From assembly GCA_016929645.1 (NCBI GenBank), contig JAFGIK010000036.1, positions 1 to 56,146 on the forward strand: 56,146 nt of DNA. Reading direction: 5' to 3'. Under the pieces are notes generated by a model. The model ran no database searches and had not been told where the DNA came from. It saw nothing but the letters and a program-made list of their open reading frames with translations. Of this stretch, positions 1 through 56,146 are shown piece after piece; the first letter of the stretch is position 1, and each line of letters starts with the position of its first letter. Position numbers and translations under genes: made by a program. The DNA is from Candidatus Dojkabacteria bacterium. GTDB lineage: Bacteria > Patescibacteriota > Dojkabacteria > SC72 > JAFGCJ01.

Positions 1-94
1 CATTGATAGGTTAGATCTCTCAATTCTCGCAACTGGTCCCATTTTTGTGAACCATGTAGGTGGGCATTATCTACCCGATGAGTAGACTTTTGCT

Positions 95-123
95 TTGACA
101 CAAAGCTTAATAGTTATTATAAT
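95..123 (+). promoter_or_regulatory. Consensus promoter of the HelD-like gene
   Basis: TTGACA at 95-100 and TATAAT at 118-123 are separated by exactly 17 bases, a perfect match to the primary sigma factor consensus. Transcription should begin near base 130. This rules out the in-frame TTG at 123 as a start, because it lies inside the -10 box, and supports the ATG at 174. Confidence 0.8.
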
Positions 124-173
124 TGCTTGACATAACGCCCTTTCTTTTTTCTAATTTCATCAGAACTCGAAGA

Positions 174-2075
174 ATGAAAAATCCTGTAGAAAAAGCGGAT
201 TTCAACAAATATCGGCTATACAAAAAACGCAATCTCATACCTTTAGCCAAAAGAATTCCAGCACAAAATACCGAAAAACAAAATATCCAAGAGGAAGAAA
301 AAAAATACAGTGAGGTATACGATAAGATAAAAGACGATTATAAAAAATGGGAAAAGTTTCTAAAAAAACAATATGACCTGATGCAAATGTTTAACCGCGA
401 AATTGACCTTACCTCAAAACCAGATGATAAAGCAAGTGCAAGAAGCCAGTACAGAAAATCTGTTACAAATTTAGAACAAACAACAAAAAGGATAAATAAT
501 ATATCCAATATTTCAACAAGCCCTTACTTTGGAAAGATAAAATTCAAATTTTCAGAAAACACACCACTACACAACTACAAAAATAAAGAATTAGTATTTT
601 ACATAGGAAAACAAGGACTCCAATTACAAAAAACAAAAATAACAGATTGGAGAGCCCCAATTTCAACAATTTACTACAATTTTCCAAAACCCCAGAGCAA
701 TTGCTTTTACAAAACACAAGGAAATGTAGTCTCAGGAGATCTCAAGCAGAAACGAAAAATCGATATCGAACACTCCCAGCTGATCGAAGTTTTCGAAGGA
801 GAAGATCTGCCAAGCTTGGTTGGTTCAGATCCTTTTTTGCTGAAACAATTGACAAAAAGCGCAAGCACAAGACTAAAAGATATTATTTCAACAATACAAG
901 CAGAGCAAAACGAAATAATCTCTCACGAGATTGATAAGGATATAATAATCCAAGGTGTTGCAGGAAGTGGGAAAACAAGCATTGCAGTTCATAGATTATC
1001 TTGGCTTTTGTACAACTACAAAGAAATCGATCCCAAAAAATGCTTGATCATTGCCCCAAGCAAGCTATTCTTGAAATATATTGCAGAAATACTGCCAGAA
1101 ATTGGATCAGAAGACGTGCCACAAACAACATTCGAAGACTGGGCTTTGAGTAAACTCAAACCTTCATTAAAAGACGAACAGATAAATCTTGACAAAAAAG
1201 ATCCAGAAGCAAAGAGAAAATCTCAGATAAAGTATTTATCCGGTTTAGAAAAATTTGTAAGAAATTTAAAAAAAGATAATACAAAGGTATCAACAGGAAA
1301 TTTGGTAAAAATTTATAAAAAATACGCAAAGACCAAAGAACTTTCAAAATTTGATCTTTCTGCCCTAATCTACATGAAAGTCTTAAGTCTTGGAATTGCC
1401 CCAGCAGAAAAGATTGATTATCTTGTGGTTGATGAAGCTCAAGATCACTCTCCAGCTGAGGTTTTCATTCTAAAAAAGTTCACAGATATTGGAAGAAATC
1501 TATTTGTTGGAGACATTATGCAAGGAATAATAAATCATTATGGATTTGAGTCCTGGGAAGAACTGATAAAAGAGGTTTTTAATGAAAATGAAACAGATTT
1601 TTATAAAATAAAAGTCAGTTACCGTTCAACAAAGAACATAATTGAGTTTATTAATAAAATATTAATAAAAAAAGGAATATCCGCAAACAAACTACCCCGC
1701 CCGGTTCTAAGAACAGGAAAAGATCCATTAGTATTCGAGGAAGACACCGAGTCTGTCTTCAATAAGATTATCGAAATTTTGAAAAAACAAAAAGACGACA
1801 TTGGGGAAAATGTTGCAGTAATAGTACCCGAAAAATACGTAGAACTTTTTTATGATGAAATTTCACAGAAAATAAAAAAGTTAAGCCAGGTAAAAACATT
1901 TGACGATAATTATAATGGAGGCATTGTAGTCGGTCATGCCAAAGTTTTCAAAGGAATCGAATTCGATAGTGTCATATACGTCAACAGTAATATCAGCGAA
2001 GAAAAACTAGCCTTGAAAGAATTCTATGTAGCATGCACAAGAGCGATGCATAATCTATACTTAATCAATATCTAA
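174..2075 (+). CDS. HelD/UvrD-like superfamily 1 helicase
   Basis: ATP-driven DNA translocase of superfamily 1, closest in layout to HelD (helicase IV), which in Firmicutes and Actinobacteria clears stalled RNA polymerase. Counting from the ATG at 174 (633 residues), Walker A GVAGSGKTS lies near 261, Walker B VVDEAQD near 417, the YRSTKNI motif near 482, GIEFD near 592, and the motif VI-like VACTRAM near 621. The first ~200 residues are Lys- and Glu-rich and helical, like the HelD N-terminal coiled coil that enters the RNA polymerase secondary channel. The frame is open from a TTG at 123, but that codon lies in the -10 box. The helicase assignment is secure; the RNA polymerase role is inferred from the layout. 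Confidence 0.85.
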   Translation: MKNPVEKADFNKYRLYKKRNLIPLAKRIPAQNTEKQNIQEEEKKYSEVYDKIKDDYKKWEKFLKKQYDLMQMFNREIDLTSKPDDKASARSQYRKSVTNLEQTTKRINNISNISTSPYFGKIKFKFSENTPLHNYKNKELVFYIGKQGLQLQKTKITDWRAPISTIYYNFPKPQSNCFYKTQGNVVSGDLKQKRKIDIEHSQLIEVFEGEDLPSLVGSDPFLLKQLTKSASTRLKDIISTIQAEQNEIISHEIDKDIIIQGVAGSGKTSIAVHRLSWLLYNYKEIDPKKCLIIAPSKLFLKYIAEILPEIGSEDVPQTTFEDWALSKLKPSLKDEQINLDKKDPEAKRKSQIKYLSGLEKFVRNLKKDNTKVSTGNLVKIYKKYAKTKELSKFDLSALIYMKVLSLGIAPAEKIDYLVVDEAQDHSPAEVFILKKFTDIGRNLFVGDIMQGIINHYGFESWEELIKEVFNENETDFYKIKVSYRSTKNIIEFINKILIKKGISANKLPRPVLRTGKDPLVFEEDTESVFNKIIEILKKQKDDIGENVAVIVPEKYVELFYDEISQKIKKLSQVKTFDDNYNGGIVVGHAKVFKGIEFDSVIYVNSNISEEKLALKEFYVACTRAMHNLYLINI

Positions 2076-2108
2076 ATTTGGTTTATCAAACGGTTCAAAT
2101 TTAAGAGG

Positions 2109-2137
2109 TTGACCCGAAAACCCAAAACAAATATAAT
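2109..2137 (+). promoter_or_regulatory. Promoter of the rpmG-tRNA-secE-nusG unit
   Basis: TTGACC at 2109-2114, a 17-base spacer and TATAAT at 2132-2137. Start of transcription is expected near 2144, leaving a leader of about 38 bases before rpmG. One mismatch to the -35 consensus. Confidence 0.7.
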
Positions 2138-2181
2138 TCCAACAGATTTAATACAGTTTTTAACCTCATTTTTCCGAAATT

Positions 2182-2349
2182 ATGGCAAAAAAAGAAATAA
2201 AAACAGTAATCGCTCTGCAATGTTCAGAATGTAAAAGCAAAAACTACACAACGTACAAATCAAAGCAATTACAAGGAAAATTAAATACAAAGAAACATTG
2301 TAATGTCTGTGGAAAGCACACAGTTCATAACGAGACAAAGGCCAAATAA
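2182..2349 (+). CDS. rpmG: 50S ribosomal protein L33
   Basis: A 55-residue Lys-rich protein of the large ribosomal subunit. It starts MAKKEIKTVIALQCSEC and has two CxxC pairs (CSEC and CNVC), so it is the zinc-binding form of L33. The length is normal for the family. It is the first gene of the unit that continues with tRNA-Trp, secE and nusG, the usual bacterial order. The ATG has no Shine-Dalgarno sequence upstream (CCGAAATT directly before it). Confidence 0.93.
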   Translation: MAKKEIKTVIALQCSECKSKNYTTYKSKQLQGKLNTKKHCNVCGKHTVHNETKAK

Positions 2350-2380
2350 GTTAAGTTACAACACATTACAGGATAATCAA

Positions 2381-2455
2381 GGGCCTATAGTTTCAATGGT
2401 AAAACAACGGTCTCCAAAACCGTAATTCTCCGTTCAAATCGGAGTAGGCCTGCCA
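2381..2455 (+). tRNA. trnW: tRNA-Trp (anticodon CCA)
   Basis: Cloverleaf with acceptor GGGCCTA paired to TAGGCCT (G1-U72 wobble), anticodon loop CTCCAAA giving CCA, T-loop TTCAAAT and an encoded 3' CCA, the only one among the tRNAs in this window. It lies between rpmG and secE, a common bacterial position. Only the CCA anticodon for Trp is seen here, and TGA ends several genes, so there is no sign of UGA recoding. Confidence 0.95.
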
Positions 2456-2560
2456 AACTAACGAAACTACCAATCTTGATTAATTCGCAAAATTAAAGAA
2501 AGTGCCATTAAAAAGCAATAAGTAAAGAATTTTAGTTAAAAATATGATATATTTAAGACA

Positions 2561-2749
2561 ATGCTAAATAATTTAGGACAAAATATAAAGAAATTAATAA
2601 AGGAGTACAAGGAAGTTAAGTGGCCTTCAGCAAAGACAACAATTAACCTTACACTTTATGTAATTATAGTTTCTGCTATAATCACGCTGATGATCTTAGG
2701 CGCAGATGCATTCTTCTACGAGCTACGATCAAGATTTATTATTAACTAA
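2561..2749 (+). CDS. secE: Preprotein translocase subunit SecE
   Basis: A 62-residue single-span subunit of the SecYEG channel. The conserved cytoplasmic helix KEYKEVKWPSAKTT (residues ~15-29) is followed by one hydrophobic segment (~30-52). This is the short SecE form typical of most bacteria outside the gamma-proteobacteria. It is followed 15 bases later by nusG, the classical pair. A TATATT at 2548-2553 directly upstream could act as a -10 for a near-leaderless transcript. Confidence 0.95.
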   Translation: MLNNLGQNIKKLIKEYKEVKWPSAKTTINLTLYVIIVSAIITLMILGADAFFYELRSRFIIN

Positions 2750-2764
2750 TACAGATTAAATACA

Positions 2765-3424
2765 ATGAGTCCCAAAAAGAAGCTGAAAGAAGAAAGCAAA
2801 GATTCTAGAGTAAAAATTACACAAAAAGCTGACAAAGAAAAAGTTAAAGCTGCAAAAAAACAGGCAGAAAAGAAAGCTAACCAGAAACCTCCAAAAAACG
2901 ACAAGACAAAATGGTATGTAATCAGTACTCAATCAGGACATGAGAAGCGAGTTGAAGAAGCAATAAAGCAACGAATCGAGGCAATGCAATTACAAGATAT
3001 TATCAGTGAAGTTTTCGTCCCGATCCAGAAGAAAATAGTTATCAAAGACGGCAAACAGAAAGTTAAGGAGGAACGAATTTTCCCAGGATATGTCTTAGTC
3101 AAAATGATGCTTGATAAAGATACTTGGGAAATTATAAGTAATACTGAAGGAGTCTCAGGATTTGTTAGATCATCAAAATACCCAAGACCATTACCAGACG
3201 ACGAAGTTCAGGCAATATTGAAATTTATGGAAATTGAACAGCCAGCATTCCAGGCAAGCTTTAGTATTGGGGATGCAGTTAAGATCAAAGATGGTGCTTT
3301 TGTTGATTTTGTCGGAAGCGTAAAAGAGATCGATCAGGCGAAAGGTAAGGTTAAGGTTCTTATTTCAATATTTGGAAGAGAAACACCAGTCGAGCTTGAA
3401 CTAAGCCAAGTAGTCAAACTCTAG
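2765..3424 (+). CDS. nusG: Transcription termination/antitermination factor NusG
   Basis: Bridges RNA polymerase to the ribosome or Rho. The NGN domain runs from about residue 50 (KWYVISTQSGHEKRVEEAI) to 155, including FPGYVLVKM, and the C-terminal KOW domain covers ~165-219 (FSIGDAVKIKDGAFVDFVG). The protein has a Lys/Ala-rich N-terminal tail of about 45 residues that is not part of the usual fold, making it 219 residues against about 180 normally. It ends in TAG, showing that TAG is an ordinary stop here. It lies in the secE-nusG-rplK order. Confidence 0.95.
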   Translation: MSPKKKLKEESKDSRVKITQKADKEKVKAAKKQAEKKANQKPPKNDKTKWYVISTQSGHEKRVEEAIKQRIEAMQLQDIISEVFVPIQKKIVIKDGKQKVKEERIFPGYVLVKMMLDKDTWEIISNTEGVSGFVRSSKYPRPLPDDEVQAILKFMEIEQPAFQASFSIGDAVKIKDGAFVDFVGSVKEIDQAKGKVKVLISIFGRETPVELELSQVVKL

Positions 3425-3461
3425 AAAATTGAAAATTATATTAAATTATTGTTAAGAAAAA

Positions 3462-3881
3462 ATGGCAAAAGAAGTAAAAATCAAATTAAAACTACAGATA
3501 GCAGCAGGACAAGCAACTCCTGCTCCACCTATTGGACCAGTATTAGCTCCTCATGGAATTGATTTGAAGGCATTTTGTGATCAATTTAATGAAAAGACAA
3601 AAGAAGCTCAGGGTATAATTACACCCGTTGTTTTGACAGTATACGAAGATCGATCTTTTGATTTTGTGACCAAAACTCCACCTGTTGGTGAGTTAATTCG
3701 AAGAGAGCTCAAACTAAAGAAAGGTTCTGATAGACCAAATCTTAACAAGGTTGGAAAATTGACTGAGGAACAGATTTCAAAAATTGCAGAAGTCAAAATG
3801 CCAGATCTTAATACAACCGATTTAGAAAAAGCAAAGGAGATCATAAAAGGAACAGCTAGACAGATGGGTATAGAATACTAA
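3462..3881 (+). CDS. rplK: 50S ribosomal protein L11
   Basis: Binds the GTPase-associated centre of 23S rRNA. Hallmarks seen are the N-terminal stretch KLQIAAGQATPAPPIGPVLA and the C-terminal RNA-binding part (DLNTTDLEKAKEIIKGTARQ). Full length at 139 residues. It follows nusG by 37 bases, and its ATG is preceded by GTTAAGAAAAA, with no Shine-Dalgarno sequence. Confidence 0.97.
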   Translation: MAKEVKIKLKLQIAAGQATPAPPIGPVLAPHGIDLKAFCDQFNEKTKEAQGIITPVVLTVYEDRSFDFVTKTPPVGELIRRELKLKKGSDRPNLNKVGKLTEEQISKIAEVKMPDLNTTDLEKAKEIIKGTARQMGIEY

Positions 3882-3996
3882 AACTTAACATTCGTTTATT
3901 TTAAAATTTATTTTGAAATTCGAAAATAACCCAACAGTTTAGAGTAAAATATGTTGGAAGATTATTAAATTACAATTAATTTATATTACTTGATAA

Positions 3997-4689
3997 ATGA
4001 AACACAGAGGAAAAAAATACAAAAAGATAACAGAAAATGTTACAAAATCAGAGTTATCTGTAATTGAAGCAATAAAAAACGTCAAAAAACAAGCATACAC
4101 ATCATTTGCGTCAAGCATTGATTTACATGTATCACTGAATCTACCAAAAGACAAAGATTCAAAATCCATTAAGGCTTCAGTTTCACTACCAAACCCTGTA
4201 AGCCAGGAAGACTCAAAAATTATTGTATTTTGTGAAAAAGATGATATTAAATCAGCAAAAGATGCAGGTGCAATTGATGCTGGACTTGAAGATTTAGTTA
4301 AAAAAGTTCAAGAAGGATGGACCGACTTTGATATAGTTCTAGCTACTTCAGAGGTCATGCCTAAAATTGCAATATTAGGTAAAGCTCTTGGACCAAAAGG
4401 ATTAATGCCAAATCCAAAAACAGGTACACTTGTCACAGATATTAAAAAAGGCGTTGAAGAATTTAAAAAAGGTAAAACAAAGTTTTCTTGTGATGAGGGA
4501 GGTGTTGTTCATTTTAAGGTTGGAACTACAGAAATGGAAGACGATAAAGTAAAAAATAATATTGACTCAGCTATCAAGGCAATAAGAGAAGCCGTAGGTA
4601 AAAACTCACCTACCCTACTAAAAACAATCGTTATTGCTCCGACAATGGGACCAAGTGTAAAAATCAAGAATTCAGAATACCAGGAGTAA
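3997..4689 (+). CDS. rplA: 50S ribosomal protein L1
   Basis: Forms the L1 stalk. The typical middle segment is present (MPKIAILGKALGPKGLMPNP, about residues 124-143), followed by TGTLVTDIKKGVEEFKKGK. Normal length at 230 residues. Some Patescibacteria lineages lack L1, so its presence narrows the placement. The 115-base gap after rplK contains a 6-bp inverted repeat (CCAACA at 3931-3936, TGTTGG at 3952-3957), which could be a regulatory stem, but I do not recognise an L1-binding motif in it. Confidence 0.97.
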   Translation: MKHRGKKYKKITENVTKSELSVIEAIKNVKKQAYTSFASSIDLHVSLNLPKDKDSKSIKASVSLPNPVSQEDSKIIVFCEKDDIKSAKDAGAIDAGLEDLVKKVQEGWTDFDIVLATSEVMPKIAILGKALGPKGLMPNPKTGTLVTDIKKGVEEFKKGKTKFSCDEGGVVHFKVGTTEMEDDKVKNNIDSAIKAIREAVGKNSPTLLKTIVIAPTMGPSVKIKNSEYQE

Positions 4690-4765
4690 TTTGATCAATA
4701 ACGACTTCTAAAGCAGGGAATAAAAGATTAATTACCAAAAGGTAACAGGGAAATAAAGTATTCAC

Positions 4766-4794
4766 GATAAGATAATTTGACAAAATATCTTATC
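4766..4794 (+). repeat. 9-bp perfect inverted repeat around the rplJ -35 box
   Basis: GATAAGATA (4766-4774) and TATCTTATC (4786-4794) form a perfect inverted repeat. The 11-base loop contains the TTGACA at 4777-4782. No T-run follows, so it is not a good terminator for rplA. It could be an operator or an RNA stem in read-through transcripts. Confidence 0.6.
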
Positions 4795-4805
4795 TAAACT
4801 ATCAT
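4777..4805 (+). promoter_or_regulatory. Promoter for rplJ-rplL
   Basis: TTGACA at 4777-4782, 17-base spacer, TATCAT at 4800-4805. Transcription would start near 4812, just before the kink-turn-like element of the L10 leader. This gives rplJL its own promoter downstream of rplA. Confidence 0.6.
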
Positions 4806-4810
4806 TCAGA

Positions 4811-4850
4811 CCAATAGCCAAAGACTGCAGCCTTAAACTGCATAGGCAAG
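4811..4850 (+). promoter_or_regulatory. Probable ribosomal protein L10 leader
   Basis: Upstream of rplJ, GCC (4817-4819) pairs with GGC (4845-4847), and TGCAG (4826-4830) pairs with CTGCA (4838-4842). Between them lies an asymmetric internal loop, AAAGAC against TA, which looks like a kink-turn. This is the kind of site bound by L10(L12)4 to repress its own operon in other bacteria. An outer stem ATCATT (4801-4806)/AATGAT (4852-4857) could close it in read-through transcripts only, since it overlaps the -10 box. Recognised by position and shape, not by alignment. Confidence 0.6.
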
Positions 4851-4898
4851 TAATGATTTTCAAATAAAAATAATAATAAATTCAATAATAAGACCAAC

Positions 4899-5423
4899 AT
4901 GGCAAAAACCAAACAAGAGAAAGAAGTATTGTTGGAACAATATAAGGAGCTAATTGCTAATAAACCAAATTATATTTTGGTCAACACAGAAAAAGCTTCA
5001 GCAAACCAACTCACAGAATTAAAAAAGTTATTGAAAAATATAGATTCTGTTTTAGTAGTTGTAAAAAATACATTGTTCAAAATAGCAGCACAGGAAAAAA
5101 ATCAACCTGATCAGATGCAGGAGCTAGAAAATGCTACAGCTGTAATATTCTCAGGAGAGGATATAGCTGCAACAGCAAAAGCTTTAAAAGAAATGCAAAA
5201 AAATGATGAGATCTTAGAAACAAGATTTGGAGTACTTTTCGGAGAATATGCAGATCAAGGCAAAGTGAAGCAGATTGCCGATCTTCCATCAAGAGAAGTC
5301 TTACTTTCGAAGCTTATTGGTTCCATGCAAGCTCCTATCTCTGGATTTATGAATGCAATTACAGGTAATGCAAAAGGGTTTGTTCGTGTTTTATCAGAAA
5401 TTAAAAATACAAAAAGTAATTAA
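4899..5423 (+). CDS. rplJ: 50S ribosomal protein L10
   Basis: Base of the L7/L12 stalk. The N-terminal rRNA-binding domain begins MAKTKQEKEVLLEQYKEL, includes VVVKNTLFKIAA, and is followed by the FSGEDIAATAKALKEM segment. The C-terminal helix region binds L12 dimers. Normal length at 174 residues. It has its own promoter and a probable autoregulatory leader. rplL follows 25 bases downstream. Confidence 0.95.
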   Translation: MAKTKQEKEVLLEQYKELIANKPNYILVNTEKASANQLTELKKLLKNIDSVLVVVKNTLFKIAAQEKNQPDQMQELENATAVIFSGEDIAATAKALKEMQKNDEILETRFGVLFGEYADQGKVKQIADLPSREVLLSKLIGSMQAPISGFMNAITGNAKGFVRVLSEIKNTKSN

Positions 5424-5448
5424 TATAAATTTATAATTAATAAAAATT

Positions 5449-5895
5449 ATGGCAGAAGAAAAAGTTACAAAAGAAGTAGAAGCCCCAAAAGAAGAGGCCA
5501 AAGAGGTTGATACTTCAAAGCTTTCGAAGGAAGCACAACAGGTTTTAGAACTCGTTGAAAAAATGACAGTTCTAGAGCTAGCTGATCTTGTCAAAGTAAT
5601 GGAAGACAAGTTCGGTGTCAGTGCAGCAGCTCCAGTAGCAGTTGCAGCAGTTGGTGCAGCAGCAGGAGAGCCAGCAGAGGAAAAAAGCTCCTTCACTGTA
5701 GTCCTTAAATCAGCAGGTGATCAAAAGATCAACGTAATTCGTGTTGTCAAAGACGTTACAGGACTAGGATTGAAAGAGGCAAAAGATCTCGTAGAGGCCG
5801 CTCCTCAAAATATCAAGGAAAATGTAAAAAAAGAGGATGCCGAAGAGCTTAAAACAAAGCTTGAAGAAGCCGGTGCCGTTGTTGAACTAGCGTAA
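5449..5895 (+). CDS. rplL: 50S ribosomal protein L7/L12
   Basis: Multicopy stalk protein that recruits translation GTPases. An N-terminal dimerisation domain (~25-60) and an Ala-rich hinge ([16 protein letters not shown]) are followed by the C-terminal domain with the conserved [20 protein letters not shown] and [11 protein letters not shown]. At 148 residues it is about 20 longer than usual because of an acidic tail before the first domain ([14 protein letters not shown]). It ends the ribosomal operon, with a strong hairpin terminator 20 bases later. Confidence 0.97.
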
Positions 5896-5915
5896 TCATG
5901 ATCTAGACTAAATTT

Positions 5916-5964
5916 GGGGCCGGAGGGAGATTTTTTGATACTCAAAAAATCTCCCTCCGGCCCC
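5916..5964 (+). terminator. 23-bp perfect hairpin terminator after rplL
   Basis: The arm at 5916-5938 and its exact reverse complement at 5942-5964 are separated by a three-base loop (TAC). The GC-rich base (GGGGCCGGAGGGAGA) and A/T tip make a very stable stem. It is followed by ATCGTTTTTA. Position and T-run fit a rho-independent terminator of the ribosomal operon; an A-run inside the 3' arm could serve the opposite strand too. Confidence 0.85.
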
Positions 5965-6148
5965 ATCGTTTTTACACCTTAAAAATTGCACAAATCCCCT
6001 ACTATCTCGATATCTGTCAGAAAAACCTACTATAACAACCAAATATCAACACTCCGCATCTAGTAAAGTAACATAAAATATAGTAAAATTAGGTGATTTT
6101 TTTCAATACTGACAAAAACAGCACAACTAAAATTAGACCCAAAAACCT

Positions 6149-6820
6149 ATGCCTCAATTAACTCAATGGTTCTTAGATAGAGGTATATCAGAAGACATTC
6201 TCCTTATCATAAGCTTCATACCAATACTTGTAACAATGACATCAATCTCAAGGTATATTTTCGGTATAAAAACATTTGGTATATATTCTCCAATGGTACT
6301 AGCATTTTCCTTTTATTTTATGGGAGCAAGACAAGCCTTTATTTTTACATTTATTGTAATACTTGGAGCATGGTTAATTAGAGATCTTATTCGGAGGATG
6401 CAATTCCACTACATTTCCCGTATTGCAATTATTTACTGCGGTGTAAGCATTTTCATGCTCATTTCTATTACATTATCAACATTTATTTCAAGTAAAGACC
6501 CGTTTTTTAATTTTGGTCAACTTTCAATAATTCCAGCAATAATGATCATTTCAATTACAGATAGATTTGTTTCAAATTTTATTAAAAAAGGGCCAGATGC
6601 GGCGGTAAGATTAACATTAGAAACTCTTATAATTGCAATTCTTGGATGGGCATTAATGAGATTTGAACCGACCCGATATTTTGTTTTAAACAATCTATGG
6701 CTAATACCTGTAATGATTTTTGTAAATTATCTAACAGGCAACTATACAGGGATGCGTTGGACAGAATTTATTCGTTTTAATCAGGTAATAAAAAATGCTT
6801 CCGATAGTTCAAATGATTAA
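6149..6820 (+). CDS. 7TM_transglut-type membrane protein
   Basis: Integral membrane protein of 223 residues with about six to seven hydrophobic segments (~18-36, 42-58, 62-78, 90-112, 126-140, 156-172, 182-198). Typical family segments are FGIYSPMVLAF near residue 43 and NYTGMRWTEFIRF near 200, which match the 7TM module usually fused to an inactive transglutaminase domain. That extracytoplasmic domain is absent here. In other bacteria such proteins sit beside an ATP-grasp glutamate-ligase homologue and a RimB-like protease, as they do here. The next gene overlaps it, so the two are probably translationally coupled. Role inferred: membrane partner of the ligase. Confidence 0.75.
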   Translation: MPQLTQWFLDRGISEDILLIISFIPILVTMTSISRYIFGIKTFGIYSPMVLAFSFYFMGARQAFIFTFIVILGAWLIRDLIRRMQFHYISRIAIIYCGVSIFMLISITLSTFISSKDPFFNFGQLSIIPAIMIISITDRFVSNFIKKGPDAAVRLTLETLIIAILGWALMRFEPTRYFVLNNLWLIPVMIFVNYLTGNYTGMRWTEFIRFNQVIKNASDSSND

Positions 6821-8330
6821 AAATAGCAGACAGACACTTGGACTTAACCATAGAAATGCGGTTTACATTAGGCCGTACAACAAGTCAAAATTCAAGAGAA
6901 TCGCAGATGATAAACTCTTGTGCAAAAAGATTCTTTCACGGAATAATATTCCGACATCTCAGATCTACAAAGTCATCCGAAACCATGACCAGCTAGACTC
7001 TATCAAATGGGAAGAACTGCCTAAAAGTTTTGCATTAAAACCTAATATCGGTACAGGTGGTAGTGGGATCATCGTTGTCTATGGTCGAGTCAAAAACAGT
7101 CTTGAATGGATAAGAACTGATGGATCAACATTAAATGTAAATGCTCTTAAAAATCATATAAGTAAAATTCTTGACGGACAATTTTCTATGGGAAACCGAA
7201 AAGATACAGCATTTATAGAAGAACGGGTCATCAATGATCCATTATTGAAGAAGTATTCATATAAAGGTGTTCCAGATATTAGAGTAATTGTCTTTAACAG
7301 GGTTCCCATTATGGCTGAGTTAAGACTGCCGACAGCAGAATCAAGAGGTGCTGCAAACCTTCACGCAGGTGGTATTGGTGTTGGTATCGATATTGCAACA
7401 GGTATAACTACAGTCGCAATCCACCGAATAAGTAATCTCTTAACTTGTTTCCCTGGAATGTCCGACATGTATGAGATTATTGAAAACACTCTTGACGAAA
7501 ATCAACTTCCGATTAGCGGTATTCAGATTCCTCATTGGAGAGAAATTCTAGAGATAGCAATCAAATGCCAAGATGTTTCAGGACTAAAATTCCTTGGTGC
7601 AGATATAGCATTAGATCGAGATAAAGGACCACTAGTCTTTGAGCTCAATGCACGATCAGGAATAGCAATTCAAACAGCAAATCTATCTGGGATGCGAGAC
7701 CGACTAGAAAGAATTAACGGGCTAAAGATAAAGGATGCCGAGCATGGAATACGAATCGCTAAAAACTTATTCGGAGGAGAAGTTGAGGATGAAATTAAAT
7801 CAATTTCAGGAAGGAATATTCTTGGGCTTATAGAGAAAGCAATATTCCAACCAGTACCTCCAACAGAAGTTCCTGTAGAAGAGGTGAAAAAACACAAAAA
7901 AAGAAACAGAAAGAAAAGGAGTGGTTTTACAACAATAAAAACAAAAGTTAGAATTAATACAGGTATAAGAACATCTAAAATTTCTCCGATCCTTGCTACT
8001 CGCCTGGGATTTAGGCCAGCTTTAGATTTTTTTAAAAATGAAGAAATACCGGATTCTTTTCAATCAAGAGATGACGCTCGGAAATATCTTGAATCTGTAA
8101 AAGAAAAATTAATAGGTCATACAAATATTGTTGATGTTGTAATAACTGTTGAGGATGACAAAATTTCAATACGACCTGTGATCGAAATAGAAATAGAGCT
8201 TGATGAGGAGAATATAAAAACCCAAATGATAATAAGTAACAGGAAGGATATGCCATACAGTGCAGAAATTGGTAGAAATGATCTCAAAAATTTTCTCATC
8301 GATACAAGTAAGACGTTCTCTTTACACTAA
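6795..8330 (+). CDS. ATP-grasp ligase (alpha-L-glutamate ligase-like) fused to degenerate RimB-like domain
   Basis: Residues ~10-330 form an ATP-grasp amide-bond ligase of the RimK-related glutamate-ligase-like family: LGLNHRNAVYIRPYNK, the glycine-rich loop GTGGSGIIV, the AELRLPTAESRGAANLHAGG segment, and FELNARSGIAIQTANL near the metal-binding end. A basic linker (KKHKKRNRKKRS) leads to residues ~374-511, which resemble the RimB/DUF785 retropepsin-like protease family: INTGIRTSKI stands where that family has IDTGAKTSA, and MIISNRKDMPYSAEIGRNDL with a C-terminal LIDTSKTF matches its end. The catalytic Asp is Asn388, so the domain is probably non-proteolytic. An alternative ATG at 6813 gives an 8-base overlap with the 7TM gene and may be the true start. 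Confidence 0.8.
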   Translation: MLPIVQMIKNSRQTLGLNHRNAVYIRPYNKSKFKRIADDKLLCKKILSRNNIPTSQIYKVIRNHDQLDSIKWEELPKSFALKPNIGTGGSGIIVVYGRVKNSLEWIRTDGSTLNVNALKNHISKILDGQFSMGNRKDTAFIEERVINDPLLKKYSYKGVPDIRVIVFNRVPIMAELRLPTAESRGAANLHAGGIGVGIDIATGITTVAIHRISNLLTCFPGMSDMYEIIENTLDENQLPISGIQIPHWREILEIAIKCQDVSGLKFLGADIALDRDKGPLVFELNARSGIAIQTANLSGMRDRLERINGLKIKDAEHGIRIAKNLFGGEVEDEIKSISGRNILGLIEKAIFQPVPPTEVPVEEVKKHKKRNRKKRSGFTTIKTKVRINTGIRTSKISPILATRLGFRPALDFFKNEEIPDSFQSRDDARKYLESVKEKLIGHTNIVDVVITVEDDKISIRPVIEIEIELDEENIKTQMIISNRKDMPYSAEIGRNDLKNFLIDTSKTFSLH

Positions 8331-8382
8331 TCAACATATTGATATTTAACCCGACAATATTTAGTTAACATATCTTACAAAA

Positions 8383-9378
8383 ATGCATAAATATACTCTC
8401 GAGGAATTTAGACAACAGGTCTGTAACTCACAAATGTCACTTTACATGAAAGCTGCACAAGATCTTGGTATTAAGAGCAAGATCTTAATAAAAGGTATTT
8501 TGGTAGAATTTGAAAAAGATAACAAAAAATGGAGAATTCATAAATCATTACTACCTATAAATGACTCTGTATCAATGATGCTATCAAGCTACAAATCTAC
8601 TTGTAACCAGTTTTTAGGGAAAAATAGTATCCCTGTTCCAATTCAGATAAGCACTGACAAATCTGAAGACATTCATAAATTTGTCGAACAAAATCATCTC
8701 GCTAAAATTGTCATAAAACCAATACGTGGATTTGGAGGATCCGGAATTACAATGCTTCCTCAAAAAAATCAGATAGATGGAGCATTCAACCTTGCTTATG
8801 AAAAAGCCCTGACAAATTTACGAAAAAGAGTGATTGCTGAAGAATTCATTTCTGGAGAAAATTACAGAATACTTGTATTAGGAGGCAAAGTAATTGCAGC
8901 CATACATAGAATTCCAGCGTTTGTTGTCGGTAATGGTAAATCAACGATTGAAGAACTAATAAAACAAAAAAACATTGAAAAAAGTAAGAATGATGCAATT
9001 GAAATTCCTGTTGATAACGAAACCCTACTCGCTCTCAAAGATCAAGATTTATCAATTGAGTCGGTTCCACAAAAACAAGAACGAATCAAACTTAGATTTA
9101 ATGCTAATTTTTGCACAGGAGGATCGACTAGAGAATGTCTAGCCGAAGTTCATGAAGAATACAAGAAAATTGCAATTGCAGCAACGAAACTTTTAGGTCT
9201 TAAGTTCTCAGGTATTGATTTGATAACCCCTGATATCTCAAATACCAATGTAAAATATGCAATTAATGAAGTTAATCATGACCCAGGGCTTCGAATACAT
9301 TATAATGTAGATGAAGGGGAAAAAACTGATATCGCAGTAATAGTTCAGAAATATATTCTTGAAAATTATAATAATTAA
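8383..9378 (+). CDS. ATP-grasp ligase, cyanophycin-synthetase-like
   Basis: A 331-residue ATP-grasp enzyme expected to join a carboxylate to an amine at the cost of ATP. Motifs: VIKPIRGFGGSGI (~residues 110-122), EEFISGENYRILVLGGKVIAAIHR (~150-175), VGNGKSTIEELI (~185-196), CTGGSTRECLAEVHEEY (~245), and the metal ligands in AINEVNHDPGL (~288-298). The arrangement matches the ATP-grasp half of cyanophycin synthetase and GshAB, with no Mur ligase domain. It lies 52 bases after the fused ligase and 17 bases before the next one. Substrate unknown. Confidence 0.8.
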   Translation: MHKYTLEEFRQQVCNSQMSLYMKAAQDLGIKSKILIKGILVEFEKDNKKWRIHKSLLPINDSVSMMLSSYKSTCNQFLGKNSIPVPIQISTDKSEDIHKFVEQNHLAKIVIKPIRGFGGSGITMLPQKNQIDGAFNLAYEKALTNLRKRVIAEEFISGENYRILVLGGKVIAAIHRIPAFVVGNGKSTIEELIKQKNIEKSKNDAIEIPVDNETLLALKDQDLSIESVPQKQERIKLRFNANFCTGGSTRECLAEVHEEYKKIAIAATKLLGLKFSGIDLITPDISNTNVKYAINEVNHDPGLRIHYNVDEGEKTDIAVIVQKYILENYNN

Positions 9379-9395
9379 ATTCTAATAATCCAAAG

Positions 9396-11078
9396 ATGAA
9401 AATAAAAGTTCTTCAAGGTTTAAATTTAATAAATCCGCACACAACAGTAATTGTCGAGATGGAAAAAGTAAGCGATGAACTTGTAAAAATGATAAAAGAA
9501 ATTCATCCAATATTCCTTATCGACTACAAAATACACACGGAGGCCAAGCTAGAAGTGCAAACACATATTCCAAACTTATGGAAGAATGAACAATTTCTAC
9601 AGCCAATAGAAGACTATGCAACAGGTAAAATCGATTATGAAAAAGCACGTCTTGAAATGCTTGAAGTCGCACGGTTACTTTTAGGTTCAATGTCTACAAT
9701 CCCTACCCTACATGCTGCGCACAAGAAAGGTTATGAAACTATCCAGTATTTTGTAAATGACAGTTCAATAGAAAAACTTTCTTTTAATAGGACTTATTCA
9801 ATAGGAATTGGCTTAGAGTCAGAGGTCATGACATCAGCATCATCTACAAGAGATGCTCATCTTGCCCAAAAAATACAGCGAGATAAATCAATAACCAATC
9901 AGGTCATAGAAAAGATGGGAATGCCAATTGCTAAATGGGCAATTGTAGACTCAAAAGAAAAATTAAAAGACCTAGGAGATAAAGTCGGCTACCCTCTTGT
10001 CATGAAACCAGTTGGCTTAACAGGTGGCCATGGTGTCCAAATCGGTATGAAAAATTCTCAAGAACTTGAGGAGGCTTGGGATAGAATACAAAGTTACTAT
10101 GAGAAAGATATGACACATCAAGAAAAAAAATCAGAATGGCAAAAAACAATAATCATTCAGCAAGTATTAAAAGGCTCAGATTACAGAATCCTTGTAGTTA
10201 ACGGAAAGTTCCAAATCGCAACACACAGGCTTCAGGCACAGGTTACAGGAGATGGCTCAAGTTCTATTGAAGAACTAATCAAAAAAGAAAATGAAAACCC
10301 AGCCCGTGATATTAACCTGCCAACTCACACACTCAAGCCAATTGTTATAGATAAAGATCTCATCAAAGTTTTAGAAAAACAAAACCTAAATATCAACTAC
10401 ATACCAAAGAAAGATGAAGTCGTAAGGGTCAGAGACGTTGCAAGTATGAGCCAAGGTGGAATTACAGCTGATGTAACAGACAAAATTCATCCTCAGATAA
10501 AATATATTTGCGAATCAATTGCACAGACTATTCATGCATTTGTTCTTGGAGTTGATGTACTAGCCCAGGACATCTCTAAACCACTCACAACAGACAATGG
10601 AGGAATTATTGAGATGAATACAATGCCTGAAATATATCTCAATACTCATCCAGTAATAGGGACTAAGAGAGAAGACTTTGGTGAACTGATTTTACAAAAT
10701 CTAATTAACCAGAATATCCATACAAATCGTGTAGTAGTATTAGGAGATATCTCTTATGAAAAGATCGAAAAGAACGTAACGGAACAACTGCCAGGTGCAA
10801 CAAAGATTGGAAGATTCTACAACAACACAATATACATCAATGGATTTGAAATCAATAGTAAATTATCGATACATACTGGTGTTTTATGTATGAAAAAGAA
10901 TAAATCCCTGGATACAATAGTCCTTCACTACCAAGATATTCAGGAGATAGAGGAAAATGGTCTAGGATTCGACAATATTGACCTTCTAATCTCAACGGAA
11001 GAGACTATCAATAAAGTTAAGGCAGATGTTCAAAAATACCTTGACGAAAAATTAATAAAACGAATGATTATAGTTTAG
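9396..11078 (+). CDS. Cyanophycin-synthetase-like ATP-grasp protein lacking Mur ligase domain
   Basis: 560 residues. The N-terminal third contains an ARLEMLEVARLLLG helix and a YSIGIG segment as in CphA. The ATP-grasp part follows: RDKSITNQVIEKMGMP (~170), PVGLTGGHGVQIG (~206-218), KGSDYRILVVNGKF (~262-275), TGDGSSSIEELIKKEN (~285), GGITADVTDKIHP (~360) and EMNTMPEIYLNTHP (~410). Full CphA is about 870 residues with a Mur-ligase-like second ATP site; that part is absent, replaced by ~130 residues with no motif I recognise. It may add one residue type only, or use another ligase of the cluster for the second step. Confidence 0.75.
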   Translation: MKIKVLQGLNLINPHTTVIVEMEKVSDELVKMIKEIHPIFLIDYKIHTEAKLEVQTHIPNLWKNEQFLQPIEDYATGKIDYEKARLEMLEVARLLLGSMSTIPTLHAAHKKGYETIQYFVNDSSIEKLSFNRTYSIGIGLESEVMTSASSTRDAHLAQKIQRDKSITNQVIEKMGMPIAKWAIVDSKEKLKDLGDKVGYPLVMKPVGLTGGHGVQIGMKNSQELEEAWDRIQSYYEKDMTHQEKKSEWQKTIIIQQVLKGSDYRILVVNGKFQIATHRLQAQVTGDGSSSIEELIKKENENPARDINLPTHTLKPIVIDKDLIKVLEKQNLNINYIPKKDEVVRVRDVASMSQGGITADVTDKIHPQIKYICESIAQTIHAFVLGVDVLAQDISKPLTTDNGGIIEMNTMPEIYLNTHPVIGTKREDFGELILQNLINQNIHTNRVVVLGDISYEKIEKNVTEQLPGATKIGRFYNNTIYINGFEINSKLSIHTGVLCMKKNKSLDTIVLHYQDIQEIEENGLGFDNIDLLISTEETINKVKADVQKYLDEKLIKRMIIV

Positions 11079-11122
11079 TAAAAGAATAAAGTTCAAGTTA
11101 TTTAAATTATAAGAAATTTATA

Positions 11123-12052
11123 ATGAAATTTTTGATCGTTGATAAGAGCAAGAGAGTTGGAGATCTTGATTCACAACACTACGCAGTACAACGTATTATT
11201 GACAGTCTTGGTAAAAAACAAATAGAACACGAATTCTGCCATTTTGATGAAATTTCAATATGTGTTGAAAATGGACAGTTAATGCTTAGAATCAAAGGAA
11301 AACCACTCACTGACTTTTCACACATAATAATGAGAGGACACAGAAGAGAGGAATTTCAGATAAAACAAGCTGTCGTGTTCTTCAGTGAAAAACATGGGAT
11401 CAAAGTACAAAACGCAGAATTCATTAAGTTAATGCCAAGCTACAACAAGCTATTTCAACAGGTATTTATGGCACAAAACGGAATTCCATATATTGATTCA
11501 GCATATGTACTCAACGGAATGTATCACGAAGAATCAGAAACACTTGACAGGTTAGAGTTTCCGCTAATTTACAAACATGTCTGGGGTGAATATCGCGTAG
11601 AAAAAATCGATGGAGAAGACAAACTGAAAAAAAATGTTTTTCTAGTAAACAACATCGATGAGTTAAAAAAACAATGTACTGATCGAAGCGATCCCCAGGA
11701 TTATTTTATTCAAAAATATGTCGATATAGGAGAAGATACAAGAGCAATGATGATTGATGGAAAATTTATTGGAGGTTGGAAAAGAGAAGCAAACGAAAGC
11801 TTTTTAACAGTCGGGGGAAAACCCAAGTACAGCCTTTTTAATAATCCAGATCAAGAATATCTCGAATTAGTTGAAAAAACAGCAAAACTATTCAAAGCTC
11901 AATACTGTGCACTAGATGTCATATACTACAAAGATAAACCTCACATTCTCGAGATTAATATGGACCCAGGATTTAAAGCATTTGAGACCAAAATTGAAGG
12001 AATGGAAATCGACATCGCAATGGCAATCGTTGATAACATGCTTGAGAAATAA
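11123..12052 (+). CDS. RimK-like ATP-grasp ligase
   Basis: 309 residues, the last of four ATP-grasp genes in a row. It begins MKFLIVDKSKRVGDLDSQHY, has a pre-ATP-grasp domain with FSHIIMRGHRREEF, then the ATP-binding part with LIYKHVWGEYRVEKIDG, IQKYVDIGEDTRAMMIDGK and the metal-binding ILEINMDPGFKAFE near residue 270. These match RimK/LysX-type enzymes that attach amino acids to protein or carrier C-termini. The glycine loop is poorly conserved (WGEYRVEK), which is unusual. It is convergent with the DUF1704 gene, whose end lies 28 bases away. Confidence 0.75.
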   Translation: MKFLIVDKSKRVGDLDSQHYAVQRIIDSLGKKQIEHEFCHFDEISICVENGQLMLRIKGKPLTDFSHIIMRGHRREEFQIKQAVVFFSEKHGIKVQNAEFIKLMPSYNKLFQQVFMAQNGIPYIDSAYVLNGMYHEESETLDRLEFPLIYKHVWGEYRVEKIDGEDKLKKNVFLVNNIDELKKQCTDRSDPQDYFIQKYVDIGEDTRAMMIDGKFIGGWKREANESFLTVGGKPKYSLFNNPDQEYLELVEKTAKLFKAQYCALDVIYYKDKPHILEINMDPGFKAFETKIEGMEIDIAMAIVDNMLEK

Positions 12053-12080
12053 GTAAGATTTACAAAAAACTGAAATTAAT

Positions 12081-13244
12081 CTATACCAATCCTGTTTCAG
12101 AGAATATCCTATCAACAAGATGTTGCGTTGGATATACCGAAGGTTTTGGAATAATACCCTCCTCTACTAAAGGAATCCAGGAATATGCAATTTTACCTGC
12201 ATACATATATTTATACCCATTCTCATCGCCAGAAAGCTTTCTTCGAATATTAAGAAAACCTCGGAAATATGACACATCTTTACAGTAGCAACCAGTAAGA
12301 GACGTATCTGACATTCCGCGTTTAACTCGATACGTTATCTCAAATGCTGATCGTCTAGCATAAATCGATCTAAGTGCATCAAAGATTTGCCTAAAAGATG
12401 AATACTGAGCCAAATATATTGCATATACAAATGCAGCCCTCTTCTTAATATCTATCGCTCTTAATAACCCAAACTTTTCCTCGTTATATGTTGCTAGACC
12501 TTCTTCATCATCAAGATAATCAGCAACAGTAGGCTTGCCAAAGGATTCTATACCTGTAGCAAAGCCGTTACTTGAACGAAGAACATGAGTTAGAATCTCA
12601 TGAACAATCGTCTTCCTTATCTTCTCAACGTTAGTATCAATATTCGGATCAAGCATAACTCTCTTTGTCTTTGCAACAGTACGGATACCAGAAGACACAA
12701 TAGCCTTTGATTTATCAACCTCCCAATCAGTCAGATCAAGAATCTCAAAAACTTTTTGAAAAACAACAACTAAATCATCATATCTAAGCTTTCGCTGTCT
12801 TAACTTTTTATCAGATTCTACAATATTTATGTCACCATAACGCCTTCGTAAAACTCTACAAGCTTTTCGAAACAATTTGTAAGATGGAAGTTTAAAACGC
12901 TCATAGGAAATCTTGACAAAACGCTCATCATCTCCGATCGATTCAAGCAGCTCGGATGTCTGTTTTTTACTTTCTACAATTTGAAGAATTATATTTGATA
13001 TCGCAGGATCTACATCACTAACAACCCGAAGATTATCAAGAATTTTAAGTTGCTCCATATTATCTTTTTCAGCTTTACGGTATTTAAAAACCGGGTTATA
13101 ATCATCTTCTTTAAAAAACTTAGCCCGCTCTTCTTCAAGATTTTCAGGAACAAGATACAAACTTAACGGAGTCGCGATATTTGATAGAATTTCGTTAACT
13201 TCTTCAAGAGTAAATTCTGTTTTATTTTTAGTGAAATTAAACAT
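12081..13244 (-). CDS. DUF1704 / MATCAP-like zinc carboxypeptidase
   Basis: 387 residues. The active-site signature HEILTHVLRSSNG is near residue 213 and EEGLATYNEE near 246; the HExxxH helix plus the EEGLA motif define the DUF1704 (QEGLA-motif) family. Eukaryotic members (MATCAP) remove C-terminal tyrosine or glutamate from tubulin. Bacterial members often neighbour RimK-like ATP-grasp genes, so a role in trimming a ligated amino-acid tail is a reasonable inference. Here it is convergent with the ligase operon and is the last gene of mreB-GT26-DUF1704, starting 14 bases after the GT26 gene. Confidence 0.8.
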   Translation of the reverse strand: MFNFTKNKTEFTLEEVNEILSNIATPLSLYLVPENLEEERAKFFKEDDYNPVFKYRKAEKDNMEQLKILDNLRVVSDVDPAISNIILQIVESKKQTSELLESIGDDERFVKISYERFKLPSYKLFRKACRVLRRRYGDINIVESDKKLRQRKLRYDDLVVVFQKVFEILDLTDWEVDKSKAIVSSGIRTVAKTKRVMLDPNIDTNVEKIRKTIVHEILTHVLRSSNGFATGIESFGKPTVADYLDDEEGLATYNEEKFGLLRAIDIKKRAAFVYAIYLAQYSSFRQIFDALRSIYARRSAFEITYRVKRGMSDTSLTGCYCKDVSYFRGFLNIRRKLSGDENGYKYMYAGKIAYSWIPLVEEGIIPKPSVYPTQHLVDRIFSETGLV

Positions 13245-13258
13245 CTATAATTATTGGA

Positions 13259-14899
13259 TTATGTAATTTTATCTATTAACATATACATCGAAGATTCGAG
13301 AAAACCCGTCCAAACACGGAAAAATCTTTTTATATTAGCATTAAATCCTCCACCTTGCTTGCTAAAACCACGAAAAAACCACTCCAAGCCTAAATATCCT
13401 AAATTGACATCCACTTTGTTAGCCTCACCAGCAACAAAATCAAAAGTCCCACCAAGGCTAATACCAAGCCCACACTTTAATTGAGATCTATTTGCAAAAA
13501 GCCATTCTTCTCCGCCTTTTACACAAACAACAAGTATATCAGGATTTGCTTTATTTATTAACTTCAGAGCCTCGGAAGATGATTCTTCTGAACGCTTCCC
13601 AGGATAAACATCCTTGATTTTAAGACCAGGATACTCTTTGCTTAAGCGTTCAGAAGCAAGAATACCAGTATTTCCATGTCCGAAATCAAATCCTCCATAA
13701 AAGAACACAGAATACCCCCTTTTTAAGGCAAGTTCCATAAGTGGACGGATTAACTCAGACCCGGAAACTTTTGCACGCAAGACACTTCTAATCGCGTCAG
13801 GATAGAAAATTACAAGGATACCAGACAGGATAAAATGAAACACCCCCTCCACCAATCGTATCACAAAATTATTACTCAATTCTAAACTCCTCAAATATGC
13901 AGCCCACAAAACAAAAATACCATCGGACAATGATAAAACCCCATTATTCAGCGCATCTCTGAAATACCTGTCACGCTGGGCCTTCACAACATATTCAGAA
14001 TAAGGAGTAACAACATACGAAAATTCCCCAGAATTTATCAGCTTGTCCATCTTTCCGATTGCAGATTCCACTGTCTCATTATTGATTTGCACACCCAAGA
14101 CATCAACAACATCTACCCTCCTTCTTGATTTATCTTGAATATACAATTTGAACAAATCATTAATCTCAGACAATATTACTGAAATGCAAACACACAGAAT
14201 TGCAAAAGAAAAAAGTCCAAAATAAGGAATAATTGAAAATAAATACCCTAAAATAGCAATTAAAATTATACTTGAAAGAAAATTTATTAAATCTTGAAAT
14301 TTTTTAGCTTTGTGAAGCCAACGTATAAGAAAAATAGATAAAAATACAATACTAAGTGCCCAAAATATAGAGATAAACATAAATAATACTAGAAAAATAT
14401 AGCAGAGTACTATCGGAATTACTCTTAACAATCCAGATTCCATATTCCTTATAAAAACCAACTTAGAGAAAAATATATAAAAAAGAGCCATGGAACCAAC
14501 AAAAATTGACAAAAACAATCCATAATAAATATACGTAGAAACAATATTCCTTAAAATAGAAATTTCAATCATAGGAAGTTGCTGATTGAAATAGTAACCA
14601 ATACATAGCAAAATCAAACAGTAAATTGAGAAAATAAGTTTATTACTCCAAAGCTGAAACCCAAGGAATATAATTATGAAAAATATTAGCGAATATACCC
14701 AGACCCCAGAATTAATTATGTTAAATCCAAAAAAATTAAACAGAAACAAAATAAAAATGCTAAAACAGAACAACCCAACAATATAAATATTCTCAAGACC
14801 AGAAATATCAAACAGGCTTTGTTTCAAGGATGGGTCCTTTTCTTTAGTCAAAATTTTCAATGTTGCTTTATCTTTTCCAAAATTTTTAGATTTGGGCAT
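13259..14899 (-). CDS. Polytopic membrane protein fused to WecG/TagA-type (GT26) glycosyltransferase
   Basis: 546 residues. The first ~240 form some seven or eight hydrophobic segments. From ~264 (VDVLGVQINNETVESAI) follows a GT26 domain: VTPYSEYVVKAQRD, LSLSDGIFVLWAAYL with the family's Asp, FYGGFDFGHG, YPGLKIKDVYPG, ISLGGTFDFVAGEANKVD and LGLEWFFRG. Family members transfer N-acetylmannosamine-type sugars to lipid-linked acceptors. The usual PKQE motif is GGEE here, so the conserved Gln is lost and the WM-type segment is changed. A membrane-fused GT26 is unusual because the domain normally binds the membrane peripherally. It lies between mreB and DUF1704, all on the same strand. Confidence 0.75.
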   Translation of the reverse strand: MPKSKNFGKDKATLKILTKEKDPSLKQSLFDISGLENIYIVGLFCFSIFILFLFNFFGFNIINSGVWVYSLIFFIIIFLGFQLWSNKLIFSIYCLILLCIGYYFNQQLPMIEISILRNIVSTYIYYGLFLSIFVGSMALFYIFFSKLVFIRNMESGLLRVIPIVLCYIFLVLFMFISIFWALSIVFLSIFLIRWLHKAKKFQDLINFLSSIILIAILGYLFSIIPYFGLFSFAILCVCISVILSEINDLFKLYIQDKSRRRVDVVDVLGVQINNETVESAIGKMDKLINSGEFSYVVTPYSEYVVKAQRDRYFRDALNNGVLSLSDGIFVLWAAYLRSLELSNNFVIRLVEGVFHFILSGILVIFYPDAIRSVLRAKVSGSELIRPLMELALKRGYSVFFYGGFDFGHGNTGILASERLSKEYPGLKIKDVYPGKRSEESSSEALKLINKANPDILVVCVKGGEEWLFANRSQLKCGLGISLGGTFDFVAGEANKVDVNLGYLGLEWFFRGFSKQGGGFNANIKRFFRVWTGFLESSMYMLIDKIT

Positions 14900-14982
14900 A
14901 ATTAATTTTGTATAAAATTACTCCTTGTCCTATGCTCCATATTACCAAATACAAAACCTATTTACCTGTATGATCGTATAAG

Positions 14983-15987
14983 TTACTCGCTATCTAAACT
15001 TTTTTGTAATATATCAAGATTCTTTAGAGCTTCTCCCGTACCTTTCACAACACAATACATAGGTTCCTCTGCTACGTGAGCAGGAACACCTGTCGCTTTT
15101 GTCAGCAATCGATCAATGTTTCGAAGCATCGCAGTACCTCCGCTAAGGACCATTCCTCGATTAATAACGTCAGAAGATAACTCTGGTGGTGTTTTTTCAA
15201 GAACATCCTTAACAGCCTTAATTATCTTGCTTAATGGATAATTCAAAGCTTCAACCGTTTCATTTGATGTTACTTCAACCGATCTTGGCATACCACTAGT
15301 ACTATCACGACCACGAACATCCATAGTCATAAAGTTATCAATAGGTAAAGCAGAACCAATTTTTAACTTAATTTCTTCTGCAGTTTGTTCACCAATCAAT
15401 AGTCCATGATGTTTCCTCATATAAGAAATAAGAGCATCATTCAATGCATCACCTGCAACACGTACTGAATTATATACAACCATACCATTAAGTGAGATAA
15501 CAGCAACTTCTGTCGTACCACCACCCATATTTACAATCATATTCCCAGACGAAGTATGAATAGGAAGCTTTGCTCCAATTGACGCTGCAAGGGGTTCAGG
15601 AATAAGCCAAACTCTTTTTGCTCCAGCAGAGAGAGCAGCTTTTCGTACAGCACGCTTCTCTACTGACGTAATACCAGCAGGAACACTTATCATTACATCA
15701 GGCTTAAATAAACGTGAATAGCCAATTGTTTTATTCAGGAAATATTTCAATAATGCTTCCGTTATGCGATAGCTGGCGATAACACCACTTCTCAACGGTC
15801 TTCTGGCAATGATATTGTCAGGAGTCTTTCCAATCATTGTCTTTGCTTCATTTCCAACAGCTACAACAGAATAATCATCCGTATTCAAGGCAACAACAGT
15901 TGGCTCTACAAGTACAACGCCCTGTGGTTCAAGGAAAACTATTGAATTTGCTGTGCCAAGGTCAATACCAATTCTTTTGTTAAACAT
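14983..15987 (-). CDS. mreB: Rod-shape protein MreB
   Basis: Actin-like filament protein that positions cell-wall synthesis. Actin-fold phosphate loops are seen: IGIDLGTANSIVF at the N-terminus, NMGGGTTEVAVISL near residue 155, and LSGGTAMLRNIDRL near 288, together with ISVPAGITSVEKRAVRKAA and LIPEPLAASIGA. Full length at 334 residues. It is the first gene of a three-gene minus-strand run (GT26 follows after 83 bases, then DUF1704) and is divergent from the PEGA-protein gene. Confidence 0.95.
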   Translation of the reverse strand: MFNKRIGIDLGTANSIVFLEPQGVVLVEPTVVALNTDDYSVVAVGNEAKTMIGKTPDNIIARRPLRSGVIASYRITEALLKYFLNKTIGYSRLFKPDVMISVPAGITSVEKRAVRKAALSAGAKRVWLIPEPLAASIGAKLPIHTSSGNMIVNMGGGTTEVAVISLNGMVVYNSVRVAGDALNDALISYMRKHHGLLIGEQTAEEIKLKIGSALPIDNFMTMDVRGRDSTSGMPRSVEVTSNETVEALNYPLSKIIKAVKDVLEKTPPELSSDVINRGMVLSGGTAMLRNIDRLLTKATGVPAHVAEEPMYCVVKGTGEALKNLDILQKSLDSE

Positions 15988-16096
15988 ATAAGCCTTATTA
16001 TAACATTGATCATTATCTCAGTCATGTGAGAATTTATTACAAAAATTAATATTTATGAAACAAATCCAGAACATTGATTCATATACAGCAGACTGA

Positions 16097-16102
16097 TATA
16101 CT
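16097..16102 (+). promoter_or_regulatory. Extended -10 box of the PEGA-protein gene
   Basis: TGATATACT: TG at 16094-16095 and TATACT at 16097-16102, nine bases before the ATG at 16112. Transcription would begin within a few bases of the start codon, so the mRNA is probably leaderless or nearly so. Confidence 0.45.
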
Positions 16103-16111
16103 TCAGAAGAT

Positions 16112-17854
16112 ATGATTAAGACAGATTCAAACAAACAACTTGACATAGCTGTCCTTTCATCATACATATTGCCCATTCTCCTAATTATTGGAACAATCCT
16201 CGTCTATTTCACTGCAAGAGGTTACAGAATTGACTTTGAAAATCAAGAAATCGAGACAACCGGTACACTAAACATCAAATCTTCACCCACAAGAGCATAC
16301 GTAATTCTTGACGATAAGTTAATAGGCAAGACACCCAAAGTTAGCACTGGACTGGCAGAAGGCGAACATTCAATAACCATACAAAAAGAAAACTATCACT
16401 CATGGAGTATGGATTTTTACCTTGAAGGAGAAAGCTTAATCCCAATACATATTCCATTGTATCTTAAAGAAACAATGCATAAGAAAATTTTCCAAATAGA
16501 TGCAGACACAGAGCTAGATCAGATTATCAATTCTGAGAATAATGAATTTATTTACTTTACTACCATGAGGAAAGAAGAGACACAAGATCAGCAGCAAGAG
16601 GAATCAGAAAACAATCAAACAGATCAGGCTCTGGACACTTATACTGACATAGAAATCTGGAGATACCAGATTAATAAATACTTTTGGCAATTCGACATAA
16701 AACCAGAGATCGTCTATACCCTGGAAGTTTATGATGAGCAAAACGACAACAATAAAACAGCCCAAAAAATCAATATCAAAAATTACAGCATTTTACCTTC
16801 ACCTAATAATGAAAATATTCTTATAAAAACGAATATTAACGATAGAGTTTACTATTATATTACGGGCAACCTTACTCAAAACGAAAACAAACTTACAGAG
16901 TTGGATTTACCTAACATTACAGAACAAGACAAAATATCATGGTCCAAAGATTCCAAGTACCTGATACTGGAAAAAGAAAATGAGCTTCGATCCATAAACA
17001 TACAGGATGGACAACAAACAATAATTATTGAGAAAAATCACAATACTGAATTTATCTGGACGTCAGACATGCAAGGAAATCTATACTATGTTGACGAGAC
17101 AAAAAATTCCTACGATTTTTACCAAGTTCTTCAAAACGGAAAACAAAAACAAATGATATTCAGGACATACAGAACAAACATAAACGAATCAACAGAAGAA
17201 ACACAAACAAATCCTGATCAACAAGATATAAACCAAGATACAAAGCAGGAGGCTCAAGACAACACAGAAGATTCAAAACTAATCGAAGAACAGAACCAAG
17301 ATGTCAAAGGAGCACAAACAGAAGCCATCGAAGTTACATTAAATAAATTGAACGATATTATAGTATCAGATAACGGAAACTTCATGATAATCTTTTCCGA
17401 TAACAAATTAATCGTGAACAATAATAAAGAGAGTACCACAGACAGTTACTCTGTCGACAATCCTGAATTCATTGGATTTTCACCATCACAAGAAGGCTTT
17501 TTATTTCTGGAGGAAGGGAATAAAGTCATAAATTACAACATTGAAATAGAGGAAAATCATCCACAAAAAAAAGAAGGTCCAACATATCTTTTTGAATTTG
17601 ACGAAAATTCAAGCTATTCAAACTTCAACTGGCATCCTTACGAAAACGTTATTTTCTATACGAAAGAAATAAAGAATTCTGAAAATGTAGATGACACACA
17701 ACTCAAGTTATGCGTATTCTATATTTATAATAAACAGGAAATCGAGATCGACGACAATTTAATATTCAGTCAGTATTCTATAAACAGCGAAAGAAATAAA
17801 CTCTATACCTTTTGTCAAAAAAATTACCTGTGTGAAATAATAATTTCAGAATAA
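16112..17854 (+). CDS. Membrane-anchored PEGA-domain protein with beta-propeller-like region
   Basis: 580 residues. One N-terminal membrane anchor (~14-35, YILPILLIIGTILVYFT) is followed by a PEGA domain (~50-105; GTLNIKSSPTRAYVILDDKL, then GKTPKVSTGLAEGEHSI), a surface beta module. The rest is repetitive beta-rich sequence with Trp-containing repeats, as in TolB-like propellers, and an acidic Gln/Glu/Asn-rich loop (~360-400). The body is predicted to lie outside the membrane. Function unknown; possibly envelope assembly or sensing. Divergent from mreB. Confidence 0.6.
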   Translation: MIKTDSNKQLDIAVLSSYILPILLIIGTILVYFTARGYRIDFENQEIETTGTLNIKSSPTRAYVILDDKLIGKTPKVSTGLAEGEHSITIQKENYHSWSMDFYLEGESLIPIHIPLYLKETMHKKIFQIDADTELDQIINSENNEFIYFTTMRKEETQDQQQEESENNQTDQALDTYTDIEIWRYQINKYFWQFDIKPEIVYTLEVYDEQNDNNKTAQKINIKNYSILPSPNNENILIKTNINDRVYYYITGNLTQNENKLTELDLPNITEQDKISWSKDSKYLILEKENELRSINIQDGQQTIIIEKNHNTEFIWTSDMQGNLYYVDETKNSYDFYQVLQNGKQKQMIFRTYRTNINESTEETQTNPDQQDINQDTKQEAQDNTEDSKLIEEQNQDVKGAQTEAIEVTLNKLNDIIVSDNGNFMIIFSDNKLIVNNNKESTTDSYSVDNPEFIGFSPSQEGFLFLEEGNKVINYNIEIEENHPQKKEGPTYLFEFDENSSYSNFNWHPYENVIFYTKEIKNSENVDDTQLKLCVFYIYNKQEIEIDDNLIFSQYSINSERNKLYTFCQKNYLCEIIISE

Positions 17855-17917
17855 AACATATTCAAGGGGAAAAATATCTTGTGATTAAGAAAAATAAAAA
17901 AATATCACTAACCTTTT

Positions 17918-18523
17918 TTACGAATTAATAACCTTTTCTATCCTCTTTAAATTCACAAGAAATTCCGTATTTTTACTACCTTTCCCTTTAATTGGAGATT
18001 CCACTACACCTTCGATAGAAAATCCAAATTTATCAATATTTTCAAGTACAGCATCTAAAACACTTTTTACTTTCAAAGGATCAAGCTGACCACGAATCAG
18101 CCATTTTTGAGGAGCTTCATAATGAGGCTTTATTAAACTTACAGCCCTACCATTAGTCTTAAGCAATTTGTACGCTTGTGGCAATATTTTATCCTGTCTT
18201 GTCCAACTAACATCAACAGAGATAAAATCAACCTTTTCTGGCAATTCGACAAATAAAGCATTAGTGCGCTCCATAACAACAACCCTTTTATCGTTACGAA
18301 GTTTCCAATCAAGAACCCCATACCCAGTATCAACTGCATAAACTTTTCTCGCACCAAATCTAAGAAGACAATCTACAAACCCCCCGGTACTACAACCTAA
18401 ATCAGCGCACACAAGATCTTTTACACTAACATTGAATACTTTAAGTCCATACTCAAGCTTCTGTCCTGCTCTTGATGCAAAATCTGAATTTGATGAAGAT
18501 TGTTTATCCAAAAAGTTATTCAA
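17918..18523 (-). CDS. tlyA: TlyA-like rRNA 2'-O-methyltransferase without S4 domain
   Basis: FtsJ-fold SAM methyltransferase matching TlyA, which methylates 16S and 23S rRNA ribose. Motifs: SRAGQKLEYGL (~16-26), motif I ADLGCSTGGFVDCLLRFGA (~41-59), AVDTGYGVLDWKLR, FISVDVSW (~95), LIKPHYEA (~142) and NTEFLVNL near the end, giving the K-D-K-E set. The usual ~60-residue N-terminal S4 RNA-binding domain is missing (201 residues against ~270). The best start is a TTG at 18523, since no upstream in-frame ATG exists; the codon preceding by two is followed by a stop further up. Confidence 0.8.
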   Translation of the reverse strand: MNNFLDKQSSSNSDFASRAGQKLEYGLKVFNVSVKDLVCADLGCSTGGFVDCLLRFGARKVYAVDTGYGVLDWKLRNDKRVVVMERTNALFVELPEKVDFISVDVSWTRQDKILPQAYKLLKTNGRAVSLIKPHYEAPQKWLIRGQLDPLKVKSVLDAVLENIDKFGFSIEGVVESPIKGKGSKNTEFLVNLKRIEKVINS

Positions 18524-18573
18524 GAAATGTTATATATTTTCCAGTTTTACTGGAGAATCAGACAACACCAAAT

Positions 18574-18648
18574 CGCACCTGGCGGGAATCGAACCTGCAA
18601 TCTACGCGTTAGGAGTGCGTTGCTCTATCCAAATTGAGCTACAGGTGC
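18574..18648 (-). tRNA. tRNA-Arg (anticodon CCT)
   Basis: Acceptor GCACCTG/CAGGTGC, D-loop with the Arg identity A20 (TTGGATAG), anticodon loop CTCCTAA giving CCT (reads AGG), T-loop TTCGATT, discriminator G73. No CCA is encoded. The anticodon stem has one mismatched pair next to the loop (A31 opposite C39). The other three Arg tRNAs lie together at 36.7-37.2 kb. Confidence 0.92.
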
Positions 18649-19060
18649 AAAGATAGTATGAATATTATATTATGAATTATATTGCATTTTTCCCAAAATT
18701 ACCTAATTTTACAGAAATTCAGTTAACTTGACTAATAATATGATCTATCTCGACGGTCCTAATTAAAGAATAACTTGAAGTTATCAATCAACGAAACATT
18801 ATGCTAATATCAATATATAATATTAATATATCGAGACAACAATATTGCAAGGTGTTGACAGTACTACATGTAGACAAATAGTAATTTATCATATTAAATA
18901 TAAATAGTATTTTATAGAATAATTATGTTTATGTAAAAAAGAATCTAAACAGTATATTGAGTAGATAATAATGGTAAAAGATCAGATTAATACAAAACAA
19001 GACCCCAAACAAACTCTTAAAATTCTGCTATAAAAGTTCTTAAATTTCACCCCGGTAAAA
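18649..19060. promoter_or_regulatory. AT-rich intergenic region with possible promoter and 20-codon leader ORF
   Basis: A 412-base gap upstream of the ATP-grasp-like gene. It has TTGACA at 18855-18860, followed by the perfect palindrome CTACATGTAG (18864-18873), an operator-like site in the spacer. Many short A/T inverted repeats are seen around 18810-18835 (AATATCAATATATAATATT). A 20-codon ORF runs from ATG 18971 to TAA 19033 and might be an upstream leader peptide, but nothing besides its position supports translation. No RNA gene is recognised here. Confidence 0.35.
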
Positions 19061-20320
19061 ATGGATAAAAAAATATTACATGAAAAACTAGTAAAAGAGA
19101 TCTCCAAAGAAATAGCCCAAAAAAATTGTTTTTATTTCAAAAAACAGAAATTCCTTGTATCTAAAACCGGTTTATACCTATACAAAATGAAAAAAGAAGA
19201 AAAACGATTAAGAATAAGACAGGTACGAAAGTTCCATTCATTCTTTTCAAAACAATGGATTAATTTATTAAAACGGAAAATACATAAAATTAGAATTAGC
19301 GATTGGATCGGGATAGACTCAAAAGACATTGCTTTCGCAAAGGAATTTAATCCAAATGATAAAATTTGGACTCACTACTTTGGTCTTGATCTTTGTGGAA
19401 AAGATAGCAAAATATGCGATTTAAACAGCGATAGAACAACAATAGTCGGATATCAAGACGAATTTATTGAAGTCTTTAGTAAATATTTTCCAAAATCAAA
19501 ATATCAAGGATTTTATTATCAGCTAAACAAAACAATTAATAAAGAATACAAAGGAATCGATCCTAAAAAAGTTTTTGTACTAATATCTACTGAAGAGAGT
19601 CAAATAAAACCCATAACAAGCTTTGCTAACAGATTCAACTACTCCATCGGTGACATTACAAAATTCGATTCCAATAATATTGACTTGGTCATAAGACAGG
19701 TTAAGACTGAGGAAATATTAGCAAACAAGAAGAAATATTCAAAATTATTAAAATTCCTACGAGATGGAGGAAAAATAATAAATCCACTCGGCTCATATTT
19801 ACCAGGAAATAAAGGATGGATAACAATAATTAAAGTTCTAAGATTAATGCCAGATAATTGGTTTCCAAAGACCTGGCTAATTAGTAAAGGAATGGTTCTT
19901 GAGGATACAGGCAAAATATATAAAATTGAAGAAATTATTGATCAATTTAAAGACAAAAAAGGTGTAAATATAAGAAAAAATTATGTTATCAAAAAAGGAT
20001 TCAGTGCTGGTGGTTGGAAAGTAATGATAGGAAATCAGATGAGAAAAAATAAGTGGGAAAGTTTATGGAAAAAAATTATAAAAAGTAAAGATAGTTGGGT
20101 CGTAGAGAAAAAAGAAGAAAACAACATGACAAAAATATTAGTTGGCGATTGGGAAAGCCAAGATGACAAAATAATTACTTCAGAAAAATATTTAAATATA
20201 ATACAACGAATTTACTCATCTTCTGGAAAACCAGATCTTTTCTCTGGTGAAGTTTTTGGCAGTACTTCGGACAAAGTTAATGCTAGTGGGTATACTTTTC
20301 CAATTACCATAGACGACTAA
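19061..20320 (+). CDS. Probable ATP-grasp-like protein (circularly permuted type)
   Basis: 419 residues, not a clear family member. The order of motifs resembles circularly permuted ATP-grasp enzymes: GGKIINPLGSYLPGNKGW (~245-262) and PDNWFPKTWLI (~274-284) match the N..G..L..NK / P.T segments. IKKGFSAGGWKVMIGNQM (~318-335) matches the KP..GGGV.VG ATP loop, and KDSWVVEKKEE the hinge. DLFSGEVFGSTSDKVNASG (~392-410) near the end corresponds to the final metal-binding region. The first ~90 residues are very basic. It would be the fifth ATP-grasp protein in the window. Convergent with a TrmB-type regulator 13 bases away. Inference from motif spacing only. Confidence 0.45.
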   Translation: MDKKILHEKLVKEISKEIAQKNCFYFKKQKFLVSKTGLYLYKMKKEEKRLRIRQVRKFHSFFSKQWINLLKRKIHKIRISDWIGIDSKDIAFAKEFNPNDKIWTHYFGLDLCGKDSKICDLNSDRTTIVGYQDEFIEVFSKYFPKSKYQGFYYQLNKTINKEYKGIDPKKVFVLISTEESQIKPITSFANRFNYSIGDITKFDSNNIDLVIRQVKTEEILANKKKYSKLLKFLRDGGKIINPLGSYLPGNKGWITIIKVLRLMPDNWFPKTWLISKGMVLEDTGKIYKIEEIIDQFKDKKGVNIRKNYVIKKGFSAGGWKVMIGNQMRKNKWESLWKKIIKSKDSWVVEKKEENNMTKILVGDWESQDDKIITSEKYLNIIQRIYSSSGKPDLFSGEVFGSTSDKVNASGYTFPITIDD

Positions 20321-20333
20321 AATTGAGAATAAA

Positions 20334-21140
20334 TTAATTATCTCCAAGCAGAGACCATAGTGCAACATGAAAGGATTTGAACCCAGCGGCAATAGAACTC
20401 GATTTCACCTCTATAACATAAGGATTTTGTTTCTCCAGTTGAATTAAGGCCACAGAATCGTTAAAAATAATAAAATCAAATCCGGAAAAATGTGATTCAG
20501 CAGGTATAAATTTCACTTTATAGTTTTTAGAATAACCACCCTCCATACGTTTTTTTATAACTTCTCTAGCAAGTGGTGTATCAACAAGTATATCTCTAAC
20601 ATTTCTACTTATCTTTTGTTCAACAGCCCTTTTTTGAACTCCCAATCCATATTCAAAAACTTCATAATATTTATCAAGATTCGCATAAGAATAAACTTCT
20701 TCCTCCGTAACAGTCTTATAGTAGTATGATTTAACACTTGTCTTTCCTTCATAATAACGAATATTAACTTCAGCACGATTATCATTCCTTACTGAAGTGG
20801 TATTAAAACTCTCAATAAATTCCTCAAAATTTTTTTCAACACTCTCTATCTGCTTAAACTTGTTTTCAAGATCAAGCTTCTTTTCCATAATAAGAACTTT
20901 AATTTTGTTCAGATCCTCAGCAACAAGCTTTTTCCTTGAATGGTTAACTGTTTGACTTAATAAGCCTTTTTGCATAAGCCTTTCCACATTTTCTCTAACT
21001 GTCGTCCTAGGAATTTCTACTTTCCTCGTAAGATCTGCAATCGAAGAAGGACCAATCTCTAAAAGCTTAAGATATATCATAGTCTCAGTGTCGGAAATCC
21101 CCAATTTCTCCATAACCTCACTGATATTCGTAGTATTCAT
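20334..21140 (-). CDS. TrmB-type transcriptional regulator
   Basis: 268 residues from the ATG at 21140. A winged helix-turn-helix (~1-70) contains LGISDTETMIYLKLLEIG, SIADLTRKVEIPRTTVREN and VERLMQKGLLSQT, the TrmB signature. A coiled coil follows (~75-115), then an effector domain (~120-268) of the TrmB/PLD-like type (VRDILVDTPLAREVIKKRM). The longer open frame to 21191 runs through a palindromic promoter region, so the internal ATG is preferred: a TTATCT -10 lies at 21154-21149 and an ACGGTAA inverted repeat covers the -35 position, suggesting autoregulation. TrmB regulators are mainly archaeal; three occur in this window. Confidence 0.8.
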   Translation of the reverse strand: MNTTNISEVMEKLGISDTETMIYLKLLEIGPSSIADLTRKVEIPRTTVRENVERLMQKGLLSQTVNHSRKKLVAEDLNKIKVLIMEKKLDLENKFKQIESVEKNFEEFIESFNTTSVRNDNRAEVNIRYYEGKTSVKSYYYKTVTEEEVYSYANLDKYYEVFEYGLGVQKRAVEQKISRNVRDILVDTPLAREVIKKRMEGGYSKNYKVKFIPAESHFSGFDFIIFNDSVALIQLEKQNPYVIEVKSSSIAAGFKSFHVALWSLLGDN

Positions 21141-21479
21141 GTGTTGGCAGATAAGTTTGAATTTAAAAACGGTAACGACGATTACCGTCAATTAGTTTAA
21201 ATTGATAATACATCACAGTTACATAAATGTCAATATAACTTATCATAACGGCAAAAGATTAATAGACCGTCGTATTCAACCGTTATCCAAGAGCTTCGTT
21301 ATATTTCATAAATTTACTCAGTTATCAAATTTTAACCATAATTTTTTACATAATTATGTAATTCTCTATTAATATCAGATTTTGTTGACACAAATACCAA
21401 TCGTAATACAAATTTGCTAATTGACACAAAGACAGTTAATAGTAAAATAGAAACAATAGTAAATTAAAAACTGCCAAAA
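21141..21479. promoter_or_regulatory. Divergent control region with ACGGTAA-type inverted repeats
   Basis: A 339-base gap between the TrmB-type gene (minus) and the 304-residue protein gene (plus). Operator-like repeats: ACGGTAA (21169-21175) with TTACCGT (21182-21188), and ATAACGG (21245-21251) with CCGTTAT (21280-21286), sharing an AACGG/ACGGTAA core. TTGACACAAA occurs twice (21385 and 21421). The copy at 21421-21426 with TAAAAT at 21443-21448 (16-base spacer) is a good promoter for the plus-strand gene. Confidence 0.55.
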
Positions 21480-22394
21480 ATGACCGGTCTTCAAGTATGG
21501 GAGCAAATAAAAAGATTGAAACTCGATAAACTACCCGAGGTATACGAGATACAAAAAAGTATTGTACCCTACTTTTACACAAATATACCAACAGGCTTAT
21601 TAAATAGAATTAATGACAAAATCAAACAACTTCTAAATCAATCAGTGCAACAGACACCTCTCGAAAATACTACAGATACTTCACAAAATGATGTACAAAT
21701 CAACAAATCAAAATCAGAAATCCTGATAAACACTGATATTGAAGACAAACAAGAAGATAAGTTTTTTGAGAACAAAGGAGAAAAAGAAACAAAGTCTCCC
21801 AACAGCACAGCAGCAATCAATGCTAAAATTGATAAAATCGAAAGGAGACTAGATTTAGTAATGGCTTTACTTAATAAACTAAATAACACTGCCAAACGAA
21901 ATACTTCAGAGTATGACTACAAATCAAGCACGTATGACGAACCACATCTAAATGAGAATACACCAATCAAGCCATTACCAATACCACCTGCACTAGAGTC
22001 TCACACAGACCCAAATATTACCAAACCAACAAAAACCTTGCCCAAAAGTGAAGATCCATCGTTTAAACCTAAACATCCTTTTTTTGATAAATTACAGAAA
22101 AACATCTCAAACATATCTCAACAACTGCAACCAGATCTACAAGAACAAAATACATCACAAAATCAACAACCTGATACCCAAACACCTCAATTTTCAAGTC
22201 CAGCACCAACAATACCACCACATACACAAGATTTGAACCAACCAAACACAACAAATCCTAATACTCCGCAAGGACCTACACAAGAGGATATAAAAAAACA
22301 GAATCAACAAAAAGATCAAGAACAACTTAATAGAGTAATGCAAAAACTAAACGAACTTCGCCAACAACGTCTAGTAGCAAACCAACAACAATAA
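21480..22394 (+). CDS. Low-complexity Gln/Asn/Pro/Thr-rich protein, unknown
   Basis: 304 residues with no family I recognise. The first ~60 residues (MTGLQVWEQIKRLKLDKL, with VPYFYTNIPTGLLNRINDK) may fold. An amphipathic helix follows at ~108-135 (AAINAKIDKIERRLDLVMAL), likely a coiled coil. Residues ~150-275 are disordered and rich in Pro, Gln, Asn and Thr, and the end is again helical (QEQLNRVMQKLNELRQQR). No signal peptide or membrane segment. It has a clear promoter of its own. Coding is supported by the long open frame and biased composition only. Confidence 0.55.
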   Translation: MTGLQVWEQIKRLKLDKLPEVYEIQKSIVPYFYTNIPTGLLNRINDKIKQLLNQSVQQTPLENTTDTSQNDVQINKSKSEILINTDIEDKQEDKFFENKGEKETKSPNSTAAINAKIDKIERRLDLVMALLNKLNNTAKRNTSEYDYKSSTYDEPHLNENTPIKPLPIPPALESHTDPNITKPTKTLPKSEDPSFKPKHPFFDKLQKNISNISQQLQPDLQEQNTSQNQQPDTQTPQFSSPAPTIPPHTQDLNQPNTTNPNTPQGPTQEDIKKQNQQKDQEQLNRVMQKLNELRQQRLVANQQQ

Positions 22395-22465
22395 GCATCA
22401 TCGAAATAATAATCACTCAAGATACAGCAAATTTTACAAACTGATAATGTCAGAACTCTAAAAAA

Positions 22466-23473
22466 CTATTCTAAATAACTCTCCCTATTATCAACTTCAA
22501 TTGTTACAGAGCCATTATCTGCCGAAAGTGAAACCCTGCCACCAACCGGAAATGTGAACCTTGGTTCAGTATGACCAAAATCAAAGTCTACTACAACAGG
22601 CAAATTACTAAGCTCTTTTTTAGATCCAATGATCTCCATTAATTTATCAAAAGTAATCCCACTATTATTTTGAAATCTTCCAATCACCAATCCTCTCACA
22701 TTTTCAAACCAATCTTGATGAAATATTGACTGCAAAAATCTATCAAGCAAAAGAGCATTAGTACCACAGTCATCTTCCAAGAATAGAACAATATCATCAA
22801 ACACTCTTACATATTCCGTACCGGAAAGAAGACAAAACGTACTTATATTACCACCAATAATAAAGCCTTCGGCATCACCCTCATTTATCACAACTGGACC
22901 CTGATTCTTAACAGGATTCCGACTATCCTGATCAATCCACCATTCATCATCACTCCACTCCAAACTTGGCTCAACAATAAATCTATCTTTTGACATAACA
23001 CATTTTTGAAAATGATCAACAGTATAATCCACCTGAGATTTCTGTCCAAAAGTCGAATAATGCGGTCCATAAAAGGTTACCAGTCCTGTTTTAGCAAGAA
23101 TTGCATTACATAATATTGTAATATCGGAATACCCGCAAAATACCTTAGGATTCTCAGCAATAATCTCCCAGTCAATATATTTCAAAAGTTGATTTGAATT
23201 GAAACCACCAATAACAGTTAGTACTCCATTGATATTTTTATCTGAAAATGCCCAATGTAGGTCCTCAACCCTGCTTTCAATCGATGAAGACAGAAAATCA
23301 TCAGATTCCTCAACATTTTTTCCAAAAATTAGCTCCAATCCAAGATCGTCGAAACGCTGCTTGGCAATTTCTCTGGTCTGTGCAGAGATTATAGACATCG
23401 ACCTTGAAGGAGCAATTACCGCTATTTTATCGCCTTTTCCTAAAGGCTTTGGAAAAATTGGTTTCATATACAT
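22466..23473 (-). CDS. S66 family peptidase (LD-carboxypeptidase / MccF-like)
   Basis: Serine peptidase of the LdcA/MccF family, which removes the terminal D-Ala from muropeptide tetrapeptides or cleaves microcin-like acyl-nucleotides. Seen: GDKIAVIAPSRSMSI (~11-25), GVLTVIGGFNSNQLL (~85), nucleophile Ser in FCGYSDITIL (~112), catalytic Glu region LFLEDDCGTN (~230), and DFGHTEPRFTFPVGGRVSL with the catalytic His near the end. 335 residues, normal length. The long insert SDDEWWIDQDSRNP around residue 170 is typical of MccF-like rather than LdcA-like members. A second start at codon 3 (MKPIF) is possible. Confidence 0.85.
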   Translation of the reverse strand: MYMKPIFPKPLGKGDKIAVIAPSRSMSIISAQTREIAKQRFDDLGLELIFGKNVEESDDFLSSSIESRVEDLHWAFSDKNINGVLTVIGGFNSNQLLKYIDWEIIAENPKVFCGYSDITILCNAILAKTGLVTFYGPHYSTFGQKSQVDYTVDHFQKCVMSKDRFIVEPSLEWSDDEWWIDQDSRNPVKNQGPVVINEGDAEGFIIGGNISTFCLLSGTEYVRVFDDIVLFLEDDCGTNALLLDRFLQSIFHQDWFENVRGLVIGRFQNNSGITFDKLMEIIGSKKELSNLPVVVDFDFGHTEPRFTFPVGGRVSLSADNGSVTIEVDNRESYLE

Positions 23474-23523
23474 TAATGCTAATATTAATGTTTGTTAATT
23501 AATTCTATAATAATTCTCAACAT

Positions 23524-24945
23524 ATGGAAAATAACGTTCAGAAAACAGAAATTAACGGACAAACAGAAAAAAAAGAATGCAACATACCAAAGCTATCAAG
23601 AAGACAATTCCTGCAACTCACCGGGGCTGCTGGACTTCTTTTGGCAGTACAAAACGGATTTGAAGCGTCAAAGATTTACAGCCAGCTAAAAGAGCAACTT
23701 GATAAAGATTATGAATACGCTAGACGATTCTCTACTCCTGAGGCATTTTTCAAAGAAAATCAAAGCTGGTTAAGTCAAATAGAGGTAGGCTGGAACTTCA
23801 GAGTCAGCCATATGCTTTACGTGTCAGCAAAAACTGGCATCCCATTTGGTAAAGGCCAAGGCATAATTCCAGAGGCGATCTTTGTTGCGGATGTAATAAA
23901 CGAAAAGTTAGCAATGACAAAAGGCAGACTAGGAATTCGCTTAAGCGAGGTGTTACCAACAGATGTAACTAAATGTAACCTTGATGATCCACAGCTAAAT
24001 ATGGACTTTTATCGCCCATGGCTTGATCAATTTCAGGCCTGCAACCAAAAGCTATATATAAGCCCAGGCATAAAGTCGCCTGGATGGCCGGAAATTCATA
24101 TCCCTAATGCATATATCAAAAAAATATATCAACAAGCAGGCATGGAAACCCCAAATAACAGTCACTTAATACACAAAGATGATCCATTAGCCAAATTCGC
24201 ACTCAAAGCGATGGCTCAGGTATACCAATATTTCCAAGAAAATTACCCGAACTTGATAGCCGGAATCGTCCCAGAAAACGAGCATAACAATAAATTTGGC
24301 CCTAATGGAAGACAATGGTTACTAGCAGACGATTATTTAATACTAGCTTCCCAACTAGCAAACCATTATTTTCCAGATGTTCCAATTATCATGAACTGTC
24401 CTGGAACTAGGAATACATTAAGAAAAACAATCAAGTCAATAAACATAGTTAGTGCAGCAGTACCAAAAATTCCATATTTTATTGCAGGAATCAACTCATA
24501 TCACATGCAGCCATATACCAGAGAATTTGGTGATAATTATCTTATGACAAGACTAAATGACCTTTTCTGGCTTGGTTTATTTATGGGAAAGCTAGAGCCA
24601 CAAATACAACAACTGGATAAAAGAGGCAATAAAGTTATTATCACAGAGGCTCAAGCAGAGCCATGGTATAACAATAACGACAAACACCCGGATATGTTCA
24701 AACCGGGAAACGATTTTCAATTCTTCTGCTTCTTTCTTATTAGAATGATGCGATACTGGTGCCAGGATCAGGAGATATCTGATTTTTCGTTGCCCAACTA
24801 TGTAAATGAAAGAGTTGAGATTTTACTTTGGGGCATTGAAGAGCTTACTCGTCATATGATGAGAGGCGAAAATGACAACTATACGATGGAGCATGAAAAA
24901 ATTATCAGACTAATAAATATGATTGGAGCTCAAAATTTGCGCTGA
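23524..24945 (+). CDS. Exported glycosidase-like TIM-barrel protein with twin-arginine-type signal
   Basis: 473 residues. Near the N-terminus, LSRRQFLQLTG followed by a hydrophobic stretch (~26-44) looks like a twin-arginine signal. The mature part resembles a clan GH-A beta/alpha barrel: GIVPENEHN puts Asn-Glu at residues 252-253 (acid/base position at strand 4), and VIITEAQAEPW puts a Glu at 375 (nucleophile position at strand 7). Aromatic-rich segments (YRPWLDQF, FFLIRMMRYW) suit sugar binding. I do not recognise a specific GH family. Expected to act on envelope or host glycans. Ends in TGA. Confidence 0.5.
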   Translation: MENNVQKTEINGQTEKKECNIPKLSRRQFLQLTGAAGLLLAVQNGFEASKIYSQLKEQLDKDYEYARRFSTPEAFFKENQSWLSQIEVGWNFRVSHMLYVSAKTGIPFGKGQGIIPEAIFVADVINEKLAMTKGRLGIRLSEVLPTDVTKCNLDDPQLNMDFYRPWLDQFQACNQKLYISPGIKSPGWPEIHIPNAYIKKIYQQAGMETPNNSHLIHKDDPLAKFALKAMAQVYQYFQENYPNLIAGIVPENEHNNKFGPNGRQWLLADDYLILASQLANHYFPDVPIIMNCPGTRNTLRKTIKSINIVSAAVPKIPYFIAGINSYHMQPYTREFGDNYLMTRLNDLFWLGLFMGKLEPQIQQLDKRGNKVIITEAQAEPWYNNNDKHPDMFKPGNDFQFFCFFLIRMMRYWCQDQEISDFSLPNYVNERVEILLWGIEELTRHMMRGENDNYTMEHEKIIRLINMIGAQNLR

Positions 24946-24969
24946 GCTAGCTGAGCTAAACGCAAAAAA

Positions 24970-25821
24970 CTATTTCATTTCAATTAAAATTTCCTCATAA
25001 TATCTGACTTCCCAACTGTAAAGACCAGTATCAAGAAAGTCCTTTACGACGACATCTGGCGTTGATGAAACATCCTTGACTGTCGCATGCCCAAAATCAC
25101 TTGCATTATCACGAGATGGAAACATAATTGCCAGATTCATTGGCTTGCCGGCATAAGCATATACAAGAGCTCGAAAAATCGATTGTTCAAGACAATAACC
25201 AGCCTTTGACTCGGCCAGATCAGACAATTTTACAGGATCCTGTTCACTCGACTTTGCCATTTTTTCATCATAATTAAAATCTTCAATATTTAGTGCTGAG
25301 AAATTCTGTTTTGAAAAATCATACAATGCAGAAGAATCATCAACCATAGATGTTCCTTGCTCGATTAGTGAATTCAGATATGGGTCAGAAATATCCGCAA
25401 GGACATTCTGCTCATCCGAGAGAAACAAGATATCACCATTTGACGCAAAATTCACAACTACAGGTACAAAATCAGGATCCTGATTTTCCATAGCATTCAC
25501 TTGCCCATCGCTTACATCAATATCAAAGTTCTTGATTGTTATATCAAATGTATCGTTTGATAACTGACTCTCAAAACTTACATCTCGATCAGATCCAGTA
25601 TTTTTGTCATCTTCAGATTGACCATCGCCACTGTCCGACGATTCCGACACATCATCATCACCGGACTCATCAGAAGTATCATCTTTCTGTAATTCATCTT
25701 TTTTAACAGTTTTAATATTTGATAAAATTAAAATCACAAGAACTAAAGACACAATAATACAAGCGACAATACCCGTAGCACCCAAAAGGCCGCCAAAAAG
25801 GATTCTATTTTTCCGATTCAT
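24970..25821 (-). CDS. Membrane-anchored protein with transglutaminase/papain-like C-terminal domain
   Basis: 283 residues. An N-terminal membrane anchor (~10-32, GATGIVACIIVSLVLVILI) is followed by an acidic Asp/Ser-rich linker (~42-80) and a domain whose end holds AGYCLEQSIFRALVYAYAG (Cys near 216) and SDFGHATVKD (His near 250). A Cys before a helix and a later His in a beta strand is the layout of transglutaminase-like cysteine peptidases, so this may be a surface-bound peptidase or transamidase. Family not firmly identified. A strong terminator for the upstream gene lies just before its start. Confidence 0.45.
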   Translation of the reverse strand: MNRKNRILFGGLLGATGIVACIIVSLVLVILILSNIKTVKKDELQKDDTSDESGDDDVSESSDSGDGQSEDDKNTGSDRDVSFESQLSNDTFDITIKNFDIDVSDGQVNAMENQDPDFVPVVVNFASNGDILFLSDEQNVLADISDPYLNSLIEQGTSMVDDSSALYDFSKQNFSALNIEDFNYDEKMAKSSEQDPVKLSDLAESKAGYCLEQSIFRALVYAYAGKPMNLAIMFPSRDNASDFGHATVKDVSSTPDVVVKDFLDTGLYSWEVRYYEEILIEMK

Positions 25822-25839
25822 GTTTTTTAAGAAGTTAAA

Positions 25840-25873
25840 AATAAGTGTTGATACTCAAATATTAACACTTATT
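25840..25873 (-). terminator. Rho-independent terminator after the 1029-residue gene
   Basis: On the minus strand, AATAAGTGTTAATA pairs with TATCAACACTTATT (14 bp with one G-U) across a six-base loop, and the 3' arm runs into TTTTTAAC. It is downstream of the large minus-strand gene and directly upstream of the transglutaminase-like gene. Confidence 0.75.
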
Positions 25874-25929
25874 GCTAAGGAAAATATACTATTGCGTTTT
25901 TCATCAGAAAATCAACGATGAGATGAAAG

Positions 25930-28900
25930 TTATCGACCTATGCCACCACGATTTTTTTCACGTTTTAATTCTTCATCAACAACATGGGGATCTACGTGAG
26001 ATACAAGGGTAAGTAATAAAAAAGGATATGAGAAAACTCTATTTTGCCACTTTACAATAGATTGTCTAACACCTTCCTGTACTCCATATTGTCCCCTAGC
26101 TTCAAAGGCATTATATACGCAGGCTCTATCATGTAGTTTTTCCAAAAACTTACGACCGAGAACTTTAGGGAACGCAGACACGGCTTTAGCTCTATTTGCA
26201 GCAGCTACAAGCAATTTCCTTATTGATTCCGTTCCTAAATATGCTTTGAAGTTCTTAAACAGACTAATTATTCCTTCTGCAATACCATCGACCATCCTTT
26301 TTCCAATTTCCTCTGACACTGATATTAACCACAAATCATGATCGGAGAAGACTGGTATATTTGAAGTACATGTCATTATATAGCCATCTTGTTCCTCTTT
26401 GAAAGCAAACAGTCCATTCAATGTAGGATATAATCCATTCAATGTAGGATCACCACGAAATCTGTTTGAAATTACATCGTATTGACCCTTTGTTATTGTT
26501 ATACTTCTATCTTTCTCATCCTTGCTTCCAGAAAACAGGACATTTATAGCATCGACATCCCCGCCAAGACACTGCGTTAAAACACCTTTATCATCATCCG
26601 TTATCAGAGTATAATTTCTTTGAGATTGCACCACGTTACAGAATTCAAAGTATTTTTCACCAAGCTTTTCCTTATCGCTTTCTGTTACTAAGACCGATTT
26701 TGTGTAATATGTAAGGTTAGCAAATATTTCAGGATTAATTTCACGTAAATCTTCAAGGCCAAGACCGGCAGCTCTTGCACCAGCAATATCTAGTATATAT
26801 ATCGTAGATTTAGGACTACCAAACAAAACATCAAAACGACGATTATCACTACCAATATTGAGCATCCTCATAACAGATTGCACCTGGTGAGGAGTCAACT
26901 TAAGTATCATGTTAACAACAAGATTTGCAAGAAAATCAGTAATAGGCTCAGACATTTCACCATCCACTGACTCTCCAGTAATTCTCTTACCACTCATATC
27001 TGATACAAGGGCTGTATCGTAAAGTTCTTCAATAGATTTTAGCAACTTTATCAATGAAGGAAGTTTAAGCATAGGTGTTTCACCAGAAGTAAGATCTGCA
27101 TTCAATTCTTGAACCAGGCCTTCATTATATATTGGTCCCAAAGATATCAGGCCTTCCCACATTGCAATCCCACATGCTCTTTCTAAAGCTTCCATAATCC
27201 CTTTTTCAGCAACACTCCCAGCAGCATCTTGATATAATGCGCATAATAATGAAGGAAACGTTCCCACAGGTCGATGCTCACCTTCCCTCCACTCCTGAAG
27301 GATTCCATCTATCTGCTCCTGAGTACACCAAGCGTTTAAAGCATCATGATCAAAAATACCTTCATATAAACTCAGAGGAAGCATCGCATATAAATCTGCA
27401 GATACACCGTCAGCCTTTTCTGTTGGACCCAAAGGCTTAAATCCGGTTGCTCTTTCAAGCAGTGTAACTCTTTCAGCTAAAAGTGGCATACGACTAGAAG
27501 TATCTCTCGCTTCAAGAACATCATCCCAGCGCGCAGTAAGTACTTCACCTGCCATAACTCTAAGTTTATGCTCCAATTGGGCATTTTCGACATCACGATC
27601 ATATCCGCTAATCACACTTGAAACCTTGGCAAGACGCAATAGCAGCTCCACTCGACTCCTAGCTACAGCAACAATGTTTGAGCCAGATTCACTATCTACT
27701 ACCTTGAGAAAATTATCAACAAGTGAAGAATCTCTTCCTCTTGGTTCAGGACTTACTGAACGACCCAACTTTGGACTTGTCCTGGCTAAATAATCAGCCT
27801 GTTCTATCATCTGACTTGCATCTTCTGAAGTAAATCTATCATTCCCATAATCCATTACGGTCACACCTGATAAAATCTTATCCAGAGCAAAGTCAACCCT
27901 GAAATATGATGAAAGTAACAACATATCAGATAAAGCAACCACCGCGTTATGCTGCTCACCTGTAATCTTACCTTCTTTTAGTCTTGATAACAGAATTTCA
28001 TAAAAATGATCTAAGCGCTCGACATCTGCATCATCCGTACTTATTAAATTGATAATATGCCTGGCACTTCCAAAATTTAATAGGGTCTGTGCAACATCAG
28101 GACATTGGGCTACGGGAAGCTCTTCAATATACCTTCGCCAATCTTCAATATCATGGAAATACGCTTCTGCACCACTTAAATGCTGGGTAGCCAAATCATT
28201 ATCTTTTCGTTTTCTATCTTCAAAATCGGCAACAGTTTCATGAATTGCACGGGAATCTAAAAGTATCTCAGGTAAAAGATTGGAATAACCGTTATTTACA
28301 ACATTATCTACTAAATTATAGGATTGACGGAAAGCTTTACCTTCAGAAGAAGGATAAACACAGCGTTCATAACATCCACGCAAATAGGCATATCCCGAAA
28401 AAGAAGAAGTATCACAAAGAGACACAATGCCAAGAGTATTTTCAATATTCGAAATAGTTTGTTCTGATCCTAATATACTGGAAATCAATACATTTAATTG
28501 TTCTGCATTTTGATAACCTGATGTCAGAATTTCAGCAATTCGCTGAGGCATATCTTTTCGTTTTGATCCTTTATGCCAGGATTTAAGAACCTCATAAACC
28601 AGCCTTGATTGAATGTTTTTAAGCTGAGTATCTGGACTGGAAAACGCCCGAAACATACCACAAAGATTTTGCTCAAAGCTAGAATGCAAATTTTTAGATA
28701 ACCTCCTGCCGGATCTATTATCATCCAATCCTTTTAGCTGGTCTTTTTCCAATTCAAGATAAAGACCTAAAAGCTTGGAATTCCTTGGATCTGAAGAAAA
28801 TTTCTCACTAAGTTGAGGTATATACTCTAATGGGAATTGATCCTTTTTGCTAGGGGTAAGAAACTTAAAATCGCGATTGAGATTTTCAATATAACGAGGA

Positions 28901-29019
28901 TTACTATAGACCGCAGCCAAATCATGACCCCAGGTTTTCTTATCAAAAACCAAATGATGCTCACCCGAGCCTTCGCAACCAGAAGTCCAATTATCTCTTG
29001 CGTATGATTTAACATCCAT
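25930..29019 (-). CDS. Large helical protein of unknown function
   Basis: 1029 residues, not recognised. Mostly helical with alternating charged and leucine-rich stretches, no convincing signal peptide, no membrane segment and no nucleotide-binding or protease motif. The N-terminus (SGCEGSGEHHLVFDKKTWGHD) has a Cys/His cluster. A short tandem duplication at DNA level (17 bases repeated with period 21, 26413-26450) gives TLNGLYPTLNGL near residue 860. The uninterrupted frame, normal codon use and a terminator show it is a real gene. It is the largest gene in the window. Confidence 0.7.
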   Translation of the reverse strand: MDVKSYARDNWTSGCEGSGEHHLVFDKKTWGHDLAAVYSNPRYIENLNRDFKFLTPSKKDQFPLEYIPQLSEKFSSDPRNSKLLGLYLELEKDQLKGLDDNRSGRRLSKNLHSSFEQNLCGMFRAFSSPDTQLKNIQSRLVYEVLKSWHKGSKRKDMPQRIAEILTSGYQNAEQLNVLISSILGSEQTISNIENTLGIVSLCDTSSFSGYAYLRGCYERCVYPSSEGKAFRQSYNLVDNVVNNGYSNLLPEILLDSRAIHETVADFEDRKRKDNDLATQHLSGAEAYFHDIEDWRRYIEELPVAQCPDVAQTLLNFGSARHIINLISTDDADVERLDHFYEILLSRLKEGKITGEQHNAVVALSDMLLLSSYFRVDFALDKILSGVTVMDYGNDRFTSEDASQMIEQADYLARTSPKLGRSVSPEPRGRDSSLVDNFLKVVDSESGSNIVAVARSRVELLLRLAKVSSVISGYDRDVENAQLEHKLRVMAGEVLTARWDDVLEARDTSSRMPLLAERVTLLERATGFKPLGPTEKADGVSADLYAMLPLSLYEGIFDHDALNAWCTQEQIDGILQEWREGEHRPVGTFPSLLCALYQDAAGSVAEKGIMEALERACGIAMWEGLISLGPIYNEGLVQELNADLTSGETPMLKLPSLIKLLKSIEELYDTALVSDMSGKRITGESVDGEMSEPITDFLANLVVNMILKLTPHQVQSVMRMLNIGSDNRRFDVLFGSPKSTIYILDIAGARAAGLGLEDLREINPEIFANLTYYTKSVLVTESDKEKLGEKYFEFCNVVQSQRNYTLITDDDKGVLTQCLGGDVDAINVLFSGSKDEKDRSITITKGQYDVISNRFRGDPTLNGLYPTLNGLFAFKEEQDGYIMTCTSNIPVFSDHDLWLISVSEEIGKRMVDGIAEGIISLFKNFKAYLGTESIRKLLVAAANRAKAVSAFPKVLGRKFLEKLHDRACVYNAFEARGQYGVQEGVRQSIVKWQNRVFSYPFLLLTLVSHVDPHVVDEELKREKNRGGIGR

Positions 29020-29144
29020 AGCTTAATATTTACGCCTTATCTATAAAATAATGGGCTAGATTTGCCGCCATTATATCATCAGTTATAGAGCCAAACAATA
29101 GCATAATAGTTTTCGATAATACTCAAAGAAATCTACCAAATTAC

Positions 29145-29627
29145 CTATTTTTCGGGCTTTTCAAAATCCTTATCCCACTCAATCAAAATATCCTCTTTGT
29201 TATCAGGATTAATAAGCACAGGCAGCTCAATACCCCTTACAAGTCTGCCAATATCTAAAATATCAACAATTTCTTTATGTTTAATCGTATATTTTCCAAA
29301 CATACTGTTATCAATTTCAAATGTCATCTCCAGCTGGGGCTGATCATTGACAGTAAGGCCTGTTCTCTCGCAGCCTATCAACCGAGCATTTCCAGACAAA
29401 CCGACTTCATGGAATCTCTGCACACGTTTCAGATTCTTTTTTTCAAGATAGTTCAAAAACATCACTAATCCTATGGGAAAAATCGTAAAACTCATACCCA
29501 TAATAAAGAAAAACCACCGAAGCGAAAACCCATCATCAGTCAAAGCCTCAGGATCAGTGAAGAAAATTGCTATAAAAAAACCTATTCCGACAAGAAATTG
29601 AGGGATAACAAAAAGGAATTTGGACAT
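29145..29627 (-). CDS. Two-span membrane protein with C-terminal beta domain (DUF3592-like)
   Basis: 160 residues: two hydrophobic segments (~5-22 and ~36-58), then a soluble beta-rich part (VGLSGNARLIGCERTGLTVN, then PQLEMTFEID and IELPVLINPDNKEDILIEW). The layout, with a late G...LPV.I.P segment, resembles DUF3592-type proteins of unknown role. It starts 50 bases before the end of the next small membrane protein gene, both on the minus strand. Confidence 0.5.
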   Translation of the reverse strand: MSKFLFVIPQFLVGIGFFIAIFFTDPEALTDDGFSLRWFFFIMGMSFTIFPIGLVMFLNYLEKKNLKRVQRFHEVGLSGNARLIGCERTGLTVNDQPQLEMTFEIDNSMFGKYTIKHKEIVDILDIGRLVRGIELPVLINPDNKEDILIEWDKDFEKPEK

Positions 29628-29676
29628 AATTATAAAAGAATTAGTTTAATTATAGGGCAAATATAAAAATTAAATA

Positions 29677-30072
29677 TTAAGCAATACCAAGCTTCTTTTT
29701 TCTAATATTATTGATAATCAAAACTGTAATAAAATAGACAAGAGAAAACATTACAAAGACAGCTACAAATATAATAATCGCTAAAAATACCAACCCCAAC
29801 CCATTGAAACCTCCCCAAAAATTCTGTAAATATTCATCCAAATCACAAGAATACACTGGAATATCAGTAGCATATGGACCACAAACACCACTATAAGACA
29901 TAAGATGTCCCATATAAAGAGTACCAATTACAAGAACATCGACAATCACAGGAATACTTAATGCAAGAAGAAAATAAGTCAATATCAGAAGAGCTATATT
30001 CAACCTTTTTGGGGAACTTTTACTGGAGCACGAAGCTGAAGAATCACAAGATATTTGAGAGTTATCTGCCAT
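29677..30072 (-). CDS. Small two-span membrane protein
   Basis: 131 residues from the ATG at 30072, preferred over the longer frame to 30132 because AGGA lies eight bases upstream and the first 20 codons of the longer frame look non-coding. Ser/Cys-rich start (SQISCDSSASCSSKSS), two membrane spans (~25-50 and ~90-118), a short loop between them with Cys pairs (GVCGPYATDIPVYSCDLDEY), and a basic tail (NNIRKKKLG). No family recognised. Confidence 0.5.
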   Translation of the reverse strand: MADNSQISCDSSASCSSKSSPKRLNIALLILTYFLLALSIPVIVDVLVIGTLYMGHLMSYSGVCGPYATDIPVYSCDLDEYLQNFWGGFNGLGLVFLAIIIFVAVFVMFSLVYFITVLIINNIRKKKLGIA

Positions 30073-30174
30073 AATATTCCTAAAAAAGTTAGTTTTATGC
30101 CAGCCAAATACTCCTAATACTTCAGCATCCATAGTGGATTATTAATTATAAGTTTATCATACAAGGAAAACTTT

Positions 30175-30183
30175 TGATATAAT
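30175..30183 (+). promoter_or_regulatory. Extended -10 promoter of the 2H phosphoesterase gene
   Basis: TGATATAAT at 30175-30183 (TG, one base, TATAAT). No clear -35. Expected transcription start near 30190, leaving about 40 bases before the ATG at 30230. Confidence 0.5.
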
Positions 30184-30229
30184 CTCAAATATTTAACATT
30201 AAGAGAATAAGCCGATTCAGATATATACC

Positions 30230-30871
30230 ATGGAAAATCAATCCACTCTAAATGCAGTTTTTAGTATTTCTGAGCCCTTAAAGTCAGAAATCATTAAAAT
30301 TTCATTAGAAATTAAGGAAAAATACGGTTCAACCTGGTGGCTCGATAACAAACAATACTATCTTCATCTTCCGCTGTACCTTTTTGCATGCAATAAAAGC
30401 TCTGTTCCTAAAGCAATTGAAGCAGGTGAAAAATTTGCTGCAAAACTAGAACCTATTGAAGTCAAAGTCGAGGATTTATTTAAAAGCCATGGAGGACTGA
30501 TTATGATTAAGTTTTCCCTTCCTGAAAAGCTATATCAATACCATATTGAATCATTAGAAATATTCAACCCTATACGTAATGGATGCCTTAGAGACAAGAT
30601 GAAAAACAAAGAATTTCTTGAGAAGCTCTCAGACACCGAGCGCAAAAATATTGATGACTACGGACATATCTGGATCAAAGATAAGTACAGTCCCCATGTA
30701 ACAATAGCAAGAATCGAAGACGAATCAATAGCCAATGAAATTATCGACAAATACAAATTCAAATTCATAGGTAAAAAGGCTTTAATTGAAAGATTTCAGA
30801 TCCATGAAGCATTCTATGGTGTTGACGACAGGGTGGAATTGGCACTGGATGTGAAGATCGGCGGAAAATGA
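30230..30871 (+). CDS. 2H phosphoesterase superfamily protein
   Basis: 213 residues with the paired histidine motifs of the LigT/2H fold: YYLHLPLYLF (~42-51, H-x-P in place of H-x-T/S) and YSPHVTIARI (~160-169). Members act on 2',3'-cyclic or 2'-5' linked nucleotides. The first motif is altered, which may change chemistry or substrate. A 2H assignment is fairly safe; substrate unknown. It has its own promoter and ends in TGA. Confidence 0.7.
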   Translation: MENQSTLNAVFSISEPLKSEIIKISLEIKEKYGSTWWLDNKQYYLHLPLYLFACNKSSVPKAIEAGEKFAAKLEPIEVKVEDLFKSHGGLIMIKFSLPEKLYQYHIESLEIFNPIRNGCLRDKMKNKEFLEKLSDTERKNIDDYGHIWIKDKYSPHVTIARIEDESIANEIIDKYKFKFIGKKALIERFQIHEAFYGVDDRVELALDVKIGGK

Positions 30872-31189
30872 TCAAGGATAACAGTGATTTGATGGGATTT
30901 TATATCATCAGAAAACTATCTTTTGATATTGTTGCTACTCGACTATAAATTAAAGGCTTTTTCTCGATTAATTATTTCAGACTTAATTTCGTATCACTCA
31001 TATCCCCCAATTATGTCAAATTGAGGGAAACAAATCCCGCAATTTAACAAATTTGTGGGAATCATGAAACGATTAAGCATTTAATAATTGCATATTTCAA
31101 GACGACTAGACATTTTTTCAAGCAGCGCGAAAAGTTAAATGAAATTTATCGATACTCTTATCAACTTTTTAAACTAAATCCAACGTAAT
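30872..31189. other. Gap between convergent genes, weak hairpin only
   Basis: 318 bases between convergent genes. The only structure seen is an 8-bp stem TCCCGCAA (31035-31042)/TTGTGGGA (31053-31060) with one G-T pair and no clear T-run on the plus strand. No ORF, tRNA or promoter is convincing. Confidence 0.4.
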
Positions 31190-32899
31190 TCAGCGAATAG
31201 ATATGCCAAGCGGACAGGGAACATTATCAGAAGTTTTTCCAACCCATAGCAATGAGGCTACTTGTGACAAGTCCGTAATACTTACATCATCAGGCGCTAA
31301 GAACGTTGTACCATCTAATTTAGTAACTACTAGTTGAAGCAACTGTGGATCATATTCTATTGTAATGTTTGAAGGTGTCTCAAATTCTATTAGTCCAAAT
31401 TTTTCATACCCACCACAAGCAAGCGTTAAGTTGGTATTTACTTGTCCCGCAGGGATAAAGCTAACATTGCTCGTATTTGCACTTGAAGCATTTCTATATA
31501 TTTCCGCCCCAGGAAAATAAAAGCTACCACTTATTGTTCCTGCATACCAATAACTCACAAGTTCTTCAATAGTTGTAATATCTGCCAAAAATGGGTTACC
31601 AGAAGATCTTACCATTTCTATCAAAACCTGATCAGCATCTACGTATATACTTTGGCCTCCATTAAGATAATATGCATTTGCATTTTCAACCTGCTTGGCA
31701 CGAATCTTATCAACATAATTGTAGACAAAGTTAGCATATGCATTTTGTAAATCGACTTCCGGTTGGAGAGTCTGCGACAACCAAATATAAAAACCCCATA
31801 AGCCATAGTTTTTATCCTGAATATCCAAATTCCCTTGCGCAGTAAACCATTCGACACTTTCAACAAAATGCCTACGTATTGATGGATTATTATTATATGC
31901 AAATTCGGTAAAATCCTGAGCTGGAATCTGCTGTAAATAATAAACAACCTCCATAGCTCTAGCCATGCTTTCTTCAATTTCTGGACGCGATCCACAAAAG
32001 TAAGTTTGAGGATCTGCCCAGTCATCTACTTTTGTTACATTACCCAAAACAGAAGTAAAGTACTTATGAATAAATTCATGGAGTAAAGTTGCAATCCATT
32101 CCTGTGACGATTCAGACGGTATTTGGCCATAATCTGTACTTACAATAATATACCCACCTCTAGCACAAGGCTTATTTGGATCTTTTGCATCAGAATATGT
32201 CCAATCCGTCATTGTTACAGCATTACCACCAGATTCCTTTTTTAAAAATATCTCTAATTTATCATCTTCTACTGGGTAAAGCGGTAAAGCTAACGATCCT
32301 TTCCAAAAACCAACCGCTTGCTCACTAGCTGATTGTATTGACTGTAAAAGACCTGCAGAGGCAGGATCTTGCGCATCATAATAAATACGAAAGTCAGGAG
32401 AATCAACAACTTTTGGCTCAACAAATGTTGAAATCTCCTCGCGTACACGATTGTAAGGCTCTACTGTCGAAACTGGACATTCACCAGCACACGGTGTGAA
32501 AGTCGGACGAGGAGTAGATGTTAACCTTATCGGAACTGTAGGTGTAGGAGTGAAAATTGAAGATTCTCGAGGAATAATATTAGTTGCAGTTGGAGATGGT
32601 CCTACACTAGGACCCGAAGTAGACACTCCACTCGGTTCAGACCCACATGAAGTTCCTAAAGTAAGCATAATCAAAGCAACAACAAAAGCTTTAGCAAGGC
32701 GATTATCGCAGATTGATCCTTTCAAATGATTTTGAGAAAGTCTTAGAAACCTTGTATAAAGATCAGGCAAAATTTGCAATAAATCATCACCAGCTTCAAA
32801 TATTTCTGCTACATAAGGATTAAAATCAGGCAAAATACCTTCTGTATAAGGATTTCTTTCGTATCCAATATTTAAGACATTTTCATTGATTTGAAGCAT
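31190..32899 (-). CDS. Surface-anchored HExxH metallopeptidase
   Basis: 569 residues. After ~68 residues a hydrophobic stretch ends in LIMLTLGTSCGS, which could be a membrane anchor or a lipobox-like site. A Thr/Pro-rich stalk follows (~90-140). The body has the zinc signature LLHEFIHKYFT (His near 275) with a likely third ligand in EIEESMARAMEVV about 35 residues later, as in gluzincins. DYGQIPSESSQEWIATLLHE before the signature resembles basic secreted peptidases. The tail is beta-rich. Probably a secreted or cell-surface protease. The long N-terminal part before the anchor is unusual, and the start may be further downstream. Confidence 0.65.
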   Translation of the reverse strand: MLQINENVLNIGYERNPYTEGILPDFNPYVAEIFEAGDDLLQILPDLYTRFLRLSQNHLKGSICDNRLAKAFVVALIMLTLGTSCGSEPSGVSTSGPSVGPSPTATNIIPRESSIFTPTPTVPIRLTSTPRPTFTPCAGECPVSTVEPYNRVREEISTFVEPKVVDSPDFRIYYDAQDPASAGLLQSIQSASEQAVGFWKGSLALPLYPVEDDKLEIFLKKESGGNAVTMTDWTYSDAKDPNKPCARGGYIIVSTDYGQIPSESSQEWIATLLHEFIHKYFTSVLGNVTKVDDWADPQTYFCGSRPEIEESMARAMEVVYYLQQIPAQDFTEFAYNNNPSIRRHFVESVEWFTAQGNLDIQDKNYGLWGFYIWLSQTLQPEVDLQNAYANFVYNYVDKIRAKQVENANAYYLNGGQSIYVDADQVLIEMVRSSGNPFLADITTIEELVSYWYAGTISGSFYFPGAEIYRNASSANTSNVSFIPAGQVNTNLTLACGGYEKFGLIEFETPSNITIEYDPQLLQLVVTKLDGTTFLAPDDVSITDLSQVASLLWVGKTSDNVPCPLGISIR

Positions 32900-33148
32900 A
32901 GCGCGATGATATCACAATATGCCCCATAAACATACATATTAGGTCTACAACGTATTGAGGCAGTCGCACTATGTAAAAACTATTTTTCCCTAATATTGAC
33001 AGAATAATCTTACATGTTAAGGCGTATGAATATAAGTGGAAGTTCTTATTTAAGATTCCAGATTTAGATTAATTGATGTCCGATTCCAAAAGCTCGGAAT
33101 AAGCTTTAGCTTTGGGAATAAGCGATAAAATTGTTTAACAAAACAACA

Positions 33149-33165
33149 TCGGGCTAGCCGGACTC
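33149..33165. repeat. Partial copy of the tRNA-Pro 3' end
   Basis: TCGGGCTAGCCGGACTC matches the 3' end of tRNA-Pro (33321-33337, TCGGGGTAGCCGGACTC) at 16 of 17 bases in the same orientation, 172 bases away. Such a partial copy is what an integration event at a tRNA leaves behind, although the interval is very short. Confidence 0.5.
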
Positions 33166-33238
33166 AGTCTCTTCATATTAATCTTTTATTGTAAGACATA
33201 CGTAACTGTAAGCTCGTTGCATTCGTCACTCGCTAACC

Positions 33239-33279
33239 AGTATACGGAAACCGGCTTCGCCGGTGTTATTCCATATACT
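33239..33279. repeat. Cruciform-type inverted repeat
   Basis: Nested inverted repeats: outer AGTATACGGAA (33239-33249) with TTCCATATACT (33269-33279), one mismatch; inner ACCGGC (33250-33255) and GCCGGT (33259-33264) around TTC. It lies downstream of tRNA-Pro on the minus strand. Confidence 0.6.
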
Positions 33280-33282
33280 CGT

Positions 33283-33321
33283 ATATGTTTGAAAATACAA
33301 ACTTTGTATTTTCAAACATAT
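33283..33321 (-). repeat. 19-bp perfect inverted repeat abutting tRNA-Pro
   Basis: 33283-33301 and 33303-33321 are exact reverse complements with one base between. The last base of the repeat is the discriminator of tRNA-Pro. It may act as the tRNA terminator or 3' processing signal, or be a remnant of integration. A/T-rich (ATGTTTGAAAATACAAA core). Confidence 0.7.
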
Positions 33322-33394
33322 CGGGGTAGCCGGACTCGAACCGGCGACCTCACGTACCCGAAACGTGCGCTCTAGCCAACTGAGCTATACCCCG
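33321..33394 (-). tRNA. tRNA-Pro (anticodon CGG)
   Basis: Acceptor CGGGGTA/TACCCCG, D-arm AGCTCAGTTGGCTAGAGC, anticodon stem CACGT/ACGTG with loop TTCGGGT giving CGG, T-arm GCCGG TTCGAGT CCGGC, discriminator A73. No CCA encoded. Reads CCG proline codons. Confidence 0.93.
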
Positions 33395-33529
33395 AATATG
33401 ATGAATTTTCACACTATTATAACACTAAAATATTGTTACTTAATTGCCTAGATACGCGTACTATAAGGTATCGAATACCCCATAAGGGTGATTCATTAAA
33501 AACCAAAAGACTTGAGAAATCTTTCAGAA

Positions 33530-33537
33530 AAGGAGAT
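33530..33537 (+). promoter_or_regulatory. Strong Shine-Dalgarno site, unusual in this window
   Basis: AAAGGAGATATAACATG: AAGGAGAT with ideal spacing before the ATG at 33543. Ribosomal-protein and other housekeeping genes here lack any such site, so this one marks the gene as different from its neighbours. Confidence 0.8.
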
Positions 33538-33542
33538 ATAAC

Positions 33543-33914
33543 ATGGGAAAGAGAATGTTGCAAAAAATCGGTCTGGGAGGAGTTTTTTTCCTCCTTTGCA
33601 TCATCGGGCTCATACTGGCAGACACATTTGGCATCCTGCCAAGAAAAACCGATATTACGGCAACACCTCCGGTTTTACGGAGTACTAGTTACTCGTGGCA
33701 ACGAGTAGAAACGCAACAGTACCTCCTGGAACCCGGCAAAACAATGGAATTTCAAAGTCAGGGAGAAGTCTTCTCCATGACAAATTCCACGAATGCCGGA
33801 CTAATCTGCGCAAGATGCGAAAGCATCGCAGACGGGAGGATAAAAGTTAACGGAAAAATAGTTGGTTCATATTCGCAATCAGAGGAGGATTTTATAATTT
33901 CAATAATAAAGTAA
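33543..33914 (+). CDS. Small membrane-anchored protein in inverted-repeat cassette
   Basis: 123 residues: a short basic start (MGKRMLQKIGLGG), one membrane span (~14-27, VFFLLCIIGLILAD), then ~95 residues probably outside the cell, beta-rich, with a Cys pair (LICARCESIADG) and a glycine turn (IKVNGKIVGSY). No family recognised. The start is fixed by the strong Shine-Dalgarno site. The inverted-repeat flanks, higher G+C and distinct translation signal all suggest recent acquisition. Confidence 0.6.
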   Translation: MGKRMLQKIGLGGVFFLLCIIGLILADTFGILPRKTDITATPPVLRSTSYSWQRVETQQYLLEPGKTMEFQSQGEVFSMTNSTNAGLICARCESIADGRIKVNGKIVGSYSQSEEDFIISIIK

Positions 33915-34034
33915 AATCCCGCCACAATCCAATGTAAACCATATTTTCAAAACAAAACTCAAGTCTTTTGGTTTACATTCCTTGATATTCAGAGAAAACG
34001 CCAGAGATCGAAAACCATCAAATACGTAATCAAA

Positions 34035-36668
34035 CTACATTCTCTCCAAAACCTTAATTCCAAGAACCGTTAATCCACGCTTAATCACCCTTGTTACTAA
34101 TTCAGAAATTGCAATTCTAAGGGATTTTTCAGAACCCATAGCTTCACCCAAACTCTCATGTTCATAGAAATTGTTGAATTTCGAAGAAATCTCAAACAAA
34201 TATTCAGCCAATATATTCGGTGCATAATTGTTTGCAGCTTCTAGTACGATTTTAGGATATTTTAATAATGAAATTATCAAATCCCGATCTATCTGGCTAA
34301 TACTTGAAGACACATCAGACGATAGTCTAGCAACATTATTAATATTTTTTTCATTAAATCCACTTTCAAGAACGTTTCGTAAAACGTTTCTAGCCCTGGA
34401 ATAAGAATACATCACATAAGGCCCACTCTTACCAGTAAATGACAAGGCCTCATCTTTATCAAAAACAATATTTTTATAGGGATCTTTGGACAGAAACTGA
34501 TATCTCAAGGCCCCAATACCAACGTCCTCAGCAATAGATTCTTCTTGTTCTGCACTTAACTTTATATTACTTTTTCTCTTCTTCATAACTTCAAGTGCAG
34601 CAGCATGCATCATATCCAAAAATGAATCTGCCGTAGTGTCGCCACTTCTAGAACTCACTTTTTTCCCATCTTTTCCTACAACCATACCATAAGCAAAATG
34701 GTAAACCCTATCAACTGACAAAATTTTTAGACTATCAAGAAGGGCAAAAAGCTTATGAAAATGCGATATTTGCTCATTACCAACAACCCATATCGCCTTC
34801 CAGGGATTAAATTTATCTATCTTCTGTAGAGTCAGGAAAATATCCTGCGTATGATACAAACTTGTCCCATCCGATCGTAACAATATAACATCATCAACAC
34901 CATACTTTTCCTTTAAACGACCAATAACCGCACCATCAGGAAGTTTTTCAATGACACCATTGCCAAGATGGTTTAAAATAATATCTTTTCCTTTTTTATA
35001 AACATCACTTTCAAGCCAAAGATGACCACGCTCTTCATCAAGTCTACTCAACGTAGATACATGTCCATCAAATGCCCACTTAATAACCTTTTTCCACAAT
35101 TCCATCACTTCAGGAACTCCAGACTCCCAGTCAATAAGCATTTGATCCATCTCTTTTTTATCTTTTTCTTCACTCTTATAGTGCTTGATACCTATCCTGT
35201 AATATTTCCCAACGAAATGATCTGACTTAAGGCCCTCGTCTTCAGGAGTTTTACCCTTAGAAAAGTTTTTTATTGCCCACATAGCCTGACAGATCTTTAT
35301 TCCTCGATCGTTAATCAAATTATCAACATCTACATTGAATCCAGTTTTAGAGAAAAGGCGAGTTAAAGCCCTTCCTATAAACAAATTTAATAAGTGACCA
35401 ACATGTGCAGGAGCATTTGGATTAATTGATGGACTTTCAACCAACATATTTTTATCTTTACCTACTGATGAATCACCATATTTTTCTCCTTTTTCTAAAG
35501 CATCATTTAACTCTTTAATAATAAATTCATTATTTAATGAAAAATTAATGAACCCATTTGGAGCAACAGAAATTGAAGCAAATGTATTAATTAACTCTTT
35601 TTCCCCATCAATAAACTCGACTATATCGCTTGCAATTTCCCTTGGAGCTTTTTTTAAATCCCCTGCCAATAGCATCGCAACATTACAAGAAAAATCTCCA
35701 AACTGAGGATTCTGAGATGTAGCTAGACTTATATTAGCAACACCCTCAACTTGGTTTTTAATTAAAAATTCATTAATTCGAGACATAATCAAATTATGAA
35801 TTCTGCTTTGAAACTGTGTTTCATCAATCAAACCCATGGATTGGACTTTCCTCTTAAGAAAATCATGTTTTGCTCCCACAGGATTGATATTTTCTTTATC
35901 TGATAATGTTTTTTTAAGGTTTTCTTCTATATCGATGTCATTAACATCTTTAGTTTCGTAATCAATTTCAATTGAAAGATTGTCTTTGTTCAAAACAGAA
36001 ATTTCTACAGTAGCACCAAATTTAGACTCAAGATCAGAGGAAAAATCCTTAACGACTTTTTCTACATTCACTCCATCAATAGACGAAAAAGTTTCAATAA
36101 TAAAATAAGCGTCCTTAGTCTTCTTTGTAATTTTTGTCCTATCGCTTTGCCTCCAGTTCCACATTCTACAGGTAACAGAGTGTTTATCTACCCACACGAT
36201 CTCCCCTTTTGAAGGTATCTCAATCTTAGAGCTTGCAATTCCAACATATTTATCATTACCATCGGAAAATCTGAGCTCCAGATCTCCATAAACCTGGGCT
36301 AAATCTTCTCCACCAAACGGAAGTCCATACTTGAGAGAATACCAGTTATAAAGATTCACAACAGGATTGATATTAGGAAGACGTTGCCCTTTTATTATTC
36401 TTTTAATCAAAGCAATATGAGAAGATTTAAATTTGTCTGATTTTAGACCTGCATTTTGGGCTAACTTTGATATCACATCAGACCATACACTAAATCGACT
36501 TTCTTTTAAAATGTCATTATTATCATTTTTCAGATTGGAATAAGTCTTATCAATACGATCGTTAATCCACTTCCCTGGGATCTCATTATTAAGACCTCTT
36601 GCAATAACAATATACTCACACAAATCTGGAAATCTCTTAATAATATCAGGCGAAAGTTTAAACTCCAT
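34035..36668 (-). CDS. argS: Arginyl-tRNA synthetase with N-terminal B3/B4 editing-type domain
   Basis: 877 residues against about 560-600 for a normal ArgRS. Residues ~1-235 match the stand-alone B3/B4 domain family: GQRLPNINPVVNLYNWYSL (~93-111), LPFGGEDLAQVYGDLELRF, GEIVWVDKHSVTCRMWNWRQ (~155-174) and KITKKTKDAYFIIE. In PheRS this fold edits mischarged tRNA, and the stand-alone CtdA deacylates canavanyl-tRNA(Arg). The rest is ArgRS: N-terminal tRNA D-loop domain (~285-385), HIGH variant APAHVGHLLN (~416), KMSKS-type GKDGKKVSSRSGDT (~663) and the DALR anticodon domain to the end. Three tRNA-Arg genes lie just upstream on the same strand. The catalytic assignment is secure; cis-editing is inferred. 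Confidence 0.92.
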   Translation of the reverse strand: MEFKLSPDIIKRFPDLCEYIVIARGLNNEIPGKWINDRIDKTYSNLKNDNNDILKESRFSVWSDVISKLAQNAGLKSDKFKSSHIALIKRIIKGQRLPNINPVVNLYNWYSLKYGLPFGGEDLAQVYGDLELRFSDGNDKYVGIASSKIEIPSKGEIVWVDKHSVTCRMWNWRQSDRTKITKKTKDAYFIIETFSSIDGVNVEKVVKDFSSDLESKFGATVEISVLNKDNLSIEIDYETKDVNDIDIEENLKKTLSDKENINPVGAKHDFLKRKVQSMGLIDETQFQSRIHNLIMSRINEFLIKNQVEGVANISLATSQNPQFGDFSCNVAMLLAGDLKKAPREIASDIVEFIDGEKELINTFASISVAPNGFINFSLNNEFIIKELNDALEKGEKYGDSSVGKDKNMLVESPSINPNAPAHVGHLLNLFIGRALTRLFSKTGFNVDVDNLINDRGIKICQAMWAIKNFSKGKTPEDEGLKSDHFVGKYYRIGIKHYKSEEKDKKEMDQMLIDWESGVPEVMELWKKVIKWAFDGHVSTLSRLDEERGHLWLESDVYKKGKDIILNHLGNGVIEKLPDGAVIGRLKEKYGVDDVILLRSDGTSLYHTQDIFLTLQKIDKFNPWKAIWVVGNEQISHFHKLFALLDSLKILSVDRVYHFAYGMVVGKDGKKVSSRSGDTTADSFLDMMHAAALEVMKKRKSNIKLSAEQEESIAEDVGIGALRYQFLSKDPYKNIVFDKDEALSFTGKSGPYVMYSYSRARNVLRNVLESGFNEKNINNVARLSSDVSSSISQIDRDLIISLLKYPKIVLEAANNYAPNILAEYLFEISSKFNNFYEHESLGEAMGSEKSLRIAISELVTRVIKRGLTVLGIKVLERM

Positions 36669-36697
36669 GACTACAAAAAATTATATCAAAATAAAAT

Positions 36698-36771
<74 letters not shown>

Positions 36772-36912
36772 ATCACACATATCCTTATACCAATACGAAA
36801 AACTCAATACACCACTAATTATATCATTACTTACCTATACAAAAGCAATTCAAACAAATCATCTTCAAACTGCTGTTCAAAAATACCAAAAGTGAAACAA
36901 TAAATTCAAAAA

Positions 36913-36985
36913 CGCACCTGGCAGGATTCGAACCAGCAACCTTTGGTTCCGCAAACCAATGCTCTATCCATTAAGCTACAGGTGC
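36913..36985 (-). tRNA. tRNA-Arg (anticodon GCG, unusual for bacteria)
   Basis: Acceptor GCACCTG/CAGGTGC, anticodon stem TTGGT/ACCAA and loop TTGCGGA giving GCG (reads CGC and CGU), G37, D-loop AATGGATAG with A20, T-loop TTCGAAT, G73, no encoded CCA. Bacteria normally read these codons with ACG deaminated to ICG by TadA; a genomic GCG anticodon is the archaeal solution. Confidence 0.9.
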
Positions 36986-37098
36986 AAAAATACCAGAAAG
37001 GAATAATAAACAAATTAAATTTTAAGGAACTAGCCCGAGGGAAACATAATCCAAAAGTAACAAAATATATCATGTTACAAAAAAGTACTTTTACAACA

Positions 37099-37172
37099 CG
37101 CACCCGAGGGGATTCGAACCTCTAACCTACTGCTTAGAAGGCAATTGCTCTATCCAATTGAGCTACGGGTGC
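37099..37172 (-). tRNA. tRNA-Arg (anticodon TCT)
   Basis: Acceptor GCACCCG/CGGGTGC, anticodon loop CTTCTAA giving TCT (reads AGA and AGG), D-arm AGCTCAATTGGATAGAGC with A20, T-loop TTCGAAT, G73, no encoded CCA. First of three tRNA-Arg genes running towards argS. Confidence 0.93.
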
Positions 37173-37327
37173 ATTAAAAGTGCTATCAAACGAATAGTAT
37201 TTTACCACGAAATGAGCAAATTACTAAGACAAAAAGACAACGGTCATTAACAGACCTGCATATTTCACCAAAATATTAAAATTTTGTCAAAAAAATATCA
37301 ACACACAACAATATGGGCTAGTATTAT

Positions 37328-38278
37328 TCAGTAGCGTTGCCAGCTTAATCCATCGGTTTTTACCCTAATAGTACCTTCAAAATCAGTCCTCAGGTAATCA
37401 ATATCCAGAGAATCAAAGGTCTCAAGCGTTTCTTCGTGCGGATGGCCAAACTTATTATCTTTGCCACAACTACAGATAACAAGATCAGGATTCGTTTTCT
37501 CCAGAAATGCCTGACTGCTAGCAGTTTTAGAGCAATGATGCCCTGCTTTTAGAACATCAATATCATCGAATTCCAGAGAATTTGTTGAAGACAAAAGCTC
37601 TGATTCCACCTCATTTTCCGCATCTCCCATCAACAAAAGGTTAAAATCTCCAAAAGTCACCAACAATACGATAGAGTCATTATTTACATTTTCGTCAAAT
37701 GATAAACAACGACTAATCTGACAAGTTTTCATGCCTTTTGAAGCATAATTCATGGAAATAGAAGTAGATAAACCTGCATCATTAATCCCATATTCGCCAG
37801 AGTACTGACAAGTCACTGGCCACAACACTCGAAACCGAACCCCATCGATATCAATTGAAAATGTATTTTCAACGAGCTTTATACTAATATCCTTGTCGCA
37901 AACATATTTTAAAAAAATCTCAAAATATAAACTTTCATAAACAACAGGATTCAACCATACTTCAGAAATATCGTAAAACCTAATCACATCGATAAGTCCA
38001 CCAATATGGTCCAGATGAGGATGAGTTAACACAACAATATCAATTTTCTTTGATCCAAAAGGTATTTCATCTGCTAAAGAATATAGAGTTTCGGCATTTT
38101 CTCCGCCATCTACAAGTATTCGTTTGTGGCAGGGCGATTCGATTAAAATCGAATCGCCCTGCCCTACATCCAAAAAAGAAACCTTCAAAAAAGAACTTCC
38201 AAAACTAGAAATCAGGTTAAACAATAAATAAATCATAATTCCTGCAAGCGACACTTTTTTTTCTAGATCAATTTTCAT
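37328..38278 (-). CDS. comEC: ComEC C-terminal metallo-beta-lactamase part as a separate protein
   Basis: 316 residues: one N-terminal hydrophobic segment (~10-30), then a metallo-beta-lactamase fold. Signatures: FLDVGQGDSILIESPCHKR (~34-52), VLTHPHLDHIGGLIDVI (~78-94, the HxHxDH zinc motif), LLLMGDAENEVE (~212) and VLKAGHHCSKTASSQAFL (~238). This is the periplasmic domain that normally ends ComEC, the DNA-uptake channel, and is proposed to degrade one DNA strand. Here it is its own gene, starting with ATGAAAATTGA, so it overlaps the end of the membrane part by 11 bases and is likely translated by coupling. Confidence 0.85.
   Translation of the reverse strand: MKIDLEKKVSLAGIMIYLLFNLISSFGSSFLKVSFLDVGQGDSILIESPCHKRILVDGGENAETLYSLADEIPFGSKKIDIVVLTHPHLDHIGGLIDVIRFYDISEVWLNPVVYESLYFEIFLKYVCDKDISIKLVENTFSIDIDGVRFRVLWPVTCQYSGEYGINDAGLSTSISMNYASKGMKTCQISRCLSFDENVNNDSIVLLVTFGDFNLLLMGDAENEVESELLSSTNSLEFDDIDVLKAGHHCSKTASSQAFLEKTNPDLVICSCGKDNKFGHPHEETLETFDSLDIDYLRTDFEGTIRVKTDGLSWQRY
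38128..38163 (-). repeat. 17-bp perfect palindrome within comEC coding sequence
   Basis: GGCAGGGCGATTCGATT (38128-38144) is followed after two bases by its exact reverse complement (38147-38163). It encodes most of the conserved GQGDSILIESPC segment, so it does not disturb the protein. Confidence 0.65.
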
Positions 38279-39788
38279 TTAGTGAATAATCCTTATGAAA
38301 ATTTAAAATAAAGCAAAATATCAGAAAATAACAAAAAATAGCGTGTGGTGTTTTGAACCATGTTATTTGAATCACGGTTACAGGGAGAGTAGACACAAAC
38401 TCCAATATCTTTATAAACAAATCAGTATAAATCCATGCGAAAAAACAAGGAATAAACGATAACGGACAAAACATGATATTAACAAGCAAAACGGCAGCAC
38501 AACAAAACACAATACCGTCGCACAAGGAAAATACTAAAAGATTAGCAATCAATCCAACGACTGACAAAACCCCAAAATTAACAATGCATATAGGCGTTGT
38601 CAACAAAAAGGCAGATAAGGTTATTGCAATTTGCTCGCAAAAAACAAGATTCTTAAAAGCTCTAAGTTGCAATAACACCGGAGACAAAAACACAATACCT
38701 ATTACTGAACAATAAGATAATTGAAAACCCAAATCAAAAATAATCTCAGGATTTATAAGCACATGAAGTGCGGCACAGATAATTACCAATAGTTGCGAAT
38801 CGACTTTATAACCCAATAATAACGCTACATTTCTAATAACCATAGAAATGAAAGCTCGTTGCAAGGATGCACCAAATCCCGCCACTAAACAAAAAACAAA
38901 AGCCATTACAGAACCTAAAAACAATCGATATTTACGATTAATCATGAATAAATAACCTGACATTGACGACACTAATTCCAAATTAGAACCCGATGCTGCA
39001 ATCAAATGAGTCGTACCAGTAACCCAGAGAATATTACTAAACGATTCTGAAACATCTTCTTGAACACCACTAACAAAACCCATCGCTAACGATGCATGAG
39101 GCTCTGGTAAACTGGATTCATAGATGTTTAGCAGATACAGTCTTGTGTTGCTAACCGTGTTATATTTTCCTGAATCAGCTTTGCTTACAAGTGTAGCTTT
39201 GTAAGGATAGTACATAACCATGTCTAAACCATGATTATGCAAATAATTCTTATACTTAGAATCGAAATCCAATGCATCTACATCTTGAACAATCCCATCA
39301 AATTTAATAATATCGCCTATCCTATAGAGCGGATACTTGTCCGCATATACTAGAAGGTTGCAACTAGCAGGATTCTAATAATTTACTAAATTTGGATCTT
39401 CAATTAAATCATTAGCAGTAGAACTGTCAGTAATTCTTATAACATTCAATTTTATCAGTTGTTTATCTAATTTTTCTTCAGGCTCAGATGAAATATAGCC
39501 AATAACTGCATTTGAACTGCCTAAATACTTATCATATAAAGATAAATCACATAGATCTTCAGATCTAAATGTAAATAAAGAACGAACAAGAAATATAAGC
39601 ATGCCCAAGCCCAAAAACAGCAGAAACCGATAAGTTTTACGAAAAACTAAGCCTGCTAATATGATAAAAATGCATAATACCGCAAGGATTTGCTTACCTA
39701 AAATTACTGACAAAAGAATCCCAAAACTTACAAGCAGTACTGGAACCTTCTCTATATATCTCAACAAATTTAAGAATTTCACAAGCAT
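38268..39788 (-). pseudogene. comEC: ComEC membrane part interrupted by an in-frame TAG
   Basis: DNA-uptake channel protein. Codons from ATG 39788 to 39378 encode the N-terminal membrane segments and the start of the DUF4131 domain. A TAG at 39377-39375 interrupts, and the same frame then continues without a shift: 34 codons (NPASCNLLVYADKYPLYRIG and on) join the polytopic competence domain that ends at 38268. Family segments there include TGTTHLIAASGSNLELVSS and GFGASLQRAFISMVI. The frame agrees on both sides, so a single base change would restore it. TAG is an ordinary stop elsewhere here. It may be a recent nonsense mutation, an assembly error, or read-through. comEA overlaps its start by 10 bases. 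Confidence 0.75.
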
Positions 39789-40477
39789 ATCTGATCCTTC
39801 ATTTTCTCAAAAGTCGATTCACCAATCCCCTTTACATCCATAATATCTTCGATCCTATTATATGGCCTTGCCTCAATAATTTTGGTTGCAGTTGCTGGAC
39901 CTACACCAGTAATCGATTCAAGTTGTGAAGAATCGGCAGTATTAATACTTATCCTGCCATCAGAACATAGACCCGAACTATTTGATATAACACCATTATT
40001 TAAGTCTCCATCTAATGATTGAACCTCCCTGTTAAGCAAAATACAATCAGAATCAGTTAAGCTTGGAATGTAAATCTTTTGATTAGGTTGCAGCAACTCG
40101 GCACGATTAAGATTTTTATCAACCCATTCTATACAAACATCATCAGAAAAGCCTTCTGAAAGACTAATAATGTCGTTAACAATAGACCCGGATTTAAGGC
40201 AATAAACATCAGGCAAAATAACACTCCCAGAGATGTCGACCCAGAGATCACAATCTGATGATTGCTGTTCAATATCACCATTTTCTTGCAATTTTTCTTC
40301 ATCACTATAACTTCCATCAGTATATAAAGGACTTGGTGATATATTTTTGCCATTTTTATTGAAAAATACGTATCCAAGTACCAAAATCACTAAAATTATT
40401 CCAACAACAACATATATTTGATGTTTCTTGTCTTTAAAAAATAATTTATAGTCAAAATTTAATATATTTTCATTCAT
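39779..40477 (-). CDS. comEA: Competence protein ComEA with SLBB and helix-hairpin-helix domains
   Basis: 232 residues. One N-terminal membrane anchor (~20-39), an SLBB-type domain (~78-142; VDISGSVILPDVYCLKSG), and tandem helix-hairpin-helix DNA-binding motifs (~174-232; SINTADSSQLESITGVGPAT and DIMDVKGIGESTFEKM). It binds incoming double-stranded DNA at the cell surface and hands it to ComEC. First gene of comEA-comEC; its 3' end overlaps the comEC start. Confidence 0.9.
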   Translation of the reverse strand: MNENILNFDYKLFFKDKKHQIYVVVGIILVILVLGYVFFNKNGKNISPSPLYTDGSYSDEEKLQENGDIEQQSSDCDLWVDISGSVILPDVYCLKSGSIVNDIISLSEGFSDDVCIEWVDKNLNRAELLQPNQKIYIPSLTDSDCILLNREVQSLDGDLNNGVISNSSGLCSDGRISINTADSSQLESITGVGPATATKIIEARPYNRIEDIMDVKGIGESTFEKMKDQICL

Positions 40478-40518
40478 GTTCTAATTTTAGACAACAAGGA
40501 TTAAAAAAACATAAAAGT

Positions 40519-40526
40519 GATATAAT
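40519..40526 (+). promoter_or_regulatory. Extended -10 promoter giving a leaderless retropepsin-like mRNA
   Basis: TGATATAAT (TG 40518-40519, TATAAT 40521-40526) lies six bases before the ATG at 40533, so transcription should start at or next to the start codon. Confidence 0.5.
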
Positions 40527-40532
40527 ATAAAT

Positions 40533-40886
40533 ATGGGACTCACATACATAACAGTAAAACTTGTTAACCCCAAAAACACACAAGCGAAATTCAAGAGAAA
40601 GTTTCTTGTAGATAGCGGTGCAACTTATTCTGTTGTTGATGCCAATGTTCTTAAGACATTAAAAGTTGAATCTATTCGAACACAGAAATTTATCCTTGCA
40701 AACGGTGAGGAAATAAAAAAAGATATTGGTGAAATTACATTTATTTATAAAGGGGATAAAGCTACTTCTCCGGTAGTATTTGGAGATGATAATATTTTCC
40801 TTCTTGGTGCAGTAACACTTGAAAGTTTTGGATTTATCGTCGATCCTCTGAATAGAAAACTAAAGAAACTCCCAATGCTTATTTGA
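40533..40886 (+). CDS. Retropepsin-like aspartic protease, single domain
   Basis: 117 residues with the clan AA fold: RKFLVDSGATYSVVDANVLK (catalytic Asp27 in DSG), the flap region FILANGEEIKKDIGEI, and FLLGAVTLESFGFIVDP, the second hallmark. Like retropepsins it should act as a homodimer. No signal peptide. Small bacterial members have unknown targets. It is divergent from comEA, with a promoter that puts the start codon at or near the 5' end of the mRNA. Unlike the RimB-like domain at 7.9-8.3 kb, the active-site Asp is intact here. Confidence 0.8.
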   Translation: MGLTYITVKLVNPKNTQAKFKRKFLVDSGATYSVVDANVLKTLKVESIRTQKFILANGEEIKKDIGEITFIYKGDKATSPVVFGDDNIFLLGAVTLESFGFIVDPLNRKLKKLPMLI

Positions 40887-40941
40887 AGACATTTTAGTCA
40901 ACATTCACACATATAAAAAATACCCCCAAAAAGCAAAGAAT

Positions 40942-41622
40942 TTAATTTTCGTGAATTACTATATCTTCAATAACAACATCACTTAAAGGTTTATCACTAG
41001 AATCAGTACTTACCTTTGATATTTCATCGACTACATCCATTCCTGAAATGACTTTCCCGAAAATCGTATGTTTCCCGTTAAGATAAGTTGGATTTGAGCC
41101 CGTCACTGTGATAAAAAACTGAGAACCGTTTGTATTTGTGCCACTATTTGCCATAGCAAGAACACCATTATCAGAAAATGTATACTTTGCAAGGATCTCA
41201 TCATTAAATGTATAACCAGGACCGCCAGAACCATTTCCATTAGGATCACCCCCCTGAATAACAAAATTTTCAACAACTCGATGAAAAAGAAGACCATCAT
41301 AGAAGTTTTCTTTGGCAAGGAATATAAAGTTATTCACTGCTTTTGGAGTATCTTTTTCATATAAATCAACAACAATGTCCCCATGATTCGTCTTAATTGT
41401 AGCAGTATAGTCAATGTCCTGATCTATCTGCATTTCAGGATATTCAGAATATTCACCTCCTTCTGAGTTACCAAGATTTGAGATATCGTTACTACCTGAA
41501 AAATAATCACCTCCCTGACCAAAATAAATTCCTATGAAAACTATCAACGCAACAGCACCAGCAAGAGGAAGTAATACATCTTTATGATCTTTTAACATAT
41601 CTACAGGATTTAATGCTCCCAT
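40942..41622 (-). CDS. Membrane-anchored cyclophilin-type peptidyl-prolyl isomerase
   Basis: 226 residues: one N-terminal membrane segment (~16-33), a linker, then a complete cyclophilin domain (~72-226) with LFHRVVENFVIQGGDPNGNG (active-site Arg), NTNGSQFFITV and KHTIFGKVISGMDVV. It probably catalyses proline isomerisation in secreted proteins outside the membrane. It follows leuS on the same strand; a hairpin lies between. Confidence 0.9.
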   Translation of the reverse strand: MGALNPVDMLKDHKDVLLPLAGAVALIVFIGIYFGQGGDYFSGSNDISNLGNSEGGEYSEYPEMQIDQDIDYTATIKTNHGDIVVDLYEKDTPKAVNNFIFLAKENFYDGLLFHRVVENFVIQGGDPNGNGSGGPGYTFNDEILAKYTFSDNGVLAMANSGTNTNGSQFFITVTGSNPTYLNGKHTIFGKVISGMDVVDEISKVSTDSSDKPLSDVVIEDIVIHEN

Positions 41623-41645
41623 AATAATCTATATCAAAATTAATT

Positions 41646-41665
41646 TGTGCCTGCCTATAGGCACA
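41646..41665 (-). terminator. Possible terminator after leuS
   Basis: TGTGCCT (41646-41652) and AGGCACA (41659-41665) form a 7-bp stem with a six-base loop. On the minus strand it is followed by AATTAATTTT, a weak T-run, between leuS and the cyclophilin gene. Confidence 0.4.
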
Positions 41666-41755
41666 GCAATCTTAATAAATACCCTGACAAACCCTTATAA
41701 AATAAATAAATACAAGTATAACTGGGCATAGAACGATCAATATTGTTTCGACATA

Positions 41756-44179
41756 TTATACAACAATCGTTACAATCCTACCCGGTACATAAATAAACTT
41801 CTTAATTTCGTTTCCCTCCATATATTTTTTGACATTATTATCTGAGATTGCAAGTTCCTTTACCTGATCCTCAGTCATACCCTCTGTAACATTTACTTTA
41901 CCTCGAACTTTACCATTGATTTGAACAGCAATCTCTTTTGCCTCATTTTTAAGAGAATTTTCATCAAACTTTGGCCACATTTGAGAATGAACGGAGAATT
42001 CCTGACCTAAAATATCCCAAAGTTCCTCAGCAGTGTACGGCATAAATACCGATGTCAAAAGAACAATCTTCTTTACAGATTCTTTAGAAATTTCAGATTT
42101 TTCAGCCTTATCAACACCATTTAAAAATTCCATTAACTTAGCAATAGCTGTGTTATACCCAAATTTAGCAATATCTTCAGAAACATTCTTAATCGTCTTG
42201 TTAACCAGAGATGAAATTTTATCAGAATCTTTCTGGCCAAAATCATCTTTATTTTCCGACACAAAACAGTAGAATCTCTCGATGAACCTTTTTACACCAA
42301 CTAAAGTATTCTCATTCCAAGCCATTGTTCCATCAAATGGTCCCATAAACATCAAATAAGTTCTTACCACATCAACACCATGTTTTTCTGCAACTTCATC
42401 AGGGATAATAACGTTTCCTCTGGATTTGCTCATTCTCTGACTATCAGGACCAAGAATCACACCATGAGACATTCTTCGATAATATGGTTCAGGAACAGAT
42501 TTTGGCACAACACCGAGATCCCATAAAAATTGATAGATAAAGCGAGAATACAATAAATGCAAGGTATTATGCTCATCACCACCGACATATACATCAACTG
42601 GCATCCAATACTCAAGTTTTTTCATATCTGCAAATGATTTGTCGTTATCTGGATCAAGATATCTCAGAAAATACCAATCACTACCAGCCCAATTAGGCAT
42701 AGTATCGGTCTCTCTTTTGGCAGAACCACCGCATTTAGGGCATGTCGTATTTACCCATTCTTCAATATTTGCCAATGGACTTTCACCTGTATCAGTCGGC
42801 TCATACTTCTCAACCTTTGGTAACTCAATTGGCAAGTTCTCTTCTTTTACAGGAACCCATCCGCATTTCTCACAATGAACCATAGGAATAGGCTCACCCC
42901 AATAATGCTGTCTTGAGAAAATCCAATCACGAAGATGATAATTAACAGCTTTGACACCAACACCTTTTTCACCAAGCCATTTAATAATTTTTGCAATTGC
43001 GTCCTTTGGAACCATACCTGTAAGAAAATCAGAATTGATCATCTCACCAGTATTTACATCAGTGTATGCTCCATCATCATAATTCCATTCAGTTTTTGAT
43101 TTAATTACAGGAATAATTTCAAGTCCAAATTTCTTCGCAAAATCATAATCACGCTGATCATGTGCAGGAACAGCCATAATGGCACCAGTTCCGTAAGTAG
43201 AAAGTACAAAATCAGAAATCCAAATAGGAATCTCTTTATTATTAACAGGGTTAATAGCATAAAAGCCCGAAAAAACACCAGTTTTTTCTTTCTGCAATTC
43301 AGATCGCTCTAATTCAGATTTCTTCTTTGATTCCTCAACATATTGCTTAATCTCTGGATTACTAATAACTTCTGAAACCAACCAATGCTCTGGTGCTACA
43401 ACCATAAAAGTGGCACCCCACAAAGTATCGGGCCTTGTGGTATAAACTTTCAATTTTTTATCAAAGCCTTTTATCTCAAAATCAACTTCTGCTCCTTCAC
43501 TTCTGTCAATCCAGTTAATTTGAGCAGCCTTAACTTTTTCAATAAAATTCGTCTTTTCCAAACCACTGATTAATCTATCAGCATAATCTGTAATTTTGAC
43601 AATCCACTGACTCAGATTCTTCTTAGTGGCAACTGCCCCACACCTTTCACACTTACCATCAACAACTTCCTCATTAGCAAGGCCTGTCTTGCAACTTGGA
43701 CACCAGTTTATTGGCTTTTCTTCCTTATACGCAAGACCTTTTTCAAAAAGTTTTATAAAAATCCATTGAGTCCACTTATAATAATTCGAATCTGTGGTAT
43801 TAACTTCTCTTGTCCAATCAAAAGAAAATGCAAGCTGCTTCATTTGATTTTTAAATGTGGCCGTATTCTGATCCGTTGCTTTCGACGGATGAATTCCCGT
43901 CTTAATTGCATAATTCTCAGTAGGTAAACCAAAAGCATCCCATCCCATAGGGAAAAGAACATTAAAACCACTCATCCTTTGATATCGTGCATAAACATCA
44001 GCACCGGTCATTGTGAAAGCGTGGCCAATATGAAGACCCTCACCTGAAGGATAAGGAAACTCTACCAAGACATATTTTTTCTGTTTTTTGGAAAAATCTT
44101 CAGCTTTATAAAGGAGATCAGCAGATGCCCATTTTTCTTGCCATTTAGATTCTATTTTCTTTGAGTCCATCTTGCTCAT
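41756..44179 (-). CDS. leuS: Leucyl-tRNA synthetase
   Basis: 807 residues, full length. Class I signatures: PSGEGLHIGHAFTMTGADVY near residue 43, KMSKS as RMSKSRGNVI near 585, the CP1 editing domain (~220-400; TRPDTLWGATFMVVAPEH, and GTGAIMAVPAHDQRDYDFA with the Asp that limits editing) and two zinc-binding parts (CPSCKTGLANE with CERCGA, and CEKCGW with CPKCGG). C-terminal anticodon and tail domains are complete. It has an extended -10 promoter about 130 bases upstream. Confidence 0.97.
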   Translation of the reverse strand: MSKMDSKKIESKWQEKWASADLLYKAEDFSKKQKKYVLVEFPYPSGEGLHIGHAFTMTGADVYARYQRMSGFNVLFPMGWDAFGLPTENYAIKTGIHPSKATDQNTATFKNQMKQLAFSFDWTREVNTTDSNYYKWTQWIFIKLFEKGLAYKEEKPINWCPSCKTGLANEEVVDGKCERCGAVATKKNLSQWIVKITDYADRLISGLEKTNFIEKVKAAQINWIDRSEGAEVDFEIKGFDKKLKVYTTRPDTLWGATFMVVAPEHWLVSEVISNPEIKQYVEESKKKSELERSELQKEKTGVFSGFYAINPVNNKEIPIWISDFVLSTYGTGAIMAVPAHDQRDYDFAKKFGLEIIPVIKSKTEWNYDDGAYTDVNTGEMINSDFLTGMVPKDAIAKIIKWLGEKGVGVKAVNYHLRDWIFSRQHYWGEPIPMVHCEKCGWVPVKEENLPIELPKVEKYEPTDTGESPLANIEEWVNTTCPKCGGSAKRETDTMPNWAGSDWYFLRYLDPDNDKSFADMKKLEYWMPVDVYVGGDEHNTLHLLYSRFIYQFLWDLGVVPKSVPEPYYRRMSHGVILGPDSQRMSKSRGNVIIPDEVAEKHGVDVVRTYLMFMGPFDGTMAWNENTLVGVKRFIERFYCFVSENKDDFGQKDSDKISSLVNKTIKNVSEDIAKFGYNTAIAKLMEFLNGVDKAEKSEISKESVKKIVLLTSVFMPYTAEELWDILGQEFSVHSQMWPKFDENSLKNEAKEIAVQINGKVRGKVNVTEGMTEDQVKELAISDNNVKKYMEGNEIKKFIYVPGRIVTIVV

Positions 44180-44309
44180 CTTTATAAAGATTAAAATTAT
44201 GTAAATTTTTTATTGAACGAAAAAATGAGGGATTACGAAAAATATTAATAAGAAAAGTACACACATATCTTTAAGAATTCCCGCACCAAATCATAGTTCA
44301 ATGAGATAC

Positions 44310-44318
44310 ATTATATCA
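44310..44318 (-). promoter_or_regulatory. Extended -10 promoter of leuS
   Basis: Minus strand TGATATAAT (44318-44310). Transcription would begin near 44303, leaving a ~125-base leader before leuS. No T-box consensus is visible in that leader. Confidence 0.45.
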
Positions 44319-44409
44319 AAATTTGGTTAAAACAGTAATTATGATGACAGATAACATCCTATAGCTTGTCAATCAAAATCAGAATCCAGTCATTCTCAGC
44401 AAAAATGCC

Positions 44410-44976
44410 TTAAGTGCAGTTAGCATAGCAAAGAAAAACCTTACCACGGATAGCGTTTTTTTGCACAACACTTTTTAGAGAAACCTCTCTGTTATCACCA
44501 CTGATAAGAAATTCATTATCAGAAAGCTCATAACCAAAAGAACAATCACCAAAATCGCTCTCAAGGAAAGCCTTACCAAAATCCGGATCAGAATCCGCAT
44601 ACATATCCTCGTTCTCTTCTTCTCCATCTATCATAAGTATGCCATCAGCAAACTGAATTTTTTCACCAGGAAGACCGACAACCCGTCCAATATATAATTT
44701 ACCTTTATTATAATAGGTGACAATATCCCCACGATTAAAATTCTTCCTCAAAGAATTCATTGATAAAACATAGGACCCATCTTTGAAAGTCGGGTCCATA
44801 CTGCTTCCCACTACTTCATTGGTACCAAACATGTTTAATCCCAAGAACAATAAACCACCCAAAACCAAAAGTATCATTAGACCTACTGGTAAAAAGATAC
44901 CAACCAGCAATAAGCTTTTGTTTACCTTAACTTTTTGCAAATTGTTCATTCTTTCCATTTTGGACTTTAATTTCAT
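44410..44976 (-). CDS. lepB: Signal peptidase I-like protein with altered catalytic dyad
   Basis: 188 residues: one membrane anchor (~22-48), then the S26 fold. The nucleophile box is intact (NEVVGSSMDPTFKDGSYVL, Ser near 57), RGDIVTYY follows, and the late box SGDNREVSLKS is present. However the general-base segment reads LYIGRVVGLPGEKI where the family has YIKRVIGLPGD, so the catalytic Lys is Gly near residue 95. Either another Lys nearby (NKGK) takes over or the protein is not a standard signal peptidase. Fold assignment is firm, activity uncertain. Confidence 0.75.
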   Translation of the reverse strand: MKLKSKMERMNNLQKVKVNKSLLLVGIFLPVGLMILLVLGGLLFLGLNMFGTNEVVGSSMDPTFKDGSYVLSMNSLRKNFNRGDIVTYYNKGKLYIGRVVGLPGEKIQFADGILMIDGEEENEDMYADSDPDFGKAFLESDFGDCSFGYELSDNEFLISGDNREVSLKSVVQKNAIRGKVFLCYANCT

Positions 44977-45076
44977 GAAAATCTAATCAAAGTTTTATTT
45001 AATAATTAATATTGAGTTAAATATTTTAATCATTATATACGTAGCCAGTCAATAAAACAGCACCACAAAAAGACCA

Positions 45077-45895
45077 TTAACCTTCAGGCACAAACTTTTC
45101 AAAAAGCGGCATATCTTCACCAATGTTCCAAAAATGGTCAAACATTTGCTTTTGGAGATGGAACATCTGATCGTTATGAATCTCAATTGCCATATAATCC
45201 TCGTTTAAAAAATGTGAAAAAACAACAATATCATCATACAAATAAATATCGTGCTTTATTTCAAGAACCTTTGGTGAAATATACCTTTCCTTATGAATTT
45301 CCTTCATTTCTTCCGGATATTGAGACCACAATGTACCGTCTTCAATAGTATTCGACAGCTCAAAACTATATATTTTTCGATTGAACAACTCACGATGTAT
45401 CAGACTTGCATAATCTGCTCCAAGTATGAGTTTCCAGTCAAGATAGCCTAATTGATAAATCTTTTTATTTTTAGATTTCGTACAGTTCCATATTACCTGT
45501 TTAATACCTTCCACTCCTCGGTATAAGTGCGCTAATGAAGAACAACTCGACTGAGACATAGAACTTTGAAGCTTCATTATAGTTGTTTGTAAACAACTTT
45601 TAACCTTAGACAATTTCTGTTGTTCAGTATTATAAATCATTTTCAGAAATTCAGGATCTTGAGCAGAAAAATATGATTTCTTTTCCTCATAAAGCGGTTT
45701 AATCAAACCTTTTTTTATAATTTCCTCCAAAGCCCTATATACAGAAGCACGGTTTATACCAGTTTCCCTGGAGATCTGTAAAACACTTAAGCCTGGTTTT
45801 CTTAATAAAGTTTTATATATTTTTATTTGTTTCACATTCAACCCTAGTAGGATAAGAGTCTGATCTACATTTGATTCAACAATTCTGTTCGACAT
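45077..45895 (-). CDS. TrmB-type transcriptional regulator
   Basis: 272 residues from the ATG at 45895 (MSNRIVESNVD). The winged helix includes LGLNVKQIKIYKTLLRK, SVLQISRETGINRASVYRAL and IIKKGLIKPLYEEKK. A coiled coil follows, then an effector-type domain with HLYRGVEGIKQVI and SHFLNEDYMAIEIHNDQM, as in PLD-like TrmB proteins. The longer frame begins at a TTG that overlaps a CATAAT -10 region. Divergent from the dehydrogenase-like gene, the probable target. Confidence 0.75.
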   Translation of the reverse strand: MSNRIVESNVDQTLILLGLNVKQIKIYKTLLRKPGLSVLQISRETGINRASVYRALEEIIKKGLIKPLYEEKKSYFSAQDPEFLKMIYNTEQQKLSKVKSCLQTTIMKLQSSMSQSSCSSLAHLYRGVEGIKQVIWNCTKSKNKKIYQLGYLDWKLILGADYASLIHRELFNRKIYSFELSNTIEDGTLWSQYPEEMKEIHKERYISPKVLEIKHDIYLYDDIVVFSHFLNEDYMAIEIHNDQMFHLQKQMFDHFWNIGEDMPLFEKFVPEG

Positions 45896-45966
45896 ATCGT
45901 ACAACAATTATGTTAATTACGGCCTTCATTATAAAATTTAGCATTAATTTGTTCAAGTAATCAAAC

Positions 45967-46920
45967 ATGGAAATATATATACAATCAAATAAAACTTTAT
46001 TTAGCAGAGCTATTAATGATATTTCGAAAAAGTCGCCAGACAAACAGAAAAACATAAAATTCATTAATATTCCATTAATTATTCAAAAATTAGGGCTTTT
46101 TCCCAAAATATACGAATCAGATGACAAAAAAATATTAGGCGTGGCTGATCCACACGAACTAGGCTGGGATTTATCATCAAAACAAATCAAAAGTATTAGA
46201 AATCTAAAATCAATTTGTACAAAATCAAGTTATATCGAATATATTGATCTCAAATTATGCCGTGAAAAAAGAATTAGCGTAAAAAATAATCCAGGTATAA
46301 ATTCACAATCAGTTGCAGAATATGCCATATGGATGATGCTTTCTCTTGCACGAAGGCTACCCCAACAGATAAATAATAAATTCGTAAGTGAATATGATGA
46401 AAAAGATGAACAAACCGAAATTTCTGGGAAAACCGCCGGAATATTTGGCCTTGGGAAAATTGGAAGTCGAATTGCAAAAATGAGCAAAGGGTTAGGAATG
46501 AAAGTCATTTATTGGAGTAGAAAGAGCCGTGAAAAGAACTATAAATATGTAGCAATTGAGAAATTAATGAAAACTTCAGATTTCATTTTCAACTGCCTGG
46601 ATTTAAATAAAGATACAATGGGATTTTTTAATCAAGAATTACTAAAATTGATGAAGAGTAATGCATATTTTATAAGTGTAATGGGAGGCATGGGATATGG
46701 AATCGAAGACAATGATTATTTATGCAAAGCTGTTATAAAGGGGAAAATTGCGGGTTTTTCTATAGAAAAAGAACATGAAAAAAATTATAAAATAATGAAA
46801 ATACCTGCTGGCACGAATATATTTATTCCTTCAAGCCTGGCATTTTTCACAAAAGAAGCAAACGAAAGAGCGTATTTGCATTTTATAGAAAATATTTGCG
46901 AAGAAGTAAAAAAGAGTTAA
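45967..46920 (+). CDS. D-2-hydroxyacid dehydrogenase-like protein lacking catalytic residues
   Basis: 317 residues. The NAD-binding half is clear: SVAEYAIWMMLSLARRLP (~117) and KTAGIFGLGKIGSRIAK (~155-171) with GxGxxG, followed by MKVIYWSRKSR and the paired DFIFNCLDLN. Two catalytic positions are lost: the Arg of the family NxxRG segment is replaced in FISVMGGMGYGIED, and the His of TPH is Ser in FIPSSLAFFTKEAN. It may bind NAD and a ligand without oxidoreductase activity, or use other residues. It shares a short intergenic region with a TrmB-type regulator. Confidence 0.65.
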   Translation: MEIYIQSNKTLFSRAINDISKKSPDKQKNIKFINIPLIIQKLGLFPKIYESDDKKILGVADPHELGWDLSSKQIKSIRNLKSICTKSSYIEYIDLKLCREKRISVKNNPGINSQSVAEYAIWMMLSLARRLPQQINNKFVSEYDEKDEQTEISGKTAGIFGLGKIGSRIAKMSKGLGMKVIYWSRKSREKNYKYVAIEKLMKTSDFIFNCLDLNKDTMGFFNQELLKLMKSNAYFISVMGGMGYGIEDNDYLCKAVIKGKIAGFSIEKEHEKNYKIMKIPAGTNIFIPSSLAFFTKEANERAYLHFIENICEEVKKS

Positions 46921-46989
46921 TTAGTTTAATTTGGCCTTGCGTCAACAAAAAGGCTGGAAAATATTATCAAAAATGACAAGACAATAGAC

Positions 46990-47898
46990 TTATCCAAATA
47001 TTCTTTTGTTCTGAACTTCCAGATATTTATTTTTTCCCCATAACCTCACCATCCTTTCAGTCACAGGTTTGGCCAAAGCCCAGTTTAAAAGAAAAATAGA
47101 CTTTAATGAGGTTGCCAAAGCATCACTGCAAATTTTCATTCCCCATACCTCATTTTCATCTGCACTTGCGATTCGGACATAACGATCCTTAATAGAAATT
47201 CGAAGGCGCATATCAAAAACTGGATTATCAATATATCTAATCTCTGTTTTTATTAAATATTCAGGATCGCGATTCCATTGATAAGAAATAACATGTTTTG
47301 CCCAATCATTAAGACATACAAGCTCACGATCAATTGATTTTCGATGACGACGAACACGATTATCAGACGTTACAATTTTATTTAAAACTTTCTGTCCGAA
47401 AACATCAGTTGGCACCAAATTATCCCAAGCATATTGATCTAGATCCACCGCATATAACTCCTTGTCATTGTAAATTTGTATCAATCCATCAATGCCTGGA
47501 AAAAATTGAAAATCCACGTCATTCTTTTTATCGTGAAAAATACCCCTAAGCCACGGCAGAATCTCAACAATATCAACTTCAAGCTTAACAAGATCTTTTT
47601 GCTTTTCCCTTGTTATTTTTCTAAGCAAAGACGGATTTTTAGCTCTAACCAAAGTCTGGTATTTTGTTATTCCGTCACTCTGTTCAAGTTCAACTAAACC
47701 CTTAAGTGACAAGTTCATTAAAACATCATATATGGAAGATCTTGGAATCCCGGTTAATTTTGAAATTTCAGTAGGATTCAGCCCATCATTTTTAATAGCA
47801 ACAACATATACTTTAATTTCCTTTTCATTAAGACCAAATTTCTTTAGAGTCCGAACTACCAATGGATTAGATTTACTAAGGTCATTAACTTTATTCAT
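46990..47898 (-). CDS. TrmB-type transcriptional regulator
   Basis: 302 residues from the ATG at 47898 (MNKVNDLSKSNPLVV). Winged helix with KFGLNEKEIKVYVVAIKNDG, TEISKLTGIPRSSIYDVLM and LSLKGLVELEQ, then an effector region (FFPGIDGLIQIYNDKELYAV). The frame is open to 48057, but that extension reads through a perfect hairpin and the opposite gene's promoter, so it is not used. TAAAAT (47911-47906) lies seven bases before the ATG, giving a leaderless mRNA. Divergent from an MFS transporter. Confidence 0.78.
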   Translation of the reverse strand: MNKVNDLSKSNPLVVRTLKKFGLNEKEIKVYVVAIKNDGLNPTEISKLTGIPRSSIYDVLMNLSLKGLVELEQSDGITKYQTLVRAKNPSLLRKITREKQKDLVKLEVDIVEILPWLRGIFHDKKNDVDFQFFPGIDGLIQIYNDKELYAVDLDQYAWDNLVPTDVFGQKVLNKIVTSDNRVRRHRKSIDRELVCLNDWAKHVISYQWNRDPEYLIKTEIRYIDNPVFDMRLRISIKDRYVRIASADENEVWGMKICSDALATSLKSIFLLNWALAKPVTERMVRLWGKNKYLEVQNKRIFG

Positions 47899-47917
47899 AA
47901 AGGATATTTTACTGCAA

Positions 47918-47966
47918 GTGCCGGGGTTTGTCGAAAGTGTTCGACACTTTCGACAAACCCCGGCAC
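47918..47966. promoter_or_regulatory. 23-bp perfect hairpin forming a symmetric divergent promoter/operator
   Basis: Arms at 47918-47940 and 47944-47966 are exact reverse complements around TCG. Each arm carries TCGACA, one mismatch from the -35 consensus. On the minus strand it lies 17 bases before TAAAAT (47911-47906) of the TrmB-type gene; on the plus strand (47950-47955) it is 18 bases before an extended -10 TGATACAAT (47971-47979) of the MFS gene. So one palindrome may supply both promoters and the regulator's binding site. It is not a terminator, because both genes point away from it. Confidence 0.6.
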
Positions 47967-48035
47967 CCAGTGATACAATCCCAACATCTGCCAACAAGCC
48001 TAAAACAACATATCGTTCACAAATACGTAGACGAA

Positions 48036-49238
48036 ATGAGTAATAAAATACCAACAAAACTGAAAATGATTTACCTGATAACCTTTCTTGGAGAACTCTA
48101 CCTCATCATCCCAATCTGGATATTTTTCTATCAAAGGGTTCTAACCTTTGAACAGATTGCCCTTATAACTTCAATTCAACAGCTCACTGCAGTCTTATTT
48201 GAACTGCCGACAGGAGCATTCGCTGACCTCTTCGGCAAAAAGAAAACTCTAATTATATGCTACTTTTTGTACTCAATATCACTGCTTTTCATGCCATTCG
48301 GATTTGCGTTTATTTACTTCATAATCCTAGAAATCATTAAAGGTATAGCAAAAGCAATGTATTCCGGCACATTTGAAGCGTTTGTTTATGACACATTAAA
48401 AGATCAAAACAAGGAAAAAGAATATCCGAAAATCACAGCAAACATGACTACAATTTCGTGGGTCGCCCTTATTATCGCTGGCGTCTTAGGAGGGTTTATG
48501 TATGAAATATGGTATGGCCTACCATATATTGTCCTCGGAATAATTTACGTAATTATTACCATTATAATGATATTTTTCACCACAGAACCAAATACAGACA
48601 CGATAAAATATAGCCTCAAAAGCTACATATCTCAGAACACAAAAGGATTTAAGGAACTCTTTGCATCTTTCAAGACGTCAACTATTGTTTTAATCCTTGC
48701 TATAGTAACCTTTGGATACTATGTTGCTTCAGAACTTCTCGGCATATCTCAAGCCAAAGAATATGGAATGAACGGAATACAGGTTGGTTTTCTATTTTCA
48801 ATCGGCTATCTATTTTCTGCAGTTGCATCTCAATTTTTCCCAAAATTACTCAAGAAATTTGGTAATAAAATACTATTCACAGTATCAACAACAATGCTGA
48901 TTCTATCCTTCTTGCTAGCAAAATTTGTAAGTCCAGTACTTGGTGCAATGCTAATTATCATGCGAATATCGTCTTCTACTACATTTTCAAACCTTAGAAC
49001 AGTAAAGGTTAATTCCCTGGTAAGCTCGAAAAATAGGGCTACCGCACTATCCTCGTTCTCTTTAATGTACGTATCAGCCTACATTATTACAGCCTATTTT
49101 GCAGGAAAATATATTGAGGCGAAATCACCAAATGAATTTGCCTTTTTAATAGGAATAATCGTAACAATAATGGCAGGATTTTTAGGATTTATCAGTATTT
49201 TTGGGAGGTCTATTCGGACAAATTCGAAGGAGGTTTGA
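48036..49238 (+). CDS. Major facilitator superfamily transporter
   Basis: 400 residues from the ATG at 48036 (MSNKIPTKLKMIYLITFLG), about 12 membrane segments. The cytoplasmic loop 2 motif is recognisable: LPTGAFADLFGKKKTLIICY (~57-76). Substrate unknown; the sequence type is that of MFS drug or metabolite exporters. The longer frame from 47928 starts within the palindrome and is rejected. Probably controlled by the divergent TrmB-type regulator. Confidence 0.85.
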   Translation: MSNKIPTKLKMIYLITFLGELYLIIPIWIFFYQRVLTFEQIALITSIQQLTAVLFELPTGAFADLFGKKKTLIICYFLYSISLLFMPFGFAFIYFIILEIIKGIAKAMYSGTFEAFVYDTLKDQNKEKEYPKITANMTTISWVALIIAGVLGGFMYEIWYGLPYIVLGIIYVIITIIMIFFTTEPNTDTIKYSLKSYISQNTKGFKELFASFKTSTIVLILAIVTFGYYVASELLGISQAKEYGMNGIQVGFLFSIGYLFSAVASQFFPKLLKKFGNKILFTVSTTMLILSFLLAKFVSPVLGAMLIIMRISSSTTFSNLRTVKVNSLVSSKNRATALSSFSLMYVSAYIITAYFAGKYIEAKSPNEFAFLIGIIVTIMAGFLGFISIFGRSIRTNSKEV

Positions 49239-49253
49239 GACCGAGACTCAACT

Positions 49254-49502
49254 TCATGAAATTTTAACCCCTAATTCCTTAATCTTGTCCTCTCTCGATA
49301 ATTTCTTAATTTGAACTTCACGCCTCAATGCCAAGGATTTATCCTTAAACTTTTCTTTATGTATCAATCTAAAAGGCAAGCGGGAATTAACATATTTCGA
49401 ACCTTTACCACTTCTGTGAGCCAACATACGACGGGGAATATTATTGGTTATACCTGTATATAAAGATTTATCGCAACACAATAAAACATATAAATAGTAC
49501 AT
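49254..49502 (-). CDS. GIY-YIG nuclease domain protein (UPF0213 type)
   Basis: 82 residues: YYLYVLLCCDKSLYTGITNN (GIY-YIG as YLYVL and YTGI), then IPRRMLAHRSGKGSKYVNSR (catalytic Arg and His region), LIHKEKF and LALRREVQIKKLSREDKIKE with the metal-binding Glu. Short stand-alone members are widespread; the cellular substrate is unknown. Convergent with the MFS gene. Confidence 0.9.
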   Translation of the reverse strand: MYYLYVLLCCDKSLYTGITNNIPRRMLAHRSGKGSKYVNSRLPFRLIHKEKFKDKSLALRREVQIKKLSREDKIKELGVKIS

Positions 49503-49525
49503 TATACGCTTAATACCAACAAAGT

Positions 49526-50149
49526 TTACTTTTTGATATCTTTTATCTTGGAAACTATATTATCAGCCTCACCAGATTCTATCTCAGCCTTTCTATCTTT
49601 CAAATGTCCCTCAAAAATGGACCTTGCCGTATCTGTAAAAAACTTGTTTTTACTTCTATATTCAAAAACAGTTGTTGGTGAAAGGCCATATGATACTACG
49701 TTACTGTAAAAGCCCTCTTTATAAGTATCAGACAGATTATCTGCATCAACCATACAAGCAATTTCTGTATCTCCATTAGGTTCTTTAGATTTGTGGTTAA
49801 TAACTACCCTTATAATCGAATTTATTAGCTCCTTGGAATATCCAAGCTCTTCAAGTACTTCTTTGATTATTTCTGGTGCTTTCTCCAAATGCAGTTTTTC
49901 AGCAATTTCCTTATCTTCACCCTTCACATCAGCTTGATATTTTTCTGGAACATTTACCCAACCAATATCATGAAGCATAGCAGCAGGTATCAAAACATCC
50001 TTATTCCCACCCTCCCCTGCAATAATTTCCTCCATAGCTAGTGTGACCAGTTTGGAATGCAAAACATAATCCTTTTTCCCAACACCTTTTAATTTCGCAG
50101 TAACAACATTCCAAACATTTTCATACTTAGTGTCCATATTCATGAACAT
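49526..50149 (-). CDS. HD-domain phosphohydrolase
   Basis: 207 residues, possibly starting at an internal Met (MNMDTKYEN, 50143, or MDTKYEN, 50137). HD-fold metal ligands: LHSKLVTLAMEEI (first His), AAMLHDIGWVNVP (HD near residue 72), VVINHKSKEP and ACMVDADNLSD (late Asp). Such single-domain proteins hydrolyse nucleotides or cyclic nucleotides; no more specific family is clear. Confidence 0.75.
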   Translation of the reverse strand: MFMNMDTKYENVWNVVTAKLKGVGKKDYVLHSKLVTLAMEEIIAGEGGNKDVLIPAAMLHDIGWVNVPEKYQADVKGEDKEIAEKLHLEKAPEIIKEVLEELGYSKELINSIIRVVINHKSKEPNGDTEIACMVDADNLSDTYKEGFYSNVVSYGLSPTTVFEYRSKNKFFTDTARSIFEGHLKDRKAEIESGEADNIVSKIKDIKK

Positions 50150-50241
50150 TAAAATTTAGTTAAATACAAAAATTATACTGACATTATTAGTAATCTCAGA
50201 AATAGTCAAATTTTGCTCGCCAATTAAATAAAAACAAAATT

Positions 50242-50841
50242 TCACTTATTTGTAGCCTTAGTTAGGTATTTATTATCCATTCCTTCAGCAAAAAGTCGAT
50301 CTAATTCGGACACATAACTTGATATAAAATCAAAATGGAAGTTTCGGATTATATTTATTTCAACATTATACATTTTGAATATCCATTTATGCGTATTACC
50401 TTTTTGCTTCAAGTCTACAAGCTCAAAAATTACTGCAGTACAATCTGCTATTTCTAATATATCTCTCTCAAGATCAGATAATTCTGGTACATCAATATCG
50501 CCATCTTTAATAAGAGCCTGCGTAGCCTTATTTTCAGCAAATTTATGTACCTGCCTAATATCCTGATCAAAATATGATTGATAAGAACGACTTCGAGAAG
50601 GTATATCACCAATTATTGCCTCACTCCAATCATGTATTAGTGCACCTGTTAACAAATTGCCAACATTGATTTCCCCTTTGAACTTAGAACACAACAACAA
50701 AACAATTGAACTAACACGAAATGAGTGACCTGCAATACTATCAAGGCTTTCTGAAGGGATTCCAGCAAAAAGATTAGGTCCAATTCTTTTAACATACTTA
50801 AGATTATTCAAACACTGTAAAACATCAAAAATTTCTTTCAT
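50242..50841 (-). CDS. HD-domain protein, YfbR/HDDC2-like nucleotidase
   Basis: 199 residues: SIAGHSFRVSSIVLLLCS (~33-50, first His), TGALIHDWSEAIIGDIPSR (~66-84, HD with the following E...GD), and ERDILEIADCTAVIFELVD with the last Asp. This order is that of HDDC2/YfbR deoxynucleoside 5'-monophosphatases. Metal-dependent dNMP hydrolysis is the likely activity. No partner genes nearby except other small enzymes. Confidence 0.75.
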   Translation of the reverse strand: MKEIFDVLQCLNNLKYVKRIGPNLFAGIPSESLDSIAGHSFRVSSIVLLLCSKFKGEINVGNLLTGALIHDWSEAIIGDIPSRSRSYQSYFDQDIRQVHKFAENKATQALIKDGDIDVPELSDLERDILEIADCTAVIFELVDLKQKGNTHKWIFKMYNVEINIIRNFHFDFISSYVSELDRLFAEGMDNKYLTKATNK

Positions 50842-50861
50842 AATTAGGATGGTGGATTAAA

Positions 50862-51878
50862 TTATTTGCCGCCCTTCTTCCTGAAAACAGAACAAAGAAT
50901 AAACTGTTTTTTAATGAAATTATTACACAATTGTTGCCAAAGTATAGCCAGTCGATAAAGACGTAGATAAATATCATTTAAAAAAGCAGAACTTGTAATA
51001 AATTTTTTAACATCTTTTTTAAATACAGATTCTGAATAAATGAAATTTTCATCTTTATCAAAAAAAGGCTTTCTTGTAACATCAATTCTCTCTGGACTAT
51101 CAATTATGGTCCCACTGTTATACTCTCGAAAATCAACAAAATTAACATCAAACCCATACTTTTGCGCCATAATTTTCATAGAATTTTCAGAAAACCACCA
51201 TAAATGAACAGGAGGCAAATCAGTATCCCAAATGACATTAACACCAAACAACGACTTGTTTGGTGTTGTCAAAATCAATCTTCCACCAGGATTAAGCATC
51301 TTTTGAAAAGCATTCATGAAAGCATCAGGATGTTCAAGATGCTCAATCAGCTCTGTAGCAATTATAACGTCATACTTTTTACTTGATGTTTCACTTAGTT
51401 TTAATACATCTGCTACTTCATATAGATCTCCAAAAGACTCTTTTGCTAGTCTAATTGCATTCTCAGATATATCAACGCCCCTTATATTAAAACCTTTTTT
51501 GCTAATAGCGTAAGTCAGATAACCCTGTCCACAACCTACCTCTAAAATTTTAAGGCTCTTATCTTTAATTTCATTAAGAACATTATAAATTGCCCAATAC
51601 GTTTCTTCTCTTTCTGATAAATATCCAAGAGGATCATCACTTTTTTTAATATTTTTTTTATACTCCGCATATCTATCGTAGCCAGGAACTTTATCAAGGT
51701 TAGAATATATTAAGTTATAAACGTTTTCATCGCTTTTAAGGGGATCAACAAACGAGGTATTACAAAATCCACAAGAATATATGTCAAATACAAGATTATC
51801 CTTATACCCTATCACACCTTTCTGCATAAGCCTAGCTTTATTGCCACAAATAGGACAAATAATTGTTTGCGCAACCAT
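50862..51878 (-). CDS. SAM-dependent methyltransferase with N-terminal zinc ribbon
   Basis: 338 residues. A zinc ribbon at the start (CPICGN near 9 and CGFCNT near 36) precedes a class I methyltransferase domain: ILEVGCGQGYLTYAISKKGF (motif I, ~113-132), RGVDISENAIRLAKESF, DVIIATELIEHLEHPDAFM and GGRLILTTPN. This layout (Methyltransf_23 after a ribbon) is frequent in genes for sugar or polysaccharide methylation. The tail is basic and hydrophobic. Substrate unknown. Confidence 0.8.
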   Translation of the reverse strand: MVAQTIICPICGNKARLMQKGVIGYKDNLVFDIYSCGFCNTSFVDPLKSDENVYNLIYSNLDKVPGYDRYAEYKKNIKKSDDPLGYLSEREETYWAIYNVLNEIKDKSLKILEVGCGQGYLTYAISKKGFNIRGVDISENAIRLAKESFGDLYEVADVLKLSETSSKKYDVIIATELIEHLEHPDAFMNAFQKMLNPGGRLILTTPNKSLFGVNVIWDTDLPPVHLWWFSENSMKIMAQKYGFDVNFVDFREYNSGTIIDSPERIDVTRKPFFDKDENFIYSESVFKKDVKKFITSSAFLNDIYLRLYRLAILWQQLCNNFIKKQFILCSVFRKKGGK

Positions 51879-52025
51879 TAAAAATCAATACAAATATAAT
51901 TAATATCGATGATTATACATCATTAAAGGGAGACTTACAGATAAATACACTTATTCTAACCAAACACCCAAAACCGAAAATTCCTTTATTTTTGATCCTA
52001 AAACATCAGTAAAAAAGTATTGATT

Positions 52026-52508
52026 TCACGATATTCTTTTAAACAGCAACGTCTGTCTATTTTTAAACTCGGATTTATCATAAAATATTAACGCCATTTC
52101 ATTATAGCTTGAACACTGCAACTCGACCCATTCAAGACCCTTTTCTTTAAAGAAATTCTCAACACTCTCCATAAGTTTGGTACCGATGCCTTTCCTTCGA
52201 TATTTTCCACTCACATATAACTCAATAATAGAGCCAAATTTCTTAATGTTTGTATCAAAATAATCAGCCTCCTCTGTCTTAAAAGTAATAAACCCCGCAT
52301 ATTCACCATCTAGCAAAGCAACCAGAATATACGGGTCATTCTTTTCAATAGATTTTGTAAGATATTCACGAAATTTATTCGTTAAATCCTCAGAATTCGT
52401 CACATAATAATCAGAATCTAAATCGTGATGATATTTGTACTGTTCCTCCCACAAAGGAATTAATCTATCTAAATCTTTAATTTCAGGCTTAATAATCCTT
52501 ATTTGCAT
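52026..52508 (-). CDS. GNAT family N-acetyltransferase
   Basis: 160 residues with the acetyl-CoA site: SIIELYVSGKYRRKGIGTKLMES (~91-113, R-x-x-G-x-G as RRKGIG), preceded by AGFITFK and followed by WVELQCSSYNEMALIFYDKS (motif B). Target unknown. Confidence 0.85.
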   Translation of the reverse strand: MQIRIIKPEIKDLDRLIPLWEEQYKYHHDLDSDYYVTNSEDLTNKFREYLTKSIEKNDPYILVALLDGEYAGFITFKTEEADYFDTNIKKFGSIIELYVSGKYRRKGIGTKLMESVENFFKEKGLEWVELQCSSYNEMALIFYDKSEFKNRQTLLFKRIS

Positions 52509-52596
52509 AAATCAGAAAATATAAATTTATATTCAAGATTATACAATAATCAGGGTTTATTAGTTCACCTAATTTATATAGTTATAATAAGATGAT

Positions 52597-52621
52597 AGAG
52601 GTTGGAGATGTGGAAGTTTTT
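52597..52621 (+). repeat. Direct repeat, left copy, flanking the AAA_14 ATPase gene
   Basis: AGAGGTTGGAGATGTGGAAG and five more bases match 53933-53957 (AGAGGCTGGAGGTGTGGAGG...) at about 20 of 25 positions in the same orientation. The two copies enclose the ATPase gene. Confidence 0.45.
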
Positions 52622-52738
52622 CAATCACAAGCTAGCCTGCTTGGGAAGCCTAATCTCACTTAACAATAGGACCGACCCACAACAATCAAGCTTCTATTGT
52701 CGATAAGCTTGCAATACTTGAGCTTTTATTGCGGTACA

Positions 52739-52747
52739 TGGTATAAT
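52739..52747 (+). promoter_or_regulatory. Extended -10 promoter, leaderless ATPase mRNA
   Basis: TGGTATAAT at 52739-52747, seven bases before the ATG at 52754. It favours that ATG over the upstream in-frame start at 52697. Confidence 0.55.
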
Positions 52748-52753
52748 CTGGAC

Positions 52754-53899
52754 ATGAAAATCAAAAGAATAATAACAGAACAGTTAAAGAATAGTGTCCT
52801 CTCATCAGGGAAGATTGTAATATTATACGGCGCAAGACAAGTAGGAAAAACAACTTTAGTAAAGGACATTTCTGAGAGTTTGAACTTAAATTCACTATAC
52901 ATTTCTGCTGATGAATCAGATTTAGCTGAAATATTTTCTTCACAAAGCCTTCAGAAGATGAAAGAAATTGTTGGAAATAAGGAACTGTTGATAATAGACG
53001 AAGCCCAAAGGATAGAAAACATAGGAATTAATCTAAAAATACTACATGACAACCTTAAATATCTTAAAATAATCGTCACCGGTTCCTCCTCTCTTGACTT
53101 AGCCAATAAAATTAGCGAACCACTTACAGGAAGGACTCGTACATATCACCTGTACCCTATTTCAGTGCTTGAGTTACAACACTCAAACACAGATCACGAA
53201 ATAAAATCGAGTTTAGAAAATCTATTAATTTACGGAATGTACCCTGAAATAGTGCAATACGAGTCTTTAGAAGAAAAAAAGCAGCAAATTGAAGAGATAG
53301 AAAAACAGTATCTCTACAAAGACGCGTTGGAAATAACAAATATCAAATATTCAAAAAAACTAAAATACTTGATGAAATTACTTTCTTTCCAGATTGGTTC
53401 AGAAGTATCTATAAACGAAATATCTACACAACTCGGAATTTCTCGAGATACAATAAATGATTATATCGATTTGCTTGAGAAAAATTTCATATTATTCAGG
53501 TTAGGGGGGTTTAGTCGCAATAGCAGAAAGGAAATAACAAAAAACGATAAAATCTATTTTTACGATTTGGGAATTAGAAATGCTGTAATCGGCAATTTTC
53601 ACAGGATTGAAGATCGCAATGACATCGGACAGCTGTGGGAAAATTTCTTAATAATTGAAAGACTCAAACTTTTAAAGTATTCAAAAGCTTCTTTTACTCA
53701 GTATTTCTGGAGACTTTGGTCTGGAGCGGAACTTGACTACGTTGAAGAGCTGAACAGCGAACTATACGGTTATGAGTTTAAATTTCGCAAGGATAAATTC
53801 AAAGTTCCAAAGTCATGGCAAGAAAAGTACAACACTTCCGCAAAGTTGATAAACAAAGAAAATTTTATTGAGTTTTTAAGACTGAAAGAAAGTTTTTAA
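52754..53899 (+). CDS. AAA_14 / DUF4143 ATPase
   Basis: 381 residues from ATG 52754. Walker A ILYGARQVGKTTLVKDI (~22-38), Walker B LLIIDEAQRIENIG (~76-89), sensor region IIVTGSSSLDLA (~104), then the DUF4143 part (LLIYGMYPEIVQYESLEEK, with ISTQLGISRDTINDYIDLLE as a helix-turn-helix, and KIYFYDLGIRNAVIGNF). These ATPases are patchily spread and their role is unclear; they are often found near accessory or toxin-type genes. Imperfect direct repeats flank the gene. Confidence 0.85.
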   Translation: MKIKRIITEQLKNSVLSSGKIVILYGARQVGKTTLVKDISESLNLNSLYISADESDLAEIFSSQSLQKMKEIVGNKELLIIDEAQRIENIGINLKILHDNLKYLKIIVTGSSSLDLANKISEPLTGRTRTYHLYPISVLELQHSNTDHEIKSSLENLLIYGMYPEIVQYESLEEKKQQIEEIEKQYLYKDALEITNIKYSKKLKYLMKLLSFQIGSEVSINEISTQLGISRDTINDYIDLLEKNFILFRLGGFSRNSRKEITKNDKIYFYDLGIRNAVIGNFHRIEDRNDIGQLWENFLIIERLKLLKYSKASFTQYFWRLWSGAELDYVEELNSELYGYEFKFRKDKFKVPKSWQEKYNTSAKLINKENFIEFLRLKESF

Positions 53900-53932
53900 C
53901 TGGAGACAGCAGGTTGAATCTCGAACACTCGG

Positions 53933-53957
53933 AGAGGCTGGAGGTGTGGAGGTTTCT
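53933..53957 (+). repeat. Direct repeat, right copy, flanking the AAA_14 ATPase gene
   Basis: Partner of the copy at 52597-52621, about 1.3 kb downstream and just after the ATPase stop codon. Confidence 0.45.
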
Positions 53958-53982
53958 ATTTGATAAGTGAGAATATTCGACC

Positions 53983-54411
53983 TTAAGACCAAGGTCCCCA
54001 TGAATCAATAGGTTCTTCAATCACAGCTACCTCTGGAATTTGATACATTCCCGGTTTAATTAAGTGTTGATTACATATGTAGTAATAAGGAACTTTTACT
54101 CGCTCAAAGATAGGTTCATGGCATTTCTTGTATTTCTTTCCGCTATTACAAGGACATTGATCATTCCTACCTGTTTCTTTTAGTTTTTCTATCAAGTAAG
54201 GTTGATTAAGTAAAAAATATGCAGCAGTATCGAAAGAATCGAAGAATACTTCCTTCTTTTTAATAAACCCCGAATGATCTCCTGATGTATGCCCAATATA
54301 TATTTGAGAAGGAGACTCAAATTGATATTCAGAGAGAAGACTTTCTAGATAGTCCTTTTGTGAACAAATAGCTTTTTTGTATGAGTTATTGATAATGACA
54401 TTATTAATCAA
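53983..54411 (-). CDS. SEC-C motif protein
   Basis: 142 residues. The SEC-C zinc-binding motif is GRNDQCPCNSGKKYKKCHEP (~81-100). The first 80 residues (HTSGDHSGFIKKKEVFFD) are unrecognised. SEC-C is best known from the SecA tail, but it also occurs in many accessory proteins. It ends the pair with the DUF4238 gene, 9 bases downstream of it on the same strand, and the two probably work together. Confidence 0.7.
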   Translation of the reverse strand: MINNVIINNSYKKAICSQKDYLESLLSEYQFESPSQIYIGHTSGDHSGFIKKKEVFFDSFDTAAYFLLNQPYLIEKLKETGRNDQCPCNSGKKYKKCHEPIFERVKVPYYYICNQHLIKPGMYQIPEVAVIEEPIDSWGPWS

Positions 54412-54420
54412 GGAAATATC

Positions 54421-55116
54421 TCAGTTAGACAGAGAGTTTAAAATTTCCTCTTCAAGAATGAAACTATCTGTAGAATGCCAATACGCCACATAAAATGATG
54501 ATGATAAAGGAATAAGTATCAAAGTATCCTTCAAACCCATATGACGATTGGAGATATTCATAAATTGGCATTTGATCTTTAACCCAGCCGTAGAAATGAA
54601 TTGGTCGCTCAATAAAAAGTTTTTCACGCTTTCAATAAGTGCAAATTTATAACCATTTTTAATGGTATCCGCCAGTAACTTAATATAATGCTCATTGAGA
54701 ATTTTTTTCGATAGAAGAGGAATTTTATCTTCCTTTTGAATACTAGAAAATTCTGTCAAAAGGGCACCGCTTCGATAATAGAAAAGGAGAAAAATAGGAA
54801 GTAAAGATTCAATTTCTACCTTGTTTTCTTCAATATCATCAACTGTACCATTCTTAAATTGTTCAATCTTTTTTATAACCTCTTTGAGTTTTGGCGCTGC
54901 TTCTGTTTCAATTTTGGAAAAGAAGTTTTCTACAGTATTAGTCTTTAGATGATCGTCTTCATAAATAAATCGAGCACTCATTGAGCTGGGAGGAGATGTG
55001 GGATAGACAGTTTTTTTATTTAGAAGTGTTTCAAAAAATTTGTCATCAGAATTTACAAAATTCCATAGAACAAACTCAGGAATATAACGTTGATTTTTAA
55101 CAATATTTTGACTCAT
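54421..55116 (-). CDS. DUF4238 family protein
   Basis: 231 residues. It begins MSQNIVKNQRYIPEFVLWNF, matching the N-x-H/R-Y-I-P-x-F start of DUF4238, followed by TVENFFSKIETEAAPKLKEV, the second family signature. The His usual in the first motif is Arg. The function of the family is unknown; members are scattered among accessory genes. The 118-base gap upstream holds alternative RNA stems. Confidence 0.65.
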   Translation of the reverse strand: MSQNIVKNQRYIPEFVLWNFVNSDDKFFETLLNKKTVYPTSPPSSMSARFIYEDDHLKTNTVENFFSKIETEAAPKLKEVIKKIEQFKNGTVDDIEENKVEIESLLPIFLLFYYRSGALLTEFSSIQKEDKIPLLSKKILNEHYIKLLADTIKNGYKFALIESVKNFLLSDQFISTAGLKIKCQFMNISNRHMGLKDTLILIPLSSSFYVAYWHSTDSFILEEEILNSLSN

Positions 55117-55145
55117 CTACATGTTAAACTAAATCATTACAACAA

Positions 55146-55211
55146 AGAGGGTATTAGCTCTTTCGGTCCGCTCAGCTTTTCTTTTAACAATCCTTTAGGA
55201 GACTACCCTCG
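55146..55211 (-). promoter_or_regulatory. Possible attenuator with mutually exclusive stems
   Basis: Upstream of the DUF4238 gene on the minus strand, GAGGGTA (55211-55205) can pair with TACCCTC (55154-55148), closing a ~64-base structure. The alternative hairpin AAAGAG/CTCTTT (55166-55161 with 55151-55146) uses overlapping bases and is followed by a T-rich tail. The two cannot form together, as in an attenuator. Weak stems, so tentative. Confidence 0.3.
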
Positions 55212-55234
55212 GAGAATTCTTTTAATCACAATTC

Positions 55235-55450
55235 TTAATCCTCATCATCAGGCGTAAATCCTTTTCGAACTTCATTTTTTAAATCTACAGACGGTTCGTC
55301 ATTAGCTGTTTCAGGGGATGGAACATTATCTTCCCCTAAATTAATTTCATTTGTAAGCTCTGAATCTTGTGGTTCAGTCGCCTCTTGGGGATCTGGGGTA
55401 CTATCGTTAGAGTTCGTTATCACTTTATTAGAATCATCATTATTACCCAT
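55235..55450 (-). CDS. Small acidic low-complexity protein
   Basis: 71 residues, rich in Asp, Glu, Asn, Ser and Pro (ATEPQDSELTNEINLGEDN), ending in RKGFTPDDED. Likely disordered. It starts 6 bases after the membrane protein gene on the same strand, so it may be a partner of it. No family recognised; coding is supported by operon position only. Confidence 0.4.
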   Translation of the reverse strand: MGNNDDSNKVITNSNDSTPDPQEATEPQDSELTNEINLGEDNVPSPETANDEPSVDLKNEVRKGFTPDDED

Positions 55451-55455
55451 TACTT

Positions 55456-55992
55456 CTAAAATTTAAAATTTAAATCGATAACAGGGATCTCATACATCTC
55501 TAAAACAATGTGGATCAATAAAATTATAATTGCAGCTACCAACAACCACACAGCAGTTCTAAGCCAACGATACTTTTGATTAAATAGAATATCATTCTTC
55601 TCATACGAGGCTGAAATACTCTTTATTACCTCCAGTTTCAGCCAATAAATCCCCTTCTTATAGTTCTTACTAAATGTATTAATAAGTTTTGACGGACGAG
55701 GATCATTCCTCCATATCTCTTTCTTACTCAATATAAAAACACGAAATGTATAAAAACAAGAACCTATCAGTAATAATGCCTCAACAATAACAAGATATAG
55801 GCGATCCAAAGAATCATTCTGAACAATTTGTAATAAACCTGCAAAAAGTATACCTGCAACTGCAAATACAATGCTTGATTTAGTATCAAGAGCCCCCAAT
55901 TTTTCAATCTGTTGATCCAATTTTCCTGAAACAGACTCTAATATGAAATCATACTGCTCCTTAAGATCTTTCGTATCTCCCCCTTTACTCAT
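55456..55992 (-). CDS. Multi-span membrane protein, SLATT/DUF5706-like
   Basis: 178 residues: helical start, then QQIEKLGALDTKSSIVFAVA leading into two membrane segments (~42-60 and ~66-88), a soluble stretch with SKKEIWRNDPRPSKLIN, and a last membrane segment (~146-168). A helix with D-x-K-x-S just before the first span is typical of SLATT and DUF5706 (Pycsar effector) membrane proteins, which form pores in nucleotide-signalled defence systems. No cyclase is visible in the window. Resemblance judged by eye. Confidence 0.5.
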   Translation of the reverse strand: MSKGGDTKDLKEQYDFILESVSGKLDQQIEKLGALDTKSSIVFAVAGILFAGLLQIVQNDSLDRLYLVIVEALLLIGSCFYTFRVFILSKKEIWRNDPRPSKLINTFSKNYKKGIYWLKLEVIKSISASYEKNDILFNQKYRWLRTAVWLLVAAIIILLIHIVLEMYEIPVIDLNFKF

Positions 55993-56146
55993 TCGACAAC
56001 ATATTTTTATAAATAAATTACTACCAGATTATATCACAAGCCCTTTAATAAACTCTGACTTGTACAGGTTGGGTACATATTGCAGAAATCAAGAGAGAGA
56101 ATTGTTGACAGATAATTTATCATACATCTCCATTGGTGTTAAGTAA

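Follow-up and report, generated by a model that had tools for sequence, protein, structure and literature searches.

The window analyzed here, a 56,146-nucleotide contig of Candidatus Dojkabacteria, carries on its forward strand an intact ORF (6795-8330) coding for a 511-aa fusion of a RloC/TIGR02291-type ligase and a retropepsin-like domain. The first-pass annotation had proposed that a protease-like domain is joined to its ligase in this protein, which the single uninterrupted ORF confirmed. Named relatives among the protein matches came from Candidatus Dojkabacteria and other Patescibacteria. The ATP-grasp ligase domain (RloC/TIGR02291, PF14397) covers residues ~1-341 (6795..7820, forward strand) and was delimited by profile matches and conserved residues. 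Residues 12-309 matched PF14397 at 1.7e-63 (214.8 bits, over the cut-off) and TIGR02291 at 1.6e-78 (263.9 bits, which does not reach the equivalog cut-off of 314.2). K82, E142, D270, E283 and N285 are among the ligase residues invariant across 63 homologues, and all of them are present in the window protein, including the ATP/Mg residues of RloC-type ATP-grasp enzymes (K82, E283 and N285). Judged by its profile matches and residues, the domain is a RloC/TIGR02291 alpha-L-glutamate ligase-like ATP-grasp protein, and glutamate ligation is its predicted activity.

The ligase gene start is overlapped by 26 nt by the 3' end of a gene for a RloB-like 7TM membrane protein (PF14402; 6149..6820, forward strand; PF14402 3.8e-17, NF052267 RloB 3.3e-14) without the inactive transglutaminase part, and most relatives also carry a RloB-like gene next to rloC. 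Patescibacterial RloB-like 7TM proteins fall into three length classes: ~215-260 aa (the 7TM part alone, the class found in the window), ~295-355 aa and ~505-560 aa. Downstream of the fusion gene, and on the same strand, lie two cyanophycin-synthetase-like ATP-grasp ligases (the second ligase of the locus, 8383..9378, TIGR02068 5.9e-60, and the third, 9396..11078, PRK14016 4.3e-71) and a fourth ligase of the RimK family (11123..12052, TIGR00768 2.8e-22); this row of three (8383-12052) recurs in many members of the order. They are followed on the reverse strand by a MATCAP/QEGLA-family metallopeptidase (12081..13244; PF08014 1.3e-27, 97.2 bits against a cut-off of 27; TIGR02421 2.6e-31), in which the HExxxH motif (HEILTH) and EEGLA are intact and which we propose as a replacement tail-remover.

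The RloA/RloB/RloC system of Pseudomonas (PMC12239564) likewise comprises a retropepsin, a 7TM membrane protein and a TIGR02291-type ATP-grasp enzyme, and its polyglutamate-contact residues can be aligned with the window protein. However, RloA is separate, secreted and active, whereas the domain in the window is fused to a cytoplasmic ligase and has no catalytic Asp; the RloB of the window is devoid of the transglutaminase part, and the window adds the MATCAP peptidase. RimB/RimK is similar in pairing a cytoplasmic retropepsin, which also activates RimK, with a glutamate ligase, but there the genes are separate, the protease is active and the target is the S6 tail. Ribosomal protein S6 of the window's own genome ends in ...NKKVIDI, without a Glu tail, and S6 was for this reason rejected as the target of the ligase.

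Fold and active site of the C-terminal domain

The C-terminal part of the fusion (7821..8330, forward strand) was assigned as a retropepsin-like pseudoprotease domain of the RimB/RloA family (PF05618-related) by AlphaFold, Foldseek and profile search. Its limits are better set at residue ~342 or 380 to 505, and the start at 7915 given in the first-pass annotation was close. The C-terminus matched PF05618 at 4e-4 (20.7 bits) within the whole protein and at 3.5e-5 (24.2 bits) as a domain alone, which is below the Pfam cut-off of 27 bits; the same family was matched at E <= 1e-3 by 47 of 63 aligned homologues, and a profile built on the domain reached the RloA crystal structures 9g58/9g59 at 4e-11. 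AlphaFold modeled the isolated domain with a pLDDT of 88 and a pTM of 0.82, and with 63 homologues the pLDDT was ~95 across the domain core. The best Foldseek matches of the model were 2pma (DUF785), the retropepsin domains of Ddi1 and RloA 9g58/9g59, with a probability of 1.00 and E-values of only ~3e-3. VIA re-alignment of the model with RloA 9g58_B gave a Z of 10.4 and an rmsd of 3.0 over 97 residues, with 25% identity. A helical insertion (residues ~398-440) replaces the flap segment in the window domain. The full-length AlphaFold model gave no confident orientation of the ligase and retropepsin domains (pTM 0.69, weak linker). Since the three approaches agree, a fold assigned by chance or through an annotation artefact was rejected, and the predicted RimB-like fold was upheld: according to model and profile, the C-terminal domain has the retropepsin fold of the RimB/RloA family (PF05618, MEROPS A2-like).

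The window domain does not contain the catalytic DTG(A) motif of the RimB/RloA family. The catalytic Asp position is occupied by Asn388 (codon AAT, 7956..7958, forward strand), as had been noted earlier and is confirmed here (TKVRI-NTG-IRTSKI), and a second site change turns the Ala of DTGA into Ile (NTGI). The D48A and D48N variants of Pseudomonas RloA (PMC12239564) and the D31E variant of Pseudomonas RimB (PMC11957791) are inactive, so the NTG domain of the window is read, by sequence, as dead as an aspartic peptidase. We also considered a heterodimer with an active retropepsin, but the window's own genome (~95% complete) has only one PF05618 match and no second retropepsin, and this candidate was rejected. 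The RimBK hybrid of Desulfotalea psychrophila (PMC11957791) also unites a retropepsin and an ATP-grasp ligase in a single chain. However, in that protein a proteolytically active RimB is N-terminal on RimK, and the window protein falls outside the RimBK hybrids by its reversed domain order, its RloC-type ligase and its dead, NTG-bearing C-terminal domain.

Three RloA residues that contact polyglutamate (PMC12239564) have basic equivalents in the alignment, all encoded on the forward strand: R386 (7950..7952) for K46, R460 (8172..8174) for R114 and R483 (8241..8243) for R137, the last two corresponding to residues required for RloA activity. Among the aligned sampled members of the order, only the window protein has a basic residue at all three positions. 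Because these positions are retained, peptide or tail binding by this copy is plausible. In one alternative, raised in the first-pass annotation, the domain is a peptide-binding module: its NTG form would act as a natural substrate trap and keep the polyglutamate tail in place for the neighboring ligase site. The inactivity of D-to-N retropepsins (PMC12239564) agrees with this idea. We consider it unlikely, as D25N HIV protease also dimerizes more weakly (PMC3185505) and the cleft needs a dimer. Moreover, the polyglutamate-contact residues are gone from most other MATCAP-linked dead or decaying domains, so tail holding is not a general reason for the retention of the domain.

Distribution of the fusion and of the catalytic Asp in Patescibacteria

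A homologue was present in 83 of 96 sampled relatives, the complete ones being mostly full fusions, and the ligase-retropepsin fusion was found in nearly all homologues from 170 sampled Patescibacteria. As most complete homologues are fused, the C-terminal fusion is, on the evidence of these sequences, an old or ancestral architecture that is normal for Patescibacteria. The first-pass annotation regarded the fusion as a departure from the usual separate genes; the fusion itself is real, but it is no peculiarity of this protein and sits on a RloC/TIGR02291-like ligase.

The DTG motif is kept in 30 of the 34 aligned members of the window's order, that is, in 30 of the 33 members other than the window, among them its nearest relative, G001. 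Of the other four, the window, G005 and G011 have N at this position and G007 has S. Fixation of Asn in the window's lineage was therefore rejected, and the suggestion that alignment of homologues might reveal a conserved Asn did not hold. While the anticipated alternative to the retropepsin fold was not seen, close relatives carrying the Asp, which had been named as evidence against the earlier proposal, were found; yet Asn recurs elsewhere. In a Microgenomates clade it is the majority state at the catalytic position, with 16 of 18 members reading NTG, NTS or NTQ. The DTG-keeping order-mates of the window protein may be active.

These distributions bear on the idea that the Asp was lost recently and in this genome alone, or that Asn388 reflects a base error in the metagenome-assembled genome (MAG), the domain being active in the order. 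The codon AAT is one base from GAT and the nearest relative reads DTG. In G001 the same gene region is found at two contig ends (L217 and L073) with amino-acid mismatches, which points to a strain mixture or an assembly error in that MAG and shows that MAG-level errors occur. A sporadic change of this kind is nevertheless distinctly unlikely, since N or S occurs at the same codon in G005, G011 and G007 and N is spread across the Microgenomates clade, either the Ala of DTGA or the R137-equivalent Arg is already missing from almost all members of the window's order, and the window itself has the further change of Ala to Ile.

Selection on the domain could be estimated for genus g4 only, which mixes D, S and N members at the catalytic position; dN/dS was saturated for most pairs, synonymous distances in g4 were 0.6-1.8, and YN00 failed on most g4 pairs. 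In this genus dN/dS was 0.06-0.12 for the retropepsin domain and 0.03-0.04 for the ligase domain, which indicates that the domain remains constrained after Asp loss in related genomes. The two- to threefold faster change of the retropepsin domain relative to synonymous change might be taken as the sign of a non-functional relic that drifts to loss once MATCAP has arrived. However, with a ratio still this low, and with no deletion of the retropepsin domain in complete genes of the sampled MATCAP-containing genomes, we regard such a relic as very improbable.

Association of active-site decay with MATCAP

The best correlate of catalytic Asp loss was the MATCAP-family peptidase, encoded four genes downstream of the ligase in the window and overlooked in the first-pass annotation. 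Defining the canonical site as DTGA plus the polyglutamate-binding Arg (R137 equivalent), we found a non-canonical site in 58 of 66 genomes with MATCAP versus 4 of 104 without it (170 Patescibacteria); the gene is truncated in two of these four, and the genome of a third is only 68% complete. One exception, L131, has a DTGL site, has lost the R137 equivalent and has no MATCAP detectable in the genome. The naive Fisher value for MATCAP versus site state (1.5e-31) overstates the association, since there were only ~5 or 6 independent decay events. A Pagel-type two-trait Markov test on the ATP-grasp tree favored dependence, with likelihood ratios of 35.7 for the non-canonical site and 28.3 for the loss of DTG (4 df). 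Correlated evolution of active-site decay and MATCAP is thus supported, with fitted rates that leave the order of the changes unsettled.

In the window's order MATCAP was found in 38 of 41 genomes (one match below the Pfam cut-off included), and it shares a contig with the ligase in 28 of 37 compared, mostly 4-9 kb apart. Among 49 other Patescibacterial genomes it was present in 12, always at the rloC locus and in five cases as a C-terminal fusion; three more ligase-retropepsin-MATCAP fusions come from the window's class. The DTG is destroyed in all eight of these fusions, which read DTS, TPD, APD, APE, AAG or DLS. In the Microgenomates order to which G132 belongs, each of the 16 ligases that have MATCAP beside them reads NTG, NTS, NTQ, HTG or DTK, whereas the other 30 are all DTGA, with MATCAP absent or, in one genome, located elsewhere. 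The HExxxH motif is kept in all complete linked MATCAP copies checked, and EEGLA or EEGVA in most. MATCAP does not force decay, as eight genomes that contain it keep the canonical retropepsin site, four of them (L114, L121, L133 and L154) with MATCAP adjacent. The MATCAP that adjoins the canonical ligases of L114, L121 and L154 is longer (449-455 aa) and may belong to a different subfamily.

Eukaryotic MATCAP/TMCP enzymes (KIAA0895L, KIAA0895) and bacterial QEGLA proteins (TIGR02421) share the HExxxH and EEGLA motifs of the PF08014 family; the eukaryotic members act on tubulin tails, whose polyglutamate chains they shorten (PMC10499314). A search of the open-access literature retrieved no paper linking MATCAP (DUF1704) to an ATP-grasp ligase, although such a paper could still exist, and no tested substrate or role for bacterial MATCAP members.

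The explanation that we favor, and hold to be probable, is that the pseudoprotease derives from an active fused polyglutamate peptidase, that MATCAP took over tail removal and that the retropepsin persists alongside the ligase in a non-proteolytic role. The ligase would add glutamate-type residues to some target and MATCAP, by analogy with TMCP/MATCAP on tubulin, would trim them; in the presence of MATCAP the retropepsin site would be free to decay, and the dead domain would be kept for helping the ligase, either by dimerizing and stimulating it, as RimB does RimK, or by holding the tail. For such a second job the best precedent, again by analogy, would be RimB, which stimulates the ATPase and polyglutamate synthesis of RimK through direct interaction (PMC11957791). 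The dead domain is no less likely to act as a scaffold or to activate the ligase than to bind peptides. More broadly, Patescibacteria may repeatedly have exchanged the enzyme that erases glutamate tails, with the unrelated MATCAP metallopeptidase replacing the fused retropepsin and the dead domain staying with the ligase to regulate it allosterically or to hold the tail, a generalization that is possible but that we advance tentatively.

Taken together, the first-pass proposal of an inactive fused copy is partly supported: the domain appears to be a real pseudoprotease within a recurrent pattern, in a context different from, and stronger than, the one first proposed. Within a ligase-retropepsin fusion that is widespread in Patescibacteria, pseudoprotease formation recurs and is linked to MATCAP, a family without a tested bacterial role in the literature searched. 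The eight three-domain fusions and the 16-versus-30 split within one order yield a concrete prediction for bacterial MATCAP function and, from the same data, the prediction of a non-proteolytic role for RimB-type domains, testable with recombinant proteins. If the explanation is true, bacterial MATCAP/QEGLA proteins would act as deglutamylases on tails that the ligase makes, in a prokaryotic parallel to the tubulin tail code.
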